DNA of 64,000 nucleotides from assembly GCA_015065765.1 (NCBI GenBank), contig SVPP01000014.1:1-64000 (forward strand), given 5' to 3'. The notes under the pieces are model-generated. The model had not been told where the DNA came from, ran no database searches, and saw only the letters and a list, made by a program, of their open reading frames with translations. Both the position numbers and the translations under genes were made by a program. How positions within the stretch are numbered: the first letter of the stretch is position 1; every line of letters begins with the position of its first letter. Origin of the DNA: Oscillospiraceae bacterium (GTDB taxonomy: Bacteria > Bacillota > Clostridia > Oscillospirales > Acutalibacteraceae). Positions 1 to 64,000 of the stretch are shown one piece after another.

Positions 1-120
1 TTAACGCACCCCTTTGCGGTTGGTAGCTTTAGCTTCTTGCGTACCCCTTTAGGGGTAAGCCAGTATTTTGCCCTTTTAGGGCTGTTATAAAACCACCGGC
101 TCAGCCGGTGTGATATTTAT
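1..120. repeat. Hairpin-rich intergenic repeat, left edge of window
   Basis: There is no open frame of note here. Three short perfect hairpins follow one another: TACCCCTTTAGGGGTA at 42-57, GCCCTTTTAGGGC at 70-82 and CACCGGC-TCA-GCCGGTG at 94-110. The last is followed by an AT-rich tail and could terminate transcription entering from the left. The composition resembles the other intergenic repeats in this window. The stretch 305-530 is AT-rich with no recognisable gene. Confidence 0.5.
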
Positions 121-160
121 TTATAAATTATAATTTACCTGTATTTTTAAAACAACTGTT

Positions 161-304
161 CGTAGGGTTCGGCGTCCTCGACGAGCCGTTAAATTAAGCG
201 TTAATTTGCGGACAGTCGAGGACATCCGTCACTACGGCATTTCCGCCCATTTCATTATAAAATTGCGTCGCAGACCTGAAATTCTGCATTCTGCACTCTG
301 CATT
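161..304. repeat. CGTAGGG-hairpin plus TCTGCATT-tail repeat, copy 1
   Basis: It begins CGTAGGG and its first part ends in ACTACGG near 237, so it can fold into a long imperfect hairpin (CCTCGAC at 175-181 pairs with GTCGAGG). A tail follows containing TTTCCGCCCATTTCAT, GTCGCAGACC and TCTGCATTCTGCACTCTGC. The same order of parts occurs at 4321, 20431 and 60001, with different internal hairpin sequences. The function is unknown. It is a short interspersed repeat without coding capacity. Confidence 0.65.
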
Positions 305-532
305 AAAATCGCCTTTTTTGCTTTAATAAAGCTTCATTTTTTACCAGATTTTATAATGAAGAATAAATGAAATTTACATTCTTTTTAAGAAAATAGTCAG
401 CGTGTACTATGTGCTGTTGACGATTAAACCGACAATATTAAAGATACTCGTCGGGAAAGTTTACAAAATTATGCAGAAATATAAATAACTTATGAACAAA
501 TCATTATAATTTTTTAATAAATCTTTTAAACC

Positions 533-562
533 TTGACAAGAGACGTAAAAAATTAGTATAAT
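533..562 (+). promoter_or_regulatory. Sigma-A type promoter of the acyltransferase operon
   Basis: TTGACA at 533-538 and TATAAT at 557-562 are separated by 18 nt. The predicted start near 569 leaves a leader of about 115 nt before the GTG at 687. No riboswitch was recognised in that leader. Confidence 0.75.
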
Positions 563-686
563 GTAAGACGATAATCGTATAAAATGGAAAGTCTGTATTT
601 GCCTTTGTCAGGTATGAAAAAAGCAACGTTTAATGCATAAAAAGCACGAAAAAACTGATTTTTAAATATGTTTGAGGAGTGATTAT

Positions 687-2000
687 GTGAGCTTAAAATA
701 CGGTAAATATGTCAGAGGCGGTAAGCCCGCAACAAAGAAATTTGACATGCTTGAACCGCCCCATAAACAGGCAATGTATTTTATGCCCCTTGTCTGGGCT
801 TTCTCGGATTTTCAGAAGAATCTCCACAGAGCAAGACTTCATAAAGTTAATATGGAAGGAATCAAGCCTCCTTACATTCTTATCTGCAATCATAACGCAT
901 TCTTTGACTTCTATATCATGAGCAGAATGATTATGCCCGGCAGAGGTTATTTCCCTGCAGCGGTTGATGACTATATCGGCAGAGAGTGGCCTCTTCGCCG
1001 TCTCGGTGCTATTCCTAAGAGAAAGTATACCGCTGACCTGAGCATTATCAGAAACTGTAAAAAGGCTATCCAGGACGGACAGATTTTCGGTATTTACGCA
1101 GAAGCAAGATATTCTCACTGCGGTAAAACCGAGGTTATTCCTGATTCTGTAGGACAGATGTGTAAATATCAGAATGTGCCTGTAGTTACTCTCAAAATGT
1201 CAGGACATCATCTCTATCAGCCCTTCTGGAATTCAAGAAGAAGATATATCAAGCCTGTTGAAGCAACAATGACTTGTATCTACAAGCCTGAGGAGCTGAA
1301 AACAGCATCTGCTGATGAAATCAACGCAAAAATCAGAGAATATCTCTTCAATGATGATTTCAAGTGGCAGTACGAAAACAAAATCAGAATCCCCTATAAA
1401 AACCGTGCAAAGGGACTTCACAAGGTGCTTTACCAGTGCCCCAGCTGCATGACAGAATACAAGATGAAATCAGAAGGCTCAAAGGTTTACTGCGAGCACT
1501 GCGGAAAGAGCTGGACTCTCGGCGAGTACGGCGATATGACTGCAGACAGCGGTGAAACTGAGTTTAAATTCCCCACCGATTGGTATGACTGGGAGCGCGA
1601 GCAGGTTAAGAAGCAGGTTCTTGACGGTACGTATCGCCTTGAGTGTGACTGTGATGTAAATGACCTTCCCAACTCAAAGGGATTTGTCCACATTGGCCAC
1701 GGCAAGCTTATTCATGATATGAACGGCTTTAAGGTTGAGGTTACAAGGGAATATGACAACGAACCTATGAAAATGGAAATTCCTGCAGCAATGCAGTATG
1801 CATGCCACATCGAATACGATTACCGTTTCGGAAAGAGACGTGACTGCATCGACCTTAACACAATGGAAGATACATGGTACGTTTTTCCTGAAAACTGTGA
1901 GTTCTCAGTAACTAAGGTAGCTCTTGCAACAGAAGAAATTTTCAACGAAATCGAGCGTAAGCGTAAGGAAGAAAAAGCGGCAAAAAAGGCTGCAAAGTAA
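687..2000 (+). CDS. PlsC-family acyltransferase with internal zinc ribbon
   Basis: This is a 437-residue protein. The N-terminal half carries the acyltransferase HX4D motif as HNAFFD at residues 69-74, as in 1-acyl-glycerol-3-phosphate acyltransferases, which move an acyl chain from acyl-ACP or acyl-CoA to a hydroxyl acceptor. A CPSC...CEHC zinc ribbon follows at residues 251-272, then a C-terminal domain of about 150 residues that I do not recognise. The end is Lys/Ala-rich. I chose GTG 687 because GAGGAG at 673-678 lies 8 nt upstream; an in-frame TTG at 672 overlaps that site. The next gene, 18 nt on, is an AMP-forming ligase, and then an acyl carrier protein, so the three probably activate, carry and transfer an acyl group. 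The acceptor is unknown. The zinc ribbon is absent from classical PlsC. Confidence 0.8.
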   Translation: MSLKYGKYVRGGKPATKKFDMLEPPHKQAMYFMPLVWAFSDFQKNLHRARLHKVNMEGIKPPYILICNHNAFFDFYIMSRMIMPGRGYFPAAVDDYIGREWPLRRLGAIPKRKYTADLSIIRNCKKAIQDGQIFGIYAEARYSHCGKTEVIPDSVGQMCKYQNVPVVTLKMSGHHLYQPFWNSRRRYIKPVEATMTCIYKPEELKTASADEINAKIREYLFNDDFKWQYENKIRIPYKNRAKGLHKVLYQCPSCMTEYKMKSEGSKVYCEHCGKSWTLGEYGDMTADSGETEFKFPTDWYDWEREQVKKQVLDGTYRLECDCDVNDLPNSKGFVHIGHGKLIHDMNGFKVEVTREYDNEPMKMEIPAAMQYACHIEYDYRFGKRRDCIDLNTMEDTWYVFPENCEFSVTKVALATEEIFNEIERKRKEEKAAKKAAK

Positions 2001-2018
2001 AGAAAAGGTAGTTTTATA

Positions 2019-3686
2019 ATGAAGTCTAAGAACTATTGTAATCACGCGCGTATAAAGAAGAATTACCCTCTTTATAAGACAATTGATGCAAACGTGGTTT
2101 TTGATATAATTGAATATTGTTCAGATCATCACGGCGAGAAATTTGCTTTCCAGATTCCCGTTAGCGGATCGGAGGATCTTTTCAAAACATATAAAGAGTT
2201 CAAAGATGAGGTTGCATCTCTCGGTACATTTATCCTTTCAAAGGGGCTGAAGAAAGAAAAGATTGCAATTCTTGGTGAAAACAGCTATGAGTGGCTTCTC
2301 TGCTACTTTGCTGTCCTCGGAAGCGGCAATACTGCAGTGCCTCTTGACAGAGACCTTCCGGTAGATGACCTTCTCTATAATATTCATAACAGTGGCTGTA
2401 AAGCAATTTTCTGTTCAGCTCTTTATAAAGATGTTGCGGAAAAGCTTAAAGAGCGTGATTCAGGCATTGAGTTTTATTTCTCAAAAGCTGATATGAACGA
2501 AATGCTGGAAGAAGGCAGAAAGCTTATTGCTTCAGGCGACAACAGCTTCTCAGAAGCAGATGTTAAGCCTGATGACCTTGCAGCGATTGTATATACATCA
2601 GGTACAACAGGTAAAAGCAAGGGCGTCATGCTCACCCAGAGGAATATTGCATCAAATGCTCTTTCAGCTTGTCGTAACATAAATGGTGAAGGACAGGGCG
2701 TTCTTGCTCTTCCTCTTCATCATACATTCGGTATGGTTGCTAACGTTATTGCTCCCTTGCTTTTTGAGGCAACAATCTATATGACAACCAGTATCAGAAA
2801 CATTCAGGCAGATATGATCAAAATCGGAGCTACTGCGGCATTCTGTGTACCCCTTATGGCAGAGCTTATTTACAAAAAGGTATGGGCAACTGCAAAGGAA
2901 AAGGGCAAGGATGAAATCCTTAAAAAGGGTATTAAAATCAGTAACACCCTTCTTAAATTTGGTATCGACGTGAGAAGAAAGCTTTTCGCAGAAGTACATG
3001 AAGCTCTTGGCGGAAATCTTGAGCTTTTTGTGTGCGGCGGTGCACCTCTCAGCGAGAAAATGGCATTTGAGCTTACTTCAATGGGTATCAATGTTCTTAA
3101 CGGTTATGGCATTACAGAGTGTTCGCCTATCGTTTCGGTTAACAGAAACTTTGCTAACAAAATCGGTAGTGTAGGTCTTGTGCTTGACTGTAACGAAGTA
3201 AAAATCAACAACCCTGATGAAAAGGGCGTAGGCGAAATTTATGTCAGAGGCGATAACGTTATGGTAGGCTACTATAACGACGAAGAAGCAACAAAAGAAG
3301 CATTTGATGATGGTTGGTTCAAAACAGGCGATTTAGGATATCTGGACGAGGATGGTTTCCTCTTTGTAACAGGCAGAATCAAGAACCTCATAATTCTTCC
3401 TAACGGCAAGAATGTTTCAGCGGAAGAGCTTGAAGAAAAGCTTCTTGATGAAATCGGCGGAGTTGAAGAGGTTCTGGTTTATGACGAGGACGATAAGATT
3501 ACTGCTGAAGTTTATCTCGGTCAGGCTGCAGAGCCTGAGGCAAAAGAGAAAGTCAAGAAGGATATCAAGCGTCTTAACGCAAAGCTTCCCTCATATAAGA
3601 AAATCGCAAAGACAAAAGTGCGCGATGAGGCTTTCCCGAAAACCACATCAATGAAAATCAAAAGAAATTATAAAAAGAAAAAATAA
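2019..3686 (+). CDS. AMP-forming acyl-CoA/acyl-ACP ligase
   Basis: This 555-residue member of the ANL adenylate-forming superfamily activates a carboxylic acid as acyl-AMP and transfers it to a thiol. The A3 core motif YTSGTTGKSKGV is at residues 192-203. GYGITECSP (A5) lies near 365, and WFKTGDLG with GRIKNLI marks the hinge and C-terminal lid. A basic tail (MKIKRNYKKKK) ends the protein. Length is normal for long-chain fatty acid ligases. An acyl carrier protein starts 14 nt downstream and an acyltransferase lies directly upstream, so the thiol acceptor may be that ACP rather than CoA. This would make it an acyl-ACP synthetase, which is inference. AGAAAAGG at 2001-2008 is the ribosome site. 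Confidence 0.85.
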   Translation: MKSKNYCNHARIKKNYPLYKTIDANVVFDIIEYCSDHHGEKFAFQIPVSGSEDLFKTYKEFKDEVASLGTFILSKGLKKEKIAILGENSYEWLLCYFAVLGSGNTAVPLDRDLPVDDLLYNIHNSGCKAIFCSALYKDVAEKLKERDSGIEFYFSKADMNEMLEEGRKLIASGDNSFSEADVKPDDLAAIVYTSGTTGKSKGVMLTQRNIASNALSACRNINGEGQGVLALPLHHTFGMVANVIAPLLFEATIYMTTSIRNIQADMIKIGATAAFCVPLMAELIYKKVWATAKEKGKDEILKKGIKISNTLLKFGIDVRRKLFAEVHEALGGNLELFVCGGAPLSEKMAFELTSMGINVLNGYGITECSPIVSVNRNFANKIGSVGLVLDCNEVKINNPDEKGVGEIYVRGDNVMVGYYNDEEATKEAFDDGWFKTGDLGYLDEDGFLFVTGRIKNLIILPNGKNVSAEELEEKLLDEIGGVEEVLVYDEDDKITAEVYLGQAAEPEAKEKVKKDIKRLNAKLPSYKKIAKTKVRDEAFPKTTSMKIKRNYKKKK

Positions 3687-3700
3687 CGGAGGAAAAGAAA

Positions 3701-3940
3701 ATGCAGGAAAAAATGATTGAAGAACTCAAGGCAATTATCGAGGAATACACAGACGAGCCCCTTCCCGAAATTTCAATGGAAACAGCACTTACAGCAGACT
3801 TCGGTCTCAACTCATTCGAGCTTTTTGAAATCATCTGTAAGATTGAGGAAAAATACAACGTAACAATTCCTGACAGAGTGCTTATGTCATTTGCATCTGT
3901 AGGCGACGTAGTAAACTACCTTATGGAAGCAACAAAATAA
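3701..3940 (+). CDS. Acyl carrier protein of the ligase/acyltransferase operon
   Basis: A 79-residue acidic, helical carrier protein. The phosphopantetheine-attachment serine lies in FGLNSFELF (Ser38). The usual DSL is replaced by NSF, so it diverges from the fatty-acid synthase ACP at 5211, which has DADSLDL. It ends the operon after the AMP-forming ligase, and GGAGG lies about 8 nt before the ATG. It probably receives the acyl group made by the ligase and hands it to the upstream acyltransferase. Such dedicated ACPs are common in small lipid-modification or lipoteichoic-type cassettes, but nothing here fixes the final product. Confidence 0.85.
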   Translation: MQEKMIEELKAIIEEYTDEPLPEISMETALTADFGLNSFELFEIICKIEEKYNVTIPDRVLMSFASVGDVVNYLMEATK

Positions 3941-3954
3941 AATCTGCCAGGCCA

Positions 3955-3985
3955 CAGCTCCCTTTTTAAGGGAGCTGCTTTTTTA
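3955..3985 (+). terminator. Intrinsic terminator after the ACP operon
   Basis: The stem CAGCTCCCTT (3955-3964) pairs perfectly with AAGGGAGCTG (3968-3977) around a TTT loop and is followed by CTTTTTT. The same GCTCCC/GGGAGC hairpin is the core of the interspersed repeats, so repeats may have been co-opted as terminators. Confidence 0.8.
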
Positions 3986-4000
3986 TAACTACAGAGCAAC

Positions 4001-4290
4001 AAATTATAATTTGACGTTTAGAAATTAGCTATAACAAGTGGCTCCCCTTGTCAGGGGAGCTGTCGTTTTCGCAAGAAAATGACTGAGGGGTAGTTACATA
4101 TTGTTATTATCTCTCCCTCCGTCTTTTGCTTTGCAAAAGCCACCTCCCTCATCAGATGGAGGCAACGCTCTGTTCAACTGCACGCTAAATTGTAATTTAT
4201 CTGTATAGTTCGATTTCAGGCTCCCCTTGAAAACGCAAGGGGAGCTGTCAAAATCTATGATTTTGACTGAGGGGATTTTTCGTTTAAAAT
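4001..4290. repeat. Composite intergenic repeat, copy 1 (pair of 51555-51837)
   Basis: About 240 nt (4001-4240) match 51555-51794 almost base for base, with only a few substitutions seen. The element contains hairpin modules: GGCTCCCC...GGGGAGC followed by ACTGAGGGG, then CCTCCGTC with TTTTGC/GCAAAA, then CCACCTCCCTCATCAGATGGAGG, then a second CTCCCC...GGGGAG. After 4240 the two copies carry different small hairpins before sharing GAGGGGATTTTTCGTTTAAA again. No coding capacity. Confidence 0.85.
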
Positions 4291-4462
4291 TATAATTTGT
4301 CGGGTAATTTATTTTTTAAACGTAGGGCAGGGGCTTGCTCCTGCCGTTAGTTTTTTTACGGCGAGAGTAAACACTCGCCCTACGATGTTTCCGCCTGTTT
4401 CATATAATAATTTGCACCGCAGGCCCGAAATTCTGCATTTTGCACTCTGCACTCTGCATTCA
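4281..4462. repeat. CGTAGGG-hairpin plus TCTGCATT-tail repeat, copy 2
   Basis: Nearly identical to 59965-60142. The hairpin part starts CGTAGGGCAGGGGC (4321) and closes with CTCGCCCTACG (4374-4384). The tail then runs through TTTCCGCCTGTTTCAT, GCAGGCCCGAAATTC and CTGCATTTTGCACTCTGC. It abuts copy 1 of the other repeat, so the two families are joined here into one block of about 460 nt. Confidence 0.8.
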
Positions 4463-4839
4463 GTACGCTGTACCCGGAAAACTTTCTCCGTCTCTCTCAG
4501 ACAAAATAAATAATCAGTCACCGAATTTCTTGTCAAATCCTGTCGTTTGAAATTTTTGTGCAAGTTTAATAAAAATTATAAAAAAAGGAAATGACAAAAA
4601 AATAACAATCAAAAATCAACCCGGAAAATGTAACCAATTTGTTTCTTGACTTCATAAAAATAATTCTAAATCAGAAATAAAAACATCAATAAATTGCAAC
4701 AAAAATCTGTTTTTTGGGTTTCACTTGCAAAAAAAGTTCTGTTAAAAATTTAATAAAAATCCGCATTTTAATGGCAAAAAAGAATTAAAAGTGTTGAAAA
4801 CTTTGTTTAAAAATTGAAAAACCCTTGATTTTAAAGGCT

Positions 4840-4897
4840 ATTTCCACATTTTCCACAGAGTTTTCCACACTTGCAAAAAAATTCAGAATTTCCACAT
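4840..4897 (+). other. Cluster of DnaA-box-like TTTCCACA motifs in AT-rich DNA
   Basis: Four TTTCCACA motifs occur within 57 nt: ending at 4848, 4857, 4869 and 4896. Two of them read TTTTCCACA, one base from the DnaA consensus TTATCCACA. The surrounding 4560-5120 stretch is extremely AT-rich with poly-A/T runs and holds no convincing gene. No dnaA, dnaN or other origin genes are nearby, so this could be a DnaA-titrating or regulatory site, or chance in AT-rich DNA. Confidence 0.3.
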
Positions 4898-5127
4898 TTT
4901 TTCAATTTTTTTGCACAAAATGAGATTTTTTATTCATCAGGAACAGGAGGGGAAATTAAGGCTGAAAAATCAAAATGCAAGAAAAAAATAAAATCTTGCA
5001 AAATTAAAAGTTACAAATTTGTAACCGAAAATGTGTCAAGAGTTTTTATGATTTTTTTATTTTTTGTAACTTTCACCAAAAATCACAAAAACACAAAAAA
5101 TTTTACTCCGAAGTTTCGGAAAAAGTC

Positions 5128-5156
5128 TTGACAAATTTCAGTAAGATTATTATATT
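5128..5156 (+). promoter_or_regulatory. Sigma-A promoter of acpP
   Basis: TTGACA (5128-5133), a 17-nt spacer and TATATT (5151-5156). The transcript start falls near 5163, about 48 nt before the chosen start codon. Confidence 0.75.
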
Positions 5157-5210
5157 ATGATTAGTACATGAATATTTTTCATTTACTTTACAAACGAAAG
5201 GATGAACACT

Positions 5211-5435
5211 ATGGCATTGGAAAAAATCAAAAAAATTATCAGTGAACAGTTTGCCATCCCTGAAGATGACATTACAGAAGAAACTGTACTGCTTGAAGAC
5301 CTTGATGCTGACAGCCTTGACCTTATTGATCTTGCTATGTCACTTGAGGATTGCTTCGAGGTTGAAGTTCCTGACGAGGAGCTTGAAAACTTCAAGACAG
5401 TCGGCGACATCGTTAAATATATAGAAGAAATATAA
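5211..5435 (+). CDS. acpP: Acyl carrier protein
   Basis: A 74-residue acidic acyl carrier protein with the canonical phosphopantetheine site DADSLDLIDL (Ser35). It shuttles acyl chains in fatty-acid synthesis in the cytosol. I chose ATG 5211 over the in-frame ATG at 5202 because AAAGGA at 5197-5202 overlaps the earlier codon and is correctly spaced only for 5211. It stands alone under its own promoter, with no fab genes next to it. The FMN riboswitch follows 20 nt after the stop with no clear terminator between, so read-through into the riboswitch is possible. Confidence 0.88.
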   Translation: MALEKIKKIISEQFAIPEDDITEETVLLEDLDADSLDLIDLAMSLEDCFEVEVPDEELENFKTVGDIVKYIEEI

Positions 5436-5454
5436 AATAAACGGAAAATTTAAA

Positions 5455-5565
5455 CTTTCAGGGCGGGGTGTGATTCCCCACCGGTGGTACAGCCCACGAG
5501 CCAGAAATGGTTGATTCGGTGAAATTCCGAAGCCGACGGTATAGTCCGGATGAAAGAAAGTGTTT
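5455..5565 (+). promoter_or_regulatory. FMN riboswitch (RFN element)
   Basis: The conserved RFN landmarks are visible: CAGGGCGGGGTG near 5459, CCCCACCGGTGGTA, AGCCCACGAGC, GATTCGGTGAAATTCCGA, AGCCGACGGTATAGTCCG and GATGAAAGAAAG. P1 is formed by CTTTC (5455-5459) and GAAAG near 5556. It is followed by an intrinsic terminator and a riboflavin transporter gene, so FMN binding should switch transcription off. Confidence 0.95.
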
Positions 5566-5578
5566 CAAACAAAACTTT

Positions 5579-5610
5579 TGCCCTGTGATTTTATTTCACA
5601 GGGCATTTTT
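5579..5610 (+). terminator. FMN-riboswitch terminator
   Basis: TGCCCTGTGA (5579-5588) pairs perfectly with TCACAGGGCA (5596-5605), followed by TTTTT. This is the expression platform between the FMN aptamer and ribU. Confidence 0.9.
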
Positions 5611-5640
5611 AGTTGCTTGTATTTTTGGGAGGAATAAAAA

Positions 5641-6240
5641 ATGTTGTTGGAAAAACAGAATAAAAAATTCAATCTGTATACAATGGTAGCGATAGCTATG
5701 CTCACAGCTATTGCAGAAGTGCTTTACATGCTTGATTTCCCGATTTTTGCAGGTCCCTTTGCATTTCTCAAATTTGATTTCAGTGATATTGCTGCGCTTA
5801 TCGGCGGAATCTGCTTCGGACCGGGTGCAGGCGTGCTTATCGAACTGCTTAAAAATGTTTTCCATGTGTTTATAAAAGGCTTAGGCTCTACTATGGGCTT
5901 CGGTGACCTGATGAATTTCGTTGTAGGCAGTGCGTACATAGTACCCTTTGTGCTCTGCTATCATGAGTTTTCAAAGAAAATGAAGAAGTCAGTTGCAATT
6001 CTCGTTTCAGCAGTCATCGGTTGTCTTGCACTCATAGGAATCGGTGCAGCGGCAAACTATTTTGTAGCACCCCTTTACTTCAAATATTTTGTCGGTCAGG
6101 AAATTACAAATGATTTTCTTATCGGTTACCTTTCATACGCATGTATTATCAACGTAATCAAGGGTGTAATGCTCAGTGCAGTTGCATATCCTGTTATCTT
6201 TGTTCTTGTTGACAAGCTGAAAAAAGTTGCCAAACTGTAA
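5641..6240 (+). CDS. ribU: Riboflavin ECF transporter substrate-binding S component
   Basis: A 199-residue hydrophobic protein with about six membrane segments, the size and composition of the RibU S component. It binds riboflavin and uses a shared ECF energy-coupling module encoded elsewhere. Features include FADFxxxx-like KFDFSDIAALIGGICFGP, the GPGAGVLIELLKN segment, and GFGDLMNF. The assignment is greatly strengthened by the FMN riboswitch directly upstream. GGGAGG lies 9 nt before the ATG. No EcfA or EcfT genes are in the window. A metK gene under its own SAM riboswitch follows. Confidence 0.93.
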   Translation: MLLEKQNKKFNLYTMVAIAMLTAIAEVLYMLDFPIFAGPFAFLKFDFSDIAALIGGICFGPGAGVLIELLKNVFHVFIKGLGSTMGFGDLMNFVVGSAYIVPFVLCYHEFSKKMKKSVAILVSAVIGCLALIGIGAAANYFVAPLYFKYFVGQEITNDFLIGYLSYACIINVIKGVMLSAVAYPVIFVLVDKLKKVAKL

Positions 6241-6256
6241 ATTCTTTGTTAAACGC

Positions 6257-6285
6257 TTGACAAAACAATCTTGTTATAATACAAT
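6257..6285 (+). promoter_or_regulatory. Promoter of the SAM riboswitch-metK unit
   Basis: TTGACA (6257-6262), 17-nt spacer, TACAAT (6280-6285). A TATAAT at 6275-6280 is too close to this -35 box. The transcript would start just before the S-box aptamer. Confidence 0.65.
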
Positions 6286-6303
6286 ATATATGTAAAATAA
6301 ATA

Positions 6304-6402
6304 GCTCTTATTAAGAGTAGCGGAGGGAACAGGCCCAATGAAGCTCGGCAACCTGCAATTGCAAGGTGCTAAATCCTGCGGAATTTATCCGAGAGATAAG
6401 TT
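6304..6402 (+). promoter_or_regulatory. SAM-I (S-box) riboswitch
   Basis: It carries the S-box landmarks CTCTTATTAAGAG, GGAGGGAACAGGCCCAATGA, AGCTCGGCAACC, GGTGCTAAATCC and GAGAGATAAG. CTCTTA at 6305-6310 and TAAG/GAG near 6391-6400 form P1. CCTGCGGA (6375-6382) can pair with TCCGCAGG (6410-6417) as the antiterminator. Confidence 0.95.
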
Positions 6403-6408
6403 AAATAC

Positions 6409-6437
6409 ATCCGCAGGTTTCCCTGCGGATTTTTATT
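6409..6437 (+). terminator. SAM-riboswitch terminator
   Basis: ATCCGCAG (6409-6416) pairs with CTGCGGAT (6423-6430), followed by a T-rich run. It overlaps the antiterminator partner sequence, the standard S-box OFF design. Confidence 0.9.
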
Positions 6438-6459
6438 ATTTTGGAAAGAGGTAAGAAAT

Positions 6460-7653
6460 ATGGCAAGACATCTTTTTACATCGGAGTCTGTAACAGAAGG
6501 ACATCCCGATAAAATATGCGACAGAATTTCGGACGCAGTTCTTGATGCAATTATGGCACAGGACCCGAAAGGCAGAGTTGCATGTGAAACAACATGTACA
6601 ACAGGTCAGATTCTCATTATGGGTGAGATCACAACAACTGCTGACATTGAAATTGCAAAAATCGCAAGAGAGGCAGTTTGTGACATCGGCTATGACGATG
6701 CAAGAAAAGGCTTTGACGGAAATACATGTGCGGTTCTCCTTGCAATTCATGAGCAGTCACCTGACATTGCTCTTGGTGTTGACAACTCAGCAGAAATCAA
6801 GGAAGGCAACGATGATGAGTACAATCTTCACGGTGCAGGCGACCAGGGTATGATGTTCGGTTTCGCTTGTGACGAAACAGAAGAGCTTATGCCCATGCCC
6901 ATTTCACTTGCTCACAAGCTTGCAAAGAGACTTACAGAAGTCAGAAAGAACGGCACTCTTCCTTATCTTCGTCCCGACGGAAAAACTCAGGTTACAGTTG
7001 AATATGAAGACGATAAGCCTGTAAGAATCGAAACCGTTGTTATTTCTTCACAGCACAGTGCAGATGTGTCCCTTGACCAGATAAGACAGGATATCGTTGT
7101 AAACGTAATCAAGCCTATTATTCCTGAAGACCTTATGGATGATGACACAATTATCTACGTTAACCCCACAGGACGTTTTGTAACAGGCGGACCTCACGGT
7201 GACAGCGGACTTACAGGCAGAAAGATTATCGTTGACACATACGGCGGATATTCACGTCACGGCGGCGGTGCATTCAGCGGTAAAGACCCCACAAAGGTTG
7301 ACAGAAGTGCTGCATACGCTGCAAGATACATCGCAAAGAACGTTGTAGCATCAGGCGTTGCAAGAAAATGTGAAGTTCAGCTCGCTTACGCAATCGGTGT
7401 TGCAAAGCCTGTATCAGTTATGGTTGATACTTTCGGCACAGGTAAAATTGACGACAGTGCAATCGGCTCAATCGTATCAGAGCTTTTTGACCTTCGTCCC
7501 TCAGCAATTATCGATAAGCTTGAGCTGAGAAGACCTATCTATAGCCAGCTTGCAGCATACGGCCATGTAGGCAGAGAAGATATCGACGTTGCATGGGAAA
7601 AGACAGATAAGGCAGAAGCAATCAGAAAAGCAGCAGGCATCGACAATCTTTAA
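6460..7653 (+). CDS. metK: S-adenosylmethionine synthase
   Basis: This 397-residue cytosolic enzyme makes S-adenosylmethionine from methionine and ATP. Family signatures are intact: [16 protein letters not shown] at the N-terminus, [12 protein letters not shown], the [12 protein letters not shown] loop, and [19 protein letters not shown]. Length is normal. GAAAGAGG is 8-9 nt before the ATG. The S-box leader directly upstream means its own product represses it. Confidence 0.97.
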
Positions 7654-7716
7654 TAAATAAAAAGGGAATTCCGAAGAGGGATTCCCTGAAATATTTTATG
7701 TTTTAAGGAGATAAAA

Positions 7717-8910
7717 ATGAAAAGATTTATTGCTTTGTTTTTAGCAGTGATTTCAATGTTCGCTTTATTTTCGGTAACAACAATGGCAGAAGAAGGGGAA
7801 ACAACAATGAAATTTTCATCAGACGGAAAACTTAGAATCATGCATGTTACAGATACTCACTTTGAGGACTACAATGCAGATTCTTCATGCTGGGCAATCG
7901 GCTATGCCTGCGATAAAGAAAAGCCTGATATTGTGGTTATCACAGGCGATAATGTTCAGAACTGTGAAAATCCCGCAGATACAAAACGTCTCATTGATAA
8001 GCTGATGAACGTTTTTGAAACAAGAAATATTCCTGTTGCAGTAACTTTCGGCAACCACGATTCCGAAACAGGAGCGATGACAAGAGAAGAGCTTATGGCT
8101 TATTACAATACATATTCATGCTCTCTTTCAGTTGATGACGGTGAAGCGCTTTCAGGCTGCGGAACATACAGCATTCCCGTTATGTCCTCAGACGGTGAAA
8201 AGGTGAAATTCAATCTCTGGGTATTCGATTCAAACGATTACGATAAAGATGGCCATTACGGCTGTGTTCAGGCAGACCAGGTTGAATGGTATAAGAAAAC
8301 ATCTGATGAACTCAAAGAGGCAAATGGCGGTGAAAAGGTTTATTCACTTGCTTTCCAGCATATCATTGTGCCTGAGGTTTACGATGTTCTCAGAAAAACA
8401 GACAAAAAAGGACTTTTTGCTTACGAACACATGTATAACAAAGGTGAATATTATACCTTCGATGAAAATTCCGTAAACTACGGAAAACTCCACGAAACAC
8501 CTTGTTCAGGCTATGAAAACTTCGGACAGTTTGACGCAATGGTAGAAAAAGGTGATGTGCTTGCTATTTTCTCAGGCCATGACCATTCAAACGCATTCGG
8601 TGTTCAGAATCAGGGAATTGACATTGTGAACTCTCTCAGCACACGTTATAACAACGAGCGTTATTCAACACAGTACGGCTACAGAATGATTGTGGTTGAT
8701 GAAAACGATACATCAGATTACTCAACATATTCTGTTCATTGGTACGATATGCTTACACTGAAAGATGCCCTTCAGGTTGAGGATGAATATGGAAAAGAAA
8801 TCGGAACAAAAATTGCTTTCCTTGGCTTCTTCCAGAAGATCTTTGATAAAATTGAGCTTGTATTCGGTGAGCTCTTTACCGGCAGACAGCTTGAATATCC
8901 TGAAAGATAA
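7717..8910 (+). CDS. Secreted calcineurin-like metallophosphoesterase
   Basis: A 397-residue protein with a signal peptide (MKRFIALFLAVISMFALF, then cleavage before about residue 26). The metal-binding motifs of the calcineurin-like phosphoesterase fold are all present: DTHF near residue 47, GDNV near 87, GNHD near 116, and GHDH near 289. It should hydrolyse phosphoesters outside the cell, and resembles purple-acid-phosphatase/Icc-like phosphodiesterases. No C-terminal anchor is seen. A strong terminator follows. The next gene also encodes a secreted hydrolase but has its own promoter. Confidence 0.88.
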   Translation: MKRFIALFLAVISMFALFSVTTMAEEGETTMKFSSDGKLRIMHVTDTHFEDYNADSSCWAIGYACDKEKPDIVVITGDNVQNCENPADTKRLIDKLMNVFETRNIPVAVTFGNHDSETGAMTREELMAYYNTYSCSLSVDDGEALSGCGTYSIPVMSSDGEKVKFNLWVFDSNDYDKDGHYGCVQADQVEWYKKTSDELKEANGGEKVYSLAFQHIIVPEVYDVLRKTDKKGLFAYEHMYNKGEYYTFDENSVNYGKLHETPCSGYENFGQFDAMVEKGDVLAIFSGHDHSNAFGVQNQGIDIVNSLSTRYNNERYSTQYGYRMIVVDENDTSDYSTYSVHWYDMLTLKDALQVEDEYGKEIGTKIAFLGFFQKIFDKIELVFGELFTGRQLEYPER

Positions 8911-8914
8911 ATGT

Positions 8915-8956
8915 AAAAATCTCCTCTGTCATCCTCGGGTAACGGAGGAGATTTTT
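8915..8956 (+). terminator. Intrinsic terminator after the metallophosphoesterase gene
   Basis: AAAAATCTCCTC (8915-8926) pairs with GAGGAGATTTTT (8945-8956); the 3' arm supplies the T run. Confidence 0.85.
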
Positions 8957-9034
8957 CAGTACAGAATTTCGGGTATGCGACGCAAATTATAAATGAAACT
9001 AACGAAAGACAGAGTGGTTTTTTCTAATAAAATA

Positions 9035-9063
9035 TTGACTTAGGTCTGCCAAATTTATATAAT
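9035..9063 (+). promoter_or_regulatory. Promoter of the ceramidase-like gene
   Basis: TTGACT (9035-9040), 17-nt spacer, TATAAT (9058-9063). Confidence 0.75.
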
Positions 9064-9097
9064 TTATTTGTACATGTACCTTAAAGGAGGTAAATTT

Positions 9098-10774
9098 ATG
9101 AAAAAAGTATCAGTTAAAATTATGTCAATCCTGCTTGTACTTACTCTTCTCTTTACAGGCGGAGCAGTCAGTGCATCTGCAGCGGATGTAAGTGCACAGT
9201 CTGCAGTAGCTCTCCAGGAAGAAAGTGTTGGCGACGGAATTATGAAGGTGCTTTACAACGCTCTCAACGTAGTGTGTGAAGCTCTTGTAAAAACAATCTG
9301 TAAGATTTATGTAAATCCCAAAGAATGGCAGAGTATTGATGAATATGACAGTGAAGAAGTAGGCTTCATGGCTGGTCGTGAAAATTATCAGACAGAGGCA
9401 AAAGAGGGCAATAAATGGTCTCTCGGTTACGGTAGCCGTTCAATTGTCCCCGAAGACATCGCTGACGGCAAATATTACATCGGCCGTGACCTTACTGTTC
9501 GTATTGCAAAGGACGTTTACGATGACAACAGAATCCGTGTAACTGCAATTGATGACAACAGCGGTGAAGGAATTGTTGTTCTCGGCGCAATCGACTCTCT
9601 CGGCGTAACATCAGCAGATATCCGTACAGTCCGTAAAGCAATTATCGCATACTGTGCAGAAAATAATATTGAGGTTGCAAGCATCAACATCACTGCAACA
9701 CACTCTCACTCAGCTCTTGACACACAGGGTGTTGCAACAGAATTCTTCAAGAAGCTTGCAGGTTCTTTCTGGGCAAACCTTGTAGGCAGCACAGCAGAAC
9801 TTCCCGGTCTTGAAGCAGCAGCAGAATTCAAGCAGTTCTTTATAGGTGAGTCTATCGAAGCTGTAAAAGAAGCTATCGGCAACATGGAAGAAGGCGAAAT
9901 GTATTTCGCAGAGGTTGACACAAGTGCACATATGCACGATAAGCGTGACCTTATCGCAAGAGAAGATTTGCAGAAAACTGCAGTTCTCCACTTTGTTCCC
10001 GACAATGCAGAATCAGAGGGTACATACATCGCAGACATCTCATGCCATGCAACATCATTCAGTGCAAGCCATGGCTACATAACAGGCGACTATATCTACT
10101 ATCTTGACAAATACATCAGAGAACAGACAGGCGACAACACAGTTATGGTTGCAGGTGCTCTCGGTCAGGTTTCAAGAGATATTGAATATTCAGAAGAGGG
10201 CATGGACGAGTATACAGCTCTCGGTGCAGAATCAGATGCTCTCGGCTCAGCATTCGGTAAGCTTATTGTTGAAGCAGACTATGGCGAGCCTCTCCAGCCC
10301 GTTCTCAATGCAACACATAAAGAAATCTTCATCGAGCCCGAAAACAGTATTCTTGTTCTTGCTTGCGAAATCAAGCTTGTAAACAACAAGGTTTTCTATG
10401 ACGGACTTCTTTTCAAGAAATTCTATATGCCTTCAGAAATCGGTTATCTTGAATTCGGTAACGAAGTGGCATTTGCTCTCTTCCCCGGTGAACTTTATCC
10501 CGAAGTATTCCTCGGTAACGATATCACAGGCGGAGTTACATGGGACGGCACAGAATGGCAGTATGACAGCCTTGCAGATGAGGTTGAAGGCGTTAAAACT
10601 TATGCAGTGAGCCTTGCAAACGATGCTCTCGGCTATGCAGTTACAGACAACAACTTCGCATTCATGGGCCACATCATCGGCGAGGAAATCGCAGACGAAG
10701 TTCTTTCAATCGGTAAACACATCGCATCATTCTATGTAAGCAACTACCTTACAATGATTGAGGATATGAAATAA
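9098..10774 (+). CDS. Secreted neutral ceramidase-like protein
   Basis: A 558-residue protein starting at ATG 9098, seven nt after AAAGGAGG. A signal peptide (MKKVSVKIMSILLVL..., cleavage after SASA near residue 30) directs export. The mature part resembles the neutral/alkaline non-lysosomal ceramidase N-terminal domain: an early glycine-rich segment (GYGSRSIVPEDIADGKYYIG), VVLGAIDSLG, and INITATHSHSALDTQG. The last matches the THTHSG zinc-binding region of that family. DISCHATSFS and VMVAGALGQVSRD continue the pattern. Known members split the amide bond of ceramide. At 558 residues it seems to lack the usual C-terminal Ig-like domain. Family membership is likely, the substrate is not proven. 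Confidence 0.62.
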   Translation: MKKVSVKIMSILLVLTLLFTGGAVSASAADVSAQSAVALQEESVGDGIMKVLYNALNVVCEALVKTICKIYVNPKEWQSIDEYDSEEVGFMAGRENYQTEAKEGNKWSLGYGSRSIVPEDIADGKYYIGRDLTVRIAKDVYDDNRIRVTAIDDNSGEGIVVLGAIDSLGVTSADIRTVRKAIIAYCAENNIEVASINITATHSHSALDTQGVATEFFKKLAGSFWANLVGSTAELPGLEAAAEFKQFFIGESIEAVKEAIGNMEEGEMYFAEVDTSAHMHDKRDLIAREDLQKTAVLHFVPDNAESEGTYIADISCHATSFSASHGYITGDYIYYLDKYIREQTGDNTVMVAGALGQVSRDIEYSEEGMDEYTALGAESDALGSAFGKLIVEADYGEPLQPVLNATHKEIFIEPENSILVLACEIKLVNNKVFYDGLLFKKFYMPSEIGYLEFGNEVAFALFPGELYPEVFLGNDITGGVTWDGTEWQYDSLADEVEGVKTYAVSLANDALGYAVTDNNFAFMGHIIGEEIADEVLSIGKHIASFYVSNYLTMIEDMK

Positions 10775-10785
10775 GAAATATGATG

Positions 10786-10816
10786 GGGCACACAAAAACG
10801 TGTGCCCTTGATTTTT
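10786..10816 (+). terminator. Intrinsic terminator after the ceramidase-like gene
   Basis: GGGCACAC (10786-10793) pairs with GTGTGCCC (10800-10807), followed by TTGATTTTT. Confidence 0.85.
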
Positions 10817-10832
10817 AAAAGGATTAACTAAA

Positions 10833-11339
10833 ATGAAAAATATAATTCTTATCGGAATGCCCGGTGCAGGAAAAAGCACAATCGGCGTTCTTCTCGCCAA
10901 AACTCAGCTTTTTTCTTTTGTTGACACAGACCTGCTCATTCAGGGAAAATATTCAAAGAGCCTTTCAAACATAATCAAGGAAAAAGGTACGGAAGAATTT
11001 CTCAGAATTGAAAATGACGTAATCTGTGAATCTGATTTTGAAAATTCAGTTGTGGCAACAGGAGGCAGTGCAGTTTTCGGCGAAAAGGCTATGGAAAAGC
11101 TGAAAAAAGATGCTCTCACAGTTTATCTGAAAGTTGATGTAAATGAGCTTGAAAAGCGGATAAACAATATCCACACAAGGGGAATTGCCATGAAAGAAGG
11201 CTCAACCCTCAGCGAGATTTATGCTGAACGAAAAGACCTTTACGAAAAATATGCAGATTTTGCTCTCGATTGCACTGACCTTACGGCAGAGGAATGTGTA
11301 GATAAAATTGCAGAAAGGGTTGAAGAAATAAATGGATAA
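10833..11339 (+). CDS. aroK: Shikimate kinase
   Basis: A 168-residue kinase that phosphorylates shikimate in aromatic amino-acid synthesis. The Walker A motif GMPGAGKS is at residues 8-15. The substrate-binding DTDLLI follows near 32, the FLRIE region near 60, and VATGGSAVF matches the GGG motif near 75. Length is typical. Its end overlaps the start of the next gene by 8 nt. No other aro genes are nearby, and the neighbour is a secreted glycosidase-like protein, so any co-transcription looks incidental. Confidence 0.88.
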   Translation: MKNIILIGMPGAGKSTIGVLLAKTQLFSFVDTDLLIQGKYSKSLSNIIKEKGTEEFLRIENDVICESDFENSVVATGGSAVFGEKAMEKLKKDALTVYLKVDVNELEKRINNIHTRGIAMKEGSTLSEIYAERKDLYEKYADFALDCTDLTAEECVDKIAERVEEING

Positions 11340-13851
11340 AATCAGATTATGGTTTACTCGGTTTATGTCGGTGATACTTGCGTTTTTCACTGCAGTTTTT
11401 TCAGCGCCTTGCTTTTCGTTTCCTGTTTATAAGCCTGTGCTCATAGCCGATTTTTCAGAATCGGAAAGGGAAATTTCAAGCGGTGCATCGGGGTATCTTT
11501 ACGGTATTGCTGAAGAGGGCGTTCCTTCAAAAAACATGACGGAAAGTGTTGATATCAGCACAGTTGTGCAGAAAGCACCTGAGGGACTTCAGCATCCCAT
11601 CGGTGACATTGAACACGTTGAAAGCCACCTTGAAAATACAGACTATAACATAGTTTATCTTCAGGATGATTACGATACATGGTACTATTGCCATGATGAA
11701 ATCAATGAGAAGAGAAAGAACGGCACATATAACTGGGAAAGCCATGTGAGAGAAGATTTTCTGCCCCGTGTGAGAAGAATTGTCAGCACTCTTTCTCGGA
11801 AAGAATACAGTGAAAAAACTGTTTACTGCCTTTATAATGAAACGGACAATGGTGTCTGGTTCGGTACAACAGTTGTGAATGATGACGGCTATGTTTGGGG
11901 AAATTATGACGAAGCGGGCAGACAGAATTTTTATAAAGCCTGGAAAATCACCTATGATGAGGTGAAAAAAATAAACCCTGATGCCCTCATCGGCGGTCCG
12001 GGATTTTATGAGTACAGCCATGATAAGATTGAAGATTTTCTGTCTTACTGCAAAGATAACGATTGCGTGCCTGAAATTATGATTTACCATGAGCTTGCAG
12101 ACAACAGCATTTATAAATGGCAGGCAAATGTGGATGATTACAGAGAAATTGAAAGAAAGCTTTGCCTTGATGAGCTTCCCGTTGTTGTCAGCGAATACGG
12201 CAGAATGCAGGATAACGGCATGCCGGGCAAAATGCTCCAGTACATTACACAGATTGAGGTCTCAGGCGTTTATGCGGATAACGCTTACTGGCGACTTGCA
12301 AATAACCTTTGTGACGTAGCAGGTGACGATAATTCTCCCAACTCCAACTGGTGGGTTTACCGCTGGTATGCAGACATGGAAGGCACTCTTGCTGACACCA
12401 AATATGTTGACATTTTCAAGTCAAATGTGGGCAAGGCTCTCAGCGGAAAAAGTGACCTTTATTCTCAGGGCTTTATGGGACTTGCATCAAAAACTGATGA
12501 TAAAATCGACATCATCTGCGGTGGTACAGACGGCAATGTAAGAGTGAAAATAAAAGGACTTGACTCTTCATCATTTGACGGAAAAGATGTTCTTGTTTCT
12601 GTTGAGGGAGTATTTTACAAAGGACTTTCGGGAATTGTGAATGAGCCTGAGAAAATCATGCGGTATAAAGGAAAAGTCAAAAACGGCTCTCTTACAATTG
12701 AAATGCCTGAAATAAAGGAAGAAAACGCATACCACATCACCGTTACCGAATGGGACGAAAATGCTGAAATCTATGATAATTCAAAGTCATTACCTCAGCG
12801 TTTTGAAGCAGAAGCGGGCACGCTTCTCGGCAACGCTTACACATATGACAGTGCCTATGCCACAACAGGTGAAACATATGGCATGGTGGGCGGTATGGAG
12901 AAACAGGGCGACGGCTTAAAAATGGAAATCGCAGTCCCTGAAAGCGGAGAATATGACCTTGCAATTATCTACGGCAAAGCAAATGACGGAAACAAAAAAG
13001 AGGACAGAATTTCCGCTAAGGTGAATTTCTCCCTTGACGGTCAAAAGCAGATTCTCACTCTTCCTAACACAATCAAGAGCGAATATACTGATTTTCTTAC
13101 TGTCACATCTTACCTTGAAAAAGGAAAGCATACTCTTGAATTTACAAACAATGAGGGCACATATGTCATAGACAGTGTTCTTGTTTCAAAGACGGAAGAA
13201 AAAGAAGAAATCTGCCTTATTCCCGATGGAGACAGAACAAAAGACGGCACAGTTTCTTTTCTTGCTGTAGCACCTTATGACGGCTATTACAGAATAGAAA
13301 CAGACGCTGAAAGCTTTGAAGTCAATGACAACAAAGCAGAAAAAGGTGAGTATGTTTATCTCCCGAGAGGTCTTAACTTCATCGACCTTGAAAAGGGAGA
13401 AAAGTTGAAAATCACAAAAACAGATATTGAAAATGAATGTATAATTTCGGCAGAAGATATAGTACTCTCAGACGGGGCACTTCTGGCAGACGGATTTATC
13501 CATAATATTTCAAGCCTTTCGGGTAAAGGTGAGTTTACCGTAAATGCAGAAAAGGAAGGCGTATATTATCTCACATTTACCTATTCAAACAATGATGAAA
13601 ACGGCGTTCACAGTTATAACGTCGACCTTGTTGAAAGATATGTGACGGTATCGGTAAATGGCGAAAAATACGACATTTATTGCAGAAATACATACAGCTG
13701 GGAAACTTACAAAACAGTGTCCCTTGCAGTAAATCTCACAGAGGGCGAAAATATAATCACTCTCACCAACAGCGGTTTAAGAAACTTTAACGGCGGAGAA
13801 ACTTTCATTCCCCATATTAAAGAAATTTCAATAAATTCTTTAAGTAAATAA
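11332..13851 (+). CDS. Secreted glycosidase-like protein with CBM modules
   Basis: An 839-residue protein with an N-terminal signal anchor (residues 10-30). The catalytic part (about 40-400) looks like a clan GH-A barrel. An Asn-Glu pair in CLYNETDNG (Glu170) fits the acid/base position and VVVSEYG (Glu288) fits the nucleophile. IMIYHEL lies between them. This resembles GH39-type enzymes, but the exact family is not recognised. A beta-rich module starting RFEAEAGTLLG near residue 490 is like CBM6/CBM35. A second, similar module lies near 690-839 and ends in INSLSK. It probably binds and cuts an external glycan. The start overlaps aroK by 8 nt. Confidence 0.6.
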   Translation: MDKIRLWFTRFMSVILAFFTAVFSAPCFSFPVYKPVLIADFSESEREISSGASGYLYGIAEEGVPSKNMTESVDISTVVQKAPEGLQHPIGDIEHVESHLENTDYNIVYLQDDYDTWYYCHDEINEKRKNGTYNWESHVREDFLPRVRRIVSTLSRKEYSEKTVYCLYNETDNGVWFGTTVVNDDGYVWGNYDEAGRQNFYKAWKITYDEVKKINPDALIGGPGFYEYSHDKIEDFLSYCKDNDCVPEIMIYHELADNSIYKWQANVDDYREIERKLCLDELPVVVSEYGRMQDNGMPGKMLQYITQIEVSGVYADNAYWRLANNLCDVAGDDNSPNSNWWVYRWYADMEGTLADTKYVDIFKSNVGKALSGKSDLYSQGFMGLASKTDDKIDIICGGTDGNVRVKIKGLDSSSFDGKDVLVSVEGVFYKGLSGIVNEPEKIMRYKGKVKNGSLTIEMPEIKEENAYHITVTEWDENAEIYDNSKSLPQRFEAEAGTLLGNAYTYDSAYATTGETYGMVGGMEKQGDGLKMEIAVPESGEYDLAIIYGKANDGNKKEDRISAKVNFSLDGQKQILTLPNTIKSEYTDFLTVTSYLEKGKHTLEFTNNEGTYVIDSVLVSKTEEKEEICLIPDGDRTKDGTVSFLAVAPYDGYYRIETDAESFEVNDNKAEKGEYVYLPRGLNFIDLEKGEKLKITKTDIENECIISAEDIVLSDGALLADGFIHNISSLSGKGEFTVNAEKEGVYYLTFTYSNNDENGVHSYNVDLVERYVTVSVNGEKYDIYCRNTYSWETYKTVSLAVNLTEGENIITLTNSGLRNFNGGETFIPHIKEISINSLSK

Positions 13852-13855
13852 AATA

Positions 13856-13893
13856 AAAAGCAGAGTTGATTTTTAAAAATCAACTCTGCTTTT
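13856..13893. terminator. Bidirectional terminator between convergent genes
   Basis: A perfect 38-nt palindrome: AAAAGCAGAGTTGATTTTT followed at once by its complement ending CTGCTTTT. It serves the plus-strand glycosidase gene, and the stop codon of the minus-strand DUF559 gene lies inside it. Confidence 0.85.
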
Positions 13894-14232
13894 AATTATT
13901 TTATCAATGTATTCGCATACAGCGTAAAAATTTTTATCAATGTCTATGTTGCAAAACCGTAAAACTTTCAAATTTATTTTTTCTAATTCTTTTGTTCTGC
14001 TTTCGTCCTTTTCTTTTTGCTCTTTTTCATAATGACCGCCACCGTCAAGTTCAATAACAAGACCTGCTTTCGCACAGTAAAAATCCACTATATAATTTCC
14101 TATTGCTTTTTGTCTCTGGAATCTTACAGGATAATTTCTCAAAAAATCATACCACAATTTTCTTTCCCAGGGTGTTTGGCTTTTTCGAAGCGTTTTTGCA
14201 AGTTTAATGTTATCTTTGTTGTAGTCTTTCAT
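13873..14232 (-). CDS. DUF559 endonuclease-fold protein
   Basis: A 119-residue protein of the DUF559 family (restriction-endonuclease-like, related to the Vsr fold). The diagnostic pattern is present: TLRKSQTPWERKLWYDFLRN, FQRQKAIGNYIVDFYC, then LVIELDGGGHYE with the conserved Glu-x-Asp-Gly-(x)-His, and ending VLRFCN. Family members are taken to be nucleases of unknown role, often near mobile or modification genes. Here it stands alone beside interspersed repeats. The stop codon is inside the shared terminator palindrome. Confidence 0.85.
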   Translation of the reverse strand: MKDYNKDNIKLAKTLRKSQTPWERKLWYDFLRNYPVRFQRQKAIGNYIVDFYCAKAGLVIELDGGGHYEKEQKEKDESRTKELEKINLKVLRFCNIDIDKNFYAVCEYIDKIIKSRVDF

Positions 14233-14271
14233 TTCTTTACCAATCTGAAATTTATTATGAGATTTAAATAA

Positions 14272-14410
14272 CGATTGCCTCCATCTGATGAGGGAGGTGG
14301 CATTTTTCGACAGAAAAATGACGGAGGGAGAGAAAACATATACTTAAACTACCCCTCAGTCAAAAAACTTCGTTTTTCGACAGCTCCCCTGACAAGTGGA
14401 GCCAACTCGA
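14272..14410. repeat. Composite GGGAGG/GGGGAGC repeat, inverted orientation
   Basis: It contains GCCTCCATCTGATGAGGGAGGTGGC, a TTTTTCGACAGAAAAA hairpin, TGACGGAGGGAGAG, ACTACCCCTCAGTC, and CAGCTCCCCTGACAAGTGGAGCC. These are the modules of the 4001 and 51555 repeats in reverse complement. It lies between two minus-strand genes, so it may act as the terminator of the rluA operon's downstream neighbour. Confidence 0.75.
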
Positions 14411-14433
14411 AAATCGGTGACATGTGACATTTT

Positions 14434-15396
14434 TTACAGTGTTCCGTTCAGAAATTCATCTCTGAACCAGATGTCATCAACTTCAAATGTTTTCCCGTCA
14501 AGGTAGTTGAGAATTCCGGCATCTGACTGAAAATCAAAGGTAAGCTTGTAAGAGCAAAGGCATTGTTTCTTATAGCCTTTTTCCTTGTTCAGTTTGTTTG
14601 TACCGTATTTGCCGTCACCTAAAAGGGGATGTCCGATTGATGCGAAGTGTGAACGAATCTGATGTGTTCTGCCGGTTAAGAGCTCAACCTCAACAAGGCT
14701 GAGATTTCCTTTCGTTTCAAGGACTTCATACTTTGTTCTGATTTCCTTTTTGTTTTCTCCGCCTTTTCTTGAAACTGTAACAATGTTTCTCTCTTCATCC
14801 TTTTCAAGGTATCCTTCAAGGATGCCTTTTTTCTTTTTAGGACATCCGTGAACGATAAGGCAGTAATATTTGTGAAGCTCTCTCTTTTTCATTTTCTGAT
14901 TGAGAATACGCAGTGACTCAGCGTTTTTTGCTGCAATTACGATACCCGAAGTGTTTCTGTCAATTCTGTTCACAAGCGAGGGAGTGAATGAATTTTCTTC
15001 ATCGGGATGAAACTCACCTTTTTCATAAAGGTAACGCTTGATTCGTGTAATGAGCGTGTCGTTATATTCTCTGTCATCAGGATGGCAGAGAAGTCCCACG
15101 CTCTTGTTGAGAAGCATGATGTTTTCATCCTCGTAAACAATGCTCAACTTCTTCGATGCTGACATGAAATCGTATCTTGTCTCGCTCTTTACGAAAAATT
15201 CATCGTTTATGTAAAGGTCAACAATGTCACCTGTGTTCAGCCTTGTAGAAATTTCCGCTCTTTTGGAATTGACTTTGATTCTCTTTGTTCTTATGTATTT
15301 GTACATGAGACTTTTGGGCAGATTGGGCACACTTTTAGTGAGGAATTTGTCAAGTCTCTGATTTGCGTCATTGGGTTTTATAGTAAAGCTTTTCAT
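14434..15396 (-). CDS. RluA-family 23S rRNA pseudouridine synthase
   Basis: A 320-residue protein converting uridine to pseudouridine in RNA. An N-terminal S4 RNA-binding domain (NQRLDKFLTKSVPN...RTKRIKVNSKRAE) is followed by the catalytic domain. The active-site aspartate lies in NRIDRNTSGIVIAAKN, and ELLTGRTHQIRSHFASIGHPLLGD is the RluA signature. It is near RluC/RluD, but which site it modifies cannot be told. I chose ATG 15396, overlapping the previous stop as TAATG with AAAAGGA upstream. It ends a four-gene minus-strand operon. Confidence 0.9.
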   Translation of the reverse strand: MKSFTIKPNDANQRLDKFLTKSVPNLPKSLMYKYIRTKRIKVNSKRAEISTRLNTGDIVDLYINDEFFVKSETRYDFMSASKKLSIVYEDENIMLLNKSVGLLCHPDDREYNDTLITRIKRYLYEKGEFHPDEENSFTPSLVNRIDRNTSGIVIAAKNAESLRILNQKMKKRELHKYYCLIVHGCPKKKKGILEGYLEKDEERNIVTVSRKGGENKKEIRTKYEVLETKGNLSLVEVELLTGRTHQIRSHFASIGHPLLGDGKYGTNKLNKEKGYKKQCLCSYKLTFDFQSDAGILNYLDGKTFEVDDIWFRDEFLNGTL

Positions 15397-16226
15397 TAAA
15401 ACATCCTTTTCACAAGTGAGGGGATACACTCCTCGAATTTCACGCTGTACCAGTGGTTTTCCTTGTCAGGTGCAGTGTGGTGAATACATTCAACTACAAA
15501 GTCTGTAGCAATTTCAATTGCCTCTTTTACTGAGAAACCTTTCACAAGTGCTGATGAGCAGACAGATGCGAAAACGTCACCTGTGCCGTGGAATGTATCG
15601 TTGATTCTCTCGCGGAAATAGTGAGTGAACTCATCTTTTTCGCTTTCATATGCAAAAACTCCAAGCTTGTCCCCACGTCTTACACCTGTGATAATAACTG
15701 TTCTTGCACCAAGTGCAGACAGTCTTCTGAGCATGTCTTTGATTTCATCGTCAGTAAAGTTTTCTTTATATTCTTCACCGAGAAGGTAAGAAACTTCTGT
15801 GAGATTGGGAGCGATGATGTCAGCCTTTTTCACAAGCGACACCATTTCCTTTGCAAAATCCTCGTCAAAGCCTGCGTAAAGCTTTCCGTGGTCGCCCATA
15901 ACGGGATCAACGAAAACAAGTGTATTCTCTTTCTTGAAATCATCAATGAAATCTGACACGATTTTCAATTGCTCCTTAGAGCCTAAATATCCTGTATAAA
16001 TTCCGTCAAAGCTCATGTCGAGCGTTTTCCAATGCTCGGTGATTGGAGAAATTTCTTTTGTTAAATCGTGAATTGTAAAGCCCTTGAAACCGCCCGTGTG
16101 TGTTGACAAAACGGCAGTGGGAATGGGGCAGGCCTCAACTCCGCAGGCTGAAATTATGGGCAAAGCCACTGTCAGCGAGCATTTGCCGAAGCATGAAATA
16201 TCCTGAATTGTAACTATCCTTTTCAA
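15396..16226 (-). CDS. pdxY: Pyridoxamine/pyridoxal kinase
   Basis: A 276-residue ribokinase-superfamily kinase that phosphorylates B6 vitamers with ATP in the salvage pathway. Typical features are VTIQDISCFGKCSLTVALPI, the early GGFKGFT loop, DPVMGDHGKLY, and NDTFHGTGDVFAS, the anion-hole/catalytic Asp motif. Start is TTG 16226, with AAGAAGG 7 nt upstream overlapping the stop of the LRR gene. Gene order ylmC-LRR-pdxY-rluA with touching ends argues for one transcript. The PdxY/PdxK distinction is not certain. Confidence 0.87.
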   Translation of the reverse strand: MKRIVTIQDISCFGKCSLTVALPIISACGVEACPIPTAVLSTHTGGFKGFTIHDLTKEISPITEHWKTLDMSFDGIYTGYLGSKEQLKIVSDFIDDFKKENTLVFVDPVMGDHGKLYAGFDEDFAKEMVSLVKKADIIAPNLTEVSYLLGEEYKENFTDDEIKDMLRRLSALGARTVIITGVRRGDKLGVFAYESEKDEFTHYFRERINDTFHGTGDVFASVCSSALVKGFSVKEAIEIATDFVVECIHHTAPDKENHWYSVKFEECIPSLVKRMF

Positions 16227-16238
16227 TTTAAAACCTTC

Positions 16239-17342
16239 TTATATAATGTCAAGAATGAATTTGTTTTCTTTTGTGTAAGTAATGACAGGCGAATTTTTCG
16301 GACACGATATTTTAAGCGAGTTACCGCAACTGTCGCATATGTTTTCACCAATTTCCGTTTTTGACGATGTGAATGTAAGTTTTTCAAGTCCGTCACATCT
16401 TGCGAAAGCACCGTCACCTACATTTTTCACTTTCTCAGTAACAGTAAATTCTTTAAGTGCCTGACATCCTGCAAAAGCAAATGAGCCGATTTCTTCAAGC
16501 TTTTCGTTAGCAACAATCTTTTCAAGATACAGACACGAGTCAAAAGCACTGTCTCCGATTTTCCTGATGTTTTCGCTGAGTGTGATTTTTTCTACAGATG
16601 AATTTACAAAAGCATATTCACCGATTTCCTCTGCGCTCTCAGGAAAAACAACCTCTTTCACGAAGAAATTGTCACAGAAAGCGGAAACAGTCTTCACGTC
16701 TTCGGGGATTGTCACTTTTTCATCTTCGCCGTTATAGTGGATAAGAACATTGTCGCCCACAATTACGAACTCATCTGTCTGTTTATTGAGATACTCTGTA
16801 TTCTGAAAAGCACCGCCACCGATTGAAAAAGTCACCTTCGGTATGGAGATACCTTCAAGTTTTTCACAGTCTGCAAAGGCGAAACCGCCGATAACCTTGA
16901 GATCGAGAGGTAGACGGATGTTTTCGATTTTTCTTGCACCGAAAAATGCAGAAGAGCCGATAGAATAAAGATTTTCAGAGAGTGAAATTTTCTTTGCACT
17001 CACTGCTCCCGAAAAAGCATTTTTGCCTATTTCTACAACAGTGTCGGGAATATCTATTTCTGTCACCCAACCCATGTCGGCAAAAGCGTTGTCACCGATT
17101 GCTCTGACTTCTTTGTCCCCGAGAGTTTCAGGGATTTTAAGCTCATCGGGTGCACCGTTGATGCCTGTGATGATAATGTAGTCTTCGTATTCGTCATATC
17201 TGAAAGAGGTTTTTTCGTCAACTCTTGCAGAAATAAATTCCGAAGCCTTAAGCGGCGAGGAGCTGCTTGCGTTTTCTCCGCAGGAAGAAAGTGCAAAAAG
17301 AAAACATATTGTGAGAATGATTGCTGTAAATTTTTTGAACAT
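16239..17342 (-). CDS. Leucine-rich-repeat (BspA-like) lipoprotein
   Basis: A 367-residue surface lipoprotein. A signal peptide ends in the lipobox LSSC (Cys about residue 21 from ATG 17342), followed by a Ser-rich linker. The rest is built of LRR_5/BspA-type repeats of about 23 residues with the pattern IGxxAFxxCxxLExIxIPxx, for example VEIGKNAFSGAVSAKKISL and IGSSAFFGARKIENIRLP. Such proteins mediate binding to surfaces or partners. ATG 17342 was chosen because TTGAGGTG (17353-17360) is 10 nt upstream, overlapping the stop of ylmC. A second LRR protein lies at 47787. Confidence 0.85.
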   Translation of the reverse strand: MFKKFTAIILTICFLFALSSCGENASSSSPLKASEFISARVDEKTSFRYDEYEDYIIITGINGAPDELKIPETLGDKEVRAIGDNAFADMGWVTEIDIPDTVVEIGKNAFSGAVSAKKISLSENLYSIGSSAFFGARKIENIRLPLDLKVIGGFAFADCEKLEGISIPKVTFSIGGGAFQNTEYLNKQTDEFVIVGDNVLIHYNGEDEKVTIPEDVKTVSAFCDNFFVKEVVFPESAEEIGEYAFVNSSVEKITLSENIRKIGDSAFDSCLYLEKIVANEKLEEIGSFAFAGCQALKEFTVTEKVKNVGDGAFARCDGLEKLTFTSSKTEIGENICDSCGNSLKISCPKNSPVITYTKENKFILDII

Positions 17343-17356
17343 CCTGTATTTACACC

Positions 17357-17656
17357 TCAATTAAAAAATAAATCAAAGATTCTTGCTTTTTTTCTTTGCC
17401 TTACATCATTACAGGGCGGGGGACAGAATTTCACAAGAATTGTGTCCTCACCGATAACGCATATGTCATTCCAGCAGATTTTTATATCGGGAGTTCTGCC
17501 GAAAAGCCCGAAACACTTTGCCTGACCGTAAATGACAATTGCAACGACAGAGCCTGTGCATGTATCGATTTCCACATCGTTCACACAGCCCAGACGCGTG
17601 CCGTCAGCATTGTTGATAACTTCCTTGTACCTTAAATCTGTTACGCAGCAGTTCAT
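17357..17656 (-). CDS. ylmC: YlmC/YmxH-family PRC-barrel sporulation protein
   Basis: A 99-residue PRC-barrel protein starting at ATG 17656, six nt after GGAGGTG. The sequence opens MNCCVTDLRYKEVIN and continues with GTRLGCVNDVEID and VVAIVIYG, typical of the YlmC/YmxH family of spore-formers, whose exact role is unknown. It heads a four-gene minus-strand operon and has a good promoter (17696-17724) divergent from the GPH transporter. A CPPPC motif lies near the C-terminus. Confidence 0.8.
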   Translation of the reverse strand: MNCCVTDLRYKEVINNADGTRLGCVNDVEIDTCTGSVVAIVIYGQAKCFGLFGRTPDIKICWNDICVIGEDTILVKFCPPPCNDVRQRKKARIFDLFFN

Positions 17657-17695
17657 GGAAAACACCTCCGTAACTATAGTATGAAGTTAAATTTT

Positions 17696-17724
17696 ATTAT
17701 AACACAAAAGTATAAATGACGCAA
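17696..17724 (-). promoter_or_regulatory. Promoter of the ylmC operon
   Basis: Read on the minus strand: TTGCGT, 17-nt spacer, TGTGT-TATAAT. It is divergent from the promoter at 17740-17768; the two -35 boxes are only 15 nt apart. Confidence 0.65.
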
Positions 17725-17739
17725 CTGTATCTGTTCCTA

Positions 17740-17768
17740 TTGCAAAATAATGTTACATTTGTTATAAT
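17740..17768 (+). promoter_or_regulatory. Promoter of the long GPH transporter gene
   Basis: TTGCAA (17740-17745), 17-nt spacer, TATAAT (17763-17768). Confidence 0.7.
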
Positions 17769-17800
17769 ATAGTTTAATAAATGAAAGGGGAGGTTTTCTC

Positions 17801-20209
17801 TTGAAGTTGAAAGAAAAAGTTTTCGGCTTGCTCAGTGATATCAGAAAATACTGGAGTAAACCGAAGGAAGGAAAATATGTGCCTTTCAAGGAAATTGCTG
17901 CGTATTCAGGCGGCGGTATCGGCGCATATATGATTATCACAATCGGTTCGGCATGTATTCTCGGTACAGGTAACACTCTTATCTCAAGTACACTTGGCGT
18001 TGACGCCATGGATATGTATGTCATGTACGTTATGGCCGTCATTGCAAACGTATTCCTGACAGGTATCAGAGCAAATATCATCGACAACACACGAAACAAA
18101 GCGGGTAAATACAGACCTTACATAGTTTCAATGGCAATTCCTACTGCCATTATAGCAATTACCATGGTCTGGTTCCCATACAACAAGCTTGGTGATTGGT
18201 TGCCTGATGGCATGCTTTTTGGTGAAAGCTATGCGTATATTGCAAAATGTGCGCTGATAATGCTTCTCAATCTCCTGATGCATTTCTTCTATTATTTCTT
18301 CTATGACAGCTATGAAAACCTTATCCATGTTATTTCTCCCAATACTCAGGAGCGTACAGATGTAGCATCAGTCAAGAGCGTTGTTTATTCCTTTGCTCCT
18401 ACAGTTGTTAATCTTGCAACTCCCATTATCGCCGAGCATATTTTCCATACAAATATGACGGATATCAGAGTTTACAGATTGGTTTACCCCATTCTTGCAG
18501 TAGGCGGTATTCTCCTTTGCATGGTTGTTTATAAGCACACAGAGGAAAAAATCGTTCAGGCAAGAACTCATGTTCAGAAAATCAGATTCATCGATGCGCT
18601 CAGAGCTGTTTTCAAGAATAAATATTTCTGGATAATTTCTCTTGCAGGTTGGATCGGTTTCCTTGAATCATCCTTCCTCAACATCATGTACTGGCTCTAT
18701 AACTACGGTGGCGGATGCTCAGGTACTGCCTACGGTATTATCACAACAGTTTACGGTAACGCATCGTTGTGGGGCATGCTTTTAGCTCCTTTCTGTATCA
18801 GAAGATGGGGTAAGAAAGCAGTGCTTATTGTAACAAATGCTTTCAATGTAGTATTCATTCTTATGATGCTTCCCGCTACAAGCAAGCTGAACGGTGCTAC
18901 AATCTGGCTTGTTCTCTGCTGTATGTACATGAACGCACTTATGGGCTCATTTGCGCATATTCTCAACCCCTCGATTCAGGCAGATATCAGAGACTATCAG
19001 CAGTATAAAACAGGTGAAAGAATCGACGGTATGTTCTCTGCTGTGGGAACAATCGGTACTGTTATTTCTCTTGTAACATCATCTGTTCTTCCCGCAATTT
19101 ACGAAAGAGGCGGTATTACAAAGGAAAACGCCGCAATCGTCACATCAAGACCTGAAATTCTCAGCCGTGTTATCGGTGATAAAACGGTAGGTCAGCTTCT
19201 TGCTGAACAGCTTGCCAACGGACAGGATAACTACAACAACGCTTATTCTGCACTGTATGATCCTGAGATACTTCTTTCCCTTCTCCATGTTCTCATTCTT
19301 TTCTCCGTATTCGGTGCACTGATGAATGTCATCCCCTATTTCTGGTACGATTTCAACGAGAGAAAACAGGAATCAGTTATCAGAGTGCTGAAAATAAGAG
19401 CTATGTTTGAGGACTTCGGCAACAAGGCTCTCAGCGATAAGAATCTTATCGAAACAGTTGAAATTATCAAGAAATCAAGAGAAATGTCAAAAATGACACC
19501 AAAAGAGCTTGATAAAAATTCCTACAAATCAGTTGCTGATAAAGAACTGAAAAAAGAGGCAAAGAAAGCTTTCTTTGCAGACAAAAAGTTCAATGACGAA
19601 ATTGAAATTGCAAAGTTTGTATGTGAAGAGCTTGACAAGTTCTCAAGTCCACTTTATGCAGGACAGATTGCACAGTGGAAAACAGTTTACGGCAAGGGAC
19701 TTCAGGGGCTTCTTTCAATGGATATGAGAGAAATCCGCATAGAAATCAGAGATGCAAAGGCTATGTCAAAGTCTACACCTGCAGAAAAGAATGCCCGCTT
19801 TGAAGCAATAGAATTGGCTAAGAAGAAAAAGTATGCTTACAAAATGATTAAAAAGCATTACGCGAACGGCGAAAACTTTGAAAAGCCCGACTATACTATC
19901 ATTCAGGGATATTATGCACGTGAGGACGAAATCGACAAGGAAATCAAGGCTCGCAACGAAATGATTGCAAGAGCAAGAAAAGAAGGCGCAGCTCTTGATG
20001 TAAATTCAGTAAAAGCTGAAATCGCAGCTCTTAAGGCAGAAAAGAGAGATCTTAAAGCAAAAGAGAAGGTTGAGCAGAACATAATCACAAGCTTCACCGT
20101 TGCTGCAAAGCCCTATCTTGATTCAGAAAAGATGCTCGTTCAGATGGAAAACTACTCTCACCTTGACGAGGTTTTCGCAATGTATGAGGACGCAAAAGCA
20201 AAGGCTTAA
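17801..20209 (+). CDS. GPH-family sugar:cation symporter with long C-terminal extension
   Basis: An 802-residue protein. Residues 1 to about 530 form a major-facilitator-type carrier of the glycoside-pentoside-hexuronide (GPH/MFS_2) family with about twelve membrane segments. ISPNTQERTD between segments 4 and 5 matches the family loop seen in the paralogs at 48752 and 54386. Residues from about 530 to 802 are hydrophilic, Lys/Glu-rich and predicted helical, with a coiled-coil look (AALKAEKRDLKAKEK). This is about 260 residues beyond the usual GPH length. The start is TTG 17801, with GAAAGGGGAGG 7 nt upstream. Substrate and function of the tail are unknown; it may be a cytoplasmic regulatory or docking domain. 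Confidence 0.8.
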   Translation: MKLKEKVFGLLSDIRKYWSKPKEGKYVPFKEIAAYSGGGIGAYMIITIGSACILGTGNTLISSTLGVDAMDMYVMYVMAVIANVFLTGIRANIIDNTRNKAGKYRPYIVSMAIPTAIIAITMVWFPYNKLGDWLPDGMLFGESYAYIAKCALIMLLNLLMHFFYYFFYDSYENLIHVISPNTQERTDVASVKSVVYSFAPTVVNLATPIIAEHIFHTNMTDIRVYRLVYPILAVGGILLCMVVYKHTEEKIVQARTHVQKIRFIDALRAVFKNKYFWIISLAGWIGFLESSFLNIMYWLYNYGGGCSGTAYGIITTVYGNASLWGMLLAPFCIRRWGKKAVLIVTNAFNVVFILMMLPATSKLNGATIWLVLCCMYMNALMGSFAHILNPSIQADIRDYQQYKTGERIDGMFSAVGTIGTVISLVTSSVLPAIYERGGITKENAAIVTSRPEILSRVIGDKTVGQLLAEQLANGQDNYNNAYSALYDPEILLSLLHVLILFSVFGALMNVIPYFWYDFNERKQESVIRVLKIRAMFEDFGNKALSDKNLIETVEIIKKSREMSKMTPKELDKNSYKSVADKELKKEAKKAFFADKKFNDEIEIAKFVCEELDKFSSPLYAGQIAQWKTVYGKGLQGLLSMDMREIRIEIRDAKAMSKSTPAEKNARFEAIELAKKKKYAYKMIKKHYANGENFEKPDYTIIQGYYAREDEIDKEIKARNEMIARARKEGAALDVNSVKAEIAALKAEKRDLKAKEKVEQNIITSFTVAAKPYLDSEKMLVQMENYSHLDEVFAMYEDAKAKA

Positions 20210-20286
20210 ATGAGTGCAGAGTGCAGAATAGTATCGCAACGATTGCACTTTATGTCTGAATATTTTATAAAACCAATGTAAAACGG

Positions 20287-20319
20287 CAGCTCCCTTTGTC
20301 AGGGGAGCTGTCTTTTTTT
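20287..20319 (+). terminator. Terminator formed by a GGGAGCTG repeat hairpin
   Basis: CAGCTCCC (20287-20294) pairs with GGGAGCTG (20303-20310), followed by TCTTTTTTT. It lies 78 nt after the transporter stop and is a unit of the interspersed repeat family. Confidence 0.75.
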
Positions 20320-20430
20320 GTTGTTCTGAGATCCTTCGCTTCACTCAAGGATGACAACAAAATGACAAGGTTGGTTTACTGCTGAATTATAGTTTGTTTG
20401 ACTGTTTTGTTATGAAACGGGCAGGAACAT

Positions 20431-20564
20431 CGTAGGGGAGCCGTTTCGGCTCCCGCAAATTTTTGTGTGTACTTATTCGGGACGGGCAACCCGTTCCCTA
20501 TGGTACAGCCATTGATATAATTAATAAATCAGCGTCGCAGACCCGAATTTCTGCACTTTGCATT
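20431..20564. repeat. CGTAGGG-hairpin plus TCTGCA-tail repeat, copy 3
   Basis: It starts CGTAGGGGAGCCGTTTCGGCTCCC and closes with GTTCCCTATG near 20502. A tail with GTCGCAGACCCGAATTTCTGCACTTTGCATT follows. The order of parts is that of the copies at 161, 4321 and 60001. The internal hairpins (GGGAGCCG-TTT-CGGCTCCC and ACGGGCAACCCGT) differ. The rest of 20320-20430 holds no gene. Confidence 0.7.
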
Positions 20565-20571
20565 AAAAAAT

Positions 20572-20589
20572 CCCCGCCGGTGGCAGGGG
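20572..20589 (-). terminator. Terminator of the propeller-like gene
   Basis: Minus strand: CCCC-TGCC-ACC-GGC-GGGG followed by ATTTTTT, with one bulged base. It directly follows the stop codon at 20595. Confidence 0.7.
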
Positions 20590-20594
20590 TTTTT

Positions 20595-21266
20595 TTACAG
20601 CATATAAAAGCCTGATTTAAGCAGAACATACTCTTTTCCGAGGACTTTAAAAAACTTGTAAACAGGCTCATCGAAAACACGGTAGTCCTTGATTGAATAT
20701 GTCTGCATGTCAATTTTTCTTATTTTCTTTGATTTTGCGCAACTGATATAGAGAAAAGGACCTGATTTTGTTACGCCTACGGGATCGTCGAAGGTAGTAG
20801 TTTCGTTACCGCCGATTCTTGTATAAACCTTCTGCGCTGATGTGGAAAAACGCACGATTGAGTTTTTATCGGGAACTACAAACCATATGCAGTCTTCGTC
20901 TGCAGAAAGACCTTTTACGGGAGACTCACGGTAGCAGAGATTTTCTTCCCACTCGGTATTTCCCTCTGTGTCGAAAACATACATTCTCGAATCGGATGTG
21001 AGAACGACACATTCTCCGCTCTGGAGAAGCACAGCATCGCAGAAGATGAAATTCTGCACGCTTCCCACTATTTTCTCGAAATTCTCGCCGAACTTTGTGT
21101 GGAGATATCCTGTGCGTCTTACAGCCTCAACTTTTTTCGACTGTGCATTATATGAATAAAAAGCGGCTCTTGCATTACCGCTTTCGTCAACTTCTTTTTT
21201 CGCGTAAACAAAACCGTAGGTGAACGGAACTATATCGAGGATGCTGTCATCAACAATTTTTTTCAC
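20595..21266 (-). CDS. Uncharacterised cytosolic beta-propeller-like protein
   Basis: A 223-residue protein without signal peptide or membrane segment. It is rich in short beta-strand stretches ending in aromatic/Asp turns (VVLTSDSRMYVFDTEGNTEW, CIWFVVPDKNSIVRFST, FLYISCAKSKKIRKIDM), spaced about 40 residues apart. This looks like WD/NHL-type propeller blades. I do not recognise the family. The start is GTG 21266 with GGTGA six nt upstream. It lies just downstream of the 6S-like RNA and may share its transcript. No function can be given. Confidence 0.55.
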   Translation of the reverse strand: MKKIVDDSILDIVPFTYGFVYAKKEVDESGNARAAFYSYNAQSKKVEAVRRTGYLHTKFGENFEKIVGSVQNFIFCDAVLLQSGECVVLTSDSRMYVFDTEGNTEWEENLCYRESPVKGLSADEDCIWFVVPDKNSIVRFSTSAQKVYTRIGGNETTTFDDPVGVTKSGPFLYISCAKSKKIRKIDMQTYSIKDYRVFDEPVYKFFKVLGKEYVLLKSGFYML

Positions 21267-21289
21267 AACATTTCACCAACTTTATATGT

Positions 21290-21482
21290 TTGTCTCCCCG
21301 CCAAGCCGGAATCGGCCGATAGTAACCTGCTCTTTTGCAGGTGGGCACCGCCCGCTGACTTTGAGCTCCCAACGTCCACCCGAGGGTGGGAGGTCTGCTT
21401 TCCCATACAGCGGAGATAAGTTCCCTTTAAATACGTGTTGGGTTAATATGAACCGAAATTATCGCACAAGGCAGGGAGTTAT
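21290..21482 (-). ncRNA. ssrS: Structured RNA, probable 6S RNA
   Basis: Between two minus-strand genes lies about 190 nt of GC-richer DNA with no frame. Read on the minus strand it begins CTCCCTGCC (21470-21478) and ends GGCGGGGAG (21294-21302), which pair to close the molecule. Inside are GCGATA/TATCGG, CCGCTG/CAGCGG, a CTCCCA...TGGGAG arm with a CCACCC/GGGTGG tip, and ACCTGC-AAAAGA-GCAGGT. Size, paired ends, internal bubble and terminal arm fit 6S RNA, which binds the RNA polymerase holoenzyme. The GGCGGTGCCCACC segment is like other Gram-positive 6S RNAs I recall, but the match is from memory. Confidence 0.5.
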
Positions 21483-21496
21483 ATTATTATTTATTA

Positions 21497-21808
21497 TTAC
21501 TCTTCAAAGTCGTAAAATTCAGAAAGTCTTTCTTCAAAAATTTTACCGATTTCGTAAAAGAGTTTCTGATTTTCAATGGGAGCGAGAATGGTTTCGCCGT
21601 TCTCTTCAAGAACTTCCAGGATGATAAGTTCACCGTCATCGTCGATGATATCCTGAGCATCCTCATAAATGGGAACGAGAGCTACAAACTTTCCGTCATC
21701 GGTTTCGATTCTGTCAAGCTCGTCGAAAAAATGCTCGTTGCCTTCTTCATCGATTACGCTGACAACATCCGGCATCGAAAAATCTTTTTCTTCAAAATCG
21801 TTATTCAT
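21497..21808 (-). CDS. DUF1292 family protein (YrzB-like)
   Basis: A 103-residue, strongly acidic cytosolic protein. It has the DUF1292 pattern: VVSVIDEEGNEHFFDELDRIE, KFVALVPIYE, then LIILEVLEENGETILAPIEN. The family is conserved in Firmicutes, often near yqgF/alaS, and its function is unknown. GAGGTAA lies before the ATG, and a promoter is at 21847-21875. The 6S-like RNA begins about 15 nt after the stop, so it may be processed from this transcript. Confidence 0.85.
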   Translation of the reverse strand: MNNDFEEKDFSMPDVVSVIDEEGNEHFFDELDRIETDDGKFVALVPIYEDAQDIIDDDGELIILEVLEENGETILAPIENQKLFYEIGKIFEERLSEFYDFEE

Positions 21809-21846
21809 AAAATATTACCTCATAAAAACTTTGTATTTCTGTTAGT

Positions 21847-21875
21847 ATTTTACATCAAAAAGGGGAATTAGTCAA
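21847..21875 (-). promoter_or_regulatory. Promoter of the DUF1292 gene
   Basis: Minus strand: TTGACT, 17-nt spacer, TAAAAT. Confidence 0.65.
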
Positions 21876-21987
21876 CAGGAAACTTCAAATGGGGTATATT
21901 TATCTATGGAAAAATGCCCATTTTAAGCCATTTTCGGGAGTTTTGATAAAAATTAATAAAAGTTTTCAACTTTTTTCAAAAAAACTA

Positions 21988-22016
21988 TTGACAAGTGACA
22001 AATGTGCTGCTATAAT
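21988..22016 (+). promoter_or_regulatory. Perfect consensus sigma-A promoter of the 1-kb RNA
   Basis: TTGACA (21988-21993), exactly 17 nt, TATAAT (22011-22016). Only the small-RNA promoter at 26276 matches the full consensus equally well in this window. A start near 22023 is expected. Confidence 0.85.
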
Positions 22017-22103
22017 AAGGGTGAAGATAAGACAACGAACAAATGAATCAGAAAGATTCAGAGTTGTTTTACATACTAAATTAACGCAAAGGAGGCGTTT
22101 CCA

Positions 22104-22163
22104 ATGAACACAACTGAACCGAACTCATCAGAGGCAAACGCCTTTGTAGGTGTTTGCCGATAA
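22104..22163 (+). CDS. 19-residue leader peptide at the head of the 1-kb RNA
   Basis: ATG 22104 is preceded by AAAGGAGG (22088-22095) at a good distance and reads MNTTEPNSSEANAFVGVCR followed by TAA. The last codons lie inside an 11-bp hairpin (22133-22143 with 22148-22158, loop TTGT). The segment 22136-22146 can instead pair with the ribosome site (22087-22100). This suggests a translated leader whose translation could switch the fold. The peptide resembles nothing I know. Its initiation region (AAAGGAGGCGTTTCC-A-ATG) is similar in layout to the downstream A-type boxes (AAAAAGGTGGTTCC-G-ATG). Confidence 0.45.
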   Translation: MNTTEPNSSEANAFVGVCR

Positions 22164-22368
22164 AGAAAAAGGGCAGACCGAAAAGTTAATATAGTATAAA
22201 ACAAAAATTCAAAATTAAGTTCCGGTTTTCAAGTAACCGATTTAATCCGGTAGTGGTAAACGACATTAACTGAAAAATGACGCACACCCGGTCTGATGAT
22301 CAGAAAAGAACAAAAGCGGAAACGAAGAAAACGAGAACACATAGCAAGGTTATCTTGCAGAAATATAA

Positions 22369-22950
22369 AGAAAAAGGTGGTTCCGATGAAATAGGACCTT
22401 TTCGCTGAAACAAAAAGCGGATAAACAAATAGCGTTGCGGAACACCGCAAGAGAAAACTGAATAGTAAATCAATAAATAATTAACAAATGTAAATAAAAG
22501 AAAAAGGTGGTTCCGATGTACAAATAAGTCAAGTACACCGAAAACTATAAAACTAAAGAAATAGGTGAGTCCAACAATCTGTTTAACATGAATCAGGACA
22601 CTATAAAATTTCAGAAAAAGGTGGTTCCGATGTACAAATAAGTTAAGTACACCGAAAACTATAAACTCAAAGAAAAAGGTGAGTCCGACAATTCGTTTAA
22701 CATGAACCAGGACACTATAAATTCAAGAAAAAGGTGGTTCCGATGTACAAGTAAATCAAGTACACCGAAAACTATAAATTGAAGAAATGGGTGAGTCCCA
22801 AGAACAGTTAACAATGCCCCTAATCAGAGAGGCAAAAGGATAAAAAACTTTTCAGAAAAAGGTGAGTCCCAAATACAGTTAATTGACGGATGAAAAGTCA
22901 TCCATAGGTATTAAAATTTCACTACAAAACTTTTTGAAATAGGTGAGTCC
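22369..22950 (+). repeat. Array of nine 16-nt boxes in two types (A and B)
   Basis: A-type boxes (AGAAAAAGGTGGTTCC) start at 22369, 22499, 22613 and 22726. B-type boxes (AGAAAWRGGTGAGTCC, first base T in the last) start at 22557, 22671, 22783, 22854 and 22935. All are 16 nt with no indels. From 22499 to 22780 they alternate as A-B pairs of about 115 nt with similar linkers: ACCGAAAACTATAAA after A, and AGGACACTATAAA after B. A units carry TGTAC...GTACA after the box; early B units carry GTCC...GGAC. The last three B units have unrelated linkers but keep the box, an AGTTAA/AGTAAA element in each linker, and a hairpin. The intervals (about 56-81 nt) and lack of identical repeats exclude CRISPR. 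Confidence 0.9.
22386..22754 (+). other. Minimal ORFs after the four A-type boxes
   Basis: Each A box is followed by ATG one nt after TTCC, eight nt from the AGG core, and a stop almost at once. ATG-AAA-TAG is at 22386-22394. ATG-TAC-AAA-TAA is at 22516-22527 and 22630-22641. ATG-TAC-AAG-TAA is at 22743-22754. The Lys codon change in the last copy is synonymous. In B boxes the ATG position is ACA, AAG or AAA, so they look like initiation sites without a start codon. Expression of such two- and three-residue peptides is untested. Confidence 0.4.
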
Positions 22951-22986
22951 AAAGAAAAAGTAAATTGACTGCGAAAGCAGACGGAA

Positions 22987-23018
22987 AGTGCCGGGAAGTT
23001 CCCCCGGCACTATTTTTA
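22987..23018 (+). terminator. Strong terminator of the 1-kb RNA
   Basis: AGTGCCGGG (22987-22995) pairs with CCCGGCACT (23003-23011), then ATTTTTATG. The 23019-23184 stretch before the next gene holds no recognised element. Confidence 0.9.
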
Positions 23019-23184
23019 TGTCAAAAAGTTGGTAAATTACTACTATTTTCTTGTTAAAAGCCGATGTTTACCATCCCCGCAGGTGCACAATGTGTGATAT
23101 TATTTATTCGTCGACAAGGAAAGCTATCACTGCGGTGAAAAAGTAAAACTAAAGTTATGTTAGGACATTTAAGGAGAAATAGTC

Positions 23185-24123
23185 ATGAAAAATAATTTCA
23201 GAAGAATTGTATCAATCATTCTCGCCCTTACGGTTATTACAGGTGTGTTCAGTATCAATTTTGTAAGTTCATCTGCTGCGAACTATACTTCCAATTACAA
23301 GAACTATTCAGCTCCATCCGACTCTGGTGACTATGCGTACTGGAATGGTAAGAAAGTTGTCAAGGCATCAGGTACTACTGTGTCAGAGATCAAGTGGATG
23401 CAGAGTTCGCTTAACTCACTGATTGATAAAGGAATAATTTCATGTAAAAAGCTCGACGTAGACGGGTCGTTCGGACCTGCGAGTGCGGCAGCAACCAAAA
23501 AATTTCAGGCAGCAATGGGACTTACACAGGACTCATCCTTTGGCCCTGCCAGCATAAAAAAGATGAAATCTGTTCTTTCAACGAAATCAGATATATCTTC
23601 CAACGGTAAGGTGACTACATCTGCGATTCAGTCAATTCTCAACAAATACGGCTATGCCGACGGTAAATACTGGACTCTTAAGGAGACAAACAACACAAAG
23701 AGCGATTGTTCAAAAGTGAAATATACAAGAAGTGCAAACCTTTATGCAGGTGGTAATAAAGCCACAGTTTCAGGCAACTACAAGAGCTTTAACTATGAAA
23801 ATCAGTGGGAATGCCATGGCTTTGCATGCTATGTGATGGCGAAAGTCACAGGAACAGACGTAATTCCAAGAAACGGAAATACAACAAACTGGACAAAAAT
23901 TACAAAACCCACGTCGTTGAAGGTGGGAGACATTGTCAGAGCACCCGGACACACAGCAGTAGTTCTTTCGGTAGACTCAAACGGCAACTGCACATTTGCT
24001 GAATGCTGGGGTTCGGTGAACTCACAGATCAATATCGGTAAGTTCAACAATAAGTGCACCACACTTTCGAGCATTAAGAACAATTACGGCGTAGAATATG
24101 TTTATCGTTATACCGGCAAATAA
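23185..24123 (+). CDS. Secreted peptidoglycan-binding/CHAP-type cell-wall hydrolase
   Basis: A 312-residue protein with a signal peptide (residues 1 to about 31, ending SSSAA). Residues about 60-135 form a peptidoglycan-binding PG_binding_1 domain (LDVDGSFGPASAAATKKFQ and a second SSFGPASIKKMKSVL). The C-terminal part, about 190-312, looks like a CHAP/NlpC-type cysteine amidase. The likely nucleophile Cys is in WECHGFACYVM, His in GHTAVVLSVD, and an acidic partner in TFAECWGS. It probably cuts peptidoglycan peptides outside the cell. AAGGAG is upstream of the ATG. It follows the terminated 1-kb RNA and its own promoter was not recognised. Confidence 0.75.
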   Translation: MKNNFRRIVSIILALTVITGVFSINFVSSSAANYTSNYKNYSAPSDSGDYAYWNGKKVVKASGTTVSEIKWMQSSLNSLIDKGIISCKKLDVDGSFGPASAAATKKFQAAMGLTQDSSFGPASIKKMKSVLSTKSDISSNGKVTTSAIQSILNKYGYADGKYWTLKETNNTKSDCSKVKYTRSANLYAGGNKATVSGNYKSFNYENQWECHGFACYVMAKVTGTDVIPRNGNTTNWTKITKPTSLKVGDIVRAPGHTAVVLSVDSNGNCTFAECWGSVNSQINIGKFNNKCTTLSSIKNNYGVEYVYRYTGK

Positions 24124-24148
24124 AGTTTTTCTCTGAGTAAACATAATG

Positions 24149-24183
24149 AATCACCCACACCTAAAAAGTGTGGGTGATTTTTT
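24149..24183 (+). terminator. Terminator of the cell-wall hydrolase gene
   Basis: AATCACCCACAC (24149-24160) pairs with GTGTGGGTGATT (24169-24180), followed by a run of T. Confidence 0.88.
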
Positions 24184-24193
24184 TAAAATAAAC

Positions 24194-24883
24194 TTATTTT
24201 GAAAGCTTTTCGAGAAGCATTTTTGAGCAATCGATCTGGTTGGGGATGTTGCCGTTTTCGTCTTTGACTCTCCAGATGTCGGGAGTGATTTCGTCAGCAA
24301 CATAGATTTTGCCGTTTTCATCGTAACCAACTTCGATTTTGAAGTCGATGAGCTGAAGGTTGAGAGAAGCAAGTTCTTTTCTGAGAACTGCACCAACTTT
24401 TTCTACAACGTCGAGAGCTTCGTCATACTGACCTTCCTTGAGGATACCCTTCATAAGGCAGATTCTTTCTGTAACAAGGGGATCGCCCTGAGCGTCGCTC
24501 TTAAGAGTAACTTCTTTGTAGCAGGGGTCAAATTCAATGCCTTCTTCGATATCGAAACGACGGCAGAAGCTGCCTGCTGTATAGTAACGGAGAACGAATT
24601 CAAGGGGAGGAACTGTAAGGTTGCGAACCTTCATGAGACCTTCCTCAACATTTGCATCGATGAAATGTGTGGGGATGCCGTTTTTCTCCATAAGCTCGAA
24701 GAAATATTTTGAAATTGCAAGGCCGATTTTGCCCTTACCTTCAACGCTGCCGCCTACTGTGTTTGAGCCGGGGTCGAAAACGCCGTTTTCGCCTGTAGCA
24801 GAATCCTTGAAGAAAAGGTGAACAATGCCTGTTTCTTCGTCAAGAAGAACGTTTTTGGTTTTGCCTTCGTACAATTTTTTCAT
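24194..24883 (-). CDS. purC: SAICAR synthase
   Basis: A 229-residue phosphoribosylaminoimidazole-succinocarboxamide synthase for step eight of purine synthesis. It has LYEGKTKNVL at the start, the VRNLTVPPLEFVLRYYTAGSF region, and LIDFKIEVG with DEITPDIWRVKD near the C-terminus. Length is standard for the short bacterial form. AGGAG lies before the ATG. It stands alone, unlike the usual pur operon. A perfect hairpin, CGTTACC-TAAC-GGTAACG (24899-24916), lies just upstream of the ribosome site and could influence initiation. No purine riboswitch was recognised. Confidence 0.95.
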   Translation of the reverse strand: MKKLYEGKTKNVLLDEETGIVHLFFKDSATGENGVFDPGSNTVGGSVEGKGKIGLAISKYFFELMEKNGIPTHFIDANVEEGLMKVRNLTVPPLEFVLRYYTAGSFCRRFDIEEGIEFDPCYKEVTLKSDAQGDPLVTERICLMKGILKEGQYDEALDVVEKVGAVLRKELASLNLQLIDFKIEVGYDENGKIYVADEITPDIWRVKDENGNIPNQIDCSKMLLEKLSK

Positions 24884-25064
24884 TTTAAAGACTCCTTCCG
24901 TTACCTAACGGTAACGCTAAATTTTAGGGCTTCCTCAGTCCATGCAGATATTATATCACAGAAATATTTTATCTGTAAATAAAAATCTGTGAATTTTTTC
25001 AATTTTTACATCTCGTTATTCACATGGCATTCTCAGGCTTTTGTTTTTGTGAAAAATAACAAAA

Positions 25065-25889
25065 TCAGGGCATGTAGGGTGAATCGTCATACTCATAATT
25101 TTCAGGCATGACCATAGGTCTGAAATAGTTTATTGTGTAGTCAACGCCCCACTGACCTTTTTTGCCCTCCCAATAGCTTGAATGAGGCTCGATTGAAAGC
25201 ATGCCGTCATAGTCCTTTGTATAGAGAATATCCATAACTGCAGGCCACTGAATCATGTCAAGTCCTGCAGGCGCATCGTCATAGTGCTCGCCGTTTATTG
25301 TCACTCTGCCCTTAAGGTGGAAATGATAGAATCTTGAACCCCAGTCAAGCATTTCCTGAAGATAGTCACCGTTTCTTGAAAGACAGTGGGAAATGTCATA
25401 CTTGATGCCAAGCTCAGGCAGTGCAGACATGATGTAATTCCATGCTTTCGGCTCGATTACAAAGTTTTCCCAGTTACAGTTGTAGGCCGCAATTTTAACA
25501 TTTTTATCCTTTGCAAAATCAATAAGTGTTCTGAAATAATTTATTGCGATTTCGCAGTTTTCATAGAAGCTTTTGCTCTCAGTGTAGTTTACACCGCAGT
25601 TGAAAACAGGGCAGCCGATAATAGATGCTGCAGTGATGATATTCTTGTCAGCCTGAATAGCCTCGGGGATGATTTCACCGTTTTCGTCAATTCTTGTCAT
25701 GCCCCATCTGCCCATTGAGCCTACGGGGATATTATATTTTTCGCTGTAGCCTCTGATGGCTTCAGCTTTTGCTAAAAATTCTTCTGAATCATAGTTGTGG
25801 TTGACACAGAATTCAACAGCGTCAAGACCTTTGTCGTGAACATATCTGAAGTTGCCTTCTTCCCAACCGTTTATAATACCTAATTTCAT
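25065..25889 (-). CDS. Sugar-phosphate isomerase/epimerase, TIM-barrel family
   Basis: A 274-residue protein of the xylose-isomerase-like TIM-barrel (AP_endonuc_2) family. It opens MKLGIINGWEEGNFRYVHDKGLDAVEFCVNH and carries metal-site stretches VEFC, YDISHCLSRNGD, FYHFHLKGR and MLSIEPH. These contribute Glu, Asp, His and Glu ligands. Members interconvert keto- and aldo-sugars or inosose derivatives. The substrate cannot be told. ATG 25889 is six nt after AGGTGA. A consensus promoter is at 25920-25948. It is a single-gene unit. Confidence 0.78.
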   Translation of the reverse strand: MKLGIINGWEEGNFRYVHDKGLDAVEFCVNHNYDSEEFLAKAEAIRGYSEKYNIPVGSMGRWGMTRIDENGEIIPEAIQADKNIITAASIIGCPVFNCGVNYTESKSFYENCEIAINYFRTLIDFAKDKNVKIAAYNCNWENFVIEPKAWNYIMSALPELGIKYDISHCLSRNGDYLQEMLDWGSRFYHFHLKGRVTINGEHYDDAPAGLDMIQWPAVMDILYTKDYDGMLSIEPHSSYWEGKKGQWGVDYTINYFRPMVMPENYEYDDSPYMP

Positions 25890-25919
25890 AAATATCACCT
25901 CGTAAAATTTGGTAATTCA

Positions 25920-25948
25920 ATTTTAACATTACAGTAAAAGGATGTCAA
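25920..25948 (-). promoter_or_regulatory. Promoter of the sugar-phosphate isomerase gene
   Basis: Minus strand: TTGACA, 17-nt spacer, TAAAAT. It directly abuts the terminator of the XRE gene. Confidence 0.75.
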
Positions 25949-25953
25949 TAAAA

Positions 25954-25986
25954 AACGCAGTAAGACACCGAAAATCCTACTGCGTT
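25954..25986 (-). terminator. Terminator of the XRE regulator gene
   Basis: AACGCAGTA pairs with TACTGCGTT, followed on the minus strand by TTTTTATTG. Confidence 0.8.
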
Positions 25987-25992
25987 ATTTTG

Positions 25993-26190
25993 CTATTCGA
26001 TTGTAAAAAGGTCGCTCGGAGTGCACTCAAGAATCTGACAGAGCTTTTCAATGGTCTCAAGCTGTATTCCCGTCAGAGTGTTGTCACAAAGCTTGTTCAC
26101 TGTTTTGTAGGTTGTCTGCATCTCCTTGACGAGCCAGTAGCGTGTTTTATTTTTTTTGTTGAGTATTGCCTGAATATTAGTCTTAATCAT
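25993..26190 (-). CDS. Small XRE-family HTH regulator
   Basis: A 65-residue Cro/C1-type helix-turn-helix protein consisting of just the DNA-binding domain. It reads MIKTNIQAILNKKNKTRYWL, then TTYKTVNKLCDN (recognition helix region), and LETIEKLCQILECTPSDLF, the classic HTH_26/XRE ending. ATG 26190 is preceded by GGTGAT. The upstream region holds two TCACCAATG sites (26196, 26238) and an inverted TTGGTGA (26260), so it probably regulates itself and the divergent small RNA. Such tiny XRE proteins often come from phage or toxin-antitoxin modules, but no such genes are adjacent. Confidence 0.85.
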   Translation of the reverse strand: MIKTNIQAILNKKNKTRYWLVKEMQTTYKTVNKLCDNTLTGIQLETIEKLCQILECTPSDLFTIE

Positions 26191-26195
26191 AACAA

Positions 26196-26266
26196 TCACC
26201 AATGTTATTTTACCATAATAAGCAGGAAATATTTAACTCACCAATGAGTAGTATACCACTTGGTGA
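26196..26266. promoter_or_regulatory. Candidate XRE operator with three half-sites
   Basis: TCACCAATG occurs at 26196-26204 and 26238-26246, and the inverted arm TTGGTGA at 26260-26266. The 26238/26260 pair flanks GTAGTATACCAC, itself a near palindrome. On the minus strand this contains an extended -10 (TGGTATACT) for the XRE gene. On the plus strand it ends 10 nt before the -35 of the small RNA. Binding here could control both genes. Confidence 0.5.
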
Positions 26267-26275
26267 ATTGTTTTA

Positions 26276-26304
26276 TTGACAAAATTCCATATTGGATATA
26301 TAAT
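26276..26304 (+). promoter_or_regulatory. Perfect consensus promoter of the small RNA
   Basis: TTGACA (26276-26281), 17 nt, TATAAT (26299-26304). The predicted start is at 26311, the first G of the small RNA hairpin. Confidence 0.85.
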
Positions 26305-26310
26305 AAGGTT

Positions 26311-26400
26311 GTGGAAACCCTTTCTTGATAAACCACACTTCTCTGTGCCCCCACAGAGAAGGCACACCCTCTTAACGCGCATAAGAGGGTGTGTTTTTTT
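26311..26400 (+). ncRNA. Compact three-hairpin small RNA, about 90 nt
   Basis: Three hairpins follow one another almost without linkers. The first is TGTGG (26310-26314) with CCACA (26333-26337), with an 18-nt loop containing CCCTTTCTTG. The second is CTTCTCTGTG (26338-26347) with CACAGAGAAG (26352-26361), a perfect 10-bp stem with a CCCC loop. The third is CACACCCTCTTA (26363-26374) with TAAGAGGGTGTG (26382-26393), a 12-bp terminator followed by seven T. There is no ORF. The pyrimidine-rich loops could pair with ribosome sites of target mRNAs (inference). No known family is recognised. Confidence 0.75.
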
Positions 26401-27772
26401 ATCTGTCTTTAAGATTTTTATATTCTCTTCTGTCCTGAACAGCCTTGTACTGAGGACGGATGATTTTTCCGCCGTTGATAAGCTCTTCAATTCTGTGGGC
26501 AGACCAGCCTGAAATTCTTGCAACTGCAAAAATGGGAGTATAAAGCTCGCGGGGCAGTCCAAGCATGTCATAGACAAAGCCGCTGTAGAAGTCAACGTTT
26601 GCGCTGACACCCTTGTACATTTTTCTTTCCTTAGAAATGATTTCGGGAGCAATTCTTTCAACTGCAGAATAAAGCTTGTATTCCTTGGTCATGCCTTTTT
26701 CCTGAGAAAGCTTTTCTACATAACCTTTGAAAACTTTTGCTCTTGGGTCAGAAACTGAGTAAATCGCATGGCCGATACCGTAAACGAGACCTGCTTTGTC
26801 GAAAGCTTCCTTGTGAAGGATTTTTTCAACATAGCTTCTTACTTCGTCTTCGTCTTCCCAGTCTTTTACATTTTCCTTGATGTTGTCGAACATCTGGCAT
26901 ACCTTGATGTTTGCACCGCCGTGTTTCGGTCCCTTGAGGGAGCCGAGAGCTGCAGCAATTGCAGAATATGTGTCAGTGCCTGATGAAGAAACAACGTGAG
27001 TTGTGAATGTTGAGTTGTTACCGCCGCCGTGTTCAGCGTGGAGCACAAGAGCAAGGTCAAGGATTCTTGCTTCAAGCTCTGTATATTTACTGTCAATTCT
27101 CAGCATGTGGAGAAGATTTTCAGCAGTTGAAAGCTCTTTCTTCGGTTCGTGGATAAAGAATGAGCCTTTCTCGCAGATATAATACTCATAAGCCTGATAG
27201 CCGTAAACGGAAAGCAGGGGGAACATTGAAATAAGCTGTAAGCACTGACGGATAACGTTGGGGATAGATGTATCGTTTGCGTTTTTGTCATATGAATAAA
27301 GAGTGAGAACGCTTCGTGCCAGAGAGTTCATCATGTCCTCGCTGGGAGCTTTCATGATTATATCTCTTACGAAAGAGTTGGGAAGAGAACGATAGCTTGC
27401 AAGAACATTGTTGAATTCCCGAAGCTCTTCTTCTGTGGGGAGCTTTCCGAAAAGAAGAAGGTATGTAATCTCCTCAAATCCGAAACGCTTTTCGCCTACA
27501 AAACCTCCGACTAAATCGAAAATGTTGTAGCCTCTGTAGTAGAGTTCACCTTCGCAGGGGATTTCCTCGTCGCCTGACTGACGTTTGGAAATAATTTCCG
27601 AAATTTCCGTCAGACCTGTAAGAACACCCTTACCGTTAAGGTCTCTGAGACCTCTGTTTACCTTGTGTTCAACATAGAGTGATGGCTCAATCTTACATTC
27701 TTCTGTGCATTTGTCAGTATATTTCAGAATTTCGGGAGTGATTTCCGAAAAATTTCTCTTTGTAGAATTCAT
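26399..27772 (-). CDS. gltA: Citrate synthase
   Basis: A 457-residue citrate synthase joining acetyl-CoA and oxaloacetate. Signatures include ELYYRGYNIFDLV, AEHGGGNNSTFT with the catalytic His, GSLKGPKHGGAN, VYGIGHAIYSVSDPRA with the second His, and NVDFYSGFVYDMLGLP with the catalytic Asp. It is longer than E. coli-type enzymes, with an N-terminal extension of about 60 residues as in other Clostridia. No aconitase or isocitrate dehydrogenase is adjacent, so it probably feeds glutamate synthesis. The stop overlaps the T run of the convergent small RNA. AAAGGA precedes the ATG. Confidence 0.95.
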   Translation of the reverse strand: MNSTKRNFSEITPEILKYTDKCTEECKIEPSLYVEHKVNRGLRDLNGKGVLTGLTEISEIISKRQSGDEEIPCEGELYYRGYNIFDLVGGFVGEKRFGFEEITYLLLFGKLPTEEELREFNNVLASYRSLPNSFVRDIIMKAPSEDMMNSLARSVLTLYSYDKNANDTSIPNVIRQCLQLISMFPLLSVYGYQAYEYYICEKGSFFIHEPKKELSTAENLLHMLRIDSKYTELEARILDLALVLHAEHGGGNNSTFTTHVVSSSGTDTYSAIAAALGSLKGPKHGGANIKVCQMFDNIKENVKDWEDEDEVRSYVEKILHKEAFDKAGLVYGIGHAIYSVSDPRAKVFKGYVEKLSQEKGMTKEYKLYSAVERIAPEIISKERKMYKGVSANVDFYSGFVYDMLGLPRELYTPIFAVARISGWSAHRIEELINGGKIIRPQYKAVQDRREYKNLKDR

Positions 27773-27805
27773 GATTTAAATATCCTTTCGGGTTTATGGA
27801 ACTTC

Positions 27806-27834
27806 ATTTTACCATAATTTTGCCAATACTGCAA
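27806..27834 (-). promoter_or_regulatory. Promoter of gltA
   Basis: Minus strand: TTGCAG, 17-nt spacer, TAAAAT. Confidence 0.6.
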
Positions 27835-27916
27835 CAGGTGTACAAATTTGTTTACAAATTGAGAGTGAATTGTTAACATTTCGTTGTAGAAATTTACAGA
27901 AATTCAGCGATTTATC

Positions 27917-27945
27917 TTGATAAAGTGAATTTATTGTGCTAAAAT
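27917..27945 (+). promoter_or_regulatory. Promoter of the phosphohexomutase gene
   Basis: TTGATA (27917-27922), 17-nt spacer, TAAAAT (27940-27945) with an upstream TG (TGTGC). Confidence 0.6.
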
Positions 27946-27979
27946 AAAAATTCAGAAGTCAGATTGGGAGGCAAAAAAC

Positions 27980-29389
27980 ATGATTAAATTTGGCACAGGC
28001 GGCTGGAGAGCAGTCATAGGCGAGGATTTCATTCAGGAGAATATCCGTCTTGTGGCAGCAGGAATTCTTCAGCTTGCAAAAGAAGAAAACAAAACAGAAA
28101 AACCAATCATTGTCGGCTACGACAGACGTTTCCTTTCAGAGAGTGCGGCAAAATGGGTTGCTGAAACTCTTGCGGAAGGCGGCATTGAAGTGTGGTTCCT
28201 GAACAGATCAGCACCTACACCTCTTATTATGCACACCGTTATGAAAGAAGAACTTCACTACGGTATCGAAATCACAGCAAGCCACAACCCTGCAAGCTAC
28301 AACGGAATCAAGCTTATCGTTGACGAGGGCAGAGATGCTCCCCTTGAAACAACAGGCAGACTTGAAGAAATTATTGAAGAGACAAAGGACGTGAAATTCT
28401 GCAATTTTGATGACGCAGTGAAAGCGGGTAGAATTGTTTACAGAAAAAATCCTTTCAACAAATTCCTTGATGATATTATCGACCTGCTTGATATGTCTGC
28501 TCTCAGAGAAAGAGGGCTTCGCGTACTCTTTGACACAATGCACGGCTCAGGTGCATATCCTCTTCAGGTAATTTTCCACACAGCAAGATGTACAATTGAC
28601 ACAATGAATCTTAATAAGGATGCATATTTCGGCGGAATGATGCCTGCACCTACTGAAAAAACGCTGAGCATGCTTCGCCATGCTGTTGTGAAAGGCTCGT
28701 ATGACCTTGGTATTGCTATGGACGGTGACGGTGACAGACTTGGCGTTATCGATAAGTGCGGCAGATACATCAATGCCAACGAGATTCTCTGCATGCTTTA
28801 CTATTACCTTGTAAAATATAAAGGCTGGAAAGGCGGAGTAGTCCGCAACCTTGCAACAACTCATATGCTTGACAAAATCGCTGAAAGCTTTGGTGAGAAG
28901 TGCTATGAGGTTCCCGTAGGATTCAAGTATATTTCTTCAAAAATCGACGAGGTTGACGCAGTTCTCGGCGGTGAAAGCTCAGGCGGTCTGACAGTACGCG
29001 GTCACATCCACGGCAAGGACTCAGTTTATGCCGCATCGCTTTTTGCAGAAATGGTCAGCGTAATCGGTAAAAGTCCTGCAGAAATAATGGATGAGCTTGA
29101 AAATGAGTTCGGTCATTTTGAAATGGTTGAAGACAATCTTCACTTCGCACCTGATTACAAACCCGTAATCGAGAAAATCGTTTTTGAAGATAAAAAGCTT
29201 CCCGCGTTTGACAGTGAGGTTTCACGCGTCAGCTATGATGACGGCTGTAAGGTTTATTTTGCAGATGACAGCTTCGTAATCTGCAGATTCTCAGGCACAG
29301 AGCCACTTCTCAGAATTTTCGCTGAGGCAGACAATAAAGAAAAAGCAAGTAAGTACATAAAGGACTTTAAAGAGTTCCTTAATATTTAA
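27980..29389 (+). CDS. Phosphoglucomutase/phosphomannomutase
   Basis: A 469-residue alpha-D-phosphohexomutase moving phosphate between C1 and C6 of a hexose. All four active-site loops are visible: the phosphoserine loop EITASHNPASYNGIK (Ser about 95), the metal loop AMDGDGDRLGVID, the sugar loop GGESSGG, and the phosphate loop RFSGTEPLLRIF. It opens IKFGTGGWRAVIGEDF. Whether it prefers glucose or mannose phosphate cannot be read from sequence. GGGAGG precedes the ATG. It is a single-gene unit with a strong terminator. Confidence 0.93.
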   Translation: MIKFGTGGWRAVIGEDFIQENIRLVAAGILQLAKEENKTEKPIIVGYDRRFLSESAAKWVAETLAEGGIEVWFLNRSAPTPLIMHTVMKEELHYGIEITASHNPASYNGIKLIVDEGRDAPLETTGRLEEIIEETKDVKFCNFDDAVKAGRIVYRKNPFNKFLDDIIDLLDMSALRERGLRVLFDTMHGSGAYPLQVIFHTARCTIDTMNLNKDAYFGGMMPAPTEKTLSMLRHAVVKGSYDLGIAMDGDGDRLGVIDKCGRYINANEILCMLYYYLVKYKGWKGGVVRNLATTHMLDKIAESFGEKCYEVPVGFKYISSKIDEVDAVLGGESSGGLTVRGHIHGKDSVYAASLFAEMVSVIGKSPAEIMDELENEFGHFEMVEDNLHFAPDYKPVIEKIVFEDKKLPAFDSEVSRVSYDDGCKVYFADDSFVICRFSGTEPLLRIFAEADNKEKASKYIKDFKEFLNI

Positions 29390-29391
29390 TG

Positions 29392-29422
29392 AAAAAGCTC
29401 TCCTGCAGGAGAGCTTTTTTAA
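29392..29422 (+). terminator. Terminator of the phosphohexomutase gene
   Basis: AAAAAGCTCTCCTGCAGGAGAGCTTTTTT is a near-perfect palindrome with its own T run. It may also serve the convergent minus-strand operon. Confidence 0.88.
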
Positions 29423-29442
29423 TGCAGAAAAGAATCACAAAC

Positions 29443-29895
29443 TCATTCTCCCACCCACATTTTTACAACCTCTGCGTTATCTTTTCTTATTGCCACAGAA
29501 AAGCATGCACCTGAGTGAATTTCATTTTCATTTTCGCTTTCTTCCCATAAGGAAACTATCCAAACTTCTCTTTTATTGTCAAAGAAAACATGCTGAGGAA
29601 CATAACCGGGGAAAAATCCTTTTTTCTGAAAACCTGATGTTATGCCTTCGGCAATTTTTATTGCCGTTTCTTTGTCGGGAACACAAGTGTCTGTGATGGT
29701 GTCATCTTCACTGATATTCCAATCGAACGTTCCTGTTTCGTAAGGGATTTCTTCAATGATATTCCGATCGTATACTCCTGTCTCATATGAAATTTCAGAC
29801 GGAGGTGCAACCTCTTTGTCAGTACCGCAGGAGCAAAGGAAAATCAGGGAGACTAAAAGCAAAATCAGTATCTTTATTTTATGGTTTATATCCAT
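29443..29895 (-). CDS. Lipoprotein with NTF2-like C-terminal domain
   Basis: A 150-residue protein from ATG 29895 (GAGGTA 7 nt upstream). The signal peptide ends in the lipobox FLCSC. A Thr/Tyr-rich segment follows with two similar EISYETGVYDRNI / EIPYETGTFDWNI units. The C-terminal part (DKETAIKIAEGI...VFFDNKREVWIVSLWEE...CFSVAIRKDNAEVVKMWVGE) resembles the small NTF2-fold immunity-like domain (PF15631-type), from memory. It overlaps the anti-sigma-like gene by 17 nt and so probably belongs to the sigma operon. It may act in envelope sensing. Confidence 0.6.
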   Translation of the reverse strand: MDINHKIKILILLLVSLIFLCSCGTDKEVAPPSEISYETGVYDRNIIEEIPYETGTFDWNISEDDTITDTCVPDKETAIKIAEGITSGFQKKGFFPGYVPQHVFFDNKREVWIVSLWEESENENEIHSGACFSVAIRKDNAEVVKMWVGE

Positions 29896-30916
29896 TTGAG
29901 AATACCTCGGTGACAGGAAGTTTTTCTGCTGTTTCATCGTAAACTACAGGTGAGTCTGTTGTGTAAACAAGTTTTTTGCCCTCGTAATTTTCCATGACAT
30001 AATCAATGAATTTTTCAGATTTTTCTCTGCCGATAAAGAATACGGTCTCGCGGTGGAAAATGTTTATGATGAGATATCCGTCTTTCGTAACTGCTATGCT
30101 TCCGTCAGAGGAAAAAGGTGAAATTTCAATTTCTACGGAAAAATCAGGGATTAGTATCCTGTCCGTTACCTTTATTGCTGTAAGTGTAGTGTCATCAAGG
30201 AGCATTTTCAATATTACGTCTGTGTCGATTTTTTCATATCTGATAAGAGCAATATCGTCCTCTTTGTAATAACCGTCAATGGCTTTCAGATTGTCACGGA
30301 GCTTCAGCTCATCAATAATTTCGCCTGATGTTTCAAACTCATAGAAATCATTTAAATATACAAAAAACTTATCGCTCTCTTCAAATTTTACTGCAATGGC
30401 AATTTTATCTGAAAATTTCTTCAACTTATAAACCGAAGCATCTTTCGTATGACTTTTGTTGTCAAACGGATCTGTGCCTTCTGCTTTTACAGTGGTGATT
30501 TTTTCACCTGTTTCAGCTTCAGAAGCAGTTATATTATGGTTGTAATATATTGCAGACCTGTATTGAAGCTTATCGTATCGCTGATTGATGTCGAGGCTTT
30601 TCCAGAAATTTTCATCAATGGGAATCCTTGTGGCTTCTTCAATGACGATTTCTGTGTTTCCTTCTTCAAAAACTTCTTCATTACTTTCAGTGACTAAGGC
30701 TGTTGTTGTCTCTTCTTCGCTGATGACACCGCCGTCATAGATGTTACTTATGTGATTTATTGTAATACCTATACCGACTGCAAGAATTATACACGCTGCA
30801 GCGGCTATCCATTTAATATATGTTTTTTTACTCTTTGCTTTTTTCTCAGGCTCTGCTTCTTCTATGAGTTCATCGTCAATATCCGTCAGAGCTTCGAGGA
30901 TTTTCTTTTCTTTCAT
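29879..30916 (-). CDS. Membrane-anchored anti-sigma-like protein
   Basis: A 345-residue protein. The cytosolic N-terminus is acidic (MKEKKILEALTDIDDELIEE), then comes one membrane segment (about residues 34-53, WIAAAACIILAVGIGITI), and then an extracytoplasmic domain of about 290 residues. The start overlaps the ECF sigma gene by four nt (ATGA). That coupling and the topology fit an anti-sigma factor that holds the sigma factor until an outside signal arrives. No zinc-binding anti-sigma motif (HxxxCxxC) is present, so assignment rests on position and topology. Confidence 0.6.
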   Translation of the reverse strand: MKEKKILEALTDIDDELIEEAEPEKKAKSKKTYIKWIAAAACIILAVGIGITINHISNIYDGGVISEEETTTALVTESNEEVFEEGNTEIVIEEATRIPIDENFWKSLDINQRYDKLQYRSAIYYNHNITASEAETGEKITTVKAEGTDPFDNKSHTKDASVYKLKKFSDKIAIAVKFEESDKFFVYLNDFYEFETSGEIIDELKLRDNLKAIDGYYKEDDIALIRYEKIDTDVILKMLLDDTTLTAIKVTDRILIPDFSVEIEISPFSSDGSIAVTKDGYLIINIFHRETVFFIGREKSEKFIDYVMENYEGKKLVYTTDSPVVYDETAEKLPVTEVFSNGYKP

Positions 30917-31473
30917 ATCTCAACACCTTCCTTTTCTAAAAATATTTTCAGGTTTTCCCTTGTTCTCATAAGGCTCATTTTGACCTTGCTTTCAGTGAAA
31001 GAGTTTTCTTTTGCGATTTCTTTAATCGGCATCATGTACCAGTATCTTTGCAGAAAAATTTTTCTGTTTTCACTTGTCAGCGTTTTCAGAAATGAGCTGA
31101 GGTTTTCTGCCAGTGCACGATTGTCAATTTCTTTTTCCGTATAATTGGGAGAGGGGATGCACTCTGAAATTTCATCCAGTACGAGGGTGATTTCCGTGCT
31201 TCCTCTCTTTTTGGCAGAAAGCTTATCAAGTACATCCAGAGCAAGATTTCTTGTGATTTTACCGAGAAAAACAGAAAGCTTTTCAGGCTTCTTCGGCGGA
31301 ATGGAATTCCATGCCTTTGCATATGTATCGTTCACACATTCTTCGGAATCTTCGTGATTTCTGAGAATATTCAGGGCGATAGAATAGCAGTATCTGCCGT
31401 ATTTGTTTTCACTTTCCGTAATAGCTTGTTCGTTGCGTTTCCAATATAATGCAACAATTTCTCTGTCTTCCAT
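30913..31473 (-). CDS. ECF-type RNA polymerase sigma factor
   Basis: A 186-residue sigma-70 family factor of the extracytoplasmic-function group. Region 2 runs through YGRYCYSIALNILRNHEDSEECVNDTYAKAW, the conserved DAEDxxQ-like stretch. Region 4 runs through RKIFLQRYWYMMPIKEIAKENSFTESKVKMSLMRTRENLK. ATG 31473 is seven nt after AAAGGAGG; the upstream in-frame GTG overlaps that site. It is the first gene of a three-gene operon with an anti-sigma-like membrane protein and a lipoprotein. Its target promoters are unknown. Confidence 0.9.
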   Translation of the reverse strand: MEDREIVALYWKRNEQAITESENKYGRYCYSIALNILRNHEDSEECVNDTYAKAWNSIPPKKPEKLSVFLGKITRNLALDVLDKLSAKKRGSTEITLVLDEISECIPSPNYTEKEIDNRALAENLSSFLKTLTSENRKIFLQRYWYMMPIKEIAKENSFTESKVKMSLMRTRENLKIFLEKEGVEI

Positions 31474-31525
31474 TTGATTTCCTCCTTTCACCCTTAAAGA
31501 CGGAAAAAATCTTCATCCGTCACTA

Positions 31526-31554
31526 TTGTACCACAAAAATTTTTATGATAAAAT
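31526..31554 (+). promoter_or_regulatory. Promoter of sfsA
   Basis: TTGTAC (31526-31531), 17-nt spacer, TAAAAT (31549-31554). Confidence 0.6.
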
Positions 31555-31579
31555 ACATTTTGGTAATTGAGGTGAGAGT

Positions 31580-32266
31580 GTGAAATACGAAAAAGTTGTA
31601 AAAGGTGAGTTTTTATCACGCCCTAACAGATTTATTGCGAAGGTTCTCATTGACGGAGAAGAAGAAACAGTTCATGTGAAAAACACAGGCAGATGCCGTG
31701 AACTTCTTACGGACAAAGCAGAGGTTTTTCTCGCTCAGTCGCAAAATCCTGCAAGAAAAACAAAATACGATTTAGTGGCCGTCAGAAAAGGTGAAAAGCT
31801 TATTAATATGGACTCGCAGATTCCCAATGATGTTGCGGGCGAATGGCTGAAAAAAGGTAATTTGTTTTCAGAAAACGCTCACATCAGACGTGAAGTGACG
31901 AAAGGAAAATCCCGTTTTGATTTTTACATCGAGGACGGGGAGCGGAAAATTTTTCTTGAAGTAAAAGGTGTAACTCTTGAAAATGAGGGCGTTGCAATGT
32001 TTCCTGATGCTCCCACAGAAAGAGGAGTGAAGCACATAAATGAACTCATTTCCCTTAAAAATGAAGGGTATGAAGCGTATATTCTGTTCGTGATTCAGAT
32101 GAAAGAGGTTTTCCTTTTCAAACCTAATGACATCACTCATAAAGCTTTCGGTGATGCTTTGCGAAAAGCAGAGAACGCGGGTGTGAAAATCCTTGCAATG
32201 AATTGCGAAGTGACAGAAGATTCTATAGAAATTCTAAATGAAATTGAGGTTGATTTAAATGAATAA
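31580..32266 (+). CDS. sfsA: SfsA family protein
   Basis: A 228-residue protein of the sugar fermentation stimulation family. It has an N-terminal OB-like part (KGEFLSRPNRFIAKVLIDG, VHVKNTGRCREL) and a C-terminal PD-(D/E)XK-like part (SRFDFYIEDGERKIFLEVKGVTLE, with Asp, Glu and Lys). Members bind DNA; the precise role is unsettled. The start is GTG 31580, five nt after GAGGTG. Its last eight nt overlap the nudix gene, so the two are translationally coupled. Confidence 0.9.
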   Translation: MKYEKVVKGEFLSRPNRFIAKVLIDGEEETVHVKNTGRCRELLTDKAEVFLAQSQNPARKTKYDLVAVRKGEKLINMDSQIPNDVAGEWLKKGNLFSENAHIRREVTKGKSRFDFYIEDGERKIFLEVKGVTLENEGVAMFPDAPTERGVKHINELISLKNEGYEAYILFVIQMKEVFLFKPNDITHKAFGDALRKAENAGVKILAMNCEVTEDSIEILNEIEVDLNE

Positions 32267-32666
32267 ACCTGTAAGATACGTCGCAACGGCACTTATTACT
32301 CAAAATGATAAAATTCTGATTTGTCAGAGGCCTCCGCACAAAGGAAATGCACTGAAGTGGGAATTTGTGGGCGGAAAAACCGAAAAAGGGGAGACACTTC
32401 AGCAGGCTCTTGTGAGAGAATGCCGTGAAGAGCTTGATGTGGGTATCGAAGTGGGAGAAAAAATCATTTCTGTTACACATGAATACCCTGATATTATTGC
32501 GGAAATTACCATGTTTTCAGCACGTATTACAGATGGAACACCTGAAAAGCTGGAGCACGTGGATATGAAGTGGATAAAAGCATCGGAAATAGATGATTTT
32601 GATTTTTGTGTAGCTGATACGGCGATTCTGGAAAAAGTGAAAGCATTAATGAATAATTTGTCGTGA
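32259..32666 (+). CDS. Nudix hydrolase, MutT-like
   Basis: A 135-residue nudix hydrolase. The box GX5EX7REUXEEXGU is complete as GGKTEKGETLQQALVRECREELDV (glycine near 38). It opens RYVATALITQNDKILICQRPP and has KWEFVGGK, as in 8-oxo-dGTP diphosphatases that clean the nucleotide pool. The substrate is inferred only from family resemblance. It overlaps sfsA by 8 nt and is followed by a repeat hairpin that may end the transcript. Confidence 0.85.
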   Translation: MNKPVRYVATALITQNDKILICQRPPHKGNALKWEFVGGKTEKGETLQQALVRECREELDVGIEVGEKIISVTHEYPDIIAEITMFSARITDGTPEKLEHVDMKWIKASEIDDFDFCVADTAILEKVKALMNNLS

Positions 32667-32682
32667 AACCAACGGCAACCAT

Positions 32683-32745
32683 CGGCTCCCCTTGAAAACG
32701 TAAGGGGAGCTGTCGTTTTTGTAAGAAAATGACTGAGGGGATTTT
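32683..32745. repeat. GGCTCCCC...GGGGAGC...CTGAGGGG repeat unit
   Basis: It contains GGCTCCCCTTGAAAACGTAAGGGGAGC, then GTCGTTTTTGTAAGAAAATGAC, then TGAGGGGATTTTTCG. It is one module of the composite repeats at 4001 and 51555, here alone between the nudix and carboxypeptidase genes, where the first hairpin plus T-rich DNA could terminate transcription. Confidence 0.75.
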
Positions 32746-32815
32746 TCGTTGAAAGTTGCAGTAATGAATCGGGAAAAATTTTCATAAAAATATCAATGTG
32801 AAAGGAGATATTATA

Positions 32816-33964
32816 ATGAAAAAGATTATCCGTATATTATCAATTTTGTTATCGTTTATTTTGGTTTTTTCTGTAAGTGCTTTTGCAGAGGAAGAAACTC
32901 ACCCTGTGGAAATAAAGGCAAAATCTGCAATTTTAATGGACATCACTTCGGGTAAAATATTAATGGAGAAAAATTCTCACGAAAAGTTACCGCCTGCATC
33001 GGTGACGAAAATCATGCCTCTTCTGCTTTTTACGGAAGCGGTTGCAGAAAACAGAATTTCACTGAGCGACAAGGTGACAACTTCTGCCCATGCTGCAGGA
33101 AAAGGCGGTTCACAGATATGGCTGAAAGAAGGGGAGGAAATGAGTGTGGATGACCTTCTGAAAGCCGTCGCCATTGCAAGTGCAAACGATGCCTGCTGTG
33201 CTCTGGGGGAATATATCGCAGGCAGTGAAAAGGCATTCATTCAGCTTATGAACAACAGGGCAAAGGAGCTTGAAATGAACGAAACCACGTTTGTAAACTG
33301 CAGTGGCCTTGACGATACTGACACAAACTATACTTCTGCCCATGATGTGGCTGTCATGTCGAGAGAACTTATGAAACACAAGGAAATCATCATGAAATAT
33401 ACAACCGTGTGGATGGATTCTCTGCGGGACGGCAAAACTGAACTTGTCAATACAAACAAGCTTGTCAGATTTTATCCCGGCACGACAGGTCTGAAAACGG
33501 GCACAACTTCAAAAGCGGGATGTTGTCTGAGTGCTACGGCTGAGCGTGAAGGGCTTCATCTTGTGGCAGTTGTAATGGGGAGCGAAAACAGCACAGACCG
33601 GTTTGAAACTGCAAAGGCTCTTCTTGACTGGGGCTTTTCAAATTATGAAAGCATAAACCCCGCAATTGACAGAAGTCTCATAACTGATGTTTTAGTCATG
33701 AGAGGCGAGAAAGATAAGGTGTCGCCCGCAATTCCCGAGACAGAGCCGATTTTAGTGAAAAAAGGCAGAAAAGGTGACATAAAGCAGACAGTCACATTGT
33801 CAGTTGCAGTGAATGCACCTGTGGAAAAAGGTCAGACGTTGGGAAATGTTGAATTTACTCTTGACGGGGAGAAATTGGCGGTATATAATTTGTTATCACC
33901 TGAAAACGTTGATACATTGAAACTGCCTCTTGCACTCAGAAGACTTCTTATGAGACTGATTTGA
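32816..33964 (+). CDS. D-alanyl-D-alanine carboxypeptidase (PBP5/DacF-like)
   Basis: A 382-residue secreted, membrane-associated penicillin-binding protein that trims the last D-Ala from peptidoglycan stems. The signal peptide ends near residue 24 (SAFA). The three active-site motifs are SVTK (62-65), SAN (122-124) and KTG (227-229). A C-terminal PBP5_C-like beta domain follows and a short amphipathic end (LALRRLLMRLI) may anchor it. ATG 32816 is eight nt after AAAGGAG. It is related to sporulation DacF and to DacA, and the exact paralog is not decided. Confidence 0.9.
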   Translation: MKKIIRILSILLSFILVFSVSAFAEEETHPVEIKAKSAILMDITSGKILMEKNSHEKLPPASVTKIMPLLLFTEAVAENRISLSDKVTTSAHAAGKGGSQIWLKEGEEMSVDDLLKAVAIASANDACCALGEYIAGSEKAFIQLMNNRAKELEMNETTFVNCSGLDDTDTNYTSAHDVAVMSRELMKHKEIIMKYTTVWMDSLRDGKTELVNTNKLVRFYPGTTGLKTGTTSKAGCCLSATAEREGLHLVAVVMGSENSTDRFETAKALLDWGFSNYESINPAIDRSLITDVLVMRGEKDKVSPAIPETEPILVKKGRKGDIKQTVTLSVAVNAPVEKGQTLGNVEFTLDGEKLAVYNLLSPENVDTLKLPLALRRLLMRLI

Positions 33965-33994
33965 TAAATTTTTGTGAAAAATCTCAAAAATCTA

Positions 33995-34023
33995 TTGCAA
34001 AATTGCAGGATTTATTGTACAAT
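33995..34023 (+). promoter_or_regulatory. Promoter of pgi
   Basis: TTGCAA (33995-34000), 17-nt spacer, TACAAT (34018-34023). Confidence 0.65.
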
Positions 34024-34052
34024 TGAAATGTAAAAACTAAGGAGCGAAACAC

Positions 34053-35393
34053 ATGAACTTGAAATTTAACAGCAAATATGCTGAAAGCTTTCTTGAAAAA
34101 GGCGAGCTTGAGGCAATAAGTGCAGAAGTAAAGGCAGCACACGAAAGTCTGCACTCAGCTACCGGTAAAGGCAGCGACTTCCTCGGATGGGTGGATTTAC
34201 CCGTAAATTACGACAAAGAGGAATTTGAAGAAATCAAAAAATCTGCCGAGAAAATCAAAAAGGATTCAGATGTCCTTGTAGTAATCGGTATCGGCGGTTC
34301 ATATTTAGGTGCAAGAGCGGCAATTGAATTCTGCAAGAGTGCAAACTACAATTTGCTTGCAAAAGATACACCTCAGATTCTTTTCTCAGGTAACTCAATC
34401 AGCCCCACAGCACTTAACGAAATCATCGCACTTTGCGAGGGTAAAGATTTTTCAGTCAACGTAATTTCAAAATCAGGCACAACAACTGAGCCTGCAATTG
34501 CTTTCCGCGTTTTCAAGAAGCTTCTTGAAGAGAAATACGGCAAGGAAGAAGCAAAGGGCAGAATCTACGTTACAACCGATAAGGCTAAGGGAACTCTCAA
34601 AGGTCTTGCAGACAGAGAGGGTTACAAAACATTTGTTATCCCCGATGATGTAGGCGGCAGATACTCTGTTCTCACAGCAGTGGGACTTCTTCCCATCGCA
34701 GCAGCAGGAATTGATATCGACCTTATTATGAAGGGTGCACAGGATGCAAGAGAAGCATTCATGGACACAGATATTGATAACAATGCTTGTTACAGATATG
34801 CAGCTATCAGAAATCTCCTTTACAGAAAAGGCAAGAAGACTGAAATGTTTGTTTCCTATGAGCCTTCATTTGCAATGATGAACGAATGGCTCAAACAGCT
34901 TTACGGTGAAAGCGAAGGCAAGGAAAACAAGGGTATTTTCCCTGCATCTGTTGTTTTCTCAACAGACCTTCATTCAATGGGACAGTACATCCAGGAAGGT
35001 GAAAGACACCTTATGGAAACTGTAATTACTTTTGACAAGCCTCAGCAGGAATATATTATCGGCACTGACCCTGAAAACCTTGACGGTCTCAACTTCCTTG
35101 CAGGAATGGGAATGAGCGTAGTTAACAGAAAAGCATTTGAAGGCACACTTCTTGCTCACACTGACGGTCAGGTTCCTAACAACATCATTTCTCTTGAAGA
35201 AATGAACGAATATTCTCTTGGTGAGCTTATCTACTTCTTCGAGAAAGCATGCGCAATCAGCGGTTACATCTTAGACGTAAATCCCTTCGACCAGCCGGGC
35301 GTTGAAAGCTACAAGAAGAATATGTTTGCACTTCTCGGAAAACCGGGATATGAAGAAATGAAAAAAGAGCTTGAAGAAAGGCTCGGAAAATAA
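34053..35393 (+). CDS. pgi: Glucose-6-phosphate isomerase
   Basis: A 446-residue glycolytic enzyme interconverting glucose 6-phosphate and fructose 6-phosphate. Signatures are [59 protein letters not shown] and [13 protein letters not shown]. The length is that of the short Firmicute form. AAGGAG precedes the ATG. A short P-loop protein follows 51 nt later behind a weak hairpin. Confidence 0.97.
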
Positions 35394-35444
35394 TGAGTAC
35401 AAGGTCTGAGGACCTTTACATAAAGTTTAAAGGAGTTGTTTTTT

Positions 35445-35861
35445 ATGGTAACATTGATAATCGGACACAAAGGATCAGGCAAAACAAAGAAATTGATTCA
35501 GGCTGTCAACGATGCTATCGAGAATTCAAATGGTAACGTTGTTTGCGTAGAGCAGGGCACACAGCTCAGAACTGAGGTTAACTACCGTGCACGTCTCGTA
35601 TCTGCAAATGAATATTCAATAAAGGGCTACGAAGCTTTCTACGGTTTCCTCAGCGGACTTTGCGCAGGCGACCACGATATCACAGATATCCTTGTTGACG
35701 CTACACTTCGCATCGGTTCTCGCGACTATGCAGAGCTTGCAGCATTCCTCAAGAAGGTAGAAGAGCTCTCAGCACTTACAAGCAACAACTTTGTTTTCAC
35801 AGTTTCTGCTGATAAGGAAGAGCTTCCTGCAGAGATTTTTGAATACTGCAAAGAAATGTAA
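35445..35861 (+). CDS. Small P-loop protein of unknown function
   Basis: A 138-residue cytosolic protein from ATG 35445 (AAAGGAG nine nt upstream). It opens MVTLIIGHKGSGKT, a Walker A motif at residues 7-14. DITDILVDATLRIG may provide the Walker B aspartate. The rest is helical and acidic. It is too short for a helicase or kinase of a family I know. It sits between pgi and the rRNA/L32 operon, with a terminator after it. ATP or GTP binding is likely; the role is unknown. Confidence 0.65.
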   Translation: MVTLIIGHKGSGKTKKLIQAVNDAIENSNGNVVCVEQGTQLRTEVNYRARLVSANEYSIKGYEAFYGFLSGLCAGDHDITDILVDATLRIGSRDYAELAAFLKKVEELSALTSNNFVFTVSADKEELPAEIFEYCKEM

Positions 35862-35883
35862 TTTTGTAATATTTTAAACAATT

Positions 35884-35917
35884 TGCCCACTGTACGGATA
35901 GTATGGTGGGCATTTTT
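35884..35917 (+). terminator. Terminator after the P-loop gene
   Basis: TGCCCAC (35884-35890) pairs with GTGGGCA (35906-35912), followed by TTTTT. Confidence 0.8.
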
Positions 35918-35946
35918 GGAGAATCTTTAAAATATTAAAAAACTGC

Positions 35947-35975
35947 TTGACAAAAAGTGACTTCAAGTATATAAT
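35947..35975 (+). promoter_or_regulatory. Consensus promoter of the DUF177-rpmF operon
   Basis: TTGACA (35947-35952), 17-nt spacer, TATAAT (35970-35975). Confidence 0.82.
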
Positions 35976-36024
35976 ATTTAAGCGTGTAAAGATGAGATAA
36001 TCTTGTCTTTGACTGAGGTGAATT

Positions 36025-36522
36025 ATGTTTATTGAGCTTGAGCCTATTTTCAATAATATAGGCGAACAAAAGACCTTCGATTTTAACATCGACCTTTCAG
36101 AAGAAGAGCTTGACGGGGTTTTTCCATTCAAAACACCTGTTATGGTAGCGGGTGTCGTTAGAAACTCATCAGGTATCGTCACTCTGGAGTACAGTGTGAA
36201 TTTCCGTTATGAGTCATTTTGTGACCGTTGCGCGGAAGAAATCGCAAAGGATTTTACTTTTGATTTTGAGCACACTTTGGTGCTGTCGCTCAATAACGAG
36301 GAAAATGATGACTTGATGCTTATTGAGGATCTGCATTTTGAGCTGGATCCCTTGGCTATTGAGGATATTTTTCTTTCGCTACCAACGAAAATTCTCTGCA
36401 GTGAAGCTTGTGCCGGACTTTGCACAAAATGTGGTAAGAATTTAAACCACGGTCCATGCGATTGCAAAAAAGAAGTTGACCCCAGATTGGCGATTCTTCA
36501 GCAGTTGCTTGATAATGAGTAA
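36025..36522 (+). CDS. DUF177/YceD-like protein
   Basis: A 165-residue protein of the DUF177 (YceD) family, which in plants and E. coli is needed for normal 23S rRNA accumulation. The C-terminus has the family signature CSEACAGLCTKCGKNLNHGPCDC with paired cysteines, then DPRLAILQQLL. A CDRCAEE motif is in the middle. Its position 36 nt upstream of rpmF is the conserved arrangement in bacteria and supports the call. GAGGTG precedes the ATG. Confidence 0.9.
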   Translation: MFIELEPIFNNIGEQKTFDFNIDLSEEELDGVFPFKTPVMVAGVVRNSSGIVTLEYSVNFRYESFCDRCAEEIAKDFTFDFEHTLVLSLNNEENDDLMLIEDLHFELDPLAIEDIFLSLPTKILCSEACAGLCTKCGKNLNHGPCDCKKEVDPRLAILQQLLDNE

Positions 36523-36558
36523 ATAATTTATTGAATTTTTATAAGGAGGAACTTAAAA

Positions 36559-36741
36559 ATGGCAGTACCTAAGAGAAGAGTTTCAAAAGCAAGAAGAGAT
36601 AAAAGACGTTCAAACGTATGGAAGATGACAGCTCCCGAGCTCGTTAAGTGCCCCGCATGCGGCGAGTACAAGAGACCTCACAGAGTTTGCAGCGCTTGCG
36701 GCAAATATAAGGGTGTAGAGGTTATCAAAGTTGAGGGCTAA
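36559..36741 (+). CDS. rpmF: 50S ribosomal protein L32
   Basis: A 60-residue ribosomal protein beginning [18 protein letters not shown]. It has the zinc-binding pairs CPAC and CSAC at residues 32-35 and 45-48, so this is the zinc-containing (C+) paralog. AAGGAGG is upstream. It is cotranscribed with DUF177 and followed by a clear terminator. Confidence 0.97.
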
Positions 36742-36763
36742 TCCTCTTATAAGCTTTTAAATT

Positions 36764-36798
36764 GGGTAGAGAGGAAAAATCTCTACCCATTTATTTTT
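36764..36798 (+). terminator. Terminator of rpmF
   Basis: GGGTAGAG (36764-36771) pairs with CTCTACCC (36781-36788), followed by ATTTATTTTTATT. Confidence 0.85.
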
Positions 36799-36812
36799 AT
36801 TGCTGTGCAATA

Positions 36813-36990
36813 AAAGCGATATAAATCATTCTGATTTGCGATATACGCTGAGTGCGTGCGATATATCTTACGATGCGATATGCCTTACGGCGTGATGTTG
36901 ATTTATATCATATCGCATTTTGAATGAAGAGCAAAATATATCGCGTTTGAGTGTAGCGAAAACATATCGTGTGCGAAGCACATATCGCAA
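36813..36990. repeat. GCGATATA inverted-repeat element
   Basis: Four GCGATAT motifs on the plus strand (near 36815, 36838, 36859, 36876) are followed by four in inverted form, ATATCGC or ATATCGT (near 36913, 36938, 36964, 36982). GCGATATAAATCA at the left matches TGATTTATATC...ATCGC in the middle. Small hairpins such as GCC-TTAC-GGC and GTGC-GAA-GCAC lie between motifs. The whole can fold into a long branched hairpin. It ends about 10 nt before the ribosome site of the DUF512 gene and has no coding potential. Confidence 0.75.
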
Positions 36991-37013
36991 ATTTTTGTAA
37001 GGAGGATACCGGT

Positions 37014-38315
37014 TTGTCAGCTGAAATTATTGATGTTATCAAAAAATCACCATGTTCTAAAAAATGGATAAAAAAAGGCTGGATGCTGGAAAAGATAAAC
37101 AGCCATGATATAAACGATATCCTCGACTATAATTTTTATGCCAATGAGTCCGAAGTGGTGCTTGAACTTACAAAGCCAAACGGTAAACGCGTAAAGAAGA
37201 AAATCAGAAAAGGCGAAAACGAAGACTTAGGTCTCGTTTTTGATACTTACCTTATGGATAAGCAGAAAACCTGTAAAAACAAATGCATTTTCTGTTTCAT
37301 CGACCAGCTTCCCGAGGGAATGAGAGAAAGTCTCTACTTCAAGGATGACGATTCAAGAATGTCCTTCCTTTTCGGAAATTATATCACTCTTACAAACCTT
37401 TCTGACCGTGATGTTGAAAGAATAATCGAAATGCACATTAACCCCGTGAACATTTCCGTTCACACAATGAATCCTGAATTACGCGTGAAAATGATGAAGA
37501 ATCCTCACGCAGGTGAAGTGCTGAGATATATTGATGTCTTAGCTAATCACGGCACCCATCTTAACACTCAGCTTGTTTTGTGCCCCGGTATAAATGACGG
37601 CGAAGAGCTGAAATTCAGTATAGAAAAATTAGCATCTCTCTATCCTGCTGTGCAGTCAATTGCAGCAGTGCCTGTAGGAATTACAAAATACAGAGAAAAT
37701 CTCCCCGACCTTGAATGCTATACTCCTGAGCAGGCAAAGGAAGTAGTAGAAATTATTGAAAAATATTCATCGGAATTTTTTGAAAAATTCGGTACACGTC
37801 TTGTTTATGCCTCAGATGAATTTTATCTGAAAGCAGGACTTCCGATTCCCGAAAACGAAGAATATGAGGACTACCCTCAGATTGAAAACGGCGTAGGACT
37901 GTGGAGAGACCTTGAACACACCTTCTGTCAGGCTCTCGGAAGTGATGAGGGAAATCCTGATGAAAAGAAAAGACTTATTGCAACAGGCGAGGCAGCATAT
38001 CCGTTGATGTGTAAACTTTCGGAAATGTTTTATGAAAAATATAAAACGAGAATTCCTGTTGTTAAAATAGAAAATGACTTTTTCGGTCACACTATCACTG
38101 TCAGCGGACTTGTGACAGGAAAAGATTTAACGAATCAGTTGAAGGATAAATACAAAATTGACGAATTGCTCATTTCGTCCTCAATGCTCAGAAGCGAAGG
38201 GGATATGTTTCTCGATAGCATGACTGTGGAGGAAGCGGAAAAAATTCTCTCTTGCAGAATTGTTCCCGTCAGTGCAGACGGATATGAGCTTCTCGGAAAA
38301 ATGAAAGGAGAATGA
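37014..38315 (+). CDS. DUF512 radical-SAM/PDZ protein
   Basis: A 433-residue protein conserved in Clostridia. An N-terminal PDZ-like segment is followed by a radical-SAM-like cluster motif CKNKCIFC (Cys87, 91, 94) and the DUF512 domain (ESLYFKDDDSRMSFLFGNYITLTN, NISVHTMNPELRVKMMKN). The biochemical role is unknown; it is nearly always next to der, as here. The start is TTG 37014, with TAAGGAGG eight nt upstream. The longer upstream frame only reads through the GCGATATA repeat and is not used here. Confidence 0.88.
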   Translation: MSAEIIDVIKKSPCSKKWIKKGWMLEKINSHDINDILDYNFYANESEVVLELTKPNGKRVKKKIRKGENEDLGLVFDTYLMDKQKTCKNKCIFCFIDQLPEGMRESLYFKDDDSRMSFLFGNYITLTNLSDRDVERIIEMHINPVNISVHTMNPELRVKMMKNPHAGEVLRYIDVLANHGTHLNTQLVLCPGINDGEELKFSIEKLASLYPAVQSIAAVPVGITKYRENLPDLECYTPEQAKEVVEIIEKYSSEFFEKFGTRLVYASDEFYLKAGLPIPENEEYEDYPQIENGVGLWRDLEHTFCQALGSDEGNPDEKKRLIATGEAAYPLMCKLSEMFYEKYKTRIPVVKIENDFFGHTITVSGLVTGKDLTNQLKDKYKIDELLISSSMLRSEGDMFLDSMTVEEAEKILSCRIVPVSADGYELLGKMKGE

Positions 38316-38317
38316 AA

Positions 38318-39652
38318 ATGTCAAGACCGATTGTAGCCATAGTAGGCAGACCTAACGTTGGAAAATCAACACTTTTCAACAAGCTTATAGGTCAGAGACT
38401 TTCAATCGTAGACGATACTCCCGGTGTTACAAGAGACAGAATCTACGGCGATTGCGAATGGCAGAGACATAATTTTCTTTTGATAGATACAGGCGGTATT
38501 GAGCCGGCTTCTGACGATATTATTCTCGTTCAGATGAGAAGACAGGCACAGCTTGCAATTGACTCAGCAGATGTAATTGTTCTTGTTACAGACGTGAAAA
38601 CAGGTGTTGTTGCAACTGATGAAGAGGTTGCGGCTATGCTGAGAAAATCAGGCAAGCCCATCGTTCTTTGTGTCAACAAATGCGACGGCATCGGCGAAAC
38701 ACCCTCAGAATTCTATGAATTTTACAATCTGGCTCTCGGCGAGCCTATTGCCGTTTCATCAGTTCATGGCCACGGCACAGGCGACTTGCTTGAAGAAGTC
38801 TGCAAATATTTCCCCGAGGAAGAGGAAAAAGAAGACGAGTTTGACAACGAATATATCAGAGTTGCCGTTATCGGTAAACCCAATGTTGGTAAATCTTCAC
38901 TTGTCAATGCAATTTCAGGTGAAGAGAGAGCAATCGTTTCAAACATCGCAGGTACAACACGCGATGCAACAGACACAATTGTTGAAAACGAGCACGGAAA
39001 GTTTGTTTTCATCGACACTGCAGGTCTGAGAAGAAAGAGCCGTGTTGACGATGCAATTGAAAAATACAGCGTAATCCGTGCAAAAATGGCAGTTGAAAGA
39101 GCAACTGTGTGCGTTATAATGATTGACGCTACGGAAGGCTTTACCGAGCAGGATTCAAAGGTTGCAGGTATTGCTCACGAAATGGGCAAGGCTTGTATTA
39201 TTGCGGTAAATAAATGGGATGCTGTTGAGAAAGACGGCAGAACAATGGACGCACAGAGAAAGAAGCTGATGAACGATTTCTCATTCATGCCCTATGCTCC
39301 CATTATTTTCATCTCAGCAAAAACAGGTCAGCGAATCGACAGACTTTACGAGCTTATCAAGTTTGTTGACGAGCAGAACGCAATGAGAATTTCAACAGGT
39401 AAACTCAATGACGTTCTTGCAGCGGCAACGGCAAGAGTTCAGCCCCCGACGGATAAGGGCAGAAGACTTAAGATTTACTACATGACACAGGCATCAACAA
39501 GACCGCCAACGTTTGTCTGCTTTGTAAACCGTAAGGATTTGTTCCATTACAGTTATCAGCGATACATCGACAATCAGATAAGAGAAATTTTCGGACTTGA
39601 AGGCACCCCCACAAACTATGTAATCAGAGAGCGTGACAAAAACGACACATAA
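38318..39652 (+). CDS. der: Ribosome biogenesis GTPase Der (EngA)
   Basis: A 444-residue GTPase with two tandem G domains and a C-terminal KH-like domain, needed for 50S subunit assembly. P-loops are GRPNVGKS (10-17) and GKPNVGKSS near 190. DTGGIEP and DTAGLRRKSR are the G3 loops, and NKCD and NKWD the G4 loops. ATG 38318 is eight nt after AAAGGAG; the ATG at 38312 that overlaps the DUF512 stop is too close to that site. It is coupled to DUF512 and followed after 11 nt by a GPH transporter. Confidence 0.96.
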   Translation: MSRPIVAIVGRPNVGKSTLFNKLIGQRLSIVDDTPGVTRDRIYGDCEWQRHNFLLIDTGGIEPASDDIILVQMRRQAQLAIDSADVIVLVTDVKTGVVATDEEVAAMLRKSGKPIVLCVNKCDGIGETPSEFYEFYNLALGEPIAVSSVHGHGTGDLLEEVCKYFPEEEEKEDEFDNEYIRVAVIGKPNVGKSSLVNAISGEERAIVSNIAGTTRDATDTIVENEHGKFVFIDTAGLRRKSRVDDAIEKYSVIRAKMAVERATVCVIMIDATEGFTEQDSKVAGIAHEMGKACIIAVNKWDAVEKDGRTMDAQRKKLMNDFSFMPYAPIIFISAKTGQRIDRLYELIKFVDEQNAMRISTGKLNDVLAAATARVQPPTDKGRRLKIYYMTQASTRPPTFVCFVNRKDLFHYSYQRYIDNQIREIFGLEGTPTNYVIRERDKNDT

Positions 39653-39663
39653 GAGGTGACGAA

Positions 39664-41199
39664 ATGAGAATTAAAAACTCCAAGGCAACTGATGTCAAAG
39701 AAAAATTAGGACTTTTAGAATACGGCGCATATACCGTTGACAGAGTAGGTCAGAATCTGAAATCTGCTTTGTCAGGTGTTTTCGGCGGTCTGGTTGTTTC
39801 CACATACTTAGGACTGAGCGAAAGTGCCTACCTTACATACACATCAATCGCATTTGTTCTTTCTTTCTGGGATATTTTCAACGATATCCTTGTAGGTAAT
39901 GTTATCGACAGAAGACGGAAGAATCATCCCAGATGGGGACGCTTCAAACCCGTGCTTCTGTGGCTTCTTATTCCCACAGCATTTCTTTCAATTGCAGGTG
40001 CTGTGCCACTTAAGGACTTTTTCCCTCAGATGGGAGATACATTCAAGGTTATTTATCTTGTGATTCTATACCTCGTCAATGACCTTGTAGGAACATTTTA
40101 TAACTCAGCCCTTACGGCTCTCTCAGCAAGACAGTCAACAGATAACACAGAGCGTGGTTATCTTTCGGGTATTGGCGGAATCATCGGATCTGTAATCGGT
40201 GGCAGCGGTACATATATTGCGGCAATTGTTGCGGCGGTTATCCCCGGTGTTCCCGAAGCGGAAAGATACTTCTACGGCATGGTATTTTTCAGTGTTATCG
40301 CAATTCCTGCAACGTTCTTCAACATTGTTGCCACAAAGGAAAGAATTGTGGAGCCGCCAAGACAGGAAGTTCCCAAACTGAGAGATGTTTACACTCAGGT
40401 GCTTAAGAATAAGCCACTTGTACTTATCACAATTGCCGACGTTCTCTCCTCAGGCATGAGCATCGGTTACGGCTTTCTTATCTATGTTTTCAGAGCATGC
40501 TTCTCAGAGGTCACACTTCAGATTTCACTTTTCGGTTTCCAGATAGGTGACGTCCTTCAGGGCTATGAGGCAATTATGGCAGCCTGCTCTGCAGCAACAA
40601 TCGTACCCACAGCCACATCACTTTTCTTAGCACCGATTATCAGAAAATGGATTCCCGACAAACCTCTCTTTATCTTCACAAAATTCTGGACATTCTTCTG
40701 TTACACAGGCTTGTTCATTTCAACATTCCCCATCACAGGAATGGATGCAACAACACTTTTCCTGAAAATTACATTCTGGTATGCACTCCATGGACTTACA
40801 ACAGGCTTCTATTCTGTTGTACCGGGTATGCTCCAGCTTACAGCGTATGACTACGGCGAGTACAAATTCGGTCAGCGTAACGAGGCAACTGTCAGCGCGC
40901 TGAAATCAACTCTCACGAAAATCATCGGTTCTCTGGGTAACTACGCATCATCATGGTGTCTTGTTCTCATCGGTTATGTGCAGAACGGAACAGAGGTTGC
41001 AAACATCACCACCGATACAAAGCAGTGGCTTATCACACTCTTTGCAATTTTCCCCGCAGTATCTTCGCTTATGGCTATCATTCCCATGCTGTTCTATAAG
41101 CTTGGCGGAAAACAGCAGAAAGAAATGGTTGAAGAACTGAACAAACGCCGTCAGCAGACACTTGACGAGATGAACGAAAAAGAAACAACCAACGTTTAA
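39664..41199 (+). CDS. GPH-family sugar:cation symporter
   Basis: A 511-residue carrier with about twelve membrane segments (GPH/MFS_2 family). It opens LGLLEYGAYTVDRVGQNLKSAL and has the early DIFNDILVGNVIDRRRKNHPRWGRFKP loop, a hallmark of the family. STDNTERGYLSG is the central loop. It imports glycosides, pentosides or uronides with a cation; the substrate is unknown. It starts 11 nt after der, so it may ride on that transcript, an odd pairing. The C-terminus is a hydrophilic tail of about 30 residues. Confidence 0.85.
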   Translation: MRIKNSKATDVKEKLGLLEYGAYTVDRVGQNLKSALSGVFGGLVVSTYLGLSESAYLTYTSIAFVLSFWDIFNDILVGNVIDRRRKNHPRWGRFKPVLLWLLIPTAFLSIAGAVPLKDFFPQMGDTFKVIYLVILYLVNDLVGTFYNSALTALSARQSTDNTERGYLSGIGGIIGSVIGGSGTYIAAIVAAVIPGVPEAERYFYGMVFFSVIAIPATFFNIVATKERIVEPPRQEVPKLRDVYTQVLKNKPLVLITIADVLSSGMSIGYGFLIYVFRACFSEVTLQISLFGFQIGDVLQGYEAIMAACSAATIVPTATSLFLAPIIRKWIPDKPLFIFTKFWTFFCYTGLFISTFPITGMDATTLFLKITFWYALHGLTTGFYSVVPGMLQLTAYDYGEYKFGQRNEATVSALKSTLTKIIGSLGNYASSWCLVLIGYVQNGTEVANITTDTKQWLITLFAIFPAVSSLMAIIPMLFYKLGGKQQKEMVEELNKRRQQTLDEMNEKETTNV

Positions 41200-41201
41200 A
41201 T

Positions 41202-41232
41202 AAAAATCCCTGTCACCTGACAGGGATTTTTT
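41202..41232 (+). terminator. Terminator of the der-transporter unit
   Basis: AAAAATCCCTGTCA pairs with TGACAGGGATTTTT around a CC-centred loop. Confidence 0.88.
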
Positions 41233-41275
41233 ATGCAGAATGCAGAGTTGATGCATAACTGAATGTACATATAAA

Positions 41276-42568
41276 TTATAATTTCTCAACAAGCGTATCT
41301 ACATCTTTAAGATTAATTCTCTTCGACACGATGTAAGTTCTTCTTGATTGTTTGCCTTTGTCGGTTTTCTGTGTACCTTCTTTCATTTCCTCAGGTGAGA
41401 AAATGCCGTATGAAGATGTGACAACTGTGCCGTCAGGGAGAACAACATTTCCGCAGTAGCCTGTGTCGCCGTTGGCGGCAAGAGCAGGAGAGTCCTGATT
41501 GTTAAGATATGTGTGTGCAATCTTTATGCGGTACTGACCTTCCTTTCCGTTTTTAAGGTCATCGTATGTACCAACCCATGCAACCCAACCTTCGGAGTAC
41601 CAGTTTCTTTTGACAGGTTCCACGTTATTTTTGTCATAGGCTTCCTTGTTTCTCTCAATTGAGCGGAAGGTGATGAAAAGTCTGCCGTCGGGAGTGTAGT
41701 CTGCCTTGTGTCTCTCGCCGTTCAGTGAAACAGGAGCTTCAACCGGCTCAGACCATGTTTTGCCCTCGTCATTTGAGAACATAAGAAGGCTTGTGCATCT
41801 TTTTTTGTTACACCTTGCGATAAGGCAGATTTCGTCTCCTTCACCCTTGTCTGAACGGACAGCCTCAACCTCGCAGATGCCTGCATATTTTTCATATTTT
41901 CTGTATTTCTTAAGATACTTTCTCGGTTCTGACCAATGGTAGTCACCATTTTCGTCAAAAGTGAGAATAGTCATGAAATTCTCGAATTTGCTGTTATGGA
42001 AAAGAGCCATCCACTTGTCAACAAATTTTCCGTTTTCCTTGAGACGTGTAAGGGAAGCCATGGAAACTACGGGGATTGTGGGGTAGTCAGAGTTCTTGTC
42101 ATAGAAAAGTTTAAACTCTGACCAGGTTTCACCCTCATCGTCAGAAATTGAACAGTTCCATCCGCCGGGAGTGGGAGTGTTCGGCCACTTGGGATTACCT
42201 GAAATAAGAATCAGTTTTTCTTTGCCGTCAGTAAACTGCAAACGGTAAACAGTAGGTGTTTCAAGGGATTTCTTCCATGATTCGGGGGGATTTTTTATTG
42301 TCTCTGTGTAGCTTTTACCGCCGTCAACAGAAATTTTTGAAATGATTCTTCCCTTGCCGTGACCTTCGGGGTAGAAGGTGAGGACGTTTCCGTTTCTGAG
42401 AAGAACTGAATCGGGATGTCCTAAGTAGGCAGATGAATCATCCACGGTCACATTTTCATAAAGATATTCAAGCTCCGCAGGTGTGTTTTCAGGCTTTAGA
42501 GCTAAATCAACCTGAGGGATTGAATAGTAAGGAACTTTTTTTGCAAAAGGTTTTCTGAAGAAAAACAT
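41276..42568 (-). CDS. Sialidase-like BNR/Asp-box protein, cytosolic
   Basis: A 430-residue six-bladed propeller protein of the sialidase superfamily. Asp-box motifs (SxDxGxxW) are visible as SVDGGKSY, SDDEGETWSE and SNDEGKTWSE. LGHPDSVLLRNGNVLTFYPEG at the front is typical of exo-sialidase-like families. There is no signal peptide, so it acts inside the cell or is not a classical secreted neuraminidase. ATG 42568 is seven nt after AAGGTG. It is a single-gene unit under promoter 42599-42627. Other Asp-box glycosidases or phosphorylase-like enzymes are possible. Confidence 0.65.
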   Translation of the reverse strand: MFFFRKPFAKKVPYYSIPQVDLALKPENTPAELEYLYENVTVDDSSAYLGHPDSVLLRNGNVLTFYPEGHGKGRIISKISVDGGKSYTETIKNPPESWKKSLETPTVYRLQFTDGKEKLILISGNPKWPNTPTPGGWNCSISDDEGETWSEFKLFYDKNSDYPTIPVVSMASLTRLKENGKFVDKWMALFHNSKFENFMTILTFDENGDYHWSEPRKYLKKYRKYEKYAGICEVEAVRSDKGEGDEICLIARCNKKRCTSLLMFSNDEGKTWSEPVEAPVSLNGERHKADYTPDGRLFITFRSIERNKEAYDKNNVEPVKRNWYSEGWVAWVGTYDDLKNGKEGQYRIKIAHTYLNNQDSPALAANGDTGYCGNVVLPDGTVVTSSYGIFSPEEMKEGTQKTDKGKQSRRTYIVSKRINLKDVDTLVEKL

Positions 42569-42598
42569 AATTTTCACCTTTTCATATTATTTTCTTTG

Positions 42599-42627
42599 AT
42601 TATACCACAAAGGCGCGGAGTATTCAA
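42599..42627 (-). promoter_or_regulatory. Promoter of the sialidase-like gene
   Basis: Minus strand: TTGAAT, 17-nt spacer, TGTGG-TATAAT (extended -10). Confidence 0.72.
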
Positions 42628-42657
42628 TATCAATCTTTTTTCGGCAGTGAGTGTGAA

Positions 42658-45429
42658 TCATGTGATAATCTGAACTTTACTGTTGCCTGATGCATCCTTT
42701 GTTACGATAATCTGCTTGTCGATTTTTTCTTTAAGCTCTCCGATGTGGGAAATAATGCCCACAAGACGGTTGCCTTCGCTGAGACTTGCAAGGGTTGAGA
42801 AAGTTTTGCTGAGTGTCTGTGTGTCAAGAGAGCCAAAGCCTTCGTCAATAAACATTGTGTCAATTTTGATTCCGCCGCCTTGCGCAGTAGACTGTATTTC
42901 GTCTGCAAGACCAAGTGCCAGTGACAGTGAAGCCATAAAACTTTCACCGCCTGAAAGTGTCCTGACACTTCTCTCAGTACCGTTTGTATGGTCAACAACA
43001 GACAACTCAAGACCGCTCTGTGACTTGTTATTTTCACTGTCTTTTGTGCGTTCAAGTGAATACTGACCGTCTGACATTTTTTCGAGCCTTGAATTGGCTC
43101 TGTCAATGATTCTTTCAAAATAAGTCATCTGAATATAAGTTTCCAGCATAACCTTTTCTTTGTCAAGTCTTCCGTTTGCAGTTGCTGAAAGGGAGTGAAG
43201 CCACTTCAGTTTCTTTTCTGTGGCAGACAAAGCCTCAGATCTTTCTCTGATGCGGGAAAGGATGTTGTTGTTTGAAGTAACACGGAAGCCTATCTGCTTA
43301 TGAAGAGTTGAAAGCTTTGTTTTTTCTTCGCTGAGTTCATTTTTCAGTCTCATAGCTTTATCCATGTCAATTTCTTCAGCCTTGGAAAGCTGTTCTTCAA
43401 GCTGGCTGATTTTGCCTTTTGTTTCTGTAATTCTTCTTTCTTCTTCAGCAAATTTTTTGCGGAGATTTTCAAGTGACATTTTCATGAGGCTGAGAGTTTT
43501 TCTCAGCTTTTCAGTTTCTGCAACTGCAAGGGCTTTGCTTTCGAATTTAAGTTTTTTTCCAAGAACATCGCACTGTATTTCAATTTCATCTTTTGATGCC
43601 TGAGCGGAAGCCTTTTTCTCTTTCAGTAAAGCGATTTCATCTGCAGTTTTATTTTTCTTTTCTTCTTCAGAGGGGATAAGTTTATCAAGCTCTGCTTTTC
43701 GTCTTTCGTTATTTTCTTCTTTCCTGATTTCAGATTGAATCAGACTAATTTCTTCTTTTGCTTTTCTGATGAGAGCAGTTGTTTTTTCTTCTGCCTGACT
43801 TATATCTGTTTCAACCATAAGCTCTGCAATCTGTTTCTTTACGCTGTCCTCACGTGCAGACACCTGACTTCTGGCAACGCCGGCTTTTTCGCTGGCATCG
43901 GAAGCGATTTTCATTTTCGCATCTGCATCTTTTTTCGCTGAATTTACTTCAGCTTCTGAGGGAGCGTTTTCAGATTTTTCAGCCTTTGCAGGATGTGACA
44001 CTGAACCGCATACAGGACAGGCTACACCTTCTTCAAGACTCTCTGCAAGAATACCTGCCTGCTCGTCAAGAAAGGATTTGTAAAGGCTGTCATATCTGCT
44101 TTTTGAAAGCTCTGCCTCTTCTTTTGCTGAAAGGTACTGAGCCTGAGCACGCTGAAGAAGGGCTTTGTCTGATGTGAGCTCTGACAGACTTCTGAGCAGA
44201 TTTTCCAGTGATGATATATGCATTTCTGTCTGTTCTTTTTTGTGAAAAAGGTTTGCTTTCTGCACACCTGCATTTTCAAGAGTTTTCTGCTCTTCTCTGA
44301 AAAGATTTATTCTCTCGGTAAGCTTTTCGTATAACGCATTTTTACCTTCAATTTCTCCCAGAAGCTGAGAGAGCATTCTGCTGAGAGACATTGTCTTGCT
44401 TTTCATTTCTTCAAACTTGTCATATTCAGGCAAGGCTTCTTCCATCAGGGTAATCTGCCTTGCAAGGTTTTCATGCTCAGGTATTTTTGCTTCTTCATCT
44501 TCAAGATTCTTTTTCGTTTCATCTGCTTTTTCGCAGAAAACCTGAAGAGCTTTCTTTGTTTCTTCAAGGTCTCTTTTTGATTTTTCCTGTTCTTCACCTT
44601 TTGCAAGAACAGCCGTGACTTTTTCAATGGCTTTTTCGTTTTCTTCAATCTGACGGAGAATTTTATTCTGCCTCTCTTCATCATCTGCGATGATTTTTTC
44701 AATAAGGCAGATAGTGTCGTCTGTTTTCATTTCGTTGTTTTTTGCTTTCTCAACTTCTATAGCAGACACATCATCCTCGTCACATTCAATGCCGTCAATA
44801 TACTGTTTTATGCTGCTCATGAGTGACCTGAATTCACCGTCAACTGATAAGTATGCGTCTTTGATTTCCTCCTGAAACCTGCGGTAAGGCTCAGTTCTGA
44901 AAATTTTACGGAAGATTTCCTGTCGTGATTTCGTATCTGCGGTAAGCAATTTTCTGAATTCACCCTGAGCGATCATGGCAATCTGAGAAAACTGGTTATA
45001 GTCAACACCGAGAATTTCTTCCAGACGGGCGTTTGCTTCATCAATTTTTGTAATGGGCAAGCTGCTGTCGGGACATATCAGTTCAACGGCAGCCTTTGTT
45101 TCCTTCATACCCGATTTATTATTTTTAAGGCGAAAATACGTAGGGTTTCTTTTAACATAATAAACTTTATCGCGGTAAAGGAAGGTAAGTTCCACAAATG
45201 TGGGCACAGAAGGATCTGCATGTTTTGAACGGAGCATGGAAGCTTTTCTGATTTCACCGCTTGCTTTGCCGTAAAGAGCGAAAGCAATGGCATCAAAAAT
45301 CGTTGTTTTGCCTGCACCGGTTTCGCCTGCAATGAGATAAAGTCCATTTGTTCCCAGTTGTTCAAAATCAATCTCCGTAACACCTGAATAAGGTCCGAAG
45401 GCTGACATTACAAGTTTAATCGGTCTCAT
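42658..45429 (-). CDS. sbcC: Exonuclease SbcC, ATPase subunit
   Basis: A 923-residue SMC-like ATPase of the SbcCD (Mre11-Rad50) nuclease, which processes DNA ends and hairpins. Walker A is GETGAGKT (35-42). Long Glu/Lys-rich coiled coils flank a zinc hook CPVC near residue 470. The signature LSGGESFMASLSLALGLADE and Walker B TMFIDEGFGSLD are at the C-terminus. It starts four nt before the end of sbcD (ATGA overlap). In a genome with many palindromic repeats the hairpin-cutting SbcCD is a fitting neighbour, though it is widespread. Confidence 0.95.
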   Translation of the reverse strand: MRPIKLVMSAFGPYSGVTEIDFEQLGTNGLYLIAGETGAGKTTIFDAIAFALYGKASGEIRKASMLRSKHADPSVPTFVELTFLYRDKVYYVKRNPTYFRLKNNKSGMKETKAAVELICPDSSLPITKIDEANARLEEILGVDYNQFSQIAMIAQGEFRKLLTADTKSRQEIFRKIFRTEPYRRFQEEIKDAYLSVDGEFRSLMSSIKQYIDGIECDEDDVSAIEVEKAKNNEMKTDDTICLIEKIIADDEERQNKILRQIEENEKAIEKVTAVLAKGEEQEKSKRDLEETKKALQVFCEKADETKKNLEDEEAKIPEHENLARQITLMEEALPEYDKFEEMKSKTMSLSRMLSQLLGEIEGKNALYEKLTERINLFREEQKTLENAGVQKANLFHKKEQTEMHISSLENLLRSLSELTSDKALLQRAQAQYLSAKEEAELSKSRYDSLYKSFLDEQAGILAESLEEGVACPVCGSVSHPAKAEKSENAPSEAEVNSAKKDADAKMKIASDASEKAGVARSQVSAREDSVKKQIAELMVETDISQAEEKTTALIRKAKEEISLIQSEIRKEENNERRKAELDKLIPSEEEKKNKTADEIALLKEKKASAQASKDEIEIQCDVLGKKLKFESKALAVAETEKLRKTLSLMKMSLENLRKKFAEEERRITETKGKISQLEEQLSKAEEIDMDKAMRLKNELSEEKTKLSTLHKQIGFRVTSNNNILSRIRERSEALSATEKKLKWLHSLSATANGRLDKEKVMLETYIQMTYFERIIDRANSRLEKMSDGQYSLERTKDSENNKSQSGLELSVVDHTNGTERSVRTLSGGESFMASLSLALGLADEIQSTAQGGGIKIDTMFIDEGFGSLDTQTLSKTFSTLASLSEGNRLVGIISHIGELKEKIDKQIIVTKDASGNSKVQIIT

Positions 45430-46550
45430 TTGTTTTCCTCCAGAATTTTTTCAAAGAGTTTCGCGGAAAATTCACGTTGTTCGTCGCTCATGGGATGATT
45501 GTTCATCATTTCAAAAAATTCACAGAAAAACTCAATGTGTGATTTATTCTGATTGTTTTCCGTAATGATGAAATCACCGCATCTTCGTGTGCGGGTGTTA
45601 TCGTAAACAATATTCATGATGTTGGGGTAAATAACACGAAGACGGTTCATGGCATCGGGAACATCTTCCTCGTCTGTGAGAATAACACGCGTGTAGTCCT
45701 CGCTTTTTGAGCCTGTTTCCATGATTTCGTCAAAAGCTCCTCTGATTTCTTTCCAGTCATGCATGGGCACAAGGGGAACAGTTCTGATTTCATGTTCACC
45801 TTTTTCTCCGAGGGTAACAACAGTTACTGATTTCTTGTGATTGACTTCTGAGAAAGAATATTTAAGGGGTGTTCCGCAGTATCTGATTTTTTCGTCCGAG
45901 ATGTTCTGCGGACCGTGAATATGTCCGAGAGCAACATAATCGAACTTTTCAAACACCCTTGCATCAACATTGTCAGAACCGCCCACAGAAATTTCTTCCG
46001 AGTCGCATCTGGCAGCGCCTGTGACAAACTGATGGGTTATGATAACGTTACGTTCGTTTTCGTTTATGTTCATGTTTCTGATTGCGGTGTCAACGGCATC
46101 AGTGTAGCTTTCGATGTTTTCTTCTTCAAAAAATTTTCTCACATGAACAGGCTTGATAAAGGGAAGCATGTAGAAATTGACTTTGCCGAATTTATCTTCA
46201 ATGCAGATAGGTTCAACCTTTCCGTCATAGACAGGTGACATATGTATACCGCTTATATCCATAAGTCTTCCGCCGAATGCAATACGCTCGGGGGAATCGT
46301 GGTTTCCGCTGATTACAAAAGTATGAAGCTTTCGCTTTGCCAGCTTTACGAGGAAGTTGTCAAAAAGCTGAACAGCCTCTGCAGACGGTACAGATTTATC
46401 GTAAATGTCACCTGCAATAAGAACGGCATCAGGTTTTTCCTCGTCAATTATATTGATTATTTTAGTAAGAATATATTTCTGGTCTTCAAGCATGGAAAAT
46501 TCTTTTACACGTTTTCCTATGTGCAGATCAGACAAGTGAATCAGTTTCAT
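45426..46550 (-). CDS. sbcD: Exonuclease SbcD, nuclease subunit
   Basis: A 374-residue Mre11-type nuclease. The calcineurin-like metal motifs are complete: LSDLHIGK (near 7), GDIYDKS (near 47), SGNHDSPER (near 80), ITHQFV, and ALGHIHGPQ (near 205). It pairs with SbcC through the overlapping downstream gene. AGGTTA precedes the ATG and a promoter is at 46606-46634. Confidence 0.95.
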   Translation of the reverse strand: MKLIHLSDLHIGKRVKEFSMLEDQKYILTKIINIIDEEKPDAVLIAGDIYDKSVPSAEAVQLFDNFLVKLAKRKLHTFVISGNHDSPERIAFGGRLMDISGIHMSPVYDGKVEPICIEDKFGKVNFYMLPFIKPVHVRKFFEEENIESYTDAVDTAIRNMNINENERNVIITHQFVTGAARCDSEEISVGGSDNVDARVFEKFDYVALGHIHGPQNISDEKIRYCGTPLKYSFSEVNHKKSVTVVTLGEKGEHEIRTVPLVPMHDWKEIRGAFDEIMETGSKSEDYTRVILTDEEDVPDAMNRLRVIYPNIMNIVYDNTRTRRCGDFIITENNQNKSHIEFFCEFFEMMNNHPMSDEQREFSAKLFEKILEENK

Positions 46551-46605
46551 AAATTAACCTCCGCATTTAATGCTTTAACGGAACATCTGCCATTGTATGG
46601 CAACT

Positions 46606-46634
46606 ATTATATCACAAATTCCCGCCGTACACAA
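46606..46634 (-). promoter_or_regulatory. Promoter of sbcDC
   Basis: Minus strand: TTGTGT, 17-nt spacer, TGTGA-TATAAT (extended -10). Confidence 0.65.
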
Positions 46635-46780
46635 TATTGTTTGAACCGTGGCAGAAATTATACTGTAATCTGCGTGCTGTTACTTCAATAATTAAATGCA
46701 TCATAGTTGACTCATGAGGTGCAACAGGTATATTGATAAAGATTTGAGAAAATTTCACAGAAGTTTTCCACAATAAAGCA

Positions 46781-46809
46781 TTGATTTATGCAAGTTGATA
46801 TATTATAAT
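46781..46809 (+). promoter_or_regulatory. Promoter of the phosphodiesterase-GPH-beta-helix operon
   Basis: TTGATT (46781-46786), 17-nt spacer, TATAAT (46804-46809). The 300-nt gap between the divergent sbcD and this operon holds just these two promoters and one TTTTCCACAA motif. Confidence 0.68.
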
Positions 46810-46852
46810 GTAAAAAACAGAATATTAAAGTTATTATATCGGAGGGAGAAAT

Positions 46853-47773
46853 ATGGACAGAAAATACTCTCACGTAATTGTAGTGGGAATTGACGGTGCA
46901 GGCTCATTTGTCAAGGATGCGGACACACAGAATTTTGACCGCATTTTTGCAGACGGTGCAGTTACTTACGATGCTTTATCTTCAAATCCGTCAATCAGTG
47001 CAGAATGTTGGGGTTCAATGCTCCTTGGTGTGGGTCCTGAAATACATAAACTGACTAACGGAATTGTGAGCTCAACTCCTTACCCCACCGATTCACCGTT
47101 TCCGTCGCTTTTCCGCAGAATAAGAGAAGCTTATCCCGAAGCTGAACTTGGCTCATATTGTGACTGGAATCCTATTACTTACGGCATTGTGGAGAACAAC
47201 ATCGGTGTTTCACACGATACAGCAAATGATGATGAGCTGACACCCATTATCTGTGACTATATCCGGAAAAAGAAACCTGATTTTCTCTTTATTCACTTTG
47301 ACAGCATTGACGGTGCAGGTCATAAATACGGTTATGGAACACCACCGTTTATGAAGCGTATAAATGAAGTTGATAAACTGATAAACGATGTTTACTCAGC
47401 ATCGGAAGAAGCGGGAATAATTGAAGATACTCTCTTTATTGTTGTTGCCGACCACGGCGGAACAAATCCCGGTAACGGCGAAGGCGGCAGCCACGGTGGC
47501 TGGACAGACAGCGAAAAATACGTAACCTTTGCTGTGGCAGGCAGGGGAATAAATAAAACGGAAATCAAGGAAATGAATATCCGTGACCTTGCGGCAATTG
47601 TTCTTTATGCATTGGGAATTGACATGCCCGAATTCAACGAGACGGGATGGACTTCACAGATTCCCGAAGGAATTTTTGATGATGCGTCAATTCCTGCATA
47701 CTGTGATATTTCTCATCTTACAGGTGCCGCACCGAGAATATCAAAAATCAGGCACACATCAGAATTGATTTAA
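46853..47773 (+). CDS. Alkaline-phosphatase-superfamily phosphodiesterase
   Basis: A 306-residue protein of the type I phosphodiesterase/nucleotide pyrophosphatase family. It opens HVIVVGIDGAGS, the first metal-binding aspartate. SNPSISAECWGSMLLGV gives the nucleophile Ser or Thr region, FIHFDSIDGAGHKYGY gives Asp/His ligands, and VVADHGG with GSHGGW gives the last Asp-His pair. There is no signal peptide, so it is cytosolic. It heads an operon with an LRR membrane protein, a GPH transporter and a beta-helix enzyme, so it may remove phosphate-linked groups from imported glycans (inference). Confidence 0.8.
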   Translation: MDRKYSHVIVVGIDGAGSFVKDADTQNFDRIFADGAVTYDALSSNPSISAECWGSMLLGVGPEIHKLTNGIVSSTPYPTDSPFPSLFRRIREAYPEAELGSYCDWNPITYGIVENNIGVSHDTANDDELTPIICDYIRKKKPDFLFIHFDSIDGAGHKYGYGTPPFMKRINEVDKLINDVYSASEEAGIIEDTLFIVVADHGGTNPGNGEGGSHGGWTDSEKYVTFAVAGRGINKTEIKEMNIRDLAAIVLYALGIDMPEFNETGWTSQIPEGIFDDASIPAYCDISHLTGAAPRISKIRHTSELI

Positions 47774-47786
47774 GGAGTTGATAAAA

Positions 47787-48752
47787 TTGAAAACATGGCA
47801 AAAAGCGACGTTTATTATTGTTCTTGTAGTATTTATTATCGCATCTGTTACTATTTCGTTCATTTCGCTGGCAAGAGCACCGTTTGAATATGAGTATCAG
47901 ACAGAGCTTGGCGAAAACGCAAACGAAGAAGGCTGGGTCATGTTTGGCTTTAACGGAAATCCGCAGACAGCAGATGTGCGTATTGATTTTGTCCGTGACG
48001 AGGACGGAAACAATCCTGATAAAACAAAGCCTGTTTCGGCAGTAGGCAATTTCACAATGAACACCGATGAATATGTAGAAACTATTTATATCGGTAAAGA
48101 TGTTAAATACATAGACGAAACATCATTCTTCTACTGCAAAATGTTAAGGTCGATTGAAGTTGATAAAGATAATCCATATTACACTTCTGTTGACGGAGTG
48201 CTTTTCACAAAGGATATGAAAACACTTGTTGTATACCCATATAACAAAGGCGGTGCACACAACGAAGAAATTGAAGCTACTCCCGCAGAAGCAATGACTT
48301 ATACAATTCCCGAGGGCGTTGAAAGAATCGCCGCCGCTGCATTCTATAAAAACGATATACTCACAGAGGTGAAGCTGCCCTCGACTCTGAAAGAAATCGG
48401 CGATATGGCTTTCTTCAAGTGTGAAAAAATCTCGCTCGTCACACTTCCTGATGGCCTTGAAAAAATAGGCTCTGATGCTTTCAGCTATTGCCACGGAATG
48501 AAGCCCTTGATTTATATTCCCGCTTCCGTAAAGGAAATCGGAAATTATGCATTTTACTCATGTGCAAACCTGAATGCGTTTTATATGGGTGCGAAAAGCG
48601 AGGATGAAATAATTCAGGGCGAAAGCTGGCTCCCTAAAAACATTGAAAAAACAGTTATAAATATTGCACCTGAGGCTCAGTACGGCAAAACACGTGCCGA
48701 TGCAGATGAAATAATCAGAACAATCACGACAGAAGAAGGAGGGGAAAACTGA
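47787..48752 (+). CDS. Membrane-anchored leucine-rich-repeat (BspA-like) protein
   Basis: A 321-residue protein with one N-terminal membrane segment (ATFIIVLVVFIIASVTIS) and an outside domain. Residues from about 95 on are LRR_5/BspA repeats: IDETSFFYCKMLRSIEV, VERIAAAAFYKNDILTEVKL, LKEIGDMAFFKCEKISLVTL, LEKIGSDAFSYC, VKEIGNYAFYSC. The start is TTG 47787, nine nt after AAGGAG; the TTG at 47778 abuts that site. Its stop overlaps the next start as TGATG, so translation is coupled to the GPH transporter. It may capture or sense a glycan at the surface. Confidence 0.8.
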   Translation: MKTWQKATFIIVLVVFIIASVTISFISLARAPFEYEYQTELGENANEEGWVMFGFNGNPQTADVRIDFVRDEDGNNPDKTKPVSAVGNFTMNTDEYVETIYIGKDVKYIDETSFFYCKMLRSIEVDKDNPYYTSVDGVLFTKDMKTLVVYPYNKGGAHNEEIEATPAEAMTYTIPEGVERIAAAAFYKNDILTEVKLPSTLKEIGDMAFFKCEKISLVTLPDGLEKIGSDAFSYCHGMKPLIYIPASVKEIGNYAFYSCANLNAFYMGAKSEDEIIQGESWLPKNIEKTVINIAPEAQYGKTRADADEIIRTITTEEGGEN

Positions 48753-50500
48753 TGGCTGAATCTTCATCAAAAGGAAAAACAAATATTTTCAGAACAATGA
48801 AAAACGAGTGGCATACTCCAAAAGAGGGAAACTATGTACCGTATAAGGAATATTTTTCAATTTTCGCTGCAGTGGGCGGAGACTACACGCTCAAATATCT
48901 TCAGGGTTTCCTTTCCTTCGGAACAGGCTGCTATCTTGTAGCATATTACTACAATATTCCTCTTCTCACATTCAGCGCAATCAGTGTTTTCTTTGTGGCA
49001 GCAACATATTTCTGGAATCTTCTGAATATGGGTGTTGATGCAAACCTGGGATTCCTTCCGAAAAAAATCGAACAGAGATATAATGCTGTGTATTTGGGAC
49101 TTGCCGCATTGGGTCTGCTGATGCTGATTTTCGATTTTTCGCCGATTCTTCCGGATCGTATCGCAGACCTTATAAACACACGTCTGAAGGGTATAGACAG
49201 CTTCAGTATTTTTAAAATATTCGGAGCACATTTACTCTGCAACGGCTGGAGCGGTTTCAGAAGTATTCTTATAAGAAAGAAGCTTCTCAAAAAGCTGGGC
49301 AGATACAAAATTTTCGCCTATGCAAATGTTATTCAATGTCTTATAATTGTTGTTCTTATCTGTGAGCTTCCTCTTTATGAGCTTCCTCTTACAGAAAGAG
49401 TATGGAAACTTTATCTGCTTTTCCAGTTTTATGCAATCTTCAATTTTGTCGGCTTTTCACATTCTGTTGCAGACAATATCAGTCCAAATCCTCAGGAAAG
49501 ACTTTTTGTCCGCTCGTTCCCCGTTAAAATCAGCCATTTTGTTCAGAATATTGTAAATGTTCTTCTTCCCACAATGGCAGGCGCAATGTTTATTGATGGC
49601 ATCAAGGATATAGGAATGTTTAAATATCTTCTTCCCGTATTCTTTATTATCTCTACAGTTGTTATGTTTCTGGGACTTGGGAAAATTCAGGAAAGAATTC
49701 CTACACCGCCTATTGAACAGAAAGAATATTTCTCTTTCTGGCACTGCGTTTCGGGTATCTTCAAAAACAAATATCTGTGGATTTCCAACATTGCAGGTCT
49801 CCTTGACTCATTGGGTAATGGCATGCTTAACATGAAAACCATTCTTCTTATTTACACATGGCGTGAAACAGGACTTTTCTTCTCGCTTGCCGAAATTCTT
49901 ATCAAAATGGCGGGCAATCCGGGACAGTTCCTTGCACCGTGGATAAGAAAACGTTTCCAGTATAAAAGCATGATAGTATTCAAATATATTGTTCTTGCAA
50001 TAAGAAATACAGTTTATATTCTTGCGATTCTTTTCCTGGGCAAGACACCGTTTATCTGCGGACTTGCCATGTTTATCGTATTATTCTGCGGCGATGCTCT
50101 TGAATCAGCTGTAAAAATTGCTGAGTCCGACACAAAAATTCGTGTAACTGACTATCAGATGTATATTTCCGGGGAAAGACTTGAAGCGTATCAGGGAATT
50201 ATCGGTTGGTTTACAACACCTATAACAACGCTTGTTTCTCTTATCATTCCTCTTATGTTCTATCGTGCAGGCTTTACATCTGACTGGGATGTCCTCTATA
50301 TGAGCGATGTAAGAATGCAGTGTCTGATAATCGGTCTGGGTTTTGACCTGGTGGGTTACATATTGATGACAATACCATATCTTCTCTGGTGGGACTATAC
50401 TGACGAAAAGCATGCCCATGTTATGGAAGTTCTCAAACAGAGAGCAGAAGCGGGAACAACCGAAAGCAATGTTCAGGCTTCTGCCTGTGAAGAAAAGTAA
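48752..50500 (+). CDS. GPH-family sugar:cation symporter
   Basis: A 582-residue carrier with about twelve membrane segments. The inter-segment loop ISPNPQERLFVRS is close to those of the paralogs at 17801 and 54386. The N-terminus (MKNEWHTPKEGNYVPYKEY) is like that of the 17801 protein (YWSKPKEGKYVPFKE), so these two form a subgroup. It is the third gene of the operon that starts at 46853 and is followed by a beta-helix carbohydrate enzyme, which points to a uronide or pectin-derived substrate (inference). Confidence 0.82.
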   Translation: MAESSSKGKTNIFRTMKNEWHTPKEGNYVPYKEYFSIFAAVGGDYTLKYLQGFLSFGTGCYLVAYYYNIPLLTFSAISVFFVAATYFWNLLNMGVDANLGFLPKKIEQRYNAVYLGLAALGLLMLIFDFSPILPDRIADLINTRLKGIDSFSIFKIFGAHLLCNGWSGFRSILIRKKLLKKLGRYKIFAYANVIQCLIIVVLICELPLYELPLTERVWKLYLLFQFYAIFNFVGFSHSVADNISPNPQERLFVRSFPVKISHFVQNIVNVLLPTMAGAMFIDGIKDIGMFKYLLPVFFIISTVVMFLGLGKIQERIPTPPIEQKEYFSFWHCVSGIFKNKYLWISNIAGLLDSLGNGMLNMKTILLIYTWRETGLFFSLAEILIKMAGNPGQFLAPWIRKRFQYKSMIVFKYIVLAIRNTVYILAILFLGKTPFICGLAMFIVLFCGDALESAVKIAESDTKIRVTDYQMYISGERLEAYQGIIGWFTTPITTLVSLIIPLMFYRAGFTSDWDVLYMSDVRMQCLIIGLGFDLVGYILMTIPYLLWWDYTDEKHAHVMEVLKQRAEAGTTESNVQASACEEK

Positions 50501-50514
50501 AAGAGGTGGAGCAG

Positions 50515-51450
50515 ATGAAATTTGTTAATGTAATGCAAAACAAAGATGTATATGCTGATGGTGTTCATGATGACACAAAGGCGTTACAAGCTTGTATTGA
50601 TCAGGTGAAGGATGGGGGAACAGTTTATTTCCCGGACGGAACATATCTTGTTTCGGCAGCGCTTATCTTTTATTCAAACCAGACTCTTAAATTTTCTGAT
50701 AAGGCAACAATTCTCCGCGATGACAAAAAGAAACCGTGGACGAGATATTTACTCGCTTCCTATTCAGAGCCCGAATGGGGAGAATATAACGGCACACATG
50801 ATGTTGTGATTTCGGGCGGCATATTTGACGGAAATGCAAACCTCACCGAATGGATAACACTTGTAAATACCGTTCATTGCAGAAACATCACAATTGAGAA
50901 TTGCCGTTTTATTCACTGTGCACACTGGCACTGTATTGAAATCAATGCAACGGAAAATGCCGTTGTTCAGAACTGCATTTTTGACGGACCAAGTTACACT
51001 GCATGCAATGACGGACTTTTCAACGAACAGCTTCAGCTTGATTTATCCAGTAAAGGCTCTTACGGTCCCGTTTACAACTGTGACGGCAAGCTTATTGATT
51101 TCAGAACTGACGAAACAGTATGCCGTAATATTGTAGTGAGAAACAACATTTTCAAATGTGACGGCTTCCCCGGAGTAGGACATCATGGTGATTGCGACCA
51201 TCATAATATTGAAATTGTTGATAATATCTTTGACGGACCTTCAGGCAGAGAGGGAAAAAGTAGAGGTTATGTAATTTTCAGACCTATGGTTTATGATGTC
51301 AGGGTGAAAGGCAATGTGTTTATTGCACCTGAAGAAACCGATTCACCAAGCTACGGAATTATTCACGAAAATCCCGATGCAGATGCATTGAAAACAGAGG
51401 ATAATATCTTTATCGGAAAAATCGATAAAGAGGTTATTATCATCTCATAG
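50515..51450 (+). CDS. Right-handed beta-helix carbohydrate-active protein
   Basis: A 311-residue protein from ATG 50515 (AAGAGGTGG upstream). It opens with the pectate-lyase-3/GH28-type entry YADGVHDDTKALQACIDQ...GGTVYFPDGTYLV. Parallel beta-helix coils follow with repeating INxTENAVVQNCIFDG and NIFxGP turns and Asp/His-rich stretches (GHHGDCDHHNIEI). There is no signal peptide, so it is probably an intracellular enzyme acting on oligosaccharides brought in by the preceding GPH symporter. Polygalacturonase, lyase or epimerase activity cannot be separated from sequence alone. Confidence 0.7.
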   Translation: MKFVNVMQNKDVYADGVHDDTKALQACIDQVKDGGTVYFPDGTYLVSAALIFYSNQTLKFSDKATILRDDKKKPWTRYLLASYSEPEWGEYNGTHDVVISGGIFDGNANLTEWITLVNTVHCRNITIENCRFIHCAHWHCIEINATENAVVQNCIFDGPSYTACNDGLFNEQLQLDLSSKGSYGPVYNCDGKLIDFRTDETVCRNIVVRNNIFKCDGFPGVGHHGDCDHHNIEIVDNIFDGPSGREGKSRGYVIFRPMVYDVRVKGNVFIAPEETDSPSYGIIHENPDADALKTEDNIFIGKIDKEVIIIS

Positions 51451-51467
51451 CAGAAAAGTAAACATCA

Positions 51468-51503
51468 AGCCGTCCGGACAATTACTCTCGGACGGCTCAT
51501 TTT
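51468..51503 (+). terminator. Terminator of the beta-helix operon
   Basis: AGCCGTCCG (51468-51476) pairs with CGGACGGCT (51489-51497), followed by CATTTTGTTATTT. Confidence 0.82.
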
Positions 51504-51554
51504 GTTATTTCTGAAAACAGTATTTACTTAACAAATTGGAATTTGTTAACAGTT

Positions 51555-51837
51555 AAATTATAATTTGACGTTTAGAAATTAGCTATAACAAGTGGCTCCC
51601 CATGTCAGGGGAGCTGTCGTTTTCGCAAGAAAATGACTGAGGGGTAGTTACATATTGTTATTATCTTTCCCTCCGTCTTTTGCTTTGCAAAAGCCACCTC
51701 CCTCATCAGATGGAGGCAACGCTCTGTTCAACTGCACGCTAAATTGTAATTTATCTGTATAGTTCGATTTCAGGCTCCCCTTGAAAATGCAAGGGGAGGT
51801 GGCAACCGTCAGGTTGACGGAGGGGATTTTTCGTTTA
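51555..51837. repeat. Composite intergenic repeat, copy 2
   Basis: Almost identical to 4001-4240 through 51794 (for example CCCCATG for CCCCTTG, CTTTCCC for CTCTCCC). It then carries GAGGTGGCAACCGTCAGGTTGACGGAGGGG where copy 1 has GAGCTGTCAAAATCTATGATTTTGACTGAGGGG. Both return to ATTTTTCGTTTAAA. It ends 16 nt before the -35 box of typA. Confidence 0.88.
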
Positions 51838-51852
51838 AATTATTAAAATCTC

Positions 51853-51881
51853 TTGTAAAACTTCTTGCAGTATAGTATAAT
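51853..51881 (+). promoter_or_regulatory. Promoter of typA
   Basis: TTGTAA (51853-51858), 17-nt spacer, TATAAT (51876-51881), immediately right of the repeat element. Confidence 0.72.
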
Positions 51882-51915
51882 ATTTATTTGTAAAATTATA
51901 TTGAAGGTGAAAAAC

Positions 51916-53736
51916 TTGGATAAAAGAAATGAAGTAAGAAATGTAGCCATTATCGCCCACGTTGACCACGGTAAAACAACATTGGTTGACGAGATGCTCA
52001 AGCAGAGCGGTATCTTCCGTTCAAATGAGCAGGTTCAGGACAGAGTAATGGACTCTAATGACCTTGAAAGGGAAAGAGGAATCACCATTCTTTCCAAAAA
52101 CACATCTATCCACTATAAGGACACAAAAATCAATATCGTTGACACTCCCGGACATGCTGATTTCGGCGGTGAGGTTGAACGAATTCTTATGATGGTAGAC
52201 GGTGTTCTGCTTCTTGTTGATGCGTTTGAAGGCTGTATGCCCCAGACAAGATTTGTTCTCAAAAAAGCACTTGGTCTTGAAAAGAAAGTTGTAGTTGTTG
52301 TAAACAAAATCGACCGTCCCGGAGCACGTCCCGAGGAAGTTATTGACGAGGTTCTTGACCTTTTCATTGAACTCGGTGCAAACGAGGATCAGCTTGAATT
52401 CCCCGTAGTTTATGCTTCTGCAAGAGAAGGCTATTCTTCCCTTGACAGTTCAGTGAGAGAGGGCGACATGAGACCTCTCCTTGACTCAATCCTTAAAAAT
52501 ATCGAGTGTCCCGAGGGTGACCTCGAAGGCCCTCTTCAGGTGCTTTTCTCAAGCCTTGACTATGACGATTACATAGGCAGAATCGGTATCGGACGAGTTG
52601 AAAGAGGCAGCATCAAAAAAGGTGAGAGTGTTGTTCTCTGCAAAGGAGACGGCACTACACAGAACGTTAAAATTGCAAGACTCTATCAGTTTGAAGGTCT
52701 CAAAAGAGTCGAAGTTGACTCAGCTTCAATGGGCGACCTTATCTGCGTTTCAGGTATTGAAGGACTTAACATCGGCGAGACAATCTGTACTCCCTCATGC
52801 GTTGAGCCGCTTCCCTTTATCAAAATTGACGAGCCTACAATTTCAATGAACTTTATCGTCAACGACAGCCCCTTTGCAGGAAGAGAAGGTAAGTTCGTAA
52901 CTTCAAGAAACCTCCGTGACAGACTTTATAAAGAAGTTGAAACAAATGTGAGCATGAGAGTTGAGGACACTGAAACTACTGATACATTCAAGGTTTCAGG
53001 CAGAGGTGAGCTTCATCTTTCAATTCTCATTGAAACTATGCGCCGTGAAGGCTATGAATTCCAGGTATCCCGTCCTAAAGTTATTATGAAAGAAGTGGAC
53101 GGAGTTATGATGGAGCCTGTTGAGCTTCTTATTGTTGAAGTTCCTGAAAACTACGTTGGTGCAGTTATTGAAAAATTAGGTTCACGAAAGGGTGAACTTG
53201 AAAACATGGGCACTCGTGACGGCGGAATGAGCCATCTTGAATTTAAAATTCCCTCAAGAGGTCTTATCGGCTACCGCTCAGAGTTTATGACAGACACAAA
53301 CGGCAACGGCATCATGAATCAGCTCTTTGAGGGCTATGTGCCTTACGCAGGTGACATAAAAATGCGTGAGCGTGGTTCAATTGTTGTTCACGAAACAGGC
53401 GAAAGCACAGGCTACGGTCTTTTCAATACTCAGGACAGAGGCAGACTTTTCATCGGTCCCGGTGTTGATGTTTACGAGGGAATGATTGTAGGTGAATGTT
53501 CAAAGGATGAAGATATTGTGTGCAACGTCTGCAAGAAAAAGCAGATGACAAACACCCGTGCAGCAGGCTCAGACGATGCGCTGAGACTCGTTCCTCATTC
53601 AGTGCTCAGCCTTGAACAGTCAATGGAATTTATCAGTGACGACGAGCTTCTTGAAATCACTCCCCAATCATTGAGACTGAGAAAACGCATTCTCTCAAAG
53701 GAACTTAGAATGAAGAAAAAATTCGGAGGCAAATAA
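51916..53736 (+). CDS. typA: Translational GTPase TypA/BipA
   Basis: A 606-residue elongation-factor-like GTPase that binds the 70S ribosome and aids 50S assembly and stress growth. G1 is AHVDHGKTT (14-22), the switch ERERGITI, G3 DTPGHADFGG and G4 NKIDRP. The BipA-specific C-terminal domain follows, with RSEFMTDTNGNGIMNQLF. The start is TTG 51916, six nt after GAAGGTG; the longer frame begins upstream of a plausible site. The stop overlaps the next gene as TAATG. Confidence 0.96.
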   Translation: MDKRNEVRNVAIIAHVDHGKTTLVDEMLKQSGIFRSNEQVQDRVMDSNDLERERGITILSKNTSIHYKDTKINIVDTPGHADFGGEVERILMMVDGVLLLVDAFEGCMPQTRFVLKKALGLEKKVVVVVNKIDRPGARPEEVIDEVLDLFIELGANEDQLEFPVVYASAREGYSSLDSSVREGDMRPLLDSILKNIECPEGDLEGPLQVLFSSLDYDDYIGRIGIGRVERGSIKKGESVVLCKGDGTTQNVKIARLYQFEGLKRVEVDSASMGDLICVSGIEGLNIGETICTPSCVEPLPFIKIDEPTISMNFIVNDSPFAGREGKFVTSRNLRDRLYKEVETNVSMRVEDTETTDTFKVSGRGELHLSILIETMRREGYEFQVSRPKVIMKEVDGVMMEPVELLIVEVPENYVGAVIEKLGSRKGELENMGTRDGGMSHLEFKIPSRGLIGYRSEFMTDTNGNGIMNQLFEGYVPYAGDIKMRERGSIVVHETGESTGYGLFNTQDRGRLFIGPGVDVYEGMIVGECSKDEDIVCNVCKKKQMTNTRAAGSDDALRLVPHSVLSLEQSMEFISDDELLEITPQSLRLRKRILSKELRMKKKFGGK

Positions 53737-54383
53737 TGCCGAAGTTTGAATTTATAGTTTTCGATTTTGACGGCACTATTGCAGACACACGCAGAGGTGT
53801 TTTTGACAGCATAATCTATGCTCTTACTTCTTACGGCTACGAAGTGCCTGATGAAAGCGTCCTTAACTCCTTTTTAGGACCGCCTCTTTACGAATCTTTC
53901 AAAAAAACAACAGGTTGCACAGATGAAATGGCTCATACGCTGACGGCAAAATACCGTGAGCTTTACACGGATAATGCCATGTACAGACTTAATCTTTTTG
54001 ACGGTATCGAAGAGATGCTGAAAGAAATGAAAGCAAATGGCATAAAAATGGCGATTGCATCATCGAAGCCTGAGAAATTTTTCTCAAAGCTTCTGAAGCA
54101 TCTCGGAATTACAGAATATTTCGATGTTGTGTGCGGTGCATCTCTCGGTGACATCCACAACACAAAACAGGCGATAATTGCACGCGCTATGGAAGAACTC
54201 TCAGCCGAAAAAGATAAAACCCTTATGGTAGGCGACAGAGTTTTTGACATCGACGGTGCAAAACAAAACGGCATAAAATCTGCAGGCGTAGTTTTCGGCT
54301 TTGATTACACAGAAGAGCTTGAAAACGCAGGTGCGGATTTCATTGTAAAAACAACAGAAGAACTTCTGAAGGAGGTACTGTAA
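53736..54383 (+). CDS. HAD-family phosphatase, phosphoglycolate-phosphatase-like
   Basis: A 215-residue HAD hydrolase of subfamily IA. The nucleophile motif FDFDGTIADT (Asp about 9-11) is at the start, a helical cap follows, motif II is IASSKPEK, and motif IV VGDRVFDIDGA. Its overall plan resembles phosphoglycolate phosphatase or pyrophosphatase PpaX. Which phosphoester it cuts is not known. It overlaps typA by one nt and precedes a GPH transporter by two nt. Confidence 0.85.
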   Translation: MPKFEFIVFDFDGTIADTRRGVFDSIIYALTSYGYEVPDESVLNSFLGPPLYESFKKTTGCTDEMAHTLTAKYRELYTDNAMYRLNLFDGIEEMLKEMKANGIKMAIASSKPEKFFSKLLKHLGITEYFDVVCGASLGDIHNTKQAIIARAMEELSAEKDKTLMVGDRVFDIDGAKQNGIKSAGVVFGFDYTEELENAGADFIVKTTEELLKEVL

Positions 54384-54385
54384 AA

Positions 54386-55810
54386 ATGGCAAACAGCAAA
54401 ACCCTGCAGAAAGACACAAACAAACTTGTTTCCACAAATGAGCTTATTTTCTTCCTCATGGGAACATTCTTCCTCACAACAATGACAGGTATGTGCGGAA
54501 GTTACAGACAGGCTTATCTTATCAACATTCTCGGTCTTGAATCGGGACAGGTAAGTACAATCAACCTGGTCTGCTCAATCGCCAGCTATTTTATTAACTT
54601 CTTCCTTATGATGCGTGTTGACAGACCGCCGAAAAAAGGAAAAGCAAAATTCCTGCCCCTTGTGAGAAACTGGGCAATACCATTCGGTATCGTTGTAATT
54701 CTCATGTACTATACACCGCCTTTTATTGACAGAACAACTTCAATGATAGTCATCTGGTGTATCTGTCTCCAGCTTATCTATAACATACTCAATGTTTTCG
54801 CAGGCGCACTTAACAACGTTGCAGTTGTAATTTCGCCCAACAGCGAAGAAAGAGACACCGCTCTTACATTCCGCGGAATCGTAAACGCAGTCGGCAACTC
54901 AGCACCTCTTGTAGTTGTTCTTGTTGCAGGTCTTATTACTGATAAAGAAGAATATCAGTATTTAGGCTCAGCAGTTGCCTGCTCAATTGTTGCAGTAATA
55001 TTCATGCTTCTTGCCACAAGAAAAGTAAAAGAGCGTGTAGTATACAGCACAGAAAAACGCAATCCCTTCCTTGGATACAAGGACGTGCTTAAAAACAAGT
55101 ATGCGTGGATTGTAATTATCAGTGAATTCCTGAAGAATTTCCGCGGTGTTGCAAACTACATGGGCGTTTTCCTTGCAGCAGCTCTACTCGGTTCATCAAG
55201 TAAATTCATTTTGCTCGGACTTCCTACAGGTATCGGTACATTCGTAGGTATGCTCATTGTCAAGGCACTGCTTAAAAAGTTCAATTCAAAGCAGATTTAT
55301 ATTGCATCAGGTGTTTATTCACTTCTTGCAAACACCCTTGCTTTTACAATCGGTGTTCAGTATTTCAAAACAGGAAACGCAGTCCTGCAGATAGCTTTCA
55401 TCGCAGCACTTTTCCTTATAGGTCTGCAGTTTGGTGCATCAAACCTTATTCCTGCAATGTTCCAGGCTGATATCCTTGAAGATATCGAGGTTAAATCGCA
55501 CAAGCGTCTCGATGCAACACTTGGTTTTGTATGCGGTATCGGTGCTACAATTTCAGGTACAGTTGCGCAAACCCTTGCTCCAAGAATTCTCTATGGTGAC
55601 GGCTCAATCATCGGCTATATCCAGCCAGTTGCAGACGTATATCCTGAGCAGGAAATGCAGACAAAGGTTATGCTCCTGTTCTTCTACACAATCGTTCACG
55701 GCATTATGATGCTGTTGGCAGGTGTTCCCTTCATTTTCTATAAGCTTACAGGTAAGAGAAAAGAAGAGGTACATCAGGCAGCACTTGAATACAGAGAAAC
55801 AGTTGAATAA
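54386..55810 (+). CDS. GPH-family sugar:cation symporter
   Basis: A 474-residue carrier with about twelve membrane segments. The family loop ISPNSEERDTALTFRG lies near residue 150, aligned with ISPNPQER (48752) and ISPNTQER (17801). It is the last gene after typA and a HAD phosphatase, and directly precedes (across a repeat and a promoter) GH51 and GH3 enzyme genes. Import of arabino- or gluco-oligosaccharides is therefore plausible (inference). Confidence 0.83.
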   Translation: MANSKTLQKDTNKLVSTNELIFFLMGTFFLTTMTGMCGSYRQAYLINILGLESGQVSTINLVCSIASYFINFFLMMRVDRPPKKGKAKFLPLVRNWAIPFGIVVILMYYTPPFIDRTTSMIVIWCICLQLIYNILNVFAGALNNVAVVISPNSEERDTALTFRGIVNAVGNSAPLVVVLVAGLITDKEEYQYLGSAVACSIVAVIFMLLATRKVKERVVYSTEKRNPFLGYKDVLKNKYAWIVIISEFLKNFRGVANYMGVFLAAALLGSSSKFILLGLPTGIGTFVGMLIVKALLKKFNSKQIYIASGVYSLLANTLAFTIGVQYFKTGNAVLQIAFIAALFLIGLQFGASNLIPAMFQADILEDIEVKSHKRLDATLGFVCGIGATISGTVAQTLAPRILYGDGSIIGYIQPVADVYPEQEMQTKVMLLFFYTIVHGIMMLLAGVPFIFYKLTGKRKEEVHQAALEYRETVE

Positions 55811-55832
55811 TTTAAATTGACGGCAATTATCA

Positions 55833-55890
55833 GCTTCCCTTGAAAATGCAAGGGGAGCTGTCTGCGTTTAGAAGACTGAGGGGATTTTTC
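55833..55890. repeat. CTTCCCTTG...CAAGGGGAGC...CTGAGGGG repeat unit
   Basis: GCTTCCCTTGAAAATGCAAGGGGAGC hairpin, then GTCTGCGTTTAGAAGAC, then TGAGGGGATTTTTC. It is the same module as at 32683 and the end of 51555, located where a terminator for the transporter gene is expected. Confidence 0.75.
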
Positions 55891-55900
55891 ATTAAAAATA

Positions 55901-55930
55901 TTGAAATCTACTTTGCCGTTATGCTATACT
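55901..55930 (+). promoter_or_regulatory. Promoter of the GH51-GH3 operon
   Basis: TTGAAA (55901-55906), 18-nt spacer, TATACT (55925-55930) with an extended -10 TG at 55922. It starts 10 nt after the repeat unit. Confidence 0.65.
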
Positions 55931-55961
55931 TAATCCATAAAATGCCAAAGGAGGCAAAAGT

Positions 55962-57452
55962 ATGAAAGCTAAAATGACTATTGCGAAAGAACTTAAAGTA
56001 GGCGATATTGACAGAAGAATGTTCGGCTCATTTGTTGAGCATCTGGGACGCGCCGTTTACGGCGGAATTTATGAGCCGGGACACGCAACTGCAGATGAAG
56101 ACGGCTTCAGACGTGACGTTATCGACCTTGTAAATGAGCTTGATGTGCCTATCGTCAGATATCCGGGCGGTAACTTTGTTTCAGGTTATGACTGGGAGGA
56201 TGGAGTAGGTCCTGTTGAGAAAAGACCTCAGAGACTTGATCTTGCATGGGGCACAACTGAGCCCAATACCTTTGGCACAAACGAATTTATGAAATGGTGT
56301 CAGAAAGCCAAAACTGCACCTATGATGGCAGTGAATCTGGGCACACGCGGTCCTGATGAAGCACGTGCACTTGTTGAATACTGCAACTTAAGTACAAACA
56401 CAAAATATGCAAATATGCGTAAAGAGCATGGCTACGAAAAACCGTGGGATGTTAAACTCTGGTGTCTCGGTAACGAGATGGACGGCGCATGGCAGATGGG
56501 TGCAAAAACTGCCCACGAATACGGCAGAACAGCTCTTGAAGCCTCAAAGCTTATGAAATGGGTTGACCCCTCAATCGAAACTGTTCTCTGCGGTTCATCA
56601 AGCAGAAATTCGCCCACATTCGGTAAATGGGAAGAAACTGCCCTTGATATTGCATATGACAGCATTGATTACCTTTCTCTTCATCAGTATTACGGCAACA
56701 GTGCAAAGGATACAGAAACTTTCCTTGCACTTTCAACAGAGCTTGATGAGTTTATTTACAGCGTTATCTGCGTCTGCGACTATGTGAAAGCGAAAAAACG
56801 CAGTAAGAAAAAGATTATGCTTTCATTTGACGAATGGAACGTGTGGTATCATTCATGGGGTGCACCTGTTGAAAAATGGTCAACCGCACCTAATCAGCTT
56901 GAAGATATCTATAACTTTGAGGACGCTCTCGTTGCAGCATGTATGCTCATCACTCTTCTTCGTCACGCTGACAGAATCAAGGTTGCATGCATCGCTCAGC
57001 TTGTAAATGTTATCGCACCTATTTTCACAAAAACAGGTGGCGGTGTGTTCTGTCAGACAACATTCTATCCTTTCGAGAGAATGTCAAAATATGCACGCGG
57101 TGCATCAATCAAGCCTATTGTTGAATGCGACAAATACGATACAAAGGACTACACTGACGTGCCTTACCTTGAAACTATCGCAACATACGACGAGGAAAAC
57201 GAAGAGCTTGCAGTTTTCGCAGTTAACCGTTCGCTTACAGAGGATTGTGTCCTTGATTTCTCTCTTCTTGATTTTGAGGGCTACAAACCTGTTTCCTTTG
57301 AGTCAATGGACGGCTATGACAAGCTTCTTGTAAACGATTTCGGTAAGGAAACTGTGTGCATGCATTCCAACGAAATCCCCGTAGGTGACAACGGCAAATT
57401 TACTGCAAATCTTAAGAACATGAGCTTTAATGTTATCAGGTTTAAAAAATAA
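55962..57452 (+). CDS. Alpha-L-arabinofuranosidase, GH51
   Basis: A 496-residue cytosolic GH51 enzyme removing L-arabinofuranosyl side groups from arabinan, arabinoxylan or their oligosaccharides. The acid/base Glu172 is in CLGNEMDG and the nucleophile Glu291 in SFDEWNVW. FGSFVEHLGRAVYGGIYEPG and VRYPGGNFVSGYDW are GH51 hallmarks. A C-terminal beta domain completes it. There is no signal peptide, so it works on imported material. AGGAGG precedes the ATG. It is followed after nine nt by a GH3 gene and preceded by a GPH symporter. Confidence 0.95.
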   Translation: MKAKMTIAKELKVGDIDRRMFGSFVEHLGRAVYGGIYEPGHATADEDGFRRDVIDLVNELDVPIVRYPGGNFVSGYDWEDGVGPVEKRPQRLDLAWGTTEPNTFGTNEFMKWCQKAKTAPMMAVNLGTRGPDEARALVEYCNLSTNTKYANMRKEHGYEKPWDVKLWCLGNEMDGAWQMGAKTAHEYGRTALEASKLMKWVDPSIETVLCGSSSRNSPTFGKWEETALDIAYDSIDYLSLHQYYGNSAKDTETFLALSTELDEFIYSVICVCDYVKAKKRSKKKIMLSFDEWNVWYHSWGAPVEKWSTAPNQLEDIYNFEDALVAACMLITLLRHADRIKVACIAQLVNVIAPIFTKTGGGVFCQTTFYPFERMSKYARGASIKPIVECDKYDTKDYTDVPYLETIATYDEENEELAVFAVNRSLTEDCVLDFSLLDFEGYKPVSFESMDGYDKLLVNDFGKETVCMHSNEIPVGDNGKFTANLKNMSFNVIRFKK

Positions 57453-57461
57453 GGTGATTTT

Positions 57462-59888
57462 ATGAGACTCTTCAATAAATTTATCCGTTTTGTGTCAGGT
57501 GCAGAGCTTGCACAGAAGGAAACAGGCGGTACGGTTACAGGCGAAGCCAACGAAAGCATCAGGCCATATCTTCGCTCTTGTGCAGCAGAAGGTGCTGTTC
57601 TTTTGAAGAATAATGACACTCTTCCTTTTAATGAAAACAATAATATCGCAGTTTTCGGCAGAGTACAATGTGACTATTTTTATGTTGGCAACGGCTCAGG
57701 CGGAGATGTGAGAACGCCATACAAAGTAAGCCTTATTGAAGGTCTTGAAAACAGTTCTCTTGTTATCAACGAAGAGCTGAAAGAAAAATACAAAGCATGG
57801 ACTTCAAAGAAAAGAAATATTCCTGATCCGGGTTTCTGGGCGCACTGGCCAAGATACTATGAGGAAATGCCCATTTCTGTTGCTGAAATTAAAAAGGCAA
57901 AGGAAAAGAGCGACAGTGCAGTTATCGTCATCGGCAGATCATCAGGTGAGGACAGAGAAAATGTTCTGAAAAAGGGAAGCTTCTACCTGACTGACAAAGA
58001 GAAAAAGCTCATACAAAATGTTACATCTGTCTTTAAAAAAACAGTTCTCATTCTCAATGTGGGAAATGTAATTGACTTTGAAGAAATTGATGCATTTGGT
58101 GATAAAATTTCTGCAATTCTTGTTGTCTGGCAGGGCGGTATGGAAAGCGGAAACGCAGTTGCTGACATTTTGTCGGGTAAAGTGAATCCCTCAGGTAAAC
58201 TGACAGATACAATTGCGAAAACATACGAAGATTACCCGTCTTCAAAGGATTTCGGCAAACTGAAATTCAACAACTACACCGAGGATATTTTCGTCGGCTA
58301 CAGATATTTTGAAACCTTTGCAAAGGACAGGGTTCTTTATGAATTCGGATTCGGACTTTCATACACAACCTTTGATGTTTCTTTTGTGAACGCAGAAGAG
58401 AAAGAAAATGAAATTGTATTTACCGCAAAGGTTAAAAATACAGGTGATATTTCAGGTAAAGAGACAGTTCAGCTTTATTTCTCTGCACCTCAGGGAAAGC
58501 TTGGTAAAGCTGAAAAAAGCCTTGTAGGTTTCAAGAAAACAAAACTTCTTAAGCCCTCAGAAGAGGAAATTCTCACAATTACCGCAGAAAAATACACTTG
58601 TGCATCTTACGATGATTCGGGCGTTACAGGTCACAAAAATTCTTACATCCTTGAAAAAGGTGATTATGAATTTTATCTCGGCACAAGCGTTAAAAAGTGC
58701 GGAAAGGTTTACACAAAAACTCTCGCAGAGGATGAAATTCTCTGCACACTTACAGAAGCTATGGCTGTCAGACCTGATATGGCTTTTGACAGAATGAAAG
58801 CATCTGTTAAAGACGGAAAAATTATTCTCACAAAAGAAAAAGTCCCCACTGTCACAACAAATCTGAGGCAGATAATTCTTGAAAATCTGCCTGCGGGCAC
58901 TGAAATGACTGGGGACAAGGGATATAAACTTTCTGACGTCAAAGCGGGCAAGGTGACAATGGAAGATTTTGTTGCTCAGCTTGATTTGACAGAGCTTGAA
59001 GCTATCAGCCGTGGTGAGGGACTTATGAATTCGTCTCTTGGTGCAGAGGGTAACGCAGGCGCTCTCGGCGGAGTTTTGCCCTCACTTCGTGAAAAGGGAA
59101 TCCCCGCTATGACGACCACTGACGGACCTTCAGGTATCAGGCTCATGGCGTCCTGCTCACTTCTTCCCTGCGGTACACTTATCGCATCAACATGGGATGA
59201 AGAACTGGTTTCTGATCTCTTTGAAAAAGTTGGCGAAGAAATGACCTGCAGAGGAAGTGATATGCTCCTTGCTCCCGGTATGAACATCCACAGAAACCCA
59301 CTTTGCGGAAGAAATTTTGAATATTATTCCGAAGACCCCTTTGTTACCGGTAAAATTGCAGCTGCAACTGTCAGGGGCATACAGAAGCACAACCTTTCAG
59401 CTTGTCCCAAACATTTTGCCTGCAACAATCAGGAGTTTAACAGAAACCACACAGACTCCGTTGTTTCTGAGCGTGCACTGAGAGAAATTTATCTCAAAGG
59501 CTTTGAAATCTGCGTGAAAGAGGCAAGGCCACTTAACATTATGACAAGCTATAACAAAATCAACGGCGTGTGGAGCCATTATAACTACGAGCTTTGCACA
59601 ACCATTCTCAGAGGAGAATGGGGATACGAGGGTAATGTTATTACTGACTGGTGGATGAGATATGCACCATCTCCCGAATTCCCTGAAATGAGAGACAATG
59701 CATATCGTGTCCGTGCACAGGTAGACGTGCTCATGCCCGGCGGAAAAACTGCTGTCAGTAAGTCAGCATCAAATGACGGCTCGCTGACTGAAACATACGG
59801 CAAGAAAGATGGCATAACTCTGGGTGAACTTCAGCGAAGTGCAAAAAATGTGCTGAACTACATAATCAAATCAGGTAAAGCTTTTTAG
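57462..59888 (+). CDS. Beta-glucosidase/xylosidase-type GH3, permuted domains
   Basis: An 808-residue cytosolic GH3 enzyme with reversed domain order. The usual C-terminal (alpha/beta)6 domain comes first (SCAAEGAVLLKNNDTLPF near residue 45, GxGSGGDVRTPY), then the fibronectin-III-like part (YEFGFGLSYTTF, SGKETVQLYFSAP near 330). The TIM-barrel domain is last (TTDGPSGIRL, GRNFEYYSEDP, CPKHFACNNQE). The nucleophile Asp lies in GNVITDWW near residue 728. Reversed GH3 enzymes are known from Ruminococcus albus and Butyrivibrio. Substrate is probably a beta-glucoside or xyloside. It lies nine nt after GH51. Confidence 0.9.
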   Translation: MRLFNKFIRFVSGAELAQKETGGTVTGEANESIRPYLRSCAAEGAVLLKNNDTLPFNENNNIAVFGRVQCDYFYVGNGSGGDVRTPYKVSLIEGLENSSLVINEELKEKYKAWTSKKRNIPDPGFWAHWPRYYEEMPISVAEIKKAKEKSDSAVIVIGRSSGEDRENVLKKGSFYLTDKEKKLIQNVTSVFKKTVLILNVGNVIDFEEIDAFGDKISAILVVWQGGMESGNAVADILSGKVNPSGKLTDTIAKTYEDYPSSKDFGKLKFNNYTEDIFVGYRYFETFAKDRVLYEFGFGLSYTTFDVSFVNAEEKENEIVFTAKVKNTGDISGKETVQLYFSAPQGKLGKAEKSLVGFKKTKLLKPSEEEILTITAEKYTCASYDDSGVTGHKNSYILEKGDYEFYLGTSVKKCGKVYTKTLAEDEILCTLTEAMAVRPDMAFDRMKASVKDGKIILTKEKVPTVTTNLRQIILENLPAGTEMTGDKGYKLSDVKAGKVTMEDFVAQLDLTELEAISRGEGLMNSSLGAEGNAGALGGVLPSLREKGIPAMTTTDGPSGIRLMASCSLLPCGTLIASTWDEELVSDLFEKVGEEMTCRGSDMLLAPGMNIHRNPLCGRNFEYYSEDPFVTGKIAAATVRGIQKHNLSACPKHFACNNQEFNRNHTDSVVSERALREIYLKGFEICVKEARPLNIMTSYNKINGVWSHYNYELCTTILRGEWGYEGNVITDWWMRYAPSPEFPEMRDNAYRVRAQVDVLMPGGKTAVSKSASNDGSLTETYGKKDGITLGELQRSAKNVLNYIIKSGKAF

Positions 59889-59923
59889 CGGAAAATCCCC
59901 TCAGTCATTTTTGACAAAATGAC

Positions 59924-59957
59924 GGCTCCCCTTGTATTTTCAAGGGGAGCCTTTTGA
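59924..59957 (+). terminator. Terminator of the GH51-GH3 operon, within a repeat unit
   Basis: GGCTCCCCTTG (59924-59934) pairs perfectly with CAAGGGGAGCC (59941-59951), followed by TTTT. It belongs to the interspersed repeat family in inverted orientation (CCCCTCAGTC at 59897). Confidence 0.82.
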
Positions 59958-59964
59958 TAGTCGG

Positions 59965-60142
59965 ATAAATTATAATTTGTCGGGTAATTTATTTTTTAAA
60001 CGTAGGGCAGGGGCTTGCTCCTGCCGTTAGTTTTTTACGGCGAGAGTAAACCCTCGCCCTACGATGTTTCCGCCTGTTTCATATAATAATTTGCACCGCA
60101 GGCCCGAAATTCTGCATTTTGCACTCTGCATTCTGCACTAAA
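59965..60142. repeat. CGTAGGG-hairpin plus TCTGCATT-tail repeat, copy 4
   Basis: It matches 4286-4462 almost exactly over about 175 nt: AATTATAATTTGTCGGGTAATTT, CGTAGGGCAGGGGCTTGCTC, CTCGCCCTACGATG, and the CTGCATTTTGCACTCTGC tail. Differences are single bases (one T fewer in the T run; CCCTCG for CACTCG). Confidence 0.88.
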
Positions 60143-60194
60143 AATCCCTATCGGGATCTTTCGCTTACGCTTGAAGATGACCGACAGGGATTTT
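60140..60194 (-). terminator. Terminator of the F420-ligase-like gene
   Basis: Minus strand: AAAATCCCTGTCGG pairs with CCGATAGGGATTTTT around a 26-nt loop. It follows the stop at 60199 by about five nt. Confidence 0.7.
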
Positions 60195-60198
60195 GTTA

Positions 60199-61392
60199 TC
60201 ATTCTGTTGTGTAGTTATCGAAGTAACCCTGGATGAATACGATGGGAGTACCTTTGTCACCTGAGCCTGATGTAAGGTCGCAGAGTGAACCGATAAGGTC
60301 TGTAAGGCGTCTGGGTGTTGTGCCCTCAGAAGCCATCTGACCCACAAGGTCACCGTCTTTTTCCTGAATCTTATTTTTGATTGCTTCTTTCAGTTCGTCG
60401 CCTTTGAGCTCAGCAAACTCGTTGTCAGCAAGGTATTTAAGCTTCAGCTCGTTGGGTGTTCCTTCAAGACCGCTTGTGTAAGCAGGTGAAACAACGGGGT
60501 CTGCAAGCTCCCAGATTTTACCAACGGGATCTTTGAATGCACCGTCGCCGTAAACCATAACTTCAATGTTTTTACCTGTTTCAGCCTTAAGTCTTGCCTG
60601 AATTGCATCAACAACTTTCTGACAATCGCGGGGGAAGAGCTTAACTGTGTCCTCAGTTGCTTTGTTTGAACCGAGAAGACCGTAATCAGCGTTGAAACCG
60701 CTTCCGTTTACGGGAGATGAGAGAATTTCGTCAAGACCGAAAATCTTTTCGCCGCCTGCATTTTTGAGAAGTCTCTTTGTACGTGCTCTTGTGTGAATGT
60801 CACAGCAGAGAACATTCTTTGTATAGTCGAGAATTGCTCTGGGATTGTTAGCAAAAATGATTTCAGCTTCGGCACCTGATTCTTTGATAAGGCTTTCGTA
60901 ATACTCTACATAGTCAACGCCTGTGAATGTGTGCTTCTCGTATCCGAAAAGTTCACGGTATTTTTCGAGAGTAAGAACATCCTTGTAGGGGTCAACGCCT
61001 TTTTCATCGAGAGCATCGAGAGAGATAAGGTGGTTACCTACTTCGTCTGAGGGATAAGATAACATGAGTACGATTTTCTTTGCACCCTTTGCAATACCGC
61101 GAAGGCAGATTGCAAAACGGTTACGGCTGAGAATGGGGAAAATAACGCCCACTGTTTCGCCGCCAAGCTTAGCTTTGACATCTTCAGCGATGTCATCAAC
61201 TGATGCGTAGTTGCCCTGTGCACGTGCAACAATTGCCTCTGTCATAGCAACAATGTCTCTATCGTTGAAATTGAAGGGCGCATCCTTTGAAGCTTCCATA
61301 ACTGATGTTGAAACGATTTCAACAATGTCATCACCGCTTTTGATGATGGGTGCTCTGACACCTCTTGAAACTGTACCTATCATTCTGCTCAT
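60199..61392 (-). CDS. Coenzyme F420:L-glutamate ligase-like protein
   Basis: A 397-residue cytosolic protein resembling the CofE/FbiB N-terminal domain (F420 gamma-glutamyl ligase family). It reads MIGTVSRGVRAPIIKSGDDI at the front, with VGVIFPILSRNRFAICLRGIA, NNPRAILDYTKN and VMVYGDGAFKDPVGKIWELADP, the metal and nucleotide region. Clostridia of this kind are not known to make F420, so it may attach glutamate to another cofactor. ATG 61392 is nine nt after AAAGGAG. The longer frame starts in the promoter's -35 box and is not used. Confidence 0.7.
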   Translation of the reverse strand: MSRMIGTVSRGVRAPIIKSGDDIVEIVSTSVMEASKDAPFNFNDRDIVAMTEAIVARAQGNYASVDDIAEDVKAKLGGETVGVIFPILSRNRFAICLRGIAKGAKKIVLMLSYPSDEVGNHLISLDALDEKGVDPYKDVLTLEKYRELFGYEKHTFTGVDYVEYYESLIKESGAEAEIIFANNPRAILDYTKNVLCCDIHTRARTKRLLKNAGGEKIFGLDEILSSPVNGSGFNADYGLLGSNKATEDTVKLFPRDCQKVVDAIQARLKAETGKNIEVMVYGDGAFKDPVGKIWELADPVVSPAYTSGLEGTPNELKLKYLADNEFAELKGDELKEAIKNKIQEKDGDLVGQMASEGTTPRRLTDLIGSLCDLTSGSGDKGTPIVFIQGYFDNYTTE

Positions 61393-61456
61393 TGTGAACA
61401 ACTCCTTTGGAGATAGAATAAACATTTTACAAAATAAATGTTTTTGACAACATAAT

Positions 61457-61485
61457 ATTATACTACGATATTTTACCCATTGCAA
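61457..61485 (-). promoter_or_regulatory. Promoter of the F420-ligase-like gene
   Basis: Minus strand: TTGCAA, 17-nt spacer, TATAAT. Confidence 0.72.
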
Positions 61486-61512
61486 TGTTATTTTGACAAG
61501 AATTTAGAAAAA

Positions 61513-62160
61513 TCACAATAAAATTTTTAGTGAATCTCGCAAATCGTGCACAAACACGTCGCAAAGGGAGCGGAATTCCTCTTGTTCAGGCTCCTGCTCA
61601 TCGAAAATTCCCGTGACGAAAAATCCTGCTTTTTTAGCGGTTTTCACGGCATAAAGTGCATCTTCAAAAATCACAGTATCTTCTTTTGATGTGCCGAGTG
61701 CATCCATAGCTTTTTCAAAAATAAAAGGCTTTGTTTTGTTTGTTCTGAGACCTCCGCAAGTGAAAATTTCATCGAAGTAATGGCGTATTCCTGCGTTTAT
61801 GAGACCGGGCTCGACCATGTGTCTGTCAGTTGCCGTTGCAACGCACATCTTAACGCCGTTTTTGCGGAGTTCCTCGAGAAATTCAATTGTGCCCTTTTTT
61901 ACCTGAGGATTTGTCTTGTAATAATTGTCAACAACCTTCATCATTTCATCACGGATTTCGTCAGGTGACAAAGGTGAATTGTATTCTTCTTTTATCATAT
62001 CGGCAGACTTTATAAATCCCAGACGTCTGACATCAAGATGAAGTCCCTCTCTCGGAGTAATACCAAGGCTTTCAAGATAAAGTTCACCTCTGTGTCGCCA
62101 TGTGAACATGGAGTCAAGAAGTGTTCCGTCAACGTCGAAAATTGCACCTTTTATTTTCAT
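61513..62160 (-). CDS. HAD-family hydrolase, beta-phosphoglucomutase-like
   Basis: A 215-residue HAD hydrolase of subfamily IA from ATG 62160. The nucleophile motif is FDVDGTLLDS (about residues 8-17), motif II is VATATDRH, and motif III/IV is FEDALYAVKTAKKAGF. The helical cap after residue 20 resembles that of beta-phosphoglucomutase or sugar phosphatases. The substrate is not known. GGTGA precedes the ATG. It is divergent from the LicD fusion gene. Confidence 0.83.
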   Translation of the reverse strand: MKIKGAIFDVDGTLLDSMFTWRHRGELYLESLGITPREGLHLDVRRLGFIKSADMIKEEYNSPLSPDEIRDEMMKVVDNYYKTNPQVKKGTIEFLEELRKNGVKMCVATATDRHMVEPGLINAGIRHYFDEIFTCGGLRTNKTKPFIFEKAMDALGTSKEDTVIFEDALYAVKTAKKAGFFVTGIFDEQEPEQEEFRSLCDVFVHDLRDSLKILL

Positions 62161-62228
62161 TTTTTCACCGTCTTTCCAATAACAGATTTTATCACGGCAG
62201 AGGAACAATGTCAATGAGTTTGAAATAA

Positions 62229-62257
62229 TTGACTTTTACATTGTAATATGCTATATT
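62229..62257 (+). promoter_or_regulatory. Promoter of the LicD fusion gene
   Basis: TTGACT (62229-62234), 17-nt spacer, TATATT (62252-62257) with an extended -10 (ATGC upstream). Confidence 0.7.
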
Positions 62258-62305
62258 ATAGAGTGGCAATTTACCGTAATACTTAATTTTTGAGGATGGT
62301 GCAAA

Positions 62306-64000
62306 ATGGTCGAAAACATTTTTTTCGATGAAGTCAAAGCTTTGTCTGATTGCGTAGGAAAGTACATCACTTTCTTTGCAAAAGAGAAAAAAGAATTTGA
62401 AACCGTTTATATAATTTCTGACCGCAACCCTCTTGGCGGTTATATCGTTCCTGCGCTGACAGGTCACTTCACTGACGGCAACACGGTTGTTGTTGAAGCG
62501 TTTGAAAATTCATCTGTTGACAGAAACTACTGTGAGGAGAAATTCCCCGGTGCAGTTTATGTTCCTTTTGAAAGCTTCAGAAATATGAAGAAAACTGAAA
62601 AATCAGCTTATATTCTTCTGTGCGACACAAACCTTGTTGACGAAAAATGGCTTGACATTCTCTCAGTCTGTGAGGAAAAGGCGAAAGTATCTGACTCAAA
62701 CAGAATTATGCTTGGTGCAGTTTTGCCCGCAATGCGTCCTATTCCCCACGGGATTCAGCTTTTTGCAGAGCGTGAATACAGCTATTTCCTCGAAAAGACA
62801 GTAGAGGACAAAACTCCTGCTGAGGAACTGTATATTGCACTTGAAAAGAAGTGCAGAAAAATCGTGAACGATGGTTTTAAGAAGGTAAATGTTCTCCGAT
62901 TTGATAACTTAATCGGCACAACCTGCGGTAAAACTCCCAACTTCGATTTTGAAGAAATCGTTAAAACTGCCTTTGAAAAGGGAAAAATCGAAATCACAAA
63001 GGAAGATTACCTTAAAAAATATTCCTGCATCCACACAAGAGATGCAGCATGTGCACTTCTGAAATCACTTTATTGTACAAGAGATGGTCATGTTTACAAC
63101 ATCGACCTTTTCGAGGTTTCAATGGCTGATCTTAAACAACAGATTCAGCTTGCATTCCCCGACAAAATCGGTGTGAGCACAGATGTTGCACCTTATACAA
63201 AGGATGAAATTATTTCTTACTGTCTGAGCAATCTTAAAGCAGTTAAAACAGTGTGTTTCACAAAGAAATTTGTATATTCCTTTGAGAATGCAATGTACAG
63301 AACAATCTGCTCACTTTCAGGAAACGATTTTGATGTGCAGACAAGACTTACATGCTATCAGGGCAAACTGCAGAGACTTAAAGACATTGAAATTGATATT
63401 CTCGCTGAAATCGACAGAATCTGCAAAAAGCACGACATCAAGTGGTTCTTGGCAGGCGGTTCACTTTTAGGTGCAGTGAGAGAAAACAAGAGTATCCCCT
63501 GGGACGATGACCTTGATATCGGTATGCTCAGAGAAGATTTCATCAAATTCCAGAAGGTAGCACCGAAAGAGCTTGATAAAAAATATTACTATTCATCTCC
63601 GTGGACAGACAAAAACTGTCACTATTATCTGGACAAAATCAGACTTAAAAGCTCATATTTCTCAACAGCTTACTCAAACCATTTTGTTTTCGAGGACGGC
63701 GTGTTTGTTGACATCATCGTCTATGACCAGACATCATCAAACAGACTTCTTGAGAAATTCCAGATTAAGTTTATTAAAATGATGGTAGCAGCACTGAAAG
63801 TCCGTTGGTATAACGTTCCCAGAAAAGCATACCGCTACCGCCTTACAAAAATTATTCTTCCCTTCCTTCGTCTCATTCCATGGAAGGTACTGCATAAAAC
63901 CTTTGACTTTGCAGCAACAATGTTCTCAAAGAAAAAGAATGCGGAATATCTCCTTGACAGTACGGGACAGCATATCCACTACGGACGTTTCCCCAAATAT
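62306..64000 (+). CDS. SDR-like/LicD fusion protein (3' end missing)
   Basis: An open frame from ATG 62306 (GAGGATGG upstream) runs through to the last base, 565 codons with no stop, so the gene is cut by the window edge. The first about 300 residues look like a divergent extended-SDR/nucleotide-sugar epimerase: VYIISDRNPLGGYIVPAL at the front and a late CIHTRDAACALL...GHVYNIDLFEVSM stretch like the family's binding loop. Glycine-rich NAD motifs are poor. From about residue 365 a LicD nucleotidyl-transferase-like domain follows: WFLAGGSLLGAVREN, IPWDDDLDIGM. LicD proteins add phosphocholine or other phospho-alcohols to cell-surface glycans. Confidence 0.8.
   Translation, partial: MVENIFFDEVKALSDCVGKYITFFAKEKKEFETVYIISDRNPLGGYIVPALTGHFTDGNTVVVEAFENSSVDRNYCEEKFPGAVYVPFESFRNMKKTEKSAYILLCDTNLVDEKWLDILSVCEEKAKVSDSNRIMLGAVLPAMRPIPHGIQLFAEREYSYFLEKTVEDKTPAEELYIALEKKCRKIVNDGFKKVNVLRFDNLIGTTCGKTPNFDFEEIVKTAFEKGKIEITKEDYLKKYSCIHTRDAACALLKSLYCTRDGHVYNIDLFEVSMADLKQQIQLAFPDKIGVSTDVAPYTKDEIISYCLSNLKAVKTVCFTKKFVYSFENAMYRTICSLSGNDFDVQTRLTCYQGKLQRLKDIEIDILAEIDRICKKHDIKWFLAGGSLLGAVRENKSIPWDDDLDIGMLREDFIKFQKVAPKELDKKYYYSSPWTDKNCHYYLDKIRLKSSYFSTAYSNHFVFEDGVFVDIIVYDQTSSNRLLEKFQIKFIKMMVAALKVRWYNVPRKAYRYRLTKIILPFLRLIPWKVLHKTFDFAATMFSKKKNAEYLLDSTGQHIHYGRFPKY

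Follow-up and report, generated by a model that had tools for sequence, protein, structure and literature searches.

The repeat block at 4 kb of the window, that is, of the whole 64,000-nucleotide stretch that was analysed, belongs to a real, multi-copy and modular system of hairpin repeats. The anatomy of its three modules, A, B and C, is secure: each ends in a common 12-base palindrome, AAATTATAATTT, or a near variant, and we infer that the modules are mobile. The explanation that we hold to be probable, if not strongly so, is that they are stacked non-autonomous hairpin elements with a common end motif, that RAYT-like and DUF559 proteins are their helpers, and that the palindromic border is both end and landing site. 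It is based on the anatomy and copies of the modules, the enrichment and spacing of the border, the stacks, the identity of REP sequences, the adjacency and co-occurrence of DUF559 genes, and predicted protein folds.

At 4 kb all three modules are read on the forward strand. Module A (4001..4198) carries two inverted double stem-loop units, at 4040-4090 and about 4113-4167, between its borders; module B (4187..4298) carries one such unit (4219-4275) with a border on each side; module C (4287..4460, end approximate) consists of a border, a spacer, a REPIN (4322-4383) and a tail from another repeat family, after which no right border is recognisable. Neighbouring modules have one border in common. 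The left end of A is AAATTATAATTT (4001..4012), AAATTGTAATTT (4187..4198) is common to A and B, and a further AAATTATAATTT (4287..4298) is common to B and C. Measured from border to border, A has 186 bases and B 99-100, and their predicted folds have z values of -5.0 and -5.5, respectively. The tail of module C (GCACCGCAGGCCCGAAATTCTGCATTTTGCACTCTGC; 4386-4460, 60063-60137 and 232-302 of the window) is a separate repeat family that also occurs in other genera, with 11 matches in one genome (G056).

Further copies lie in the same window. A second A (51555..51752, forward strand) and a second B (51741..51852, forward), with a swapped second stem and a degenerate right border (AAATTATTAAAA), adjoin each other, the latter next to the promoter region of a TypA-like gene. 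The second copy of C (59967..60137, forward) stands behind a reversed B-like unit (59882..59978, reverse strand) with which it has the border at 59967-59978 in common. Two B-like units lack exact borders (32684..32757 and 55832..55899, both forward), a border followed by a GTAG-type module and a C-type tail occupies 125..304 (forward), and a solitary border lies between two genes at 41273..41284. The only Rfam matches in the window are riboswitches (FMN, 5450-5565; SAM, 6305-6402) and 6S RNA (21291-21480). Units of about 114 bases with the core GAAAAAGGTGGTTCCGATG are repeated in tandem from 22365 to 22963.

The first-pass annotation had described 4001-4240 as nearly identical to 51555-51794, and 4286-4462 to 59965-60142. 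Indeed, 237 of 240 bases agree in the first pair, and 4287-4458 is 98% identical to 59967-60137. The E-values of the block against the genome, 1e-129 and 1e-80, exclude chance. The A-B match ends at 4251/51805 if followed at 98% identity, and at 4296/51849 at 94%, with the swapped hairpin included. The exchange of the last small hairpin had also been read correctly: the second stem is AAAATC/GATTTT at 4 kb and of the AACCGTCAGGTT type at 51.5 kb. Since the bases flanking it switch too (AGCTGTC..GACTGAG at 4 kb, AGGTGGC..GACGGAG at 51.5 kb), the swap is a change between two recurring subtypes. The annotation saw two joined repeat families; their adjacency stands but their number does not, its first family being A and B together.

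A search of the genome gave 46 places related to the 4-kb block. Copy numbers are lower bounds, because an A copy is cut by the end of contig 43 and another lies in the first 320 bases of contig 13. Modules occur singly, in pairs and in threes: A without B on contigs 7, 13 and 38, lone B at several places, A-B on contig 14 and at 51.5 kb, and A-B-C at 4 kb. The view that non-coding blocks had been copied and their modules exchanged is thereby borne out; that the copying was recent is true of A, whose fuller copies are 94-100% identical among themselves, but not of B in general (82-98%).

The border is strongly enriched. AAATTATAATTT occurs exactly 44 times in the source genome and never in the reversed-sequence control, and AAATTRTAATTT has 51 forward matches against one in the control. 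Four of six sister species contain 182, 124, 93 and 44 borders and the other two 1 and 0, so that the border is restricted to five of the seven species of the genus examined. In 119 other genera of the family (120 family genomes) it occurs at most 9 times each, with similar control counts in the highest-count genomes, and no copy lies in the 619,043 bases that make up 80 other loci. A border of this kind is peculiar at the level of the genus.

Its position is regular. In 491,504 bases of a relative (G002), a border with at least 10 of 12 bases matching lies 22-25 nt upstream of 37 of 46 GTAG hairpins. Unrelated hairpin families lie between borders, namely GTAG REPINs, CTCCCC double stem-loops, GTCATTCTC..GAATCTCG and CAGTGATA, and exactly bordered modules of differing content stand in rows of at most three. 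Another dispersed family of hairpins (GTCATTCTCGAACG..GAATCTCG or similar) was seen between or next to borders in L111 (8088-8257), in L012 and at 60145-60195 of the window. The right border of A is AAATTGTAATTT in five of the six copies that keep it, regardless of the left one, which argues that at least this border copy belongs to A and travels with it. The border is almost absent from the two species that lack the modules, so that a solitary border is more probably what is left of an element than a site that was there before. Just inside this common palindromic end the bases show a weak consensus, while outside it conservation falls off gradually, and no target-site duplication was recognisable in the flanks listed. 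A comparison of the outer with the inner half of the border, meant to tell which of them derives from the target, yielded artefacts of one-base shifts. No clean joint of an empty site was found in the TypA and ACP regions of relatives, which show a module present or absent; at TypA the relatives are 77-88% identical and synteny is broken.

Module C is a REPIN, and thus of a known kind, with an unusual transposase gene. Its GTAG-tagged hairpin GTAGGGCAGGGGCTTGCTCCTGCC begins at 4322 on the forward strand and the inverted partner ends in CCCTAC (4378). Y1_Tnp matches in the source genome number four. Two are of the IS200 type, including a fragment, and the others are the short genes L041 and L042, which exceed the Pfam Y1_Tnp cut-off. 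These two score 63.9 and 63.8 bits against the NCBIfam model REP_Tyr_transpos (NF047646), below its cut-off of 80, and are therefore called RAYT-like. H80, H82 and Y136, of the HUH motif and the catalytic tyrosine region, are invariant in a 13-row alignment, and the fold matches that of a RAYT bound to REP (4er8). The first-pass annotation had named RAYT among the transposases that might be associated, and here it was well aimed: the hairpin of module C is identical in 25 of 25 bases to a REP inside the L042 reading frame. Among 23 distinct GTAG hairpins in the stretches read of the source genome, eight agree in at least 22 of 25 bases with a REP embedded in a gene of this genome and 15 have no close match in its RAYT-like genes; for G002 such matches number 13 of 42, again in the stretches read. 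On the basis of this identity a RAYT-like protein is a candidate helper that may move module C.

The location of the REPs is what makes these genes unusual. L041 (1372-1848) and L042 (1465-1959) each contain an inverted pair of GTAGGG-tagged hairpins within the reading frame. Of 21 Y1_Tnp matches in the genus, 14 are full-length RAYT-like genes, the other seven being IS200-type or fragments, and all 14 have both tags inside the frame, as has a fifteenth RAYT-like gene at the end of L112. In all 13 genus genes tested (a set without L134) the in-frame inverted repeat beats 200 codon shuffles. The E. coli rayT gene, used as a control, has its REPs outside and no inverted repeat within the ORF. 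Among the best 80 of 564 relatives, taken from genome contigs (L136-L215), 67 beat all 20 shuffles, 63 of them with GTAGGG/CCCTAC tags, and the median distance between REP arms is 171 bases; GTAG-type repeats flank the gene instead in some of the remaining 13 (L169, L191 and L209). The embedded REPs occupy two fixed places; their stems vary between paralogues, and the two arms within one gene match. In a model of L041 (mean pLDDT 81) they encode about residues 37-44 and 92-100, both in predicted connections between secondary-structure elements, and the second segment follows the HUH strand. Beyond the genus eight GTAG pairs were available, a number too small for a test of other borders.

Modules A and B point to DUF559 as the partner of a second repeat class. 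Both contain a two-stem unit, GGGAGCTGTC-stem-GACTGAGGG, whose exact pattern occurs in 51 of 197 genomes of the order; the reversed control occurs in none of those listed. The pattern listing gave 67 distinct forms, 63 of them long enough to judge, and in 53 of these 63 the inner sequence of the second stem forms all three next pairs (mean of shuffles 11.8, maximum 21), so that this stem is kept as structure. The first-pass annotation had reported no transposase in the window. This is correct for transposases, but at 13873-14404 there is a DUF559 endonuclease gene (13873..14232, reverse strand), the proposed partner of the A/B units, with an A-type unit pair directly upstream (14275..14404, reverse strand). 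The protein matches PF04480 at 99.4 bits. Searches with its family profile and with its model hit the homing endonuclease I-Bth0305I and a Neisseria endonuclease-like protein (3hrl); the fold matches are 3hrl, 3r3p and, more weakly, 1vsr (mean pLDDT of the model 76), in line with a Vsr/I-Bth0305I-like fold. The protein, a putative nuclease by family and predicted fold, is proposed to act on the A/B repeats.

Unit pairs adjoin other DUF559 genes of the genus as well. For example, L239, L242 and L243 have an inverted copy at either side of the gene; the one downstream lies near the gene end or overlaps it. An inverted repeat spans five of ten DUF559 genes of the genus and 14 of 28 from other genera, compared with 11 of 852 control ORFs (p 9e-17 for the other genera). 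This control is conservative, as it includes some RAYT-like genes and their neighbours (L136-L215). The DUF559 loci L241, L255 and L269, which had no ORF call, were left out. A control of mismatched flank pairs was rejected in favour of the 852 ORFs, since many of these DUF559 genes have one repeat family in common at their flanks. Inverted double stem-loops of the CTCCC type flank DUF559 genes throughout the order (L237-L277). At six loci (L242, L243, L253, L254, L256 and L270) the C-terminal residues of the protein are KQSLSQ or QQSLSQ and fall within or beside the downstream repeat.

Unit and gene also occur together. Of the 197 genomes, 38 have both, 13 only the unit, 22 only the gene and 124 neither (p 1.5e-14, kinship not corrected for). 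The 13 of 51 unit-positive genomes without a DUF559 match include two with many units (G101, 42; G133, 11). A unit lies within 301 bases of 14 of 24 DUF559 genes, a biased sample, since these genes were picked through contigs among the listed unit positions, plus misses. Within the genus, the five border-rich members have DUF559, and it was not found in the remaining two.

The proposed explanation can be put as follows. The 4-kb block would be a stack of three small non-autonomous elements with the common end motif AAATTATAATTT. A RAYT-like HUH transposase, whose gene lies elsewhere in the genome, would copy the REPIN of module C in trans. As the most likely mechanism for A and B, the DUF559 protein would nick or break DNA at or beside such units, and repair would copy them to new places; nicking by an enzyme of the homing-endonuclease kind, with copying during repair, would be the simplest scheme for these two modules. 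The border would arrive with the elements and act as their end and as a preferred landing site. If new elements land at old borders, stacks with one border per junction, exchanged modules and, after loss, a lone border would result. Movement by either enzyme, the chemistry involved and the role of the border are inferred. Several results count against this explanation: no empty site, target-site duplication or autonomous bordered element was found, 13 unit-positive genomes gave no DUF559 match, the two RAYT-like proteins score below the REP_Tyr_transpos cut-off, and 15 of the 23 REPs have no close match in the RAYT-like genes of their genome. Close AAATTATAATTT borders are also lacking around the RAYT-like and DUF559 genes themselves; at L134 and L244 borders are at least several hundred bases away, and L244 has a one-base border variant inside the gene.

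Several features have counterparts in known systems. In the IS200/IS605 single-strand transposons (IS608, ISDra2), subterminal hairpins lie at a fixed distance from a short outside site. The present modules resemble them in this layout, and no target duplication was seen; they differ in having an inverted pair of like hairpins, a long palindromic outer site and no tnpA between the ends. BOX elements of pneumococci are modular intergenic repeats with exchangeable hairpin modules, in which they are alike; their sequences differ, and the modules described here share a palindromic border and have candidate partner genes. The motif that gives the Vsr-like homing endonucleases their name is EDxHD. 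The DUF559 protein is related to I-Bth0305I in sequence and predicted fold; unlike it, the gene is free-standing, with no intron or intein seen, and its flanking double stem-loops are also found alone genome-wide. With REPIN/RAYT systems (REPtrons) the modules have in common inverted GTAG-tagged pairs, many intergenic copies, an HUH-Y1 transposase-like gene and the fold of E. coli RAYT (4er8). However, the REP pair lies within the transposase frame rather than flanking the gene, and the intergenic copies have a fixed AT-rich palindrome 22-25 nt outside the GTAG.

According to an excerpt of PMC8266576, RAYT cleaves single-stranded REP DNA at CT or CA near the hairpin, the site being chosen at least partly by the GTAG guide. 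A REP hairpin with an outside site at fixed distance would fit this layout; the border itself holds no CT, and CT or a similar dinucleotide often occurs a few bases inside it. Excerpts of other papers state that REPs invariably flank RAYT genes (PMC2817692), or that either REPs or TIRs do, some of them overlapping a gene end, with intragenic REPs known in unrelated genes (PMC3733652); those of PMC6006769 and PMC8049555 make no mention of in-gene REPs, and PMC12907096, in its excerpt, terms a DUF559 protein Vsr-like. Among the papers listed by literature searches, none was recognisable as a description of REPs inside RAYT frames, and none connected DUF559 with repeats in its title or the start of its abstract. 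The REPs within the frame, the association with DUF559 and the border appear to be new variations.

The modules could instead be classical MITEs whose lost or unseen DDE-type transposase recognises AAATTATAATTT-RTCKGTRT terminal inverted repeats, with the REP and DUF559 hairpins as passengers. This is possible, if rather unlikely. It would account for the common ends of unrelated contents, for the weak consensus in the first bases inside the border and for the restriction of the border to one genus while REPs and DUF559 units are widespread. However, no autonomous element with a transposase gene within such ends was found in about 555 kb, a result that also speaks against the thought, raised in the first-pass annotation, that the modules are parts of one larger known IS. 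Moreover, a single border common to neighbouring modules would not directly follow from two abutting insertions, no target duplication was seen and conservation declines gradually outside the border.

It is improbable that the repeats are functional RNA or DNA hairpins, such as terminators or RNA stabilisers, whose passive spread is due to homologous recombination and gene conversion, with the enzymes incidental. Most copies do follow stop codons and terminators, the stems fold well and the second stem covaries as counted above, but the flanks of copies are unrelated, the bordered ends have a fixed spacing, REPs are identical to those in genes and DUF559 adjacency far exceeds the control. Mobilisation by the genuine IS200/IS605 TnpA of the same genome (L039), an IS200-type open frame, seems very improbable: the frame includes a run of N and its match to the profile stops at position 88 of 121, no border or GTAG/CTCCC module was seen in its flanks, and the border-rich sister species have IS200-type fragments or none, G002 with its abundant modules having only a fragment. 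That the copies are misassembly duplicates, a possibility noted in the first-pass annotation, is barely conceivable. Although the draft is fragmented (43 contigs, with A copies at the contig ends mentioned above), the copies differ in sequence, each has unique genes of its own around it, and sister genomes contain these families too.

For stacked non-autonomous elements with helpers in trans, a wider picture can be offered tentatively. Clostridia may harbour two parallel trans-mobilised hairpin systems, one of RAYT with in-frame REPs encoding two surface loops and one of DUF559, and in one genus these may have acquired a common palindromic docking end through which they join head to tail in the manner of cassettes. 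To our knowledge, DUF559, a homing-endonuclease-like family, is not known as a driver of genome-wide repeats. If its link with the units is causal, it would give a role to a common protein of unknown function and a helper gene to many unexplained hairpin repeats of gut Clostridia. REPs within the reading frame couple the transposase to its own substrate, which makes the co-evolution of REP and RAYT directly testable, and the common border would be a natural example of cassette-like stacking without an integron.
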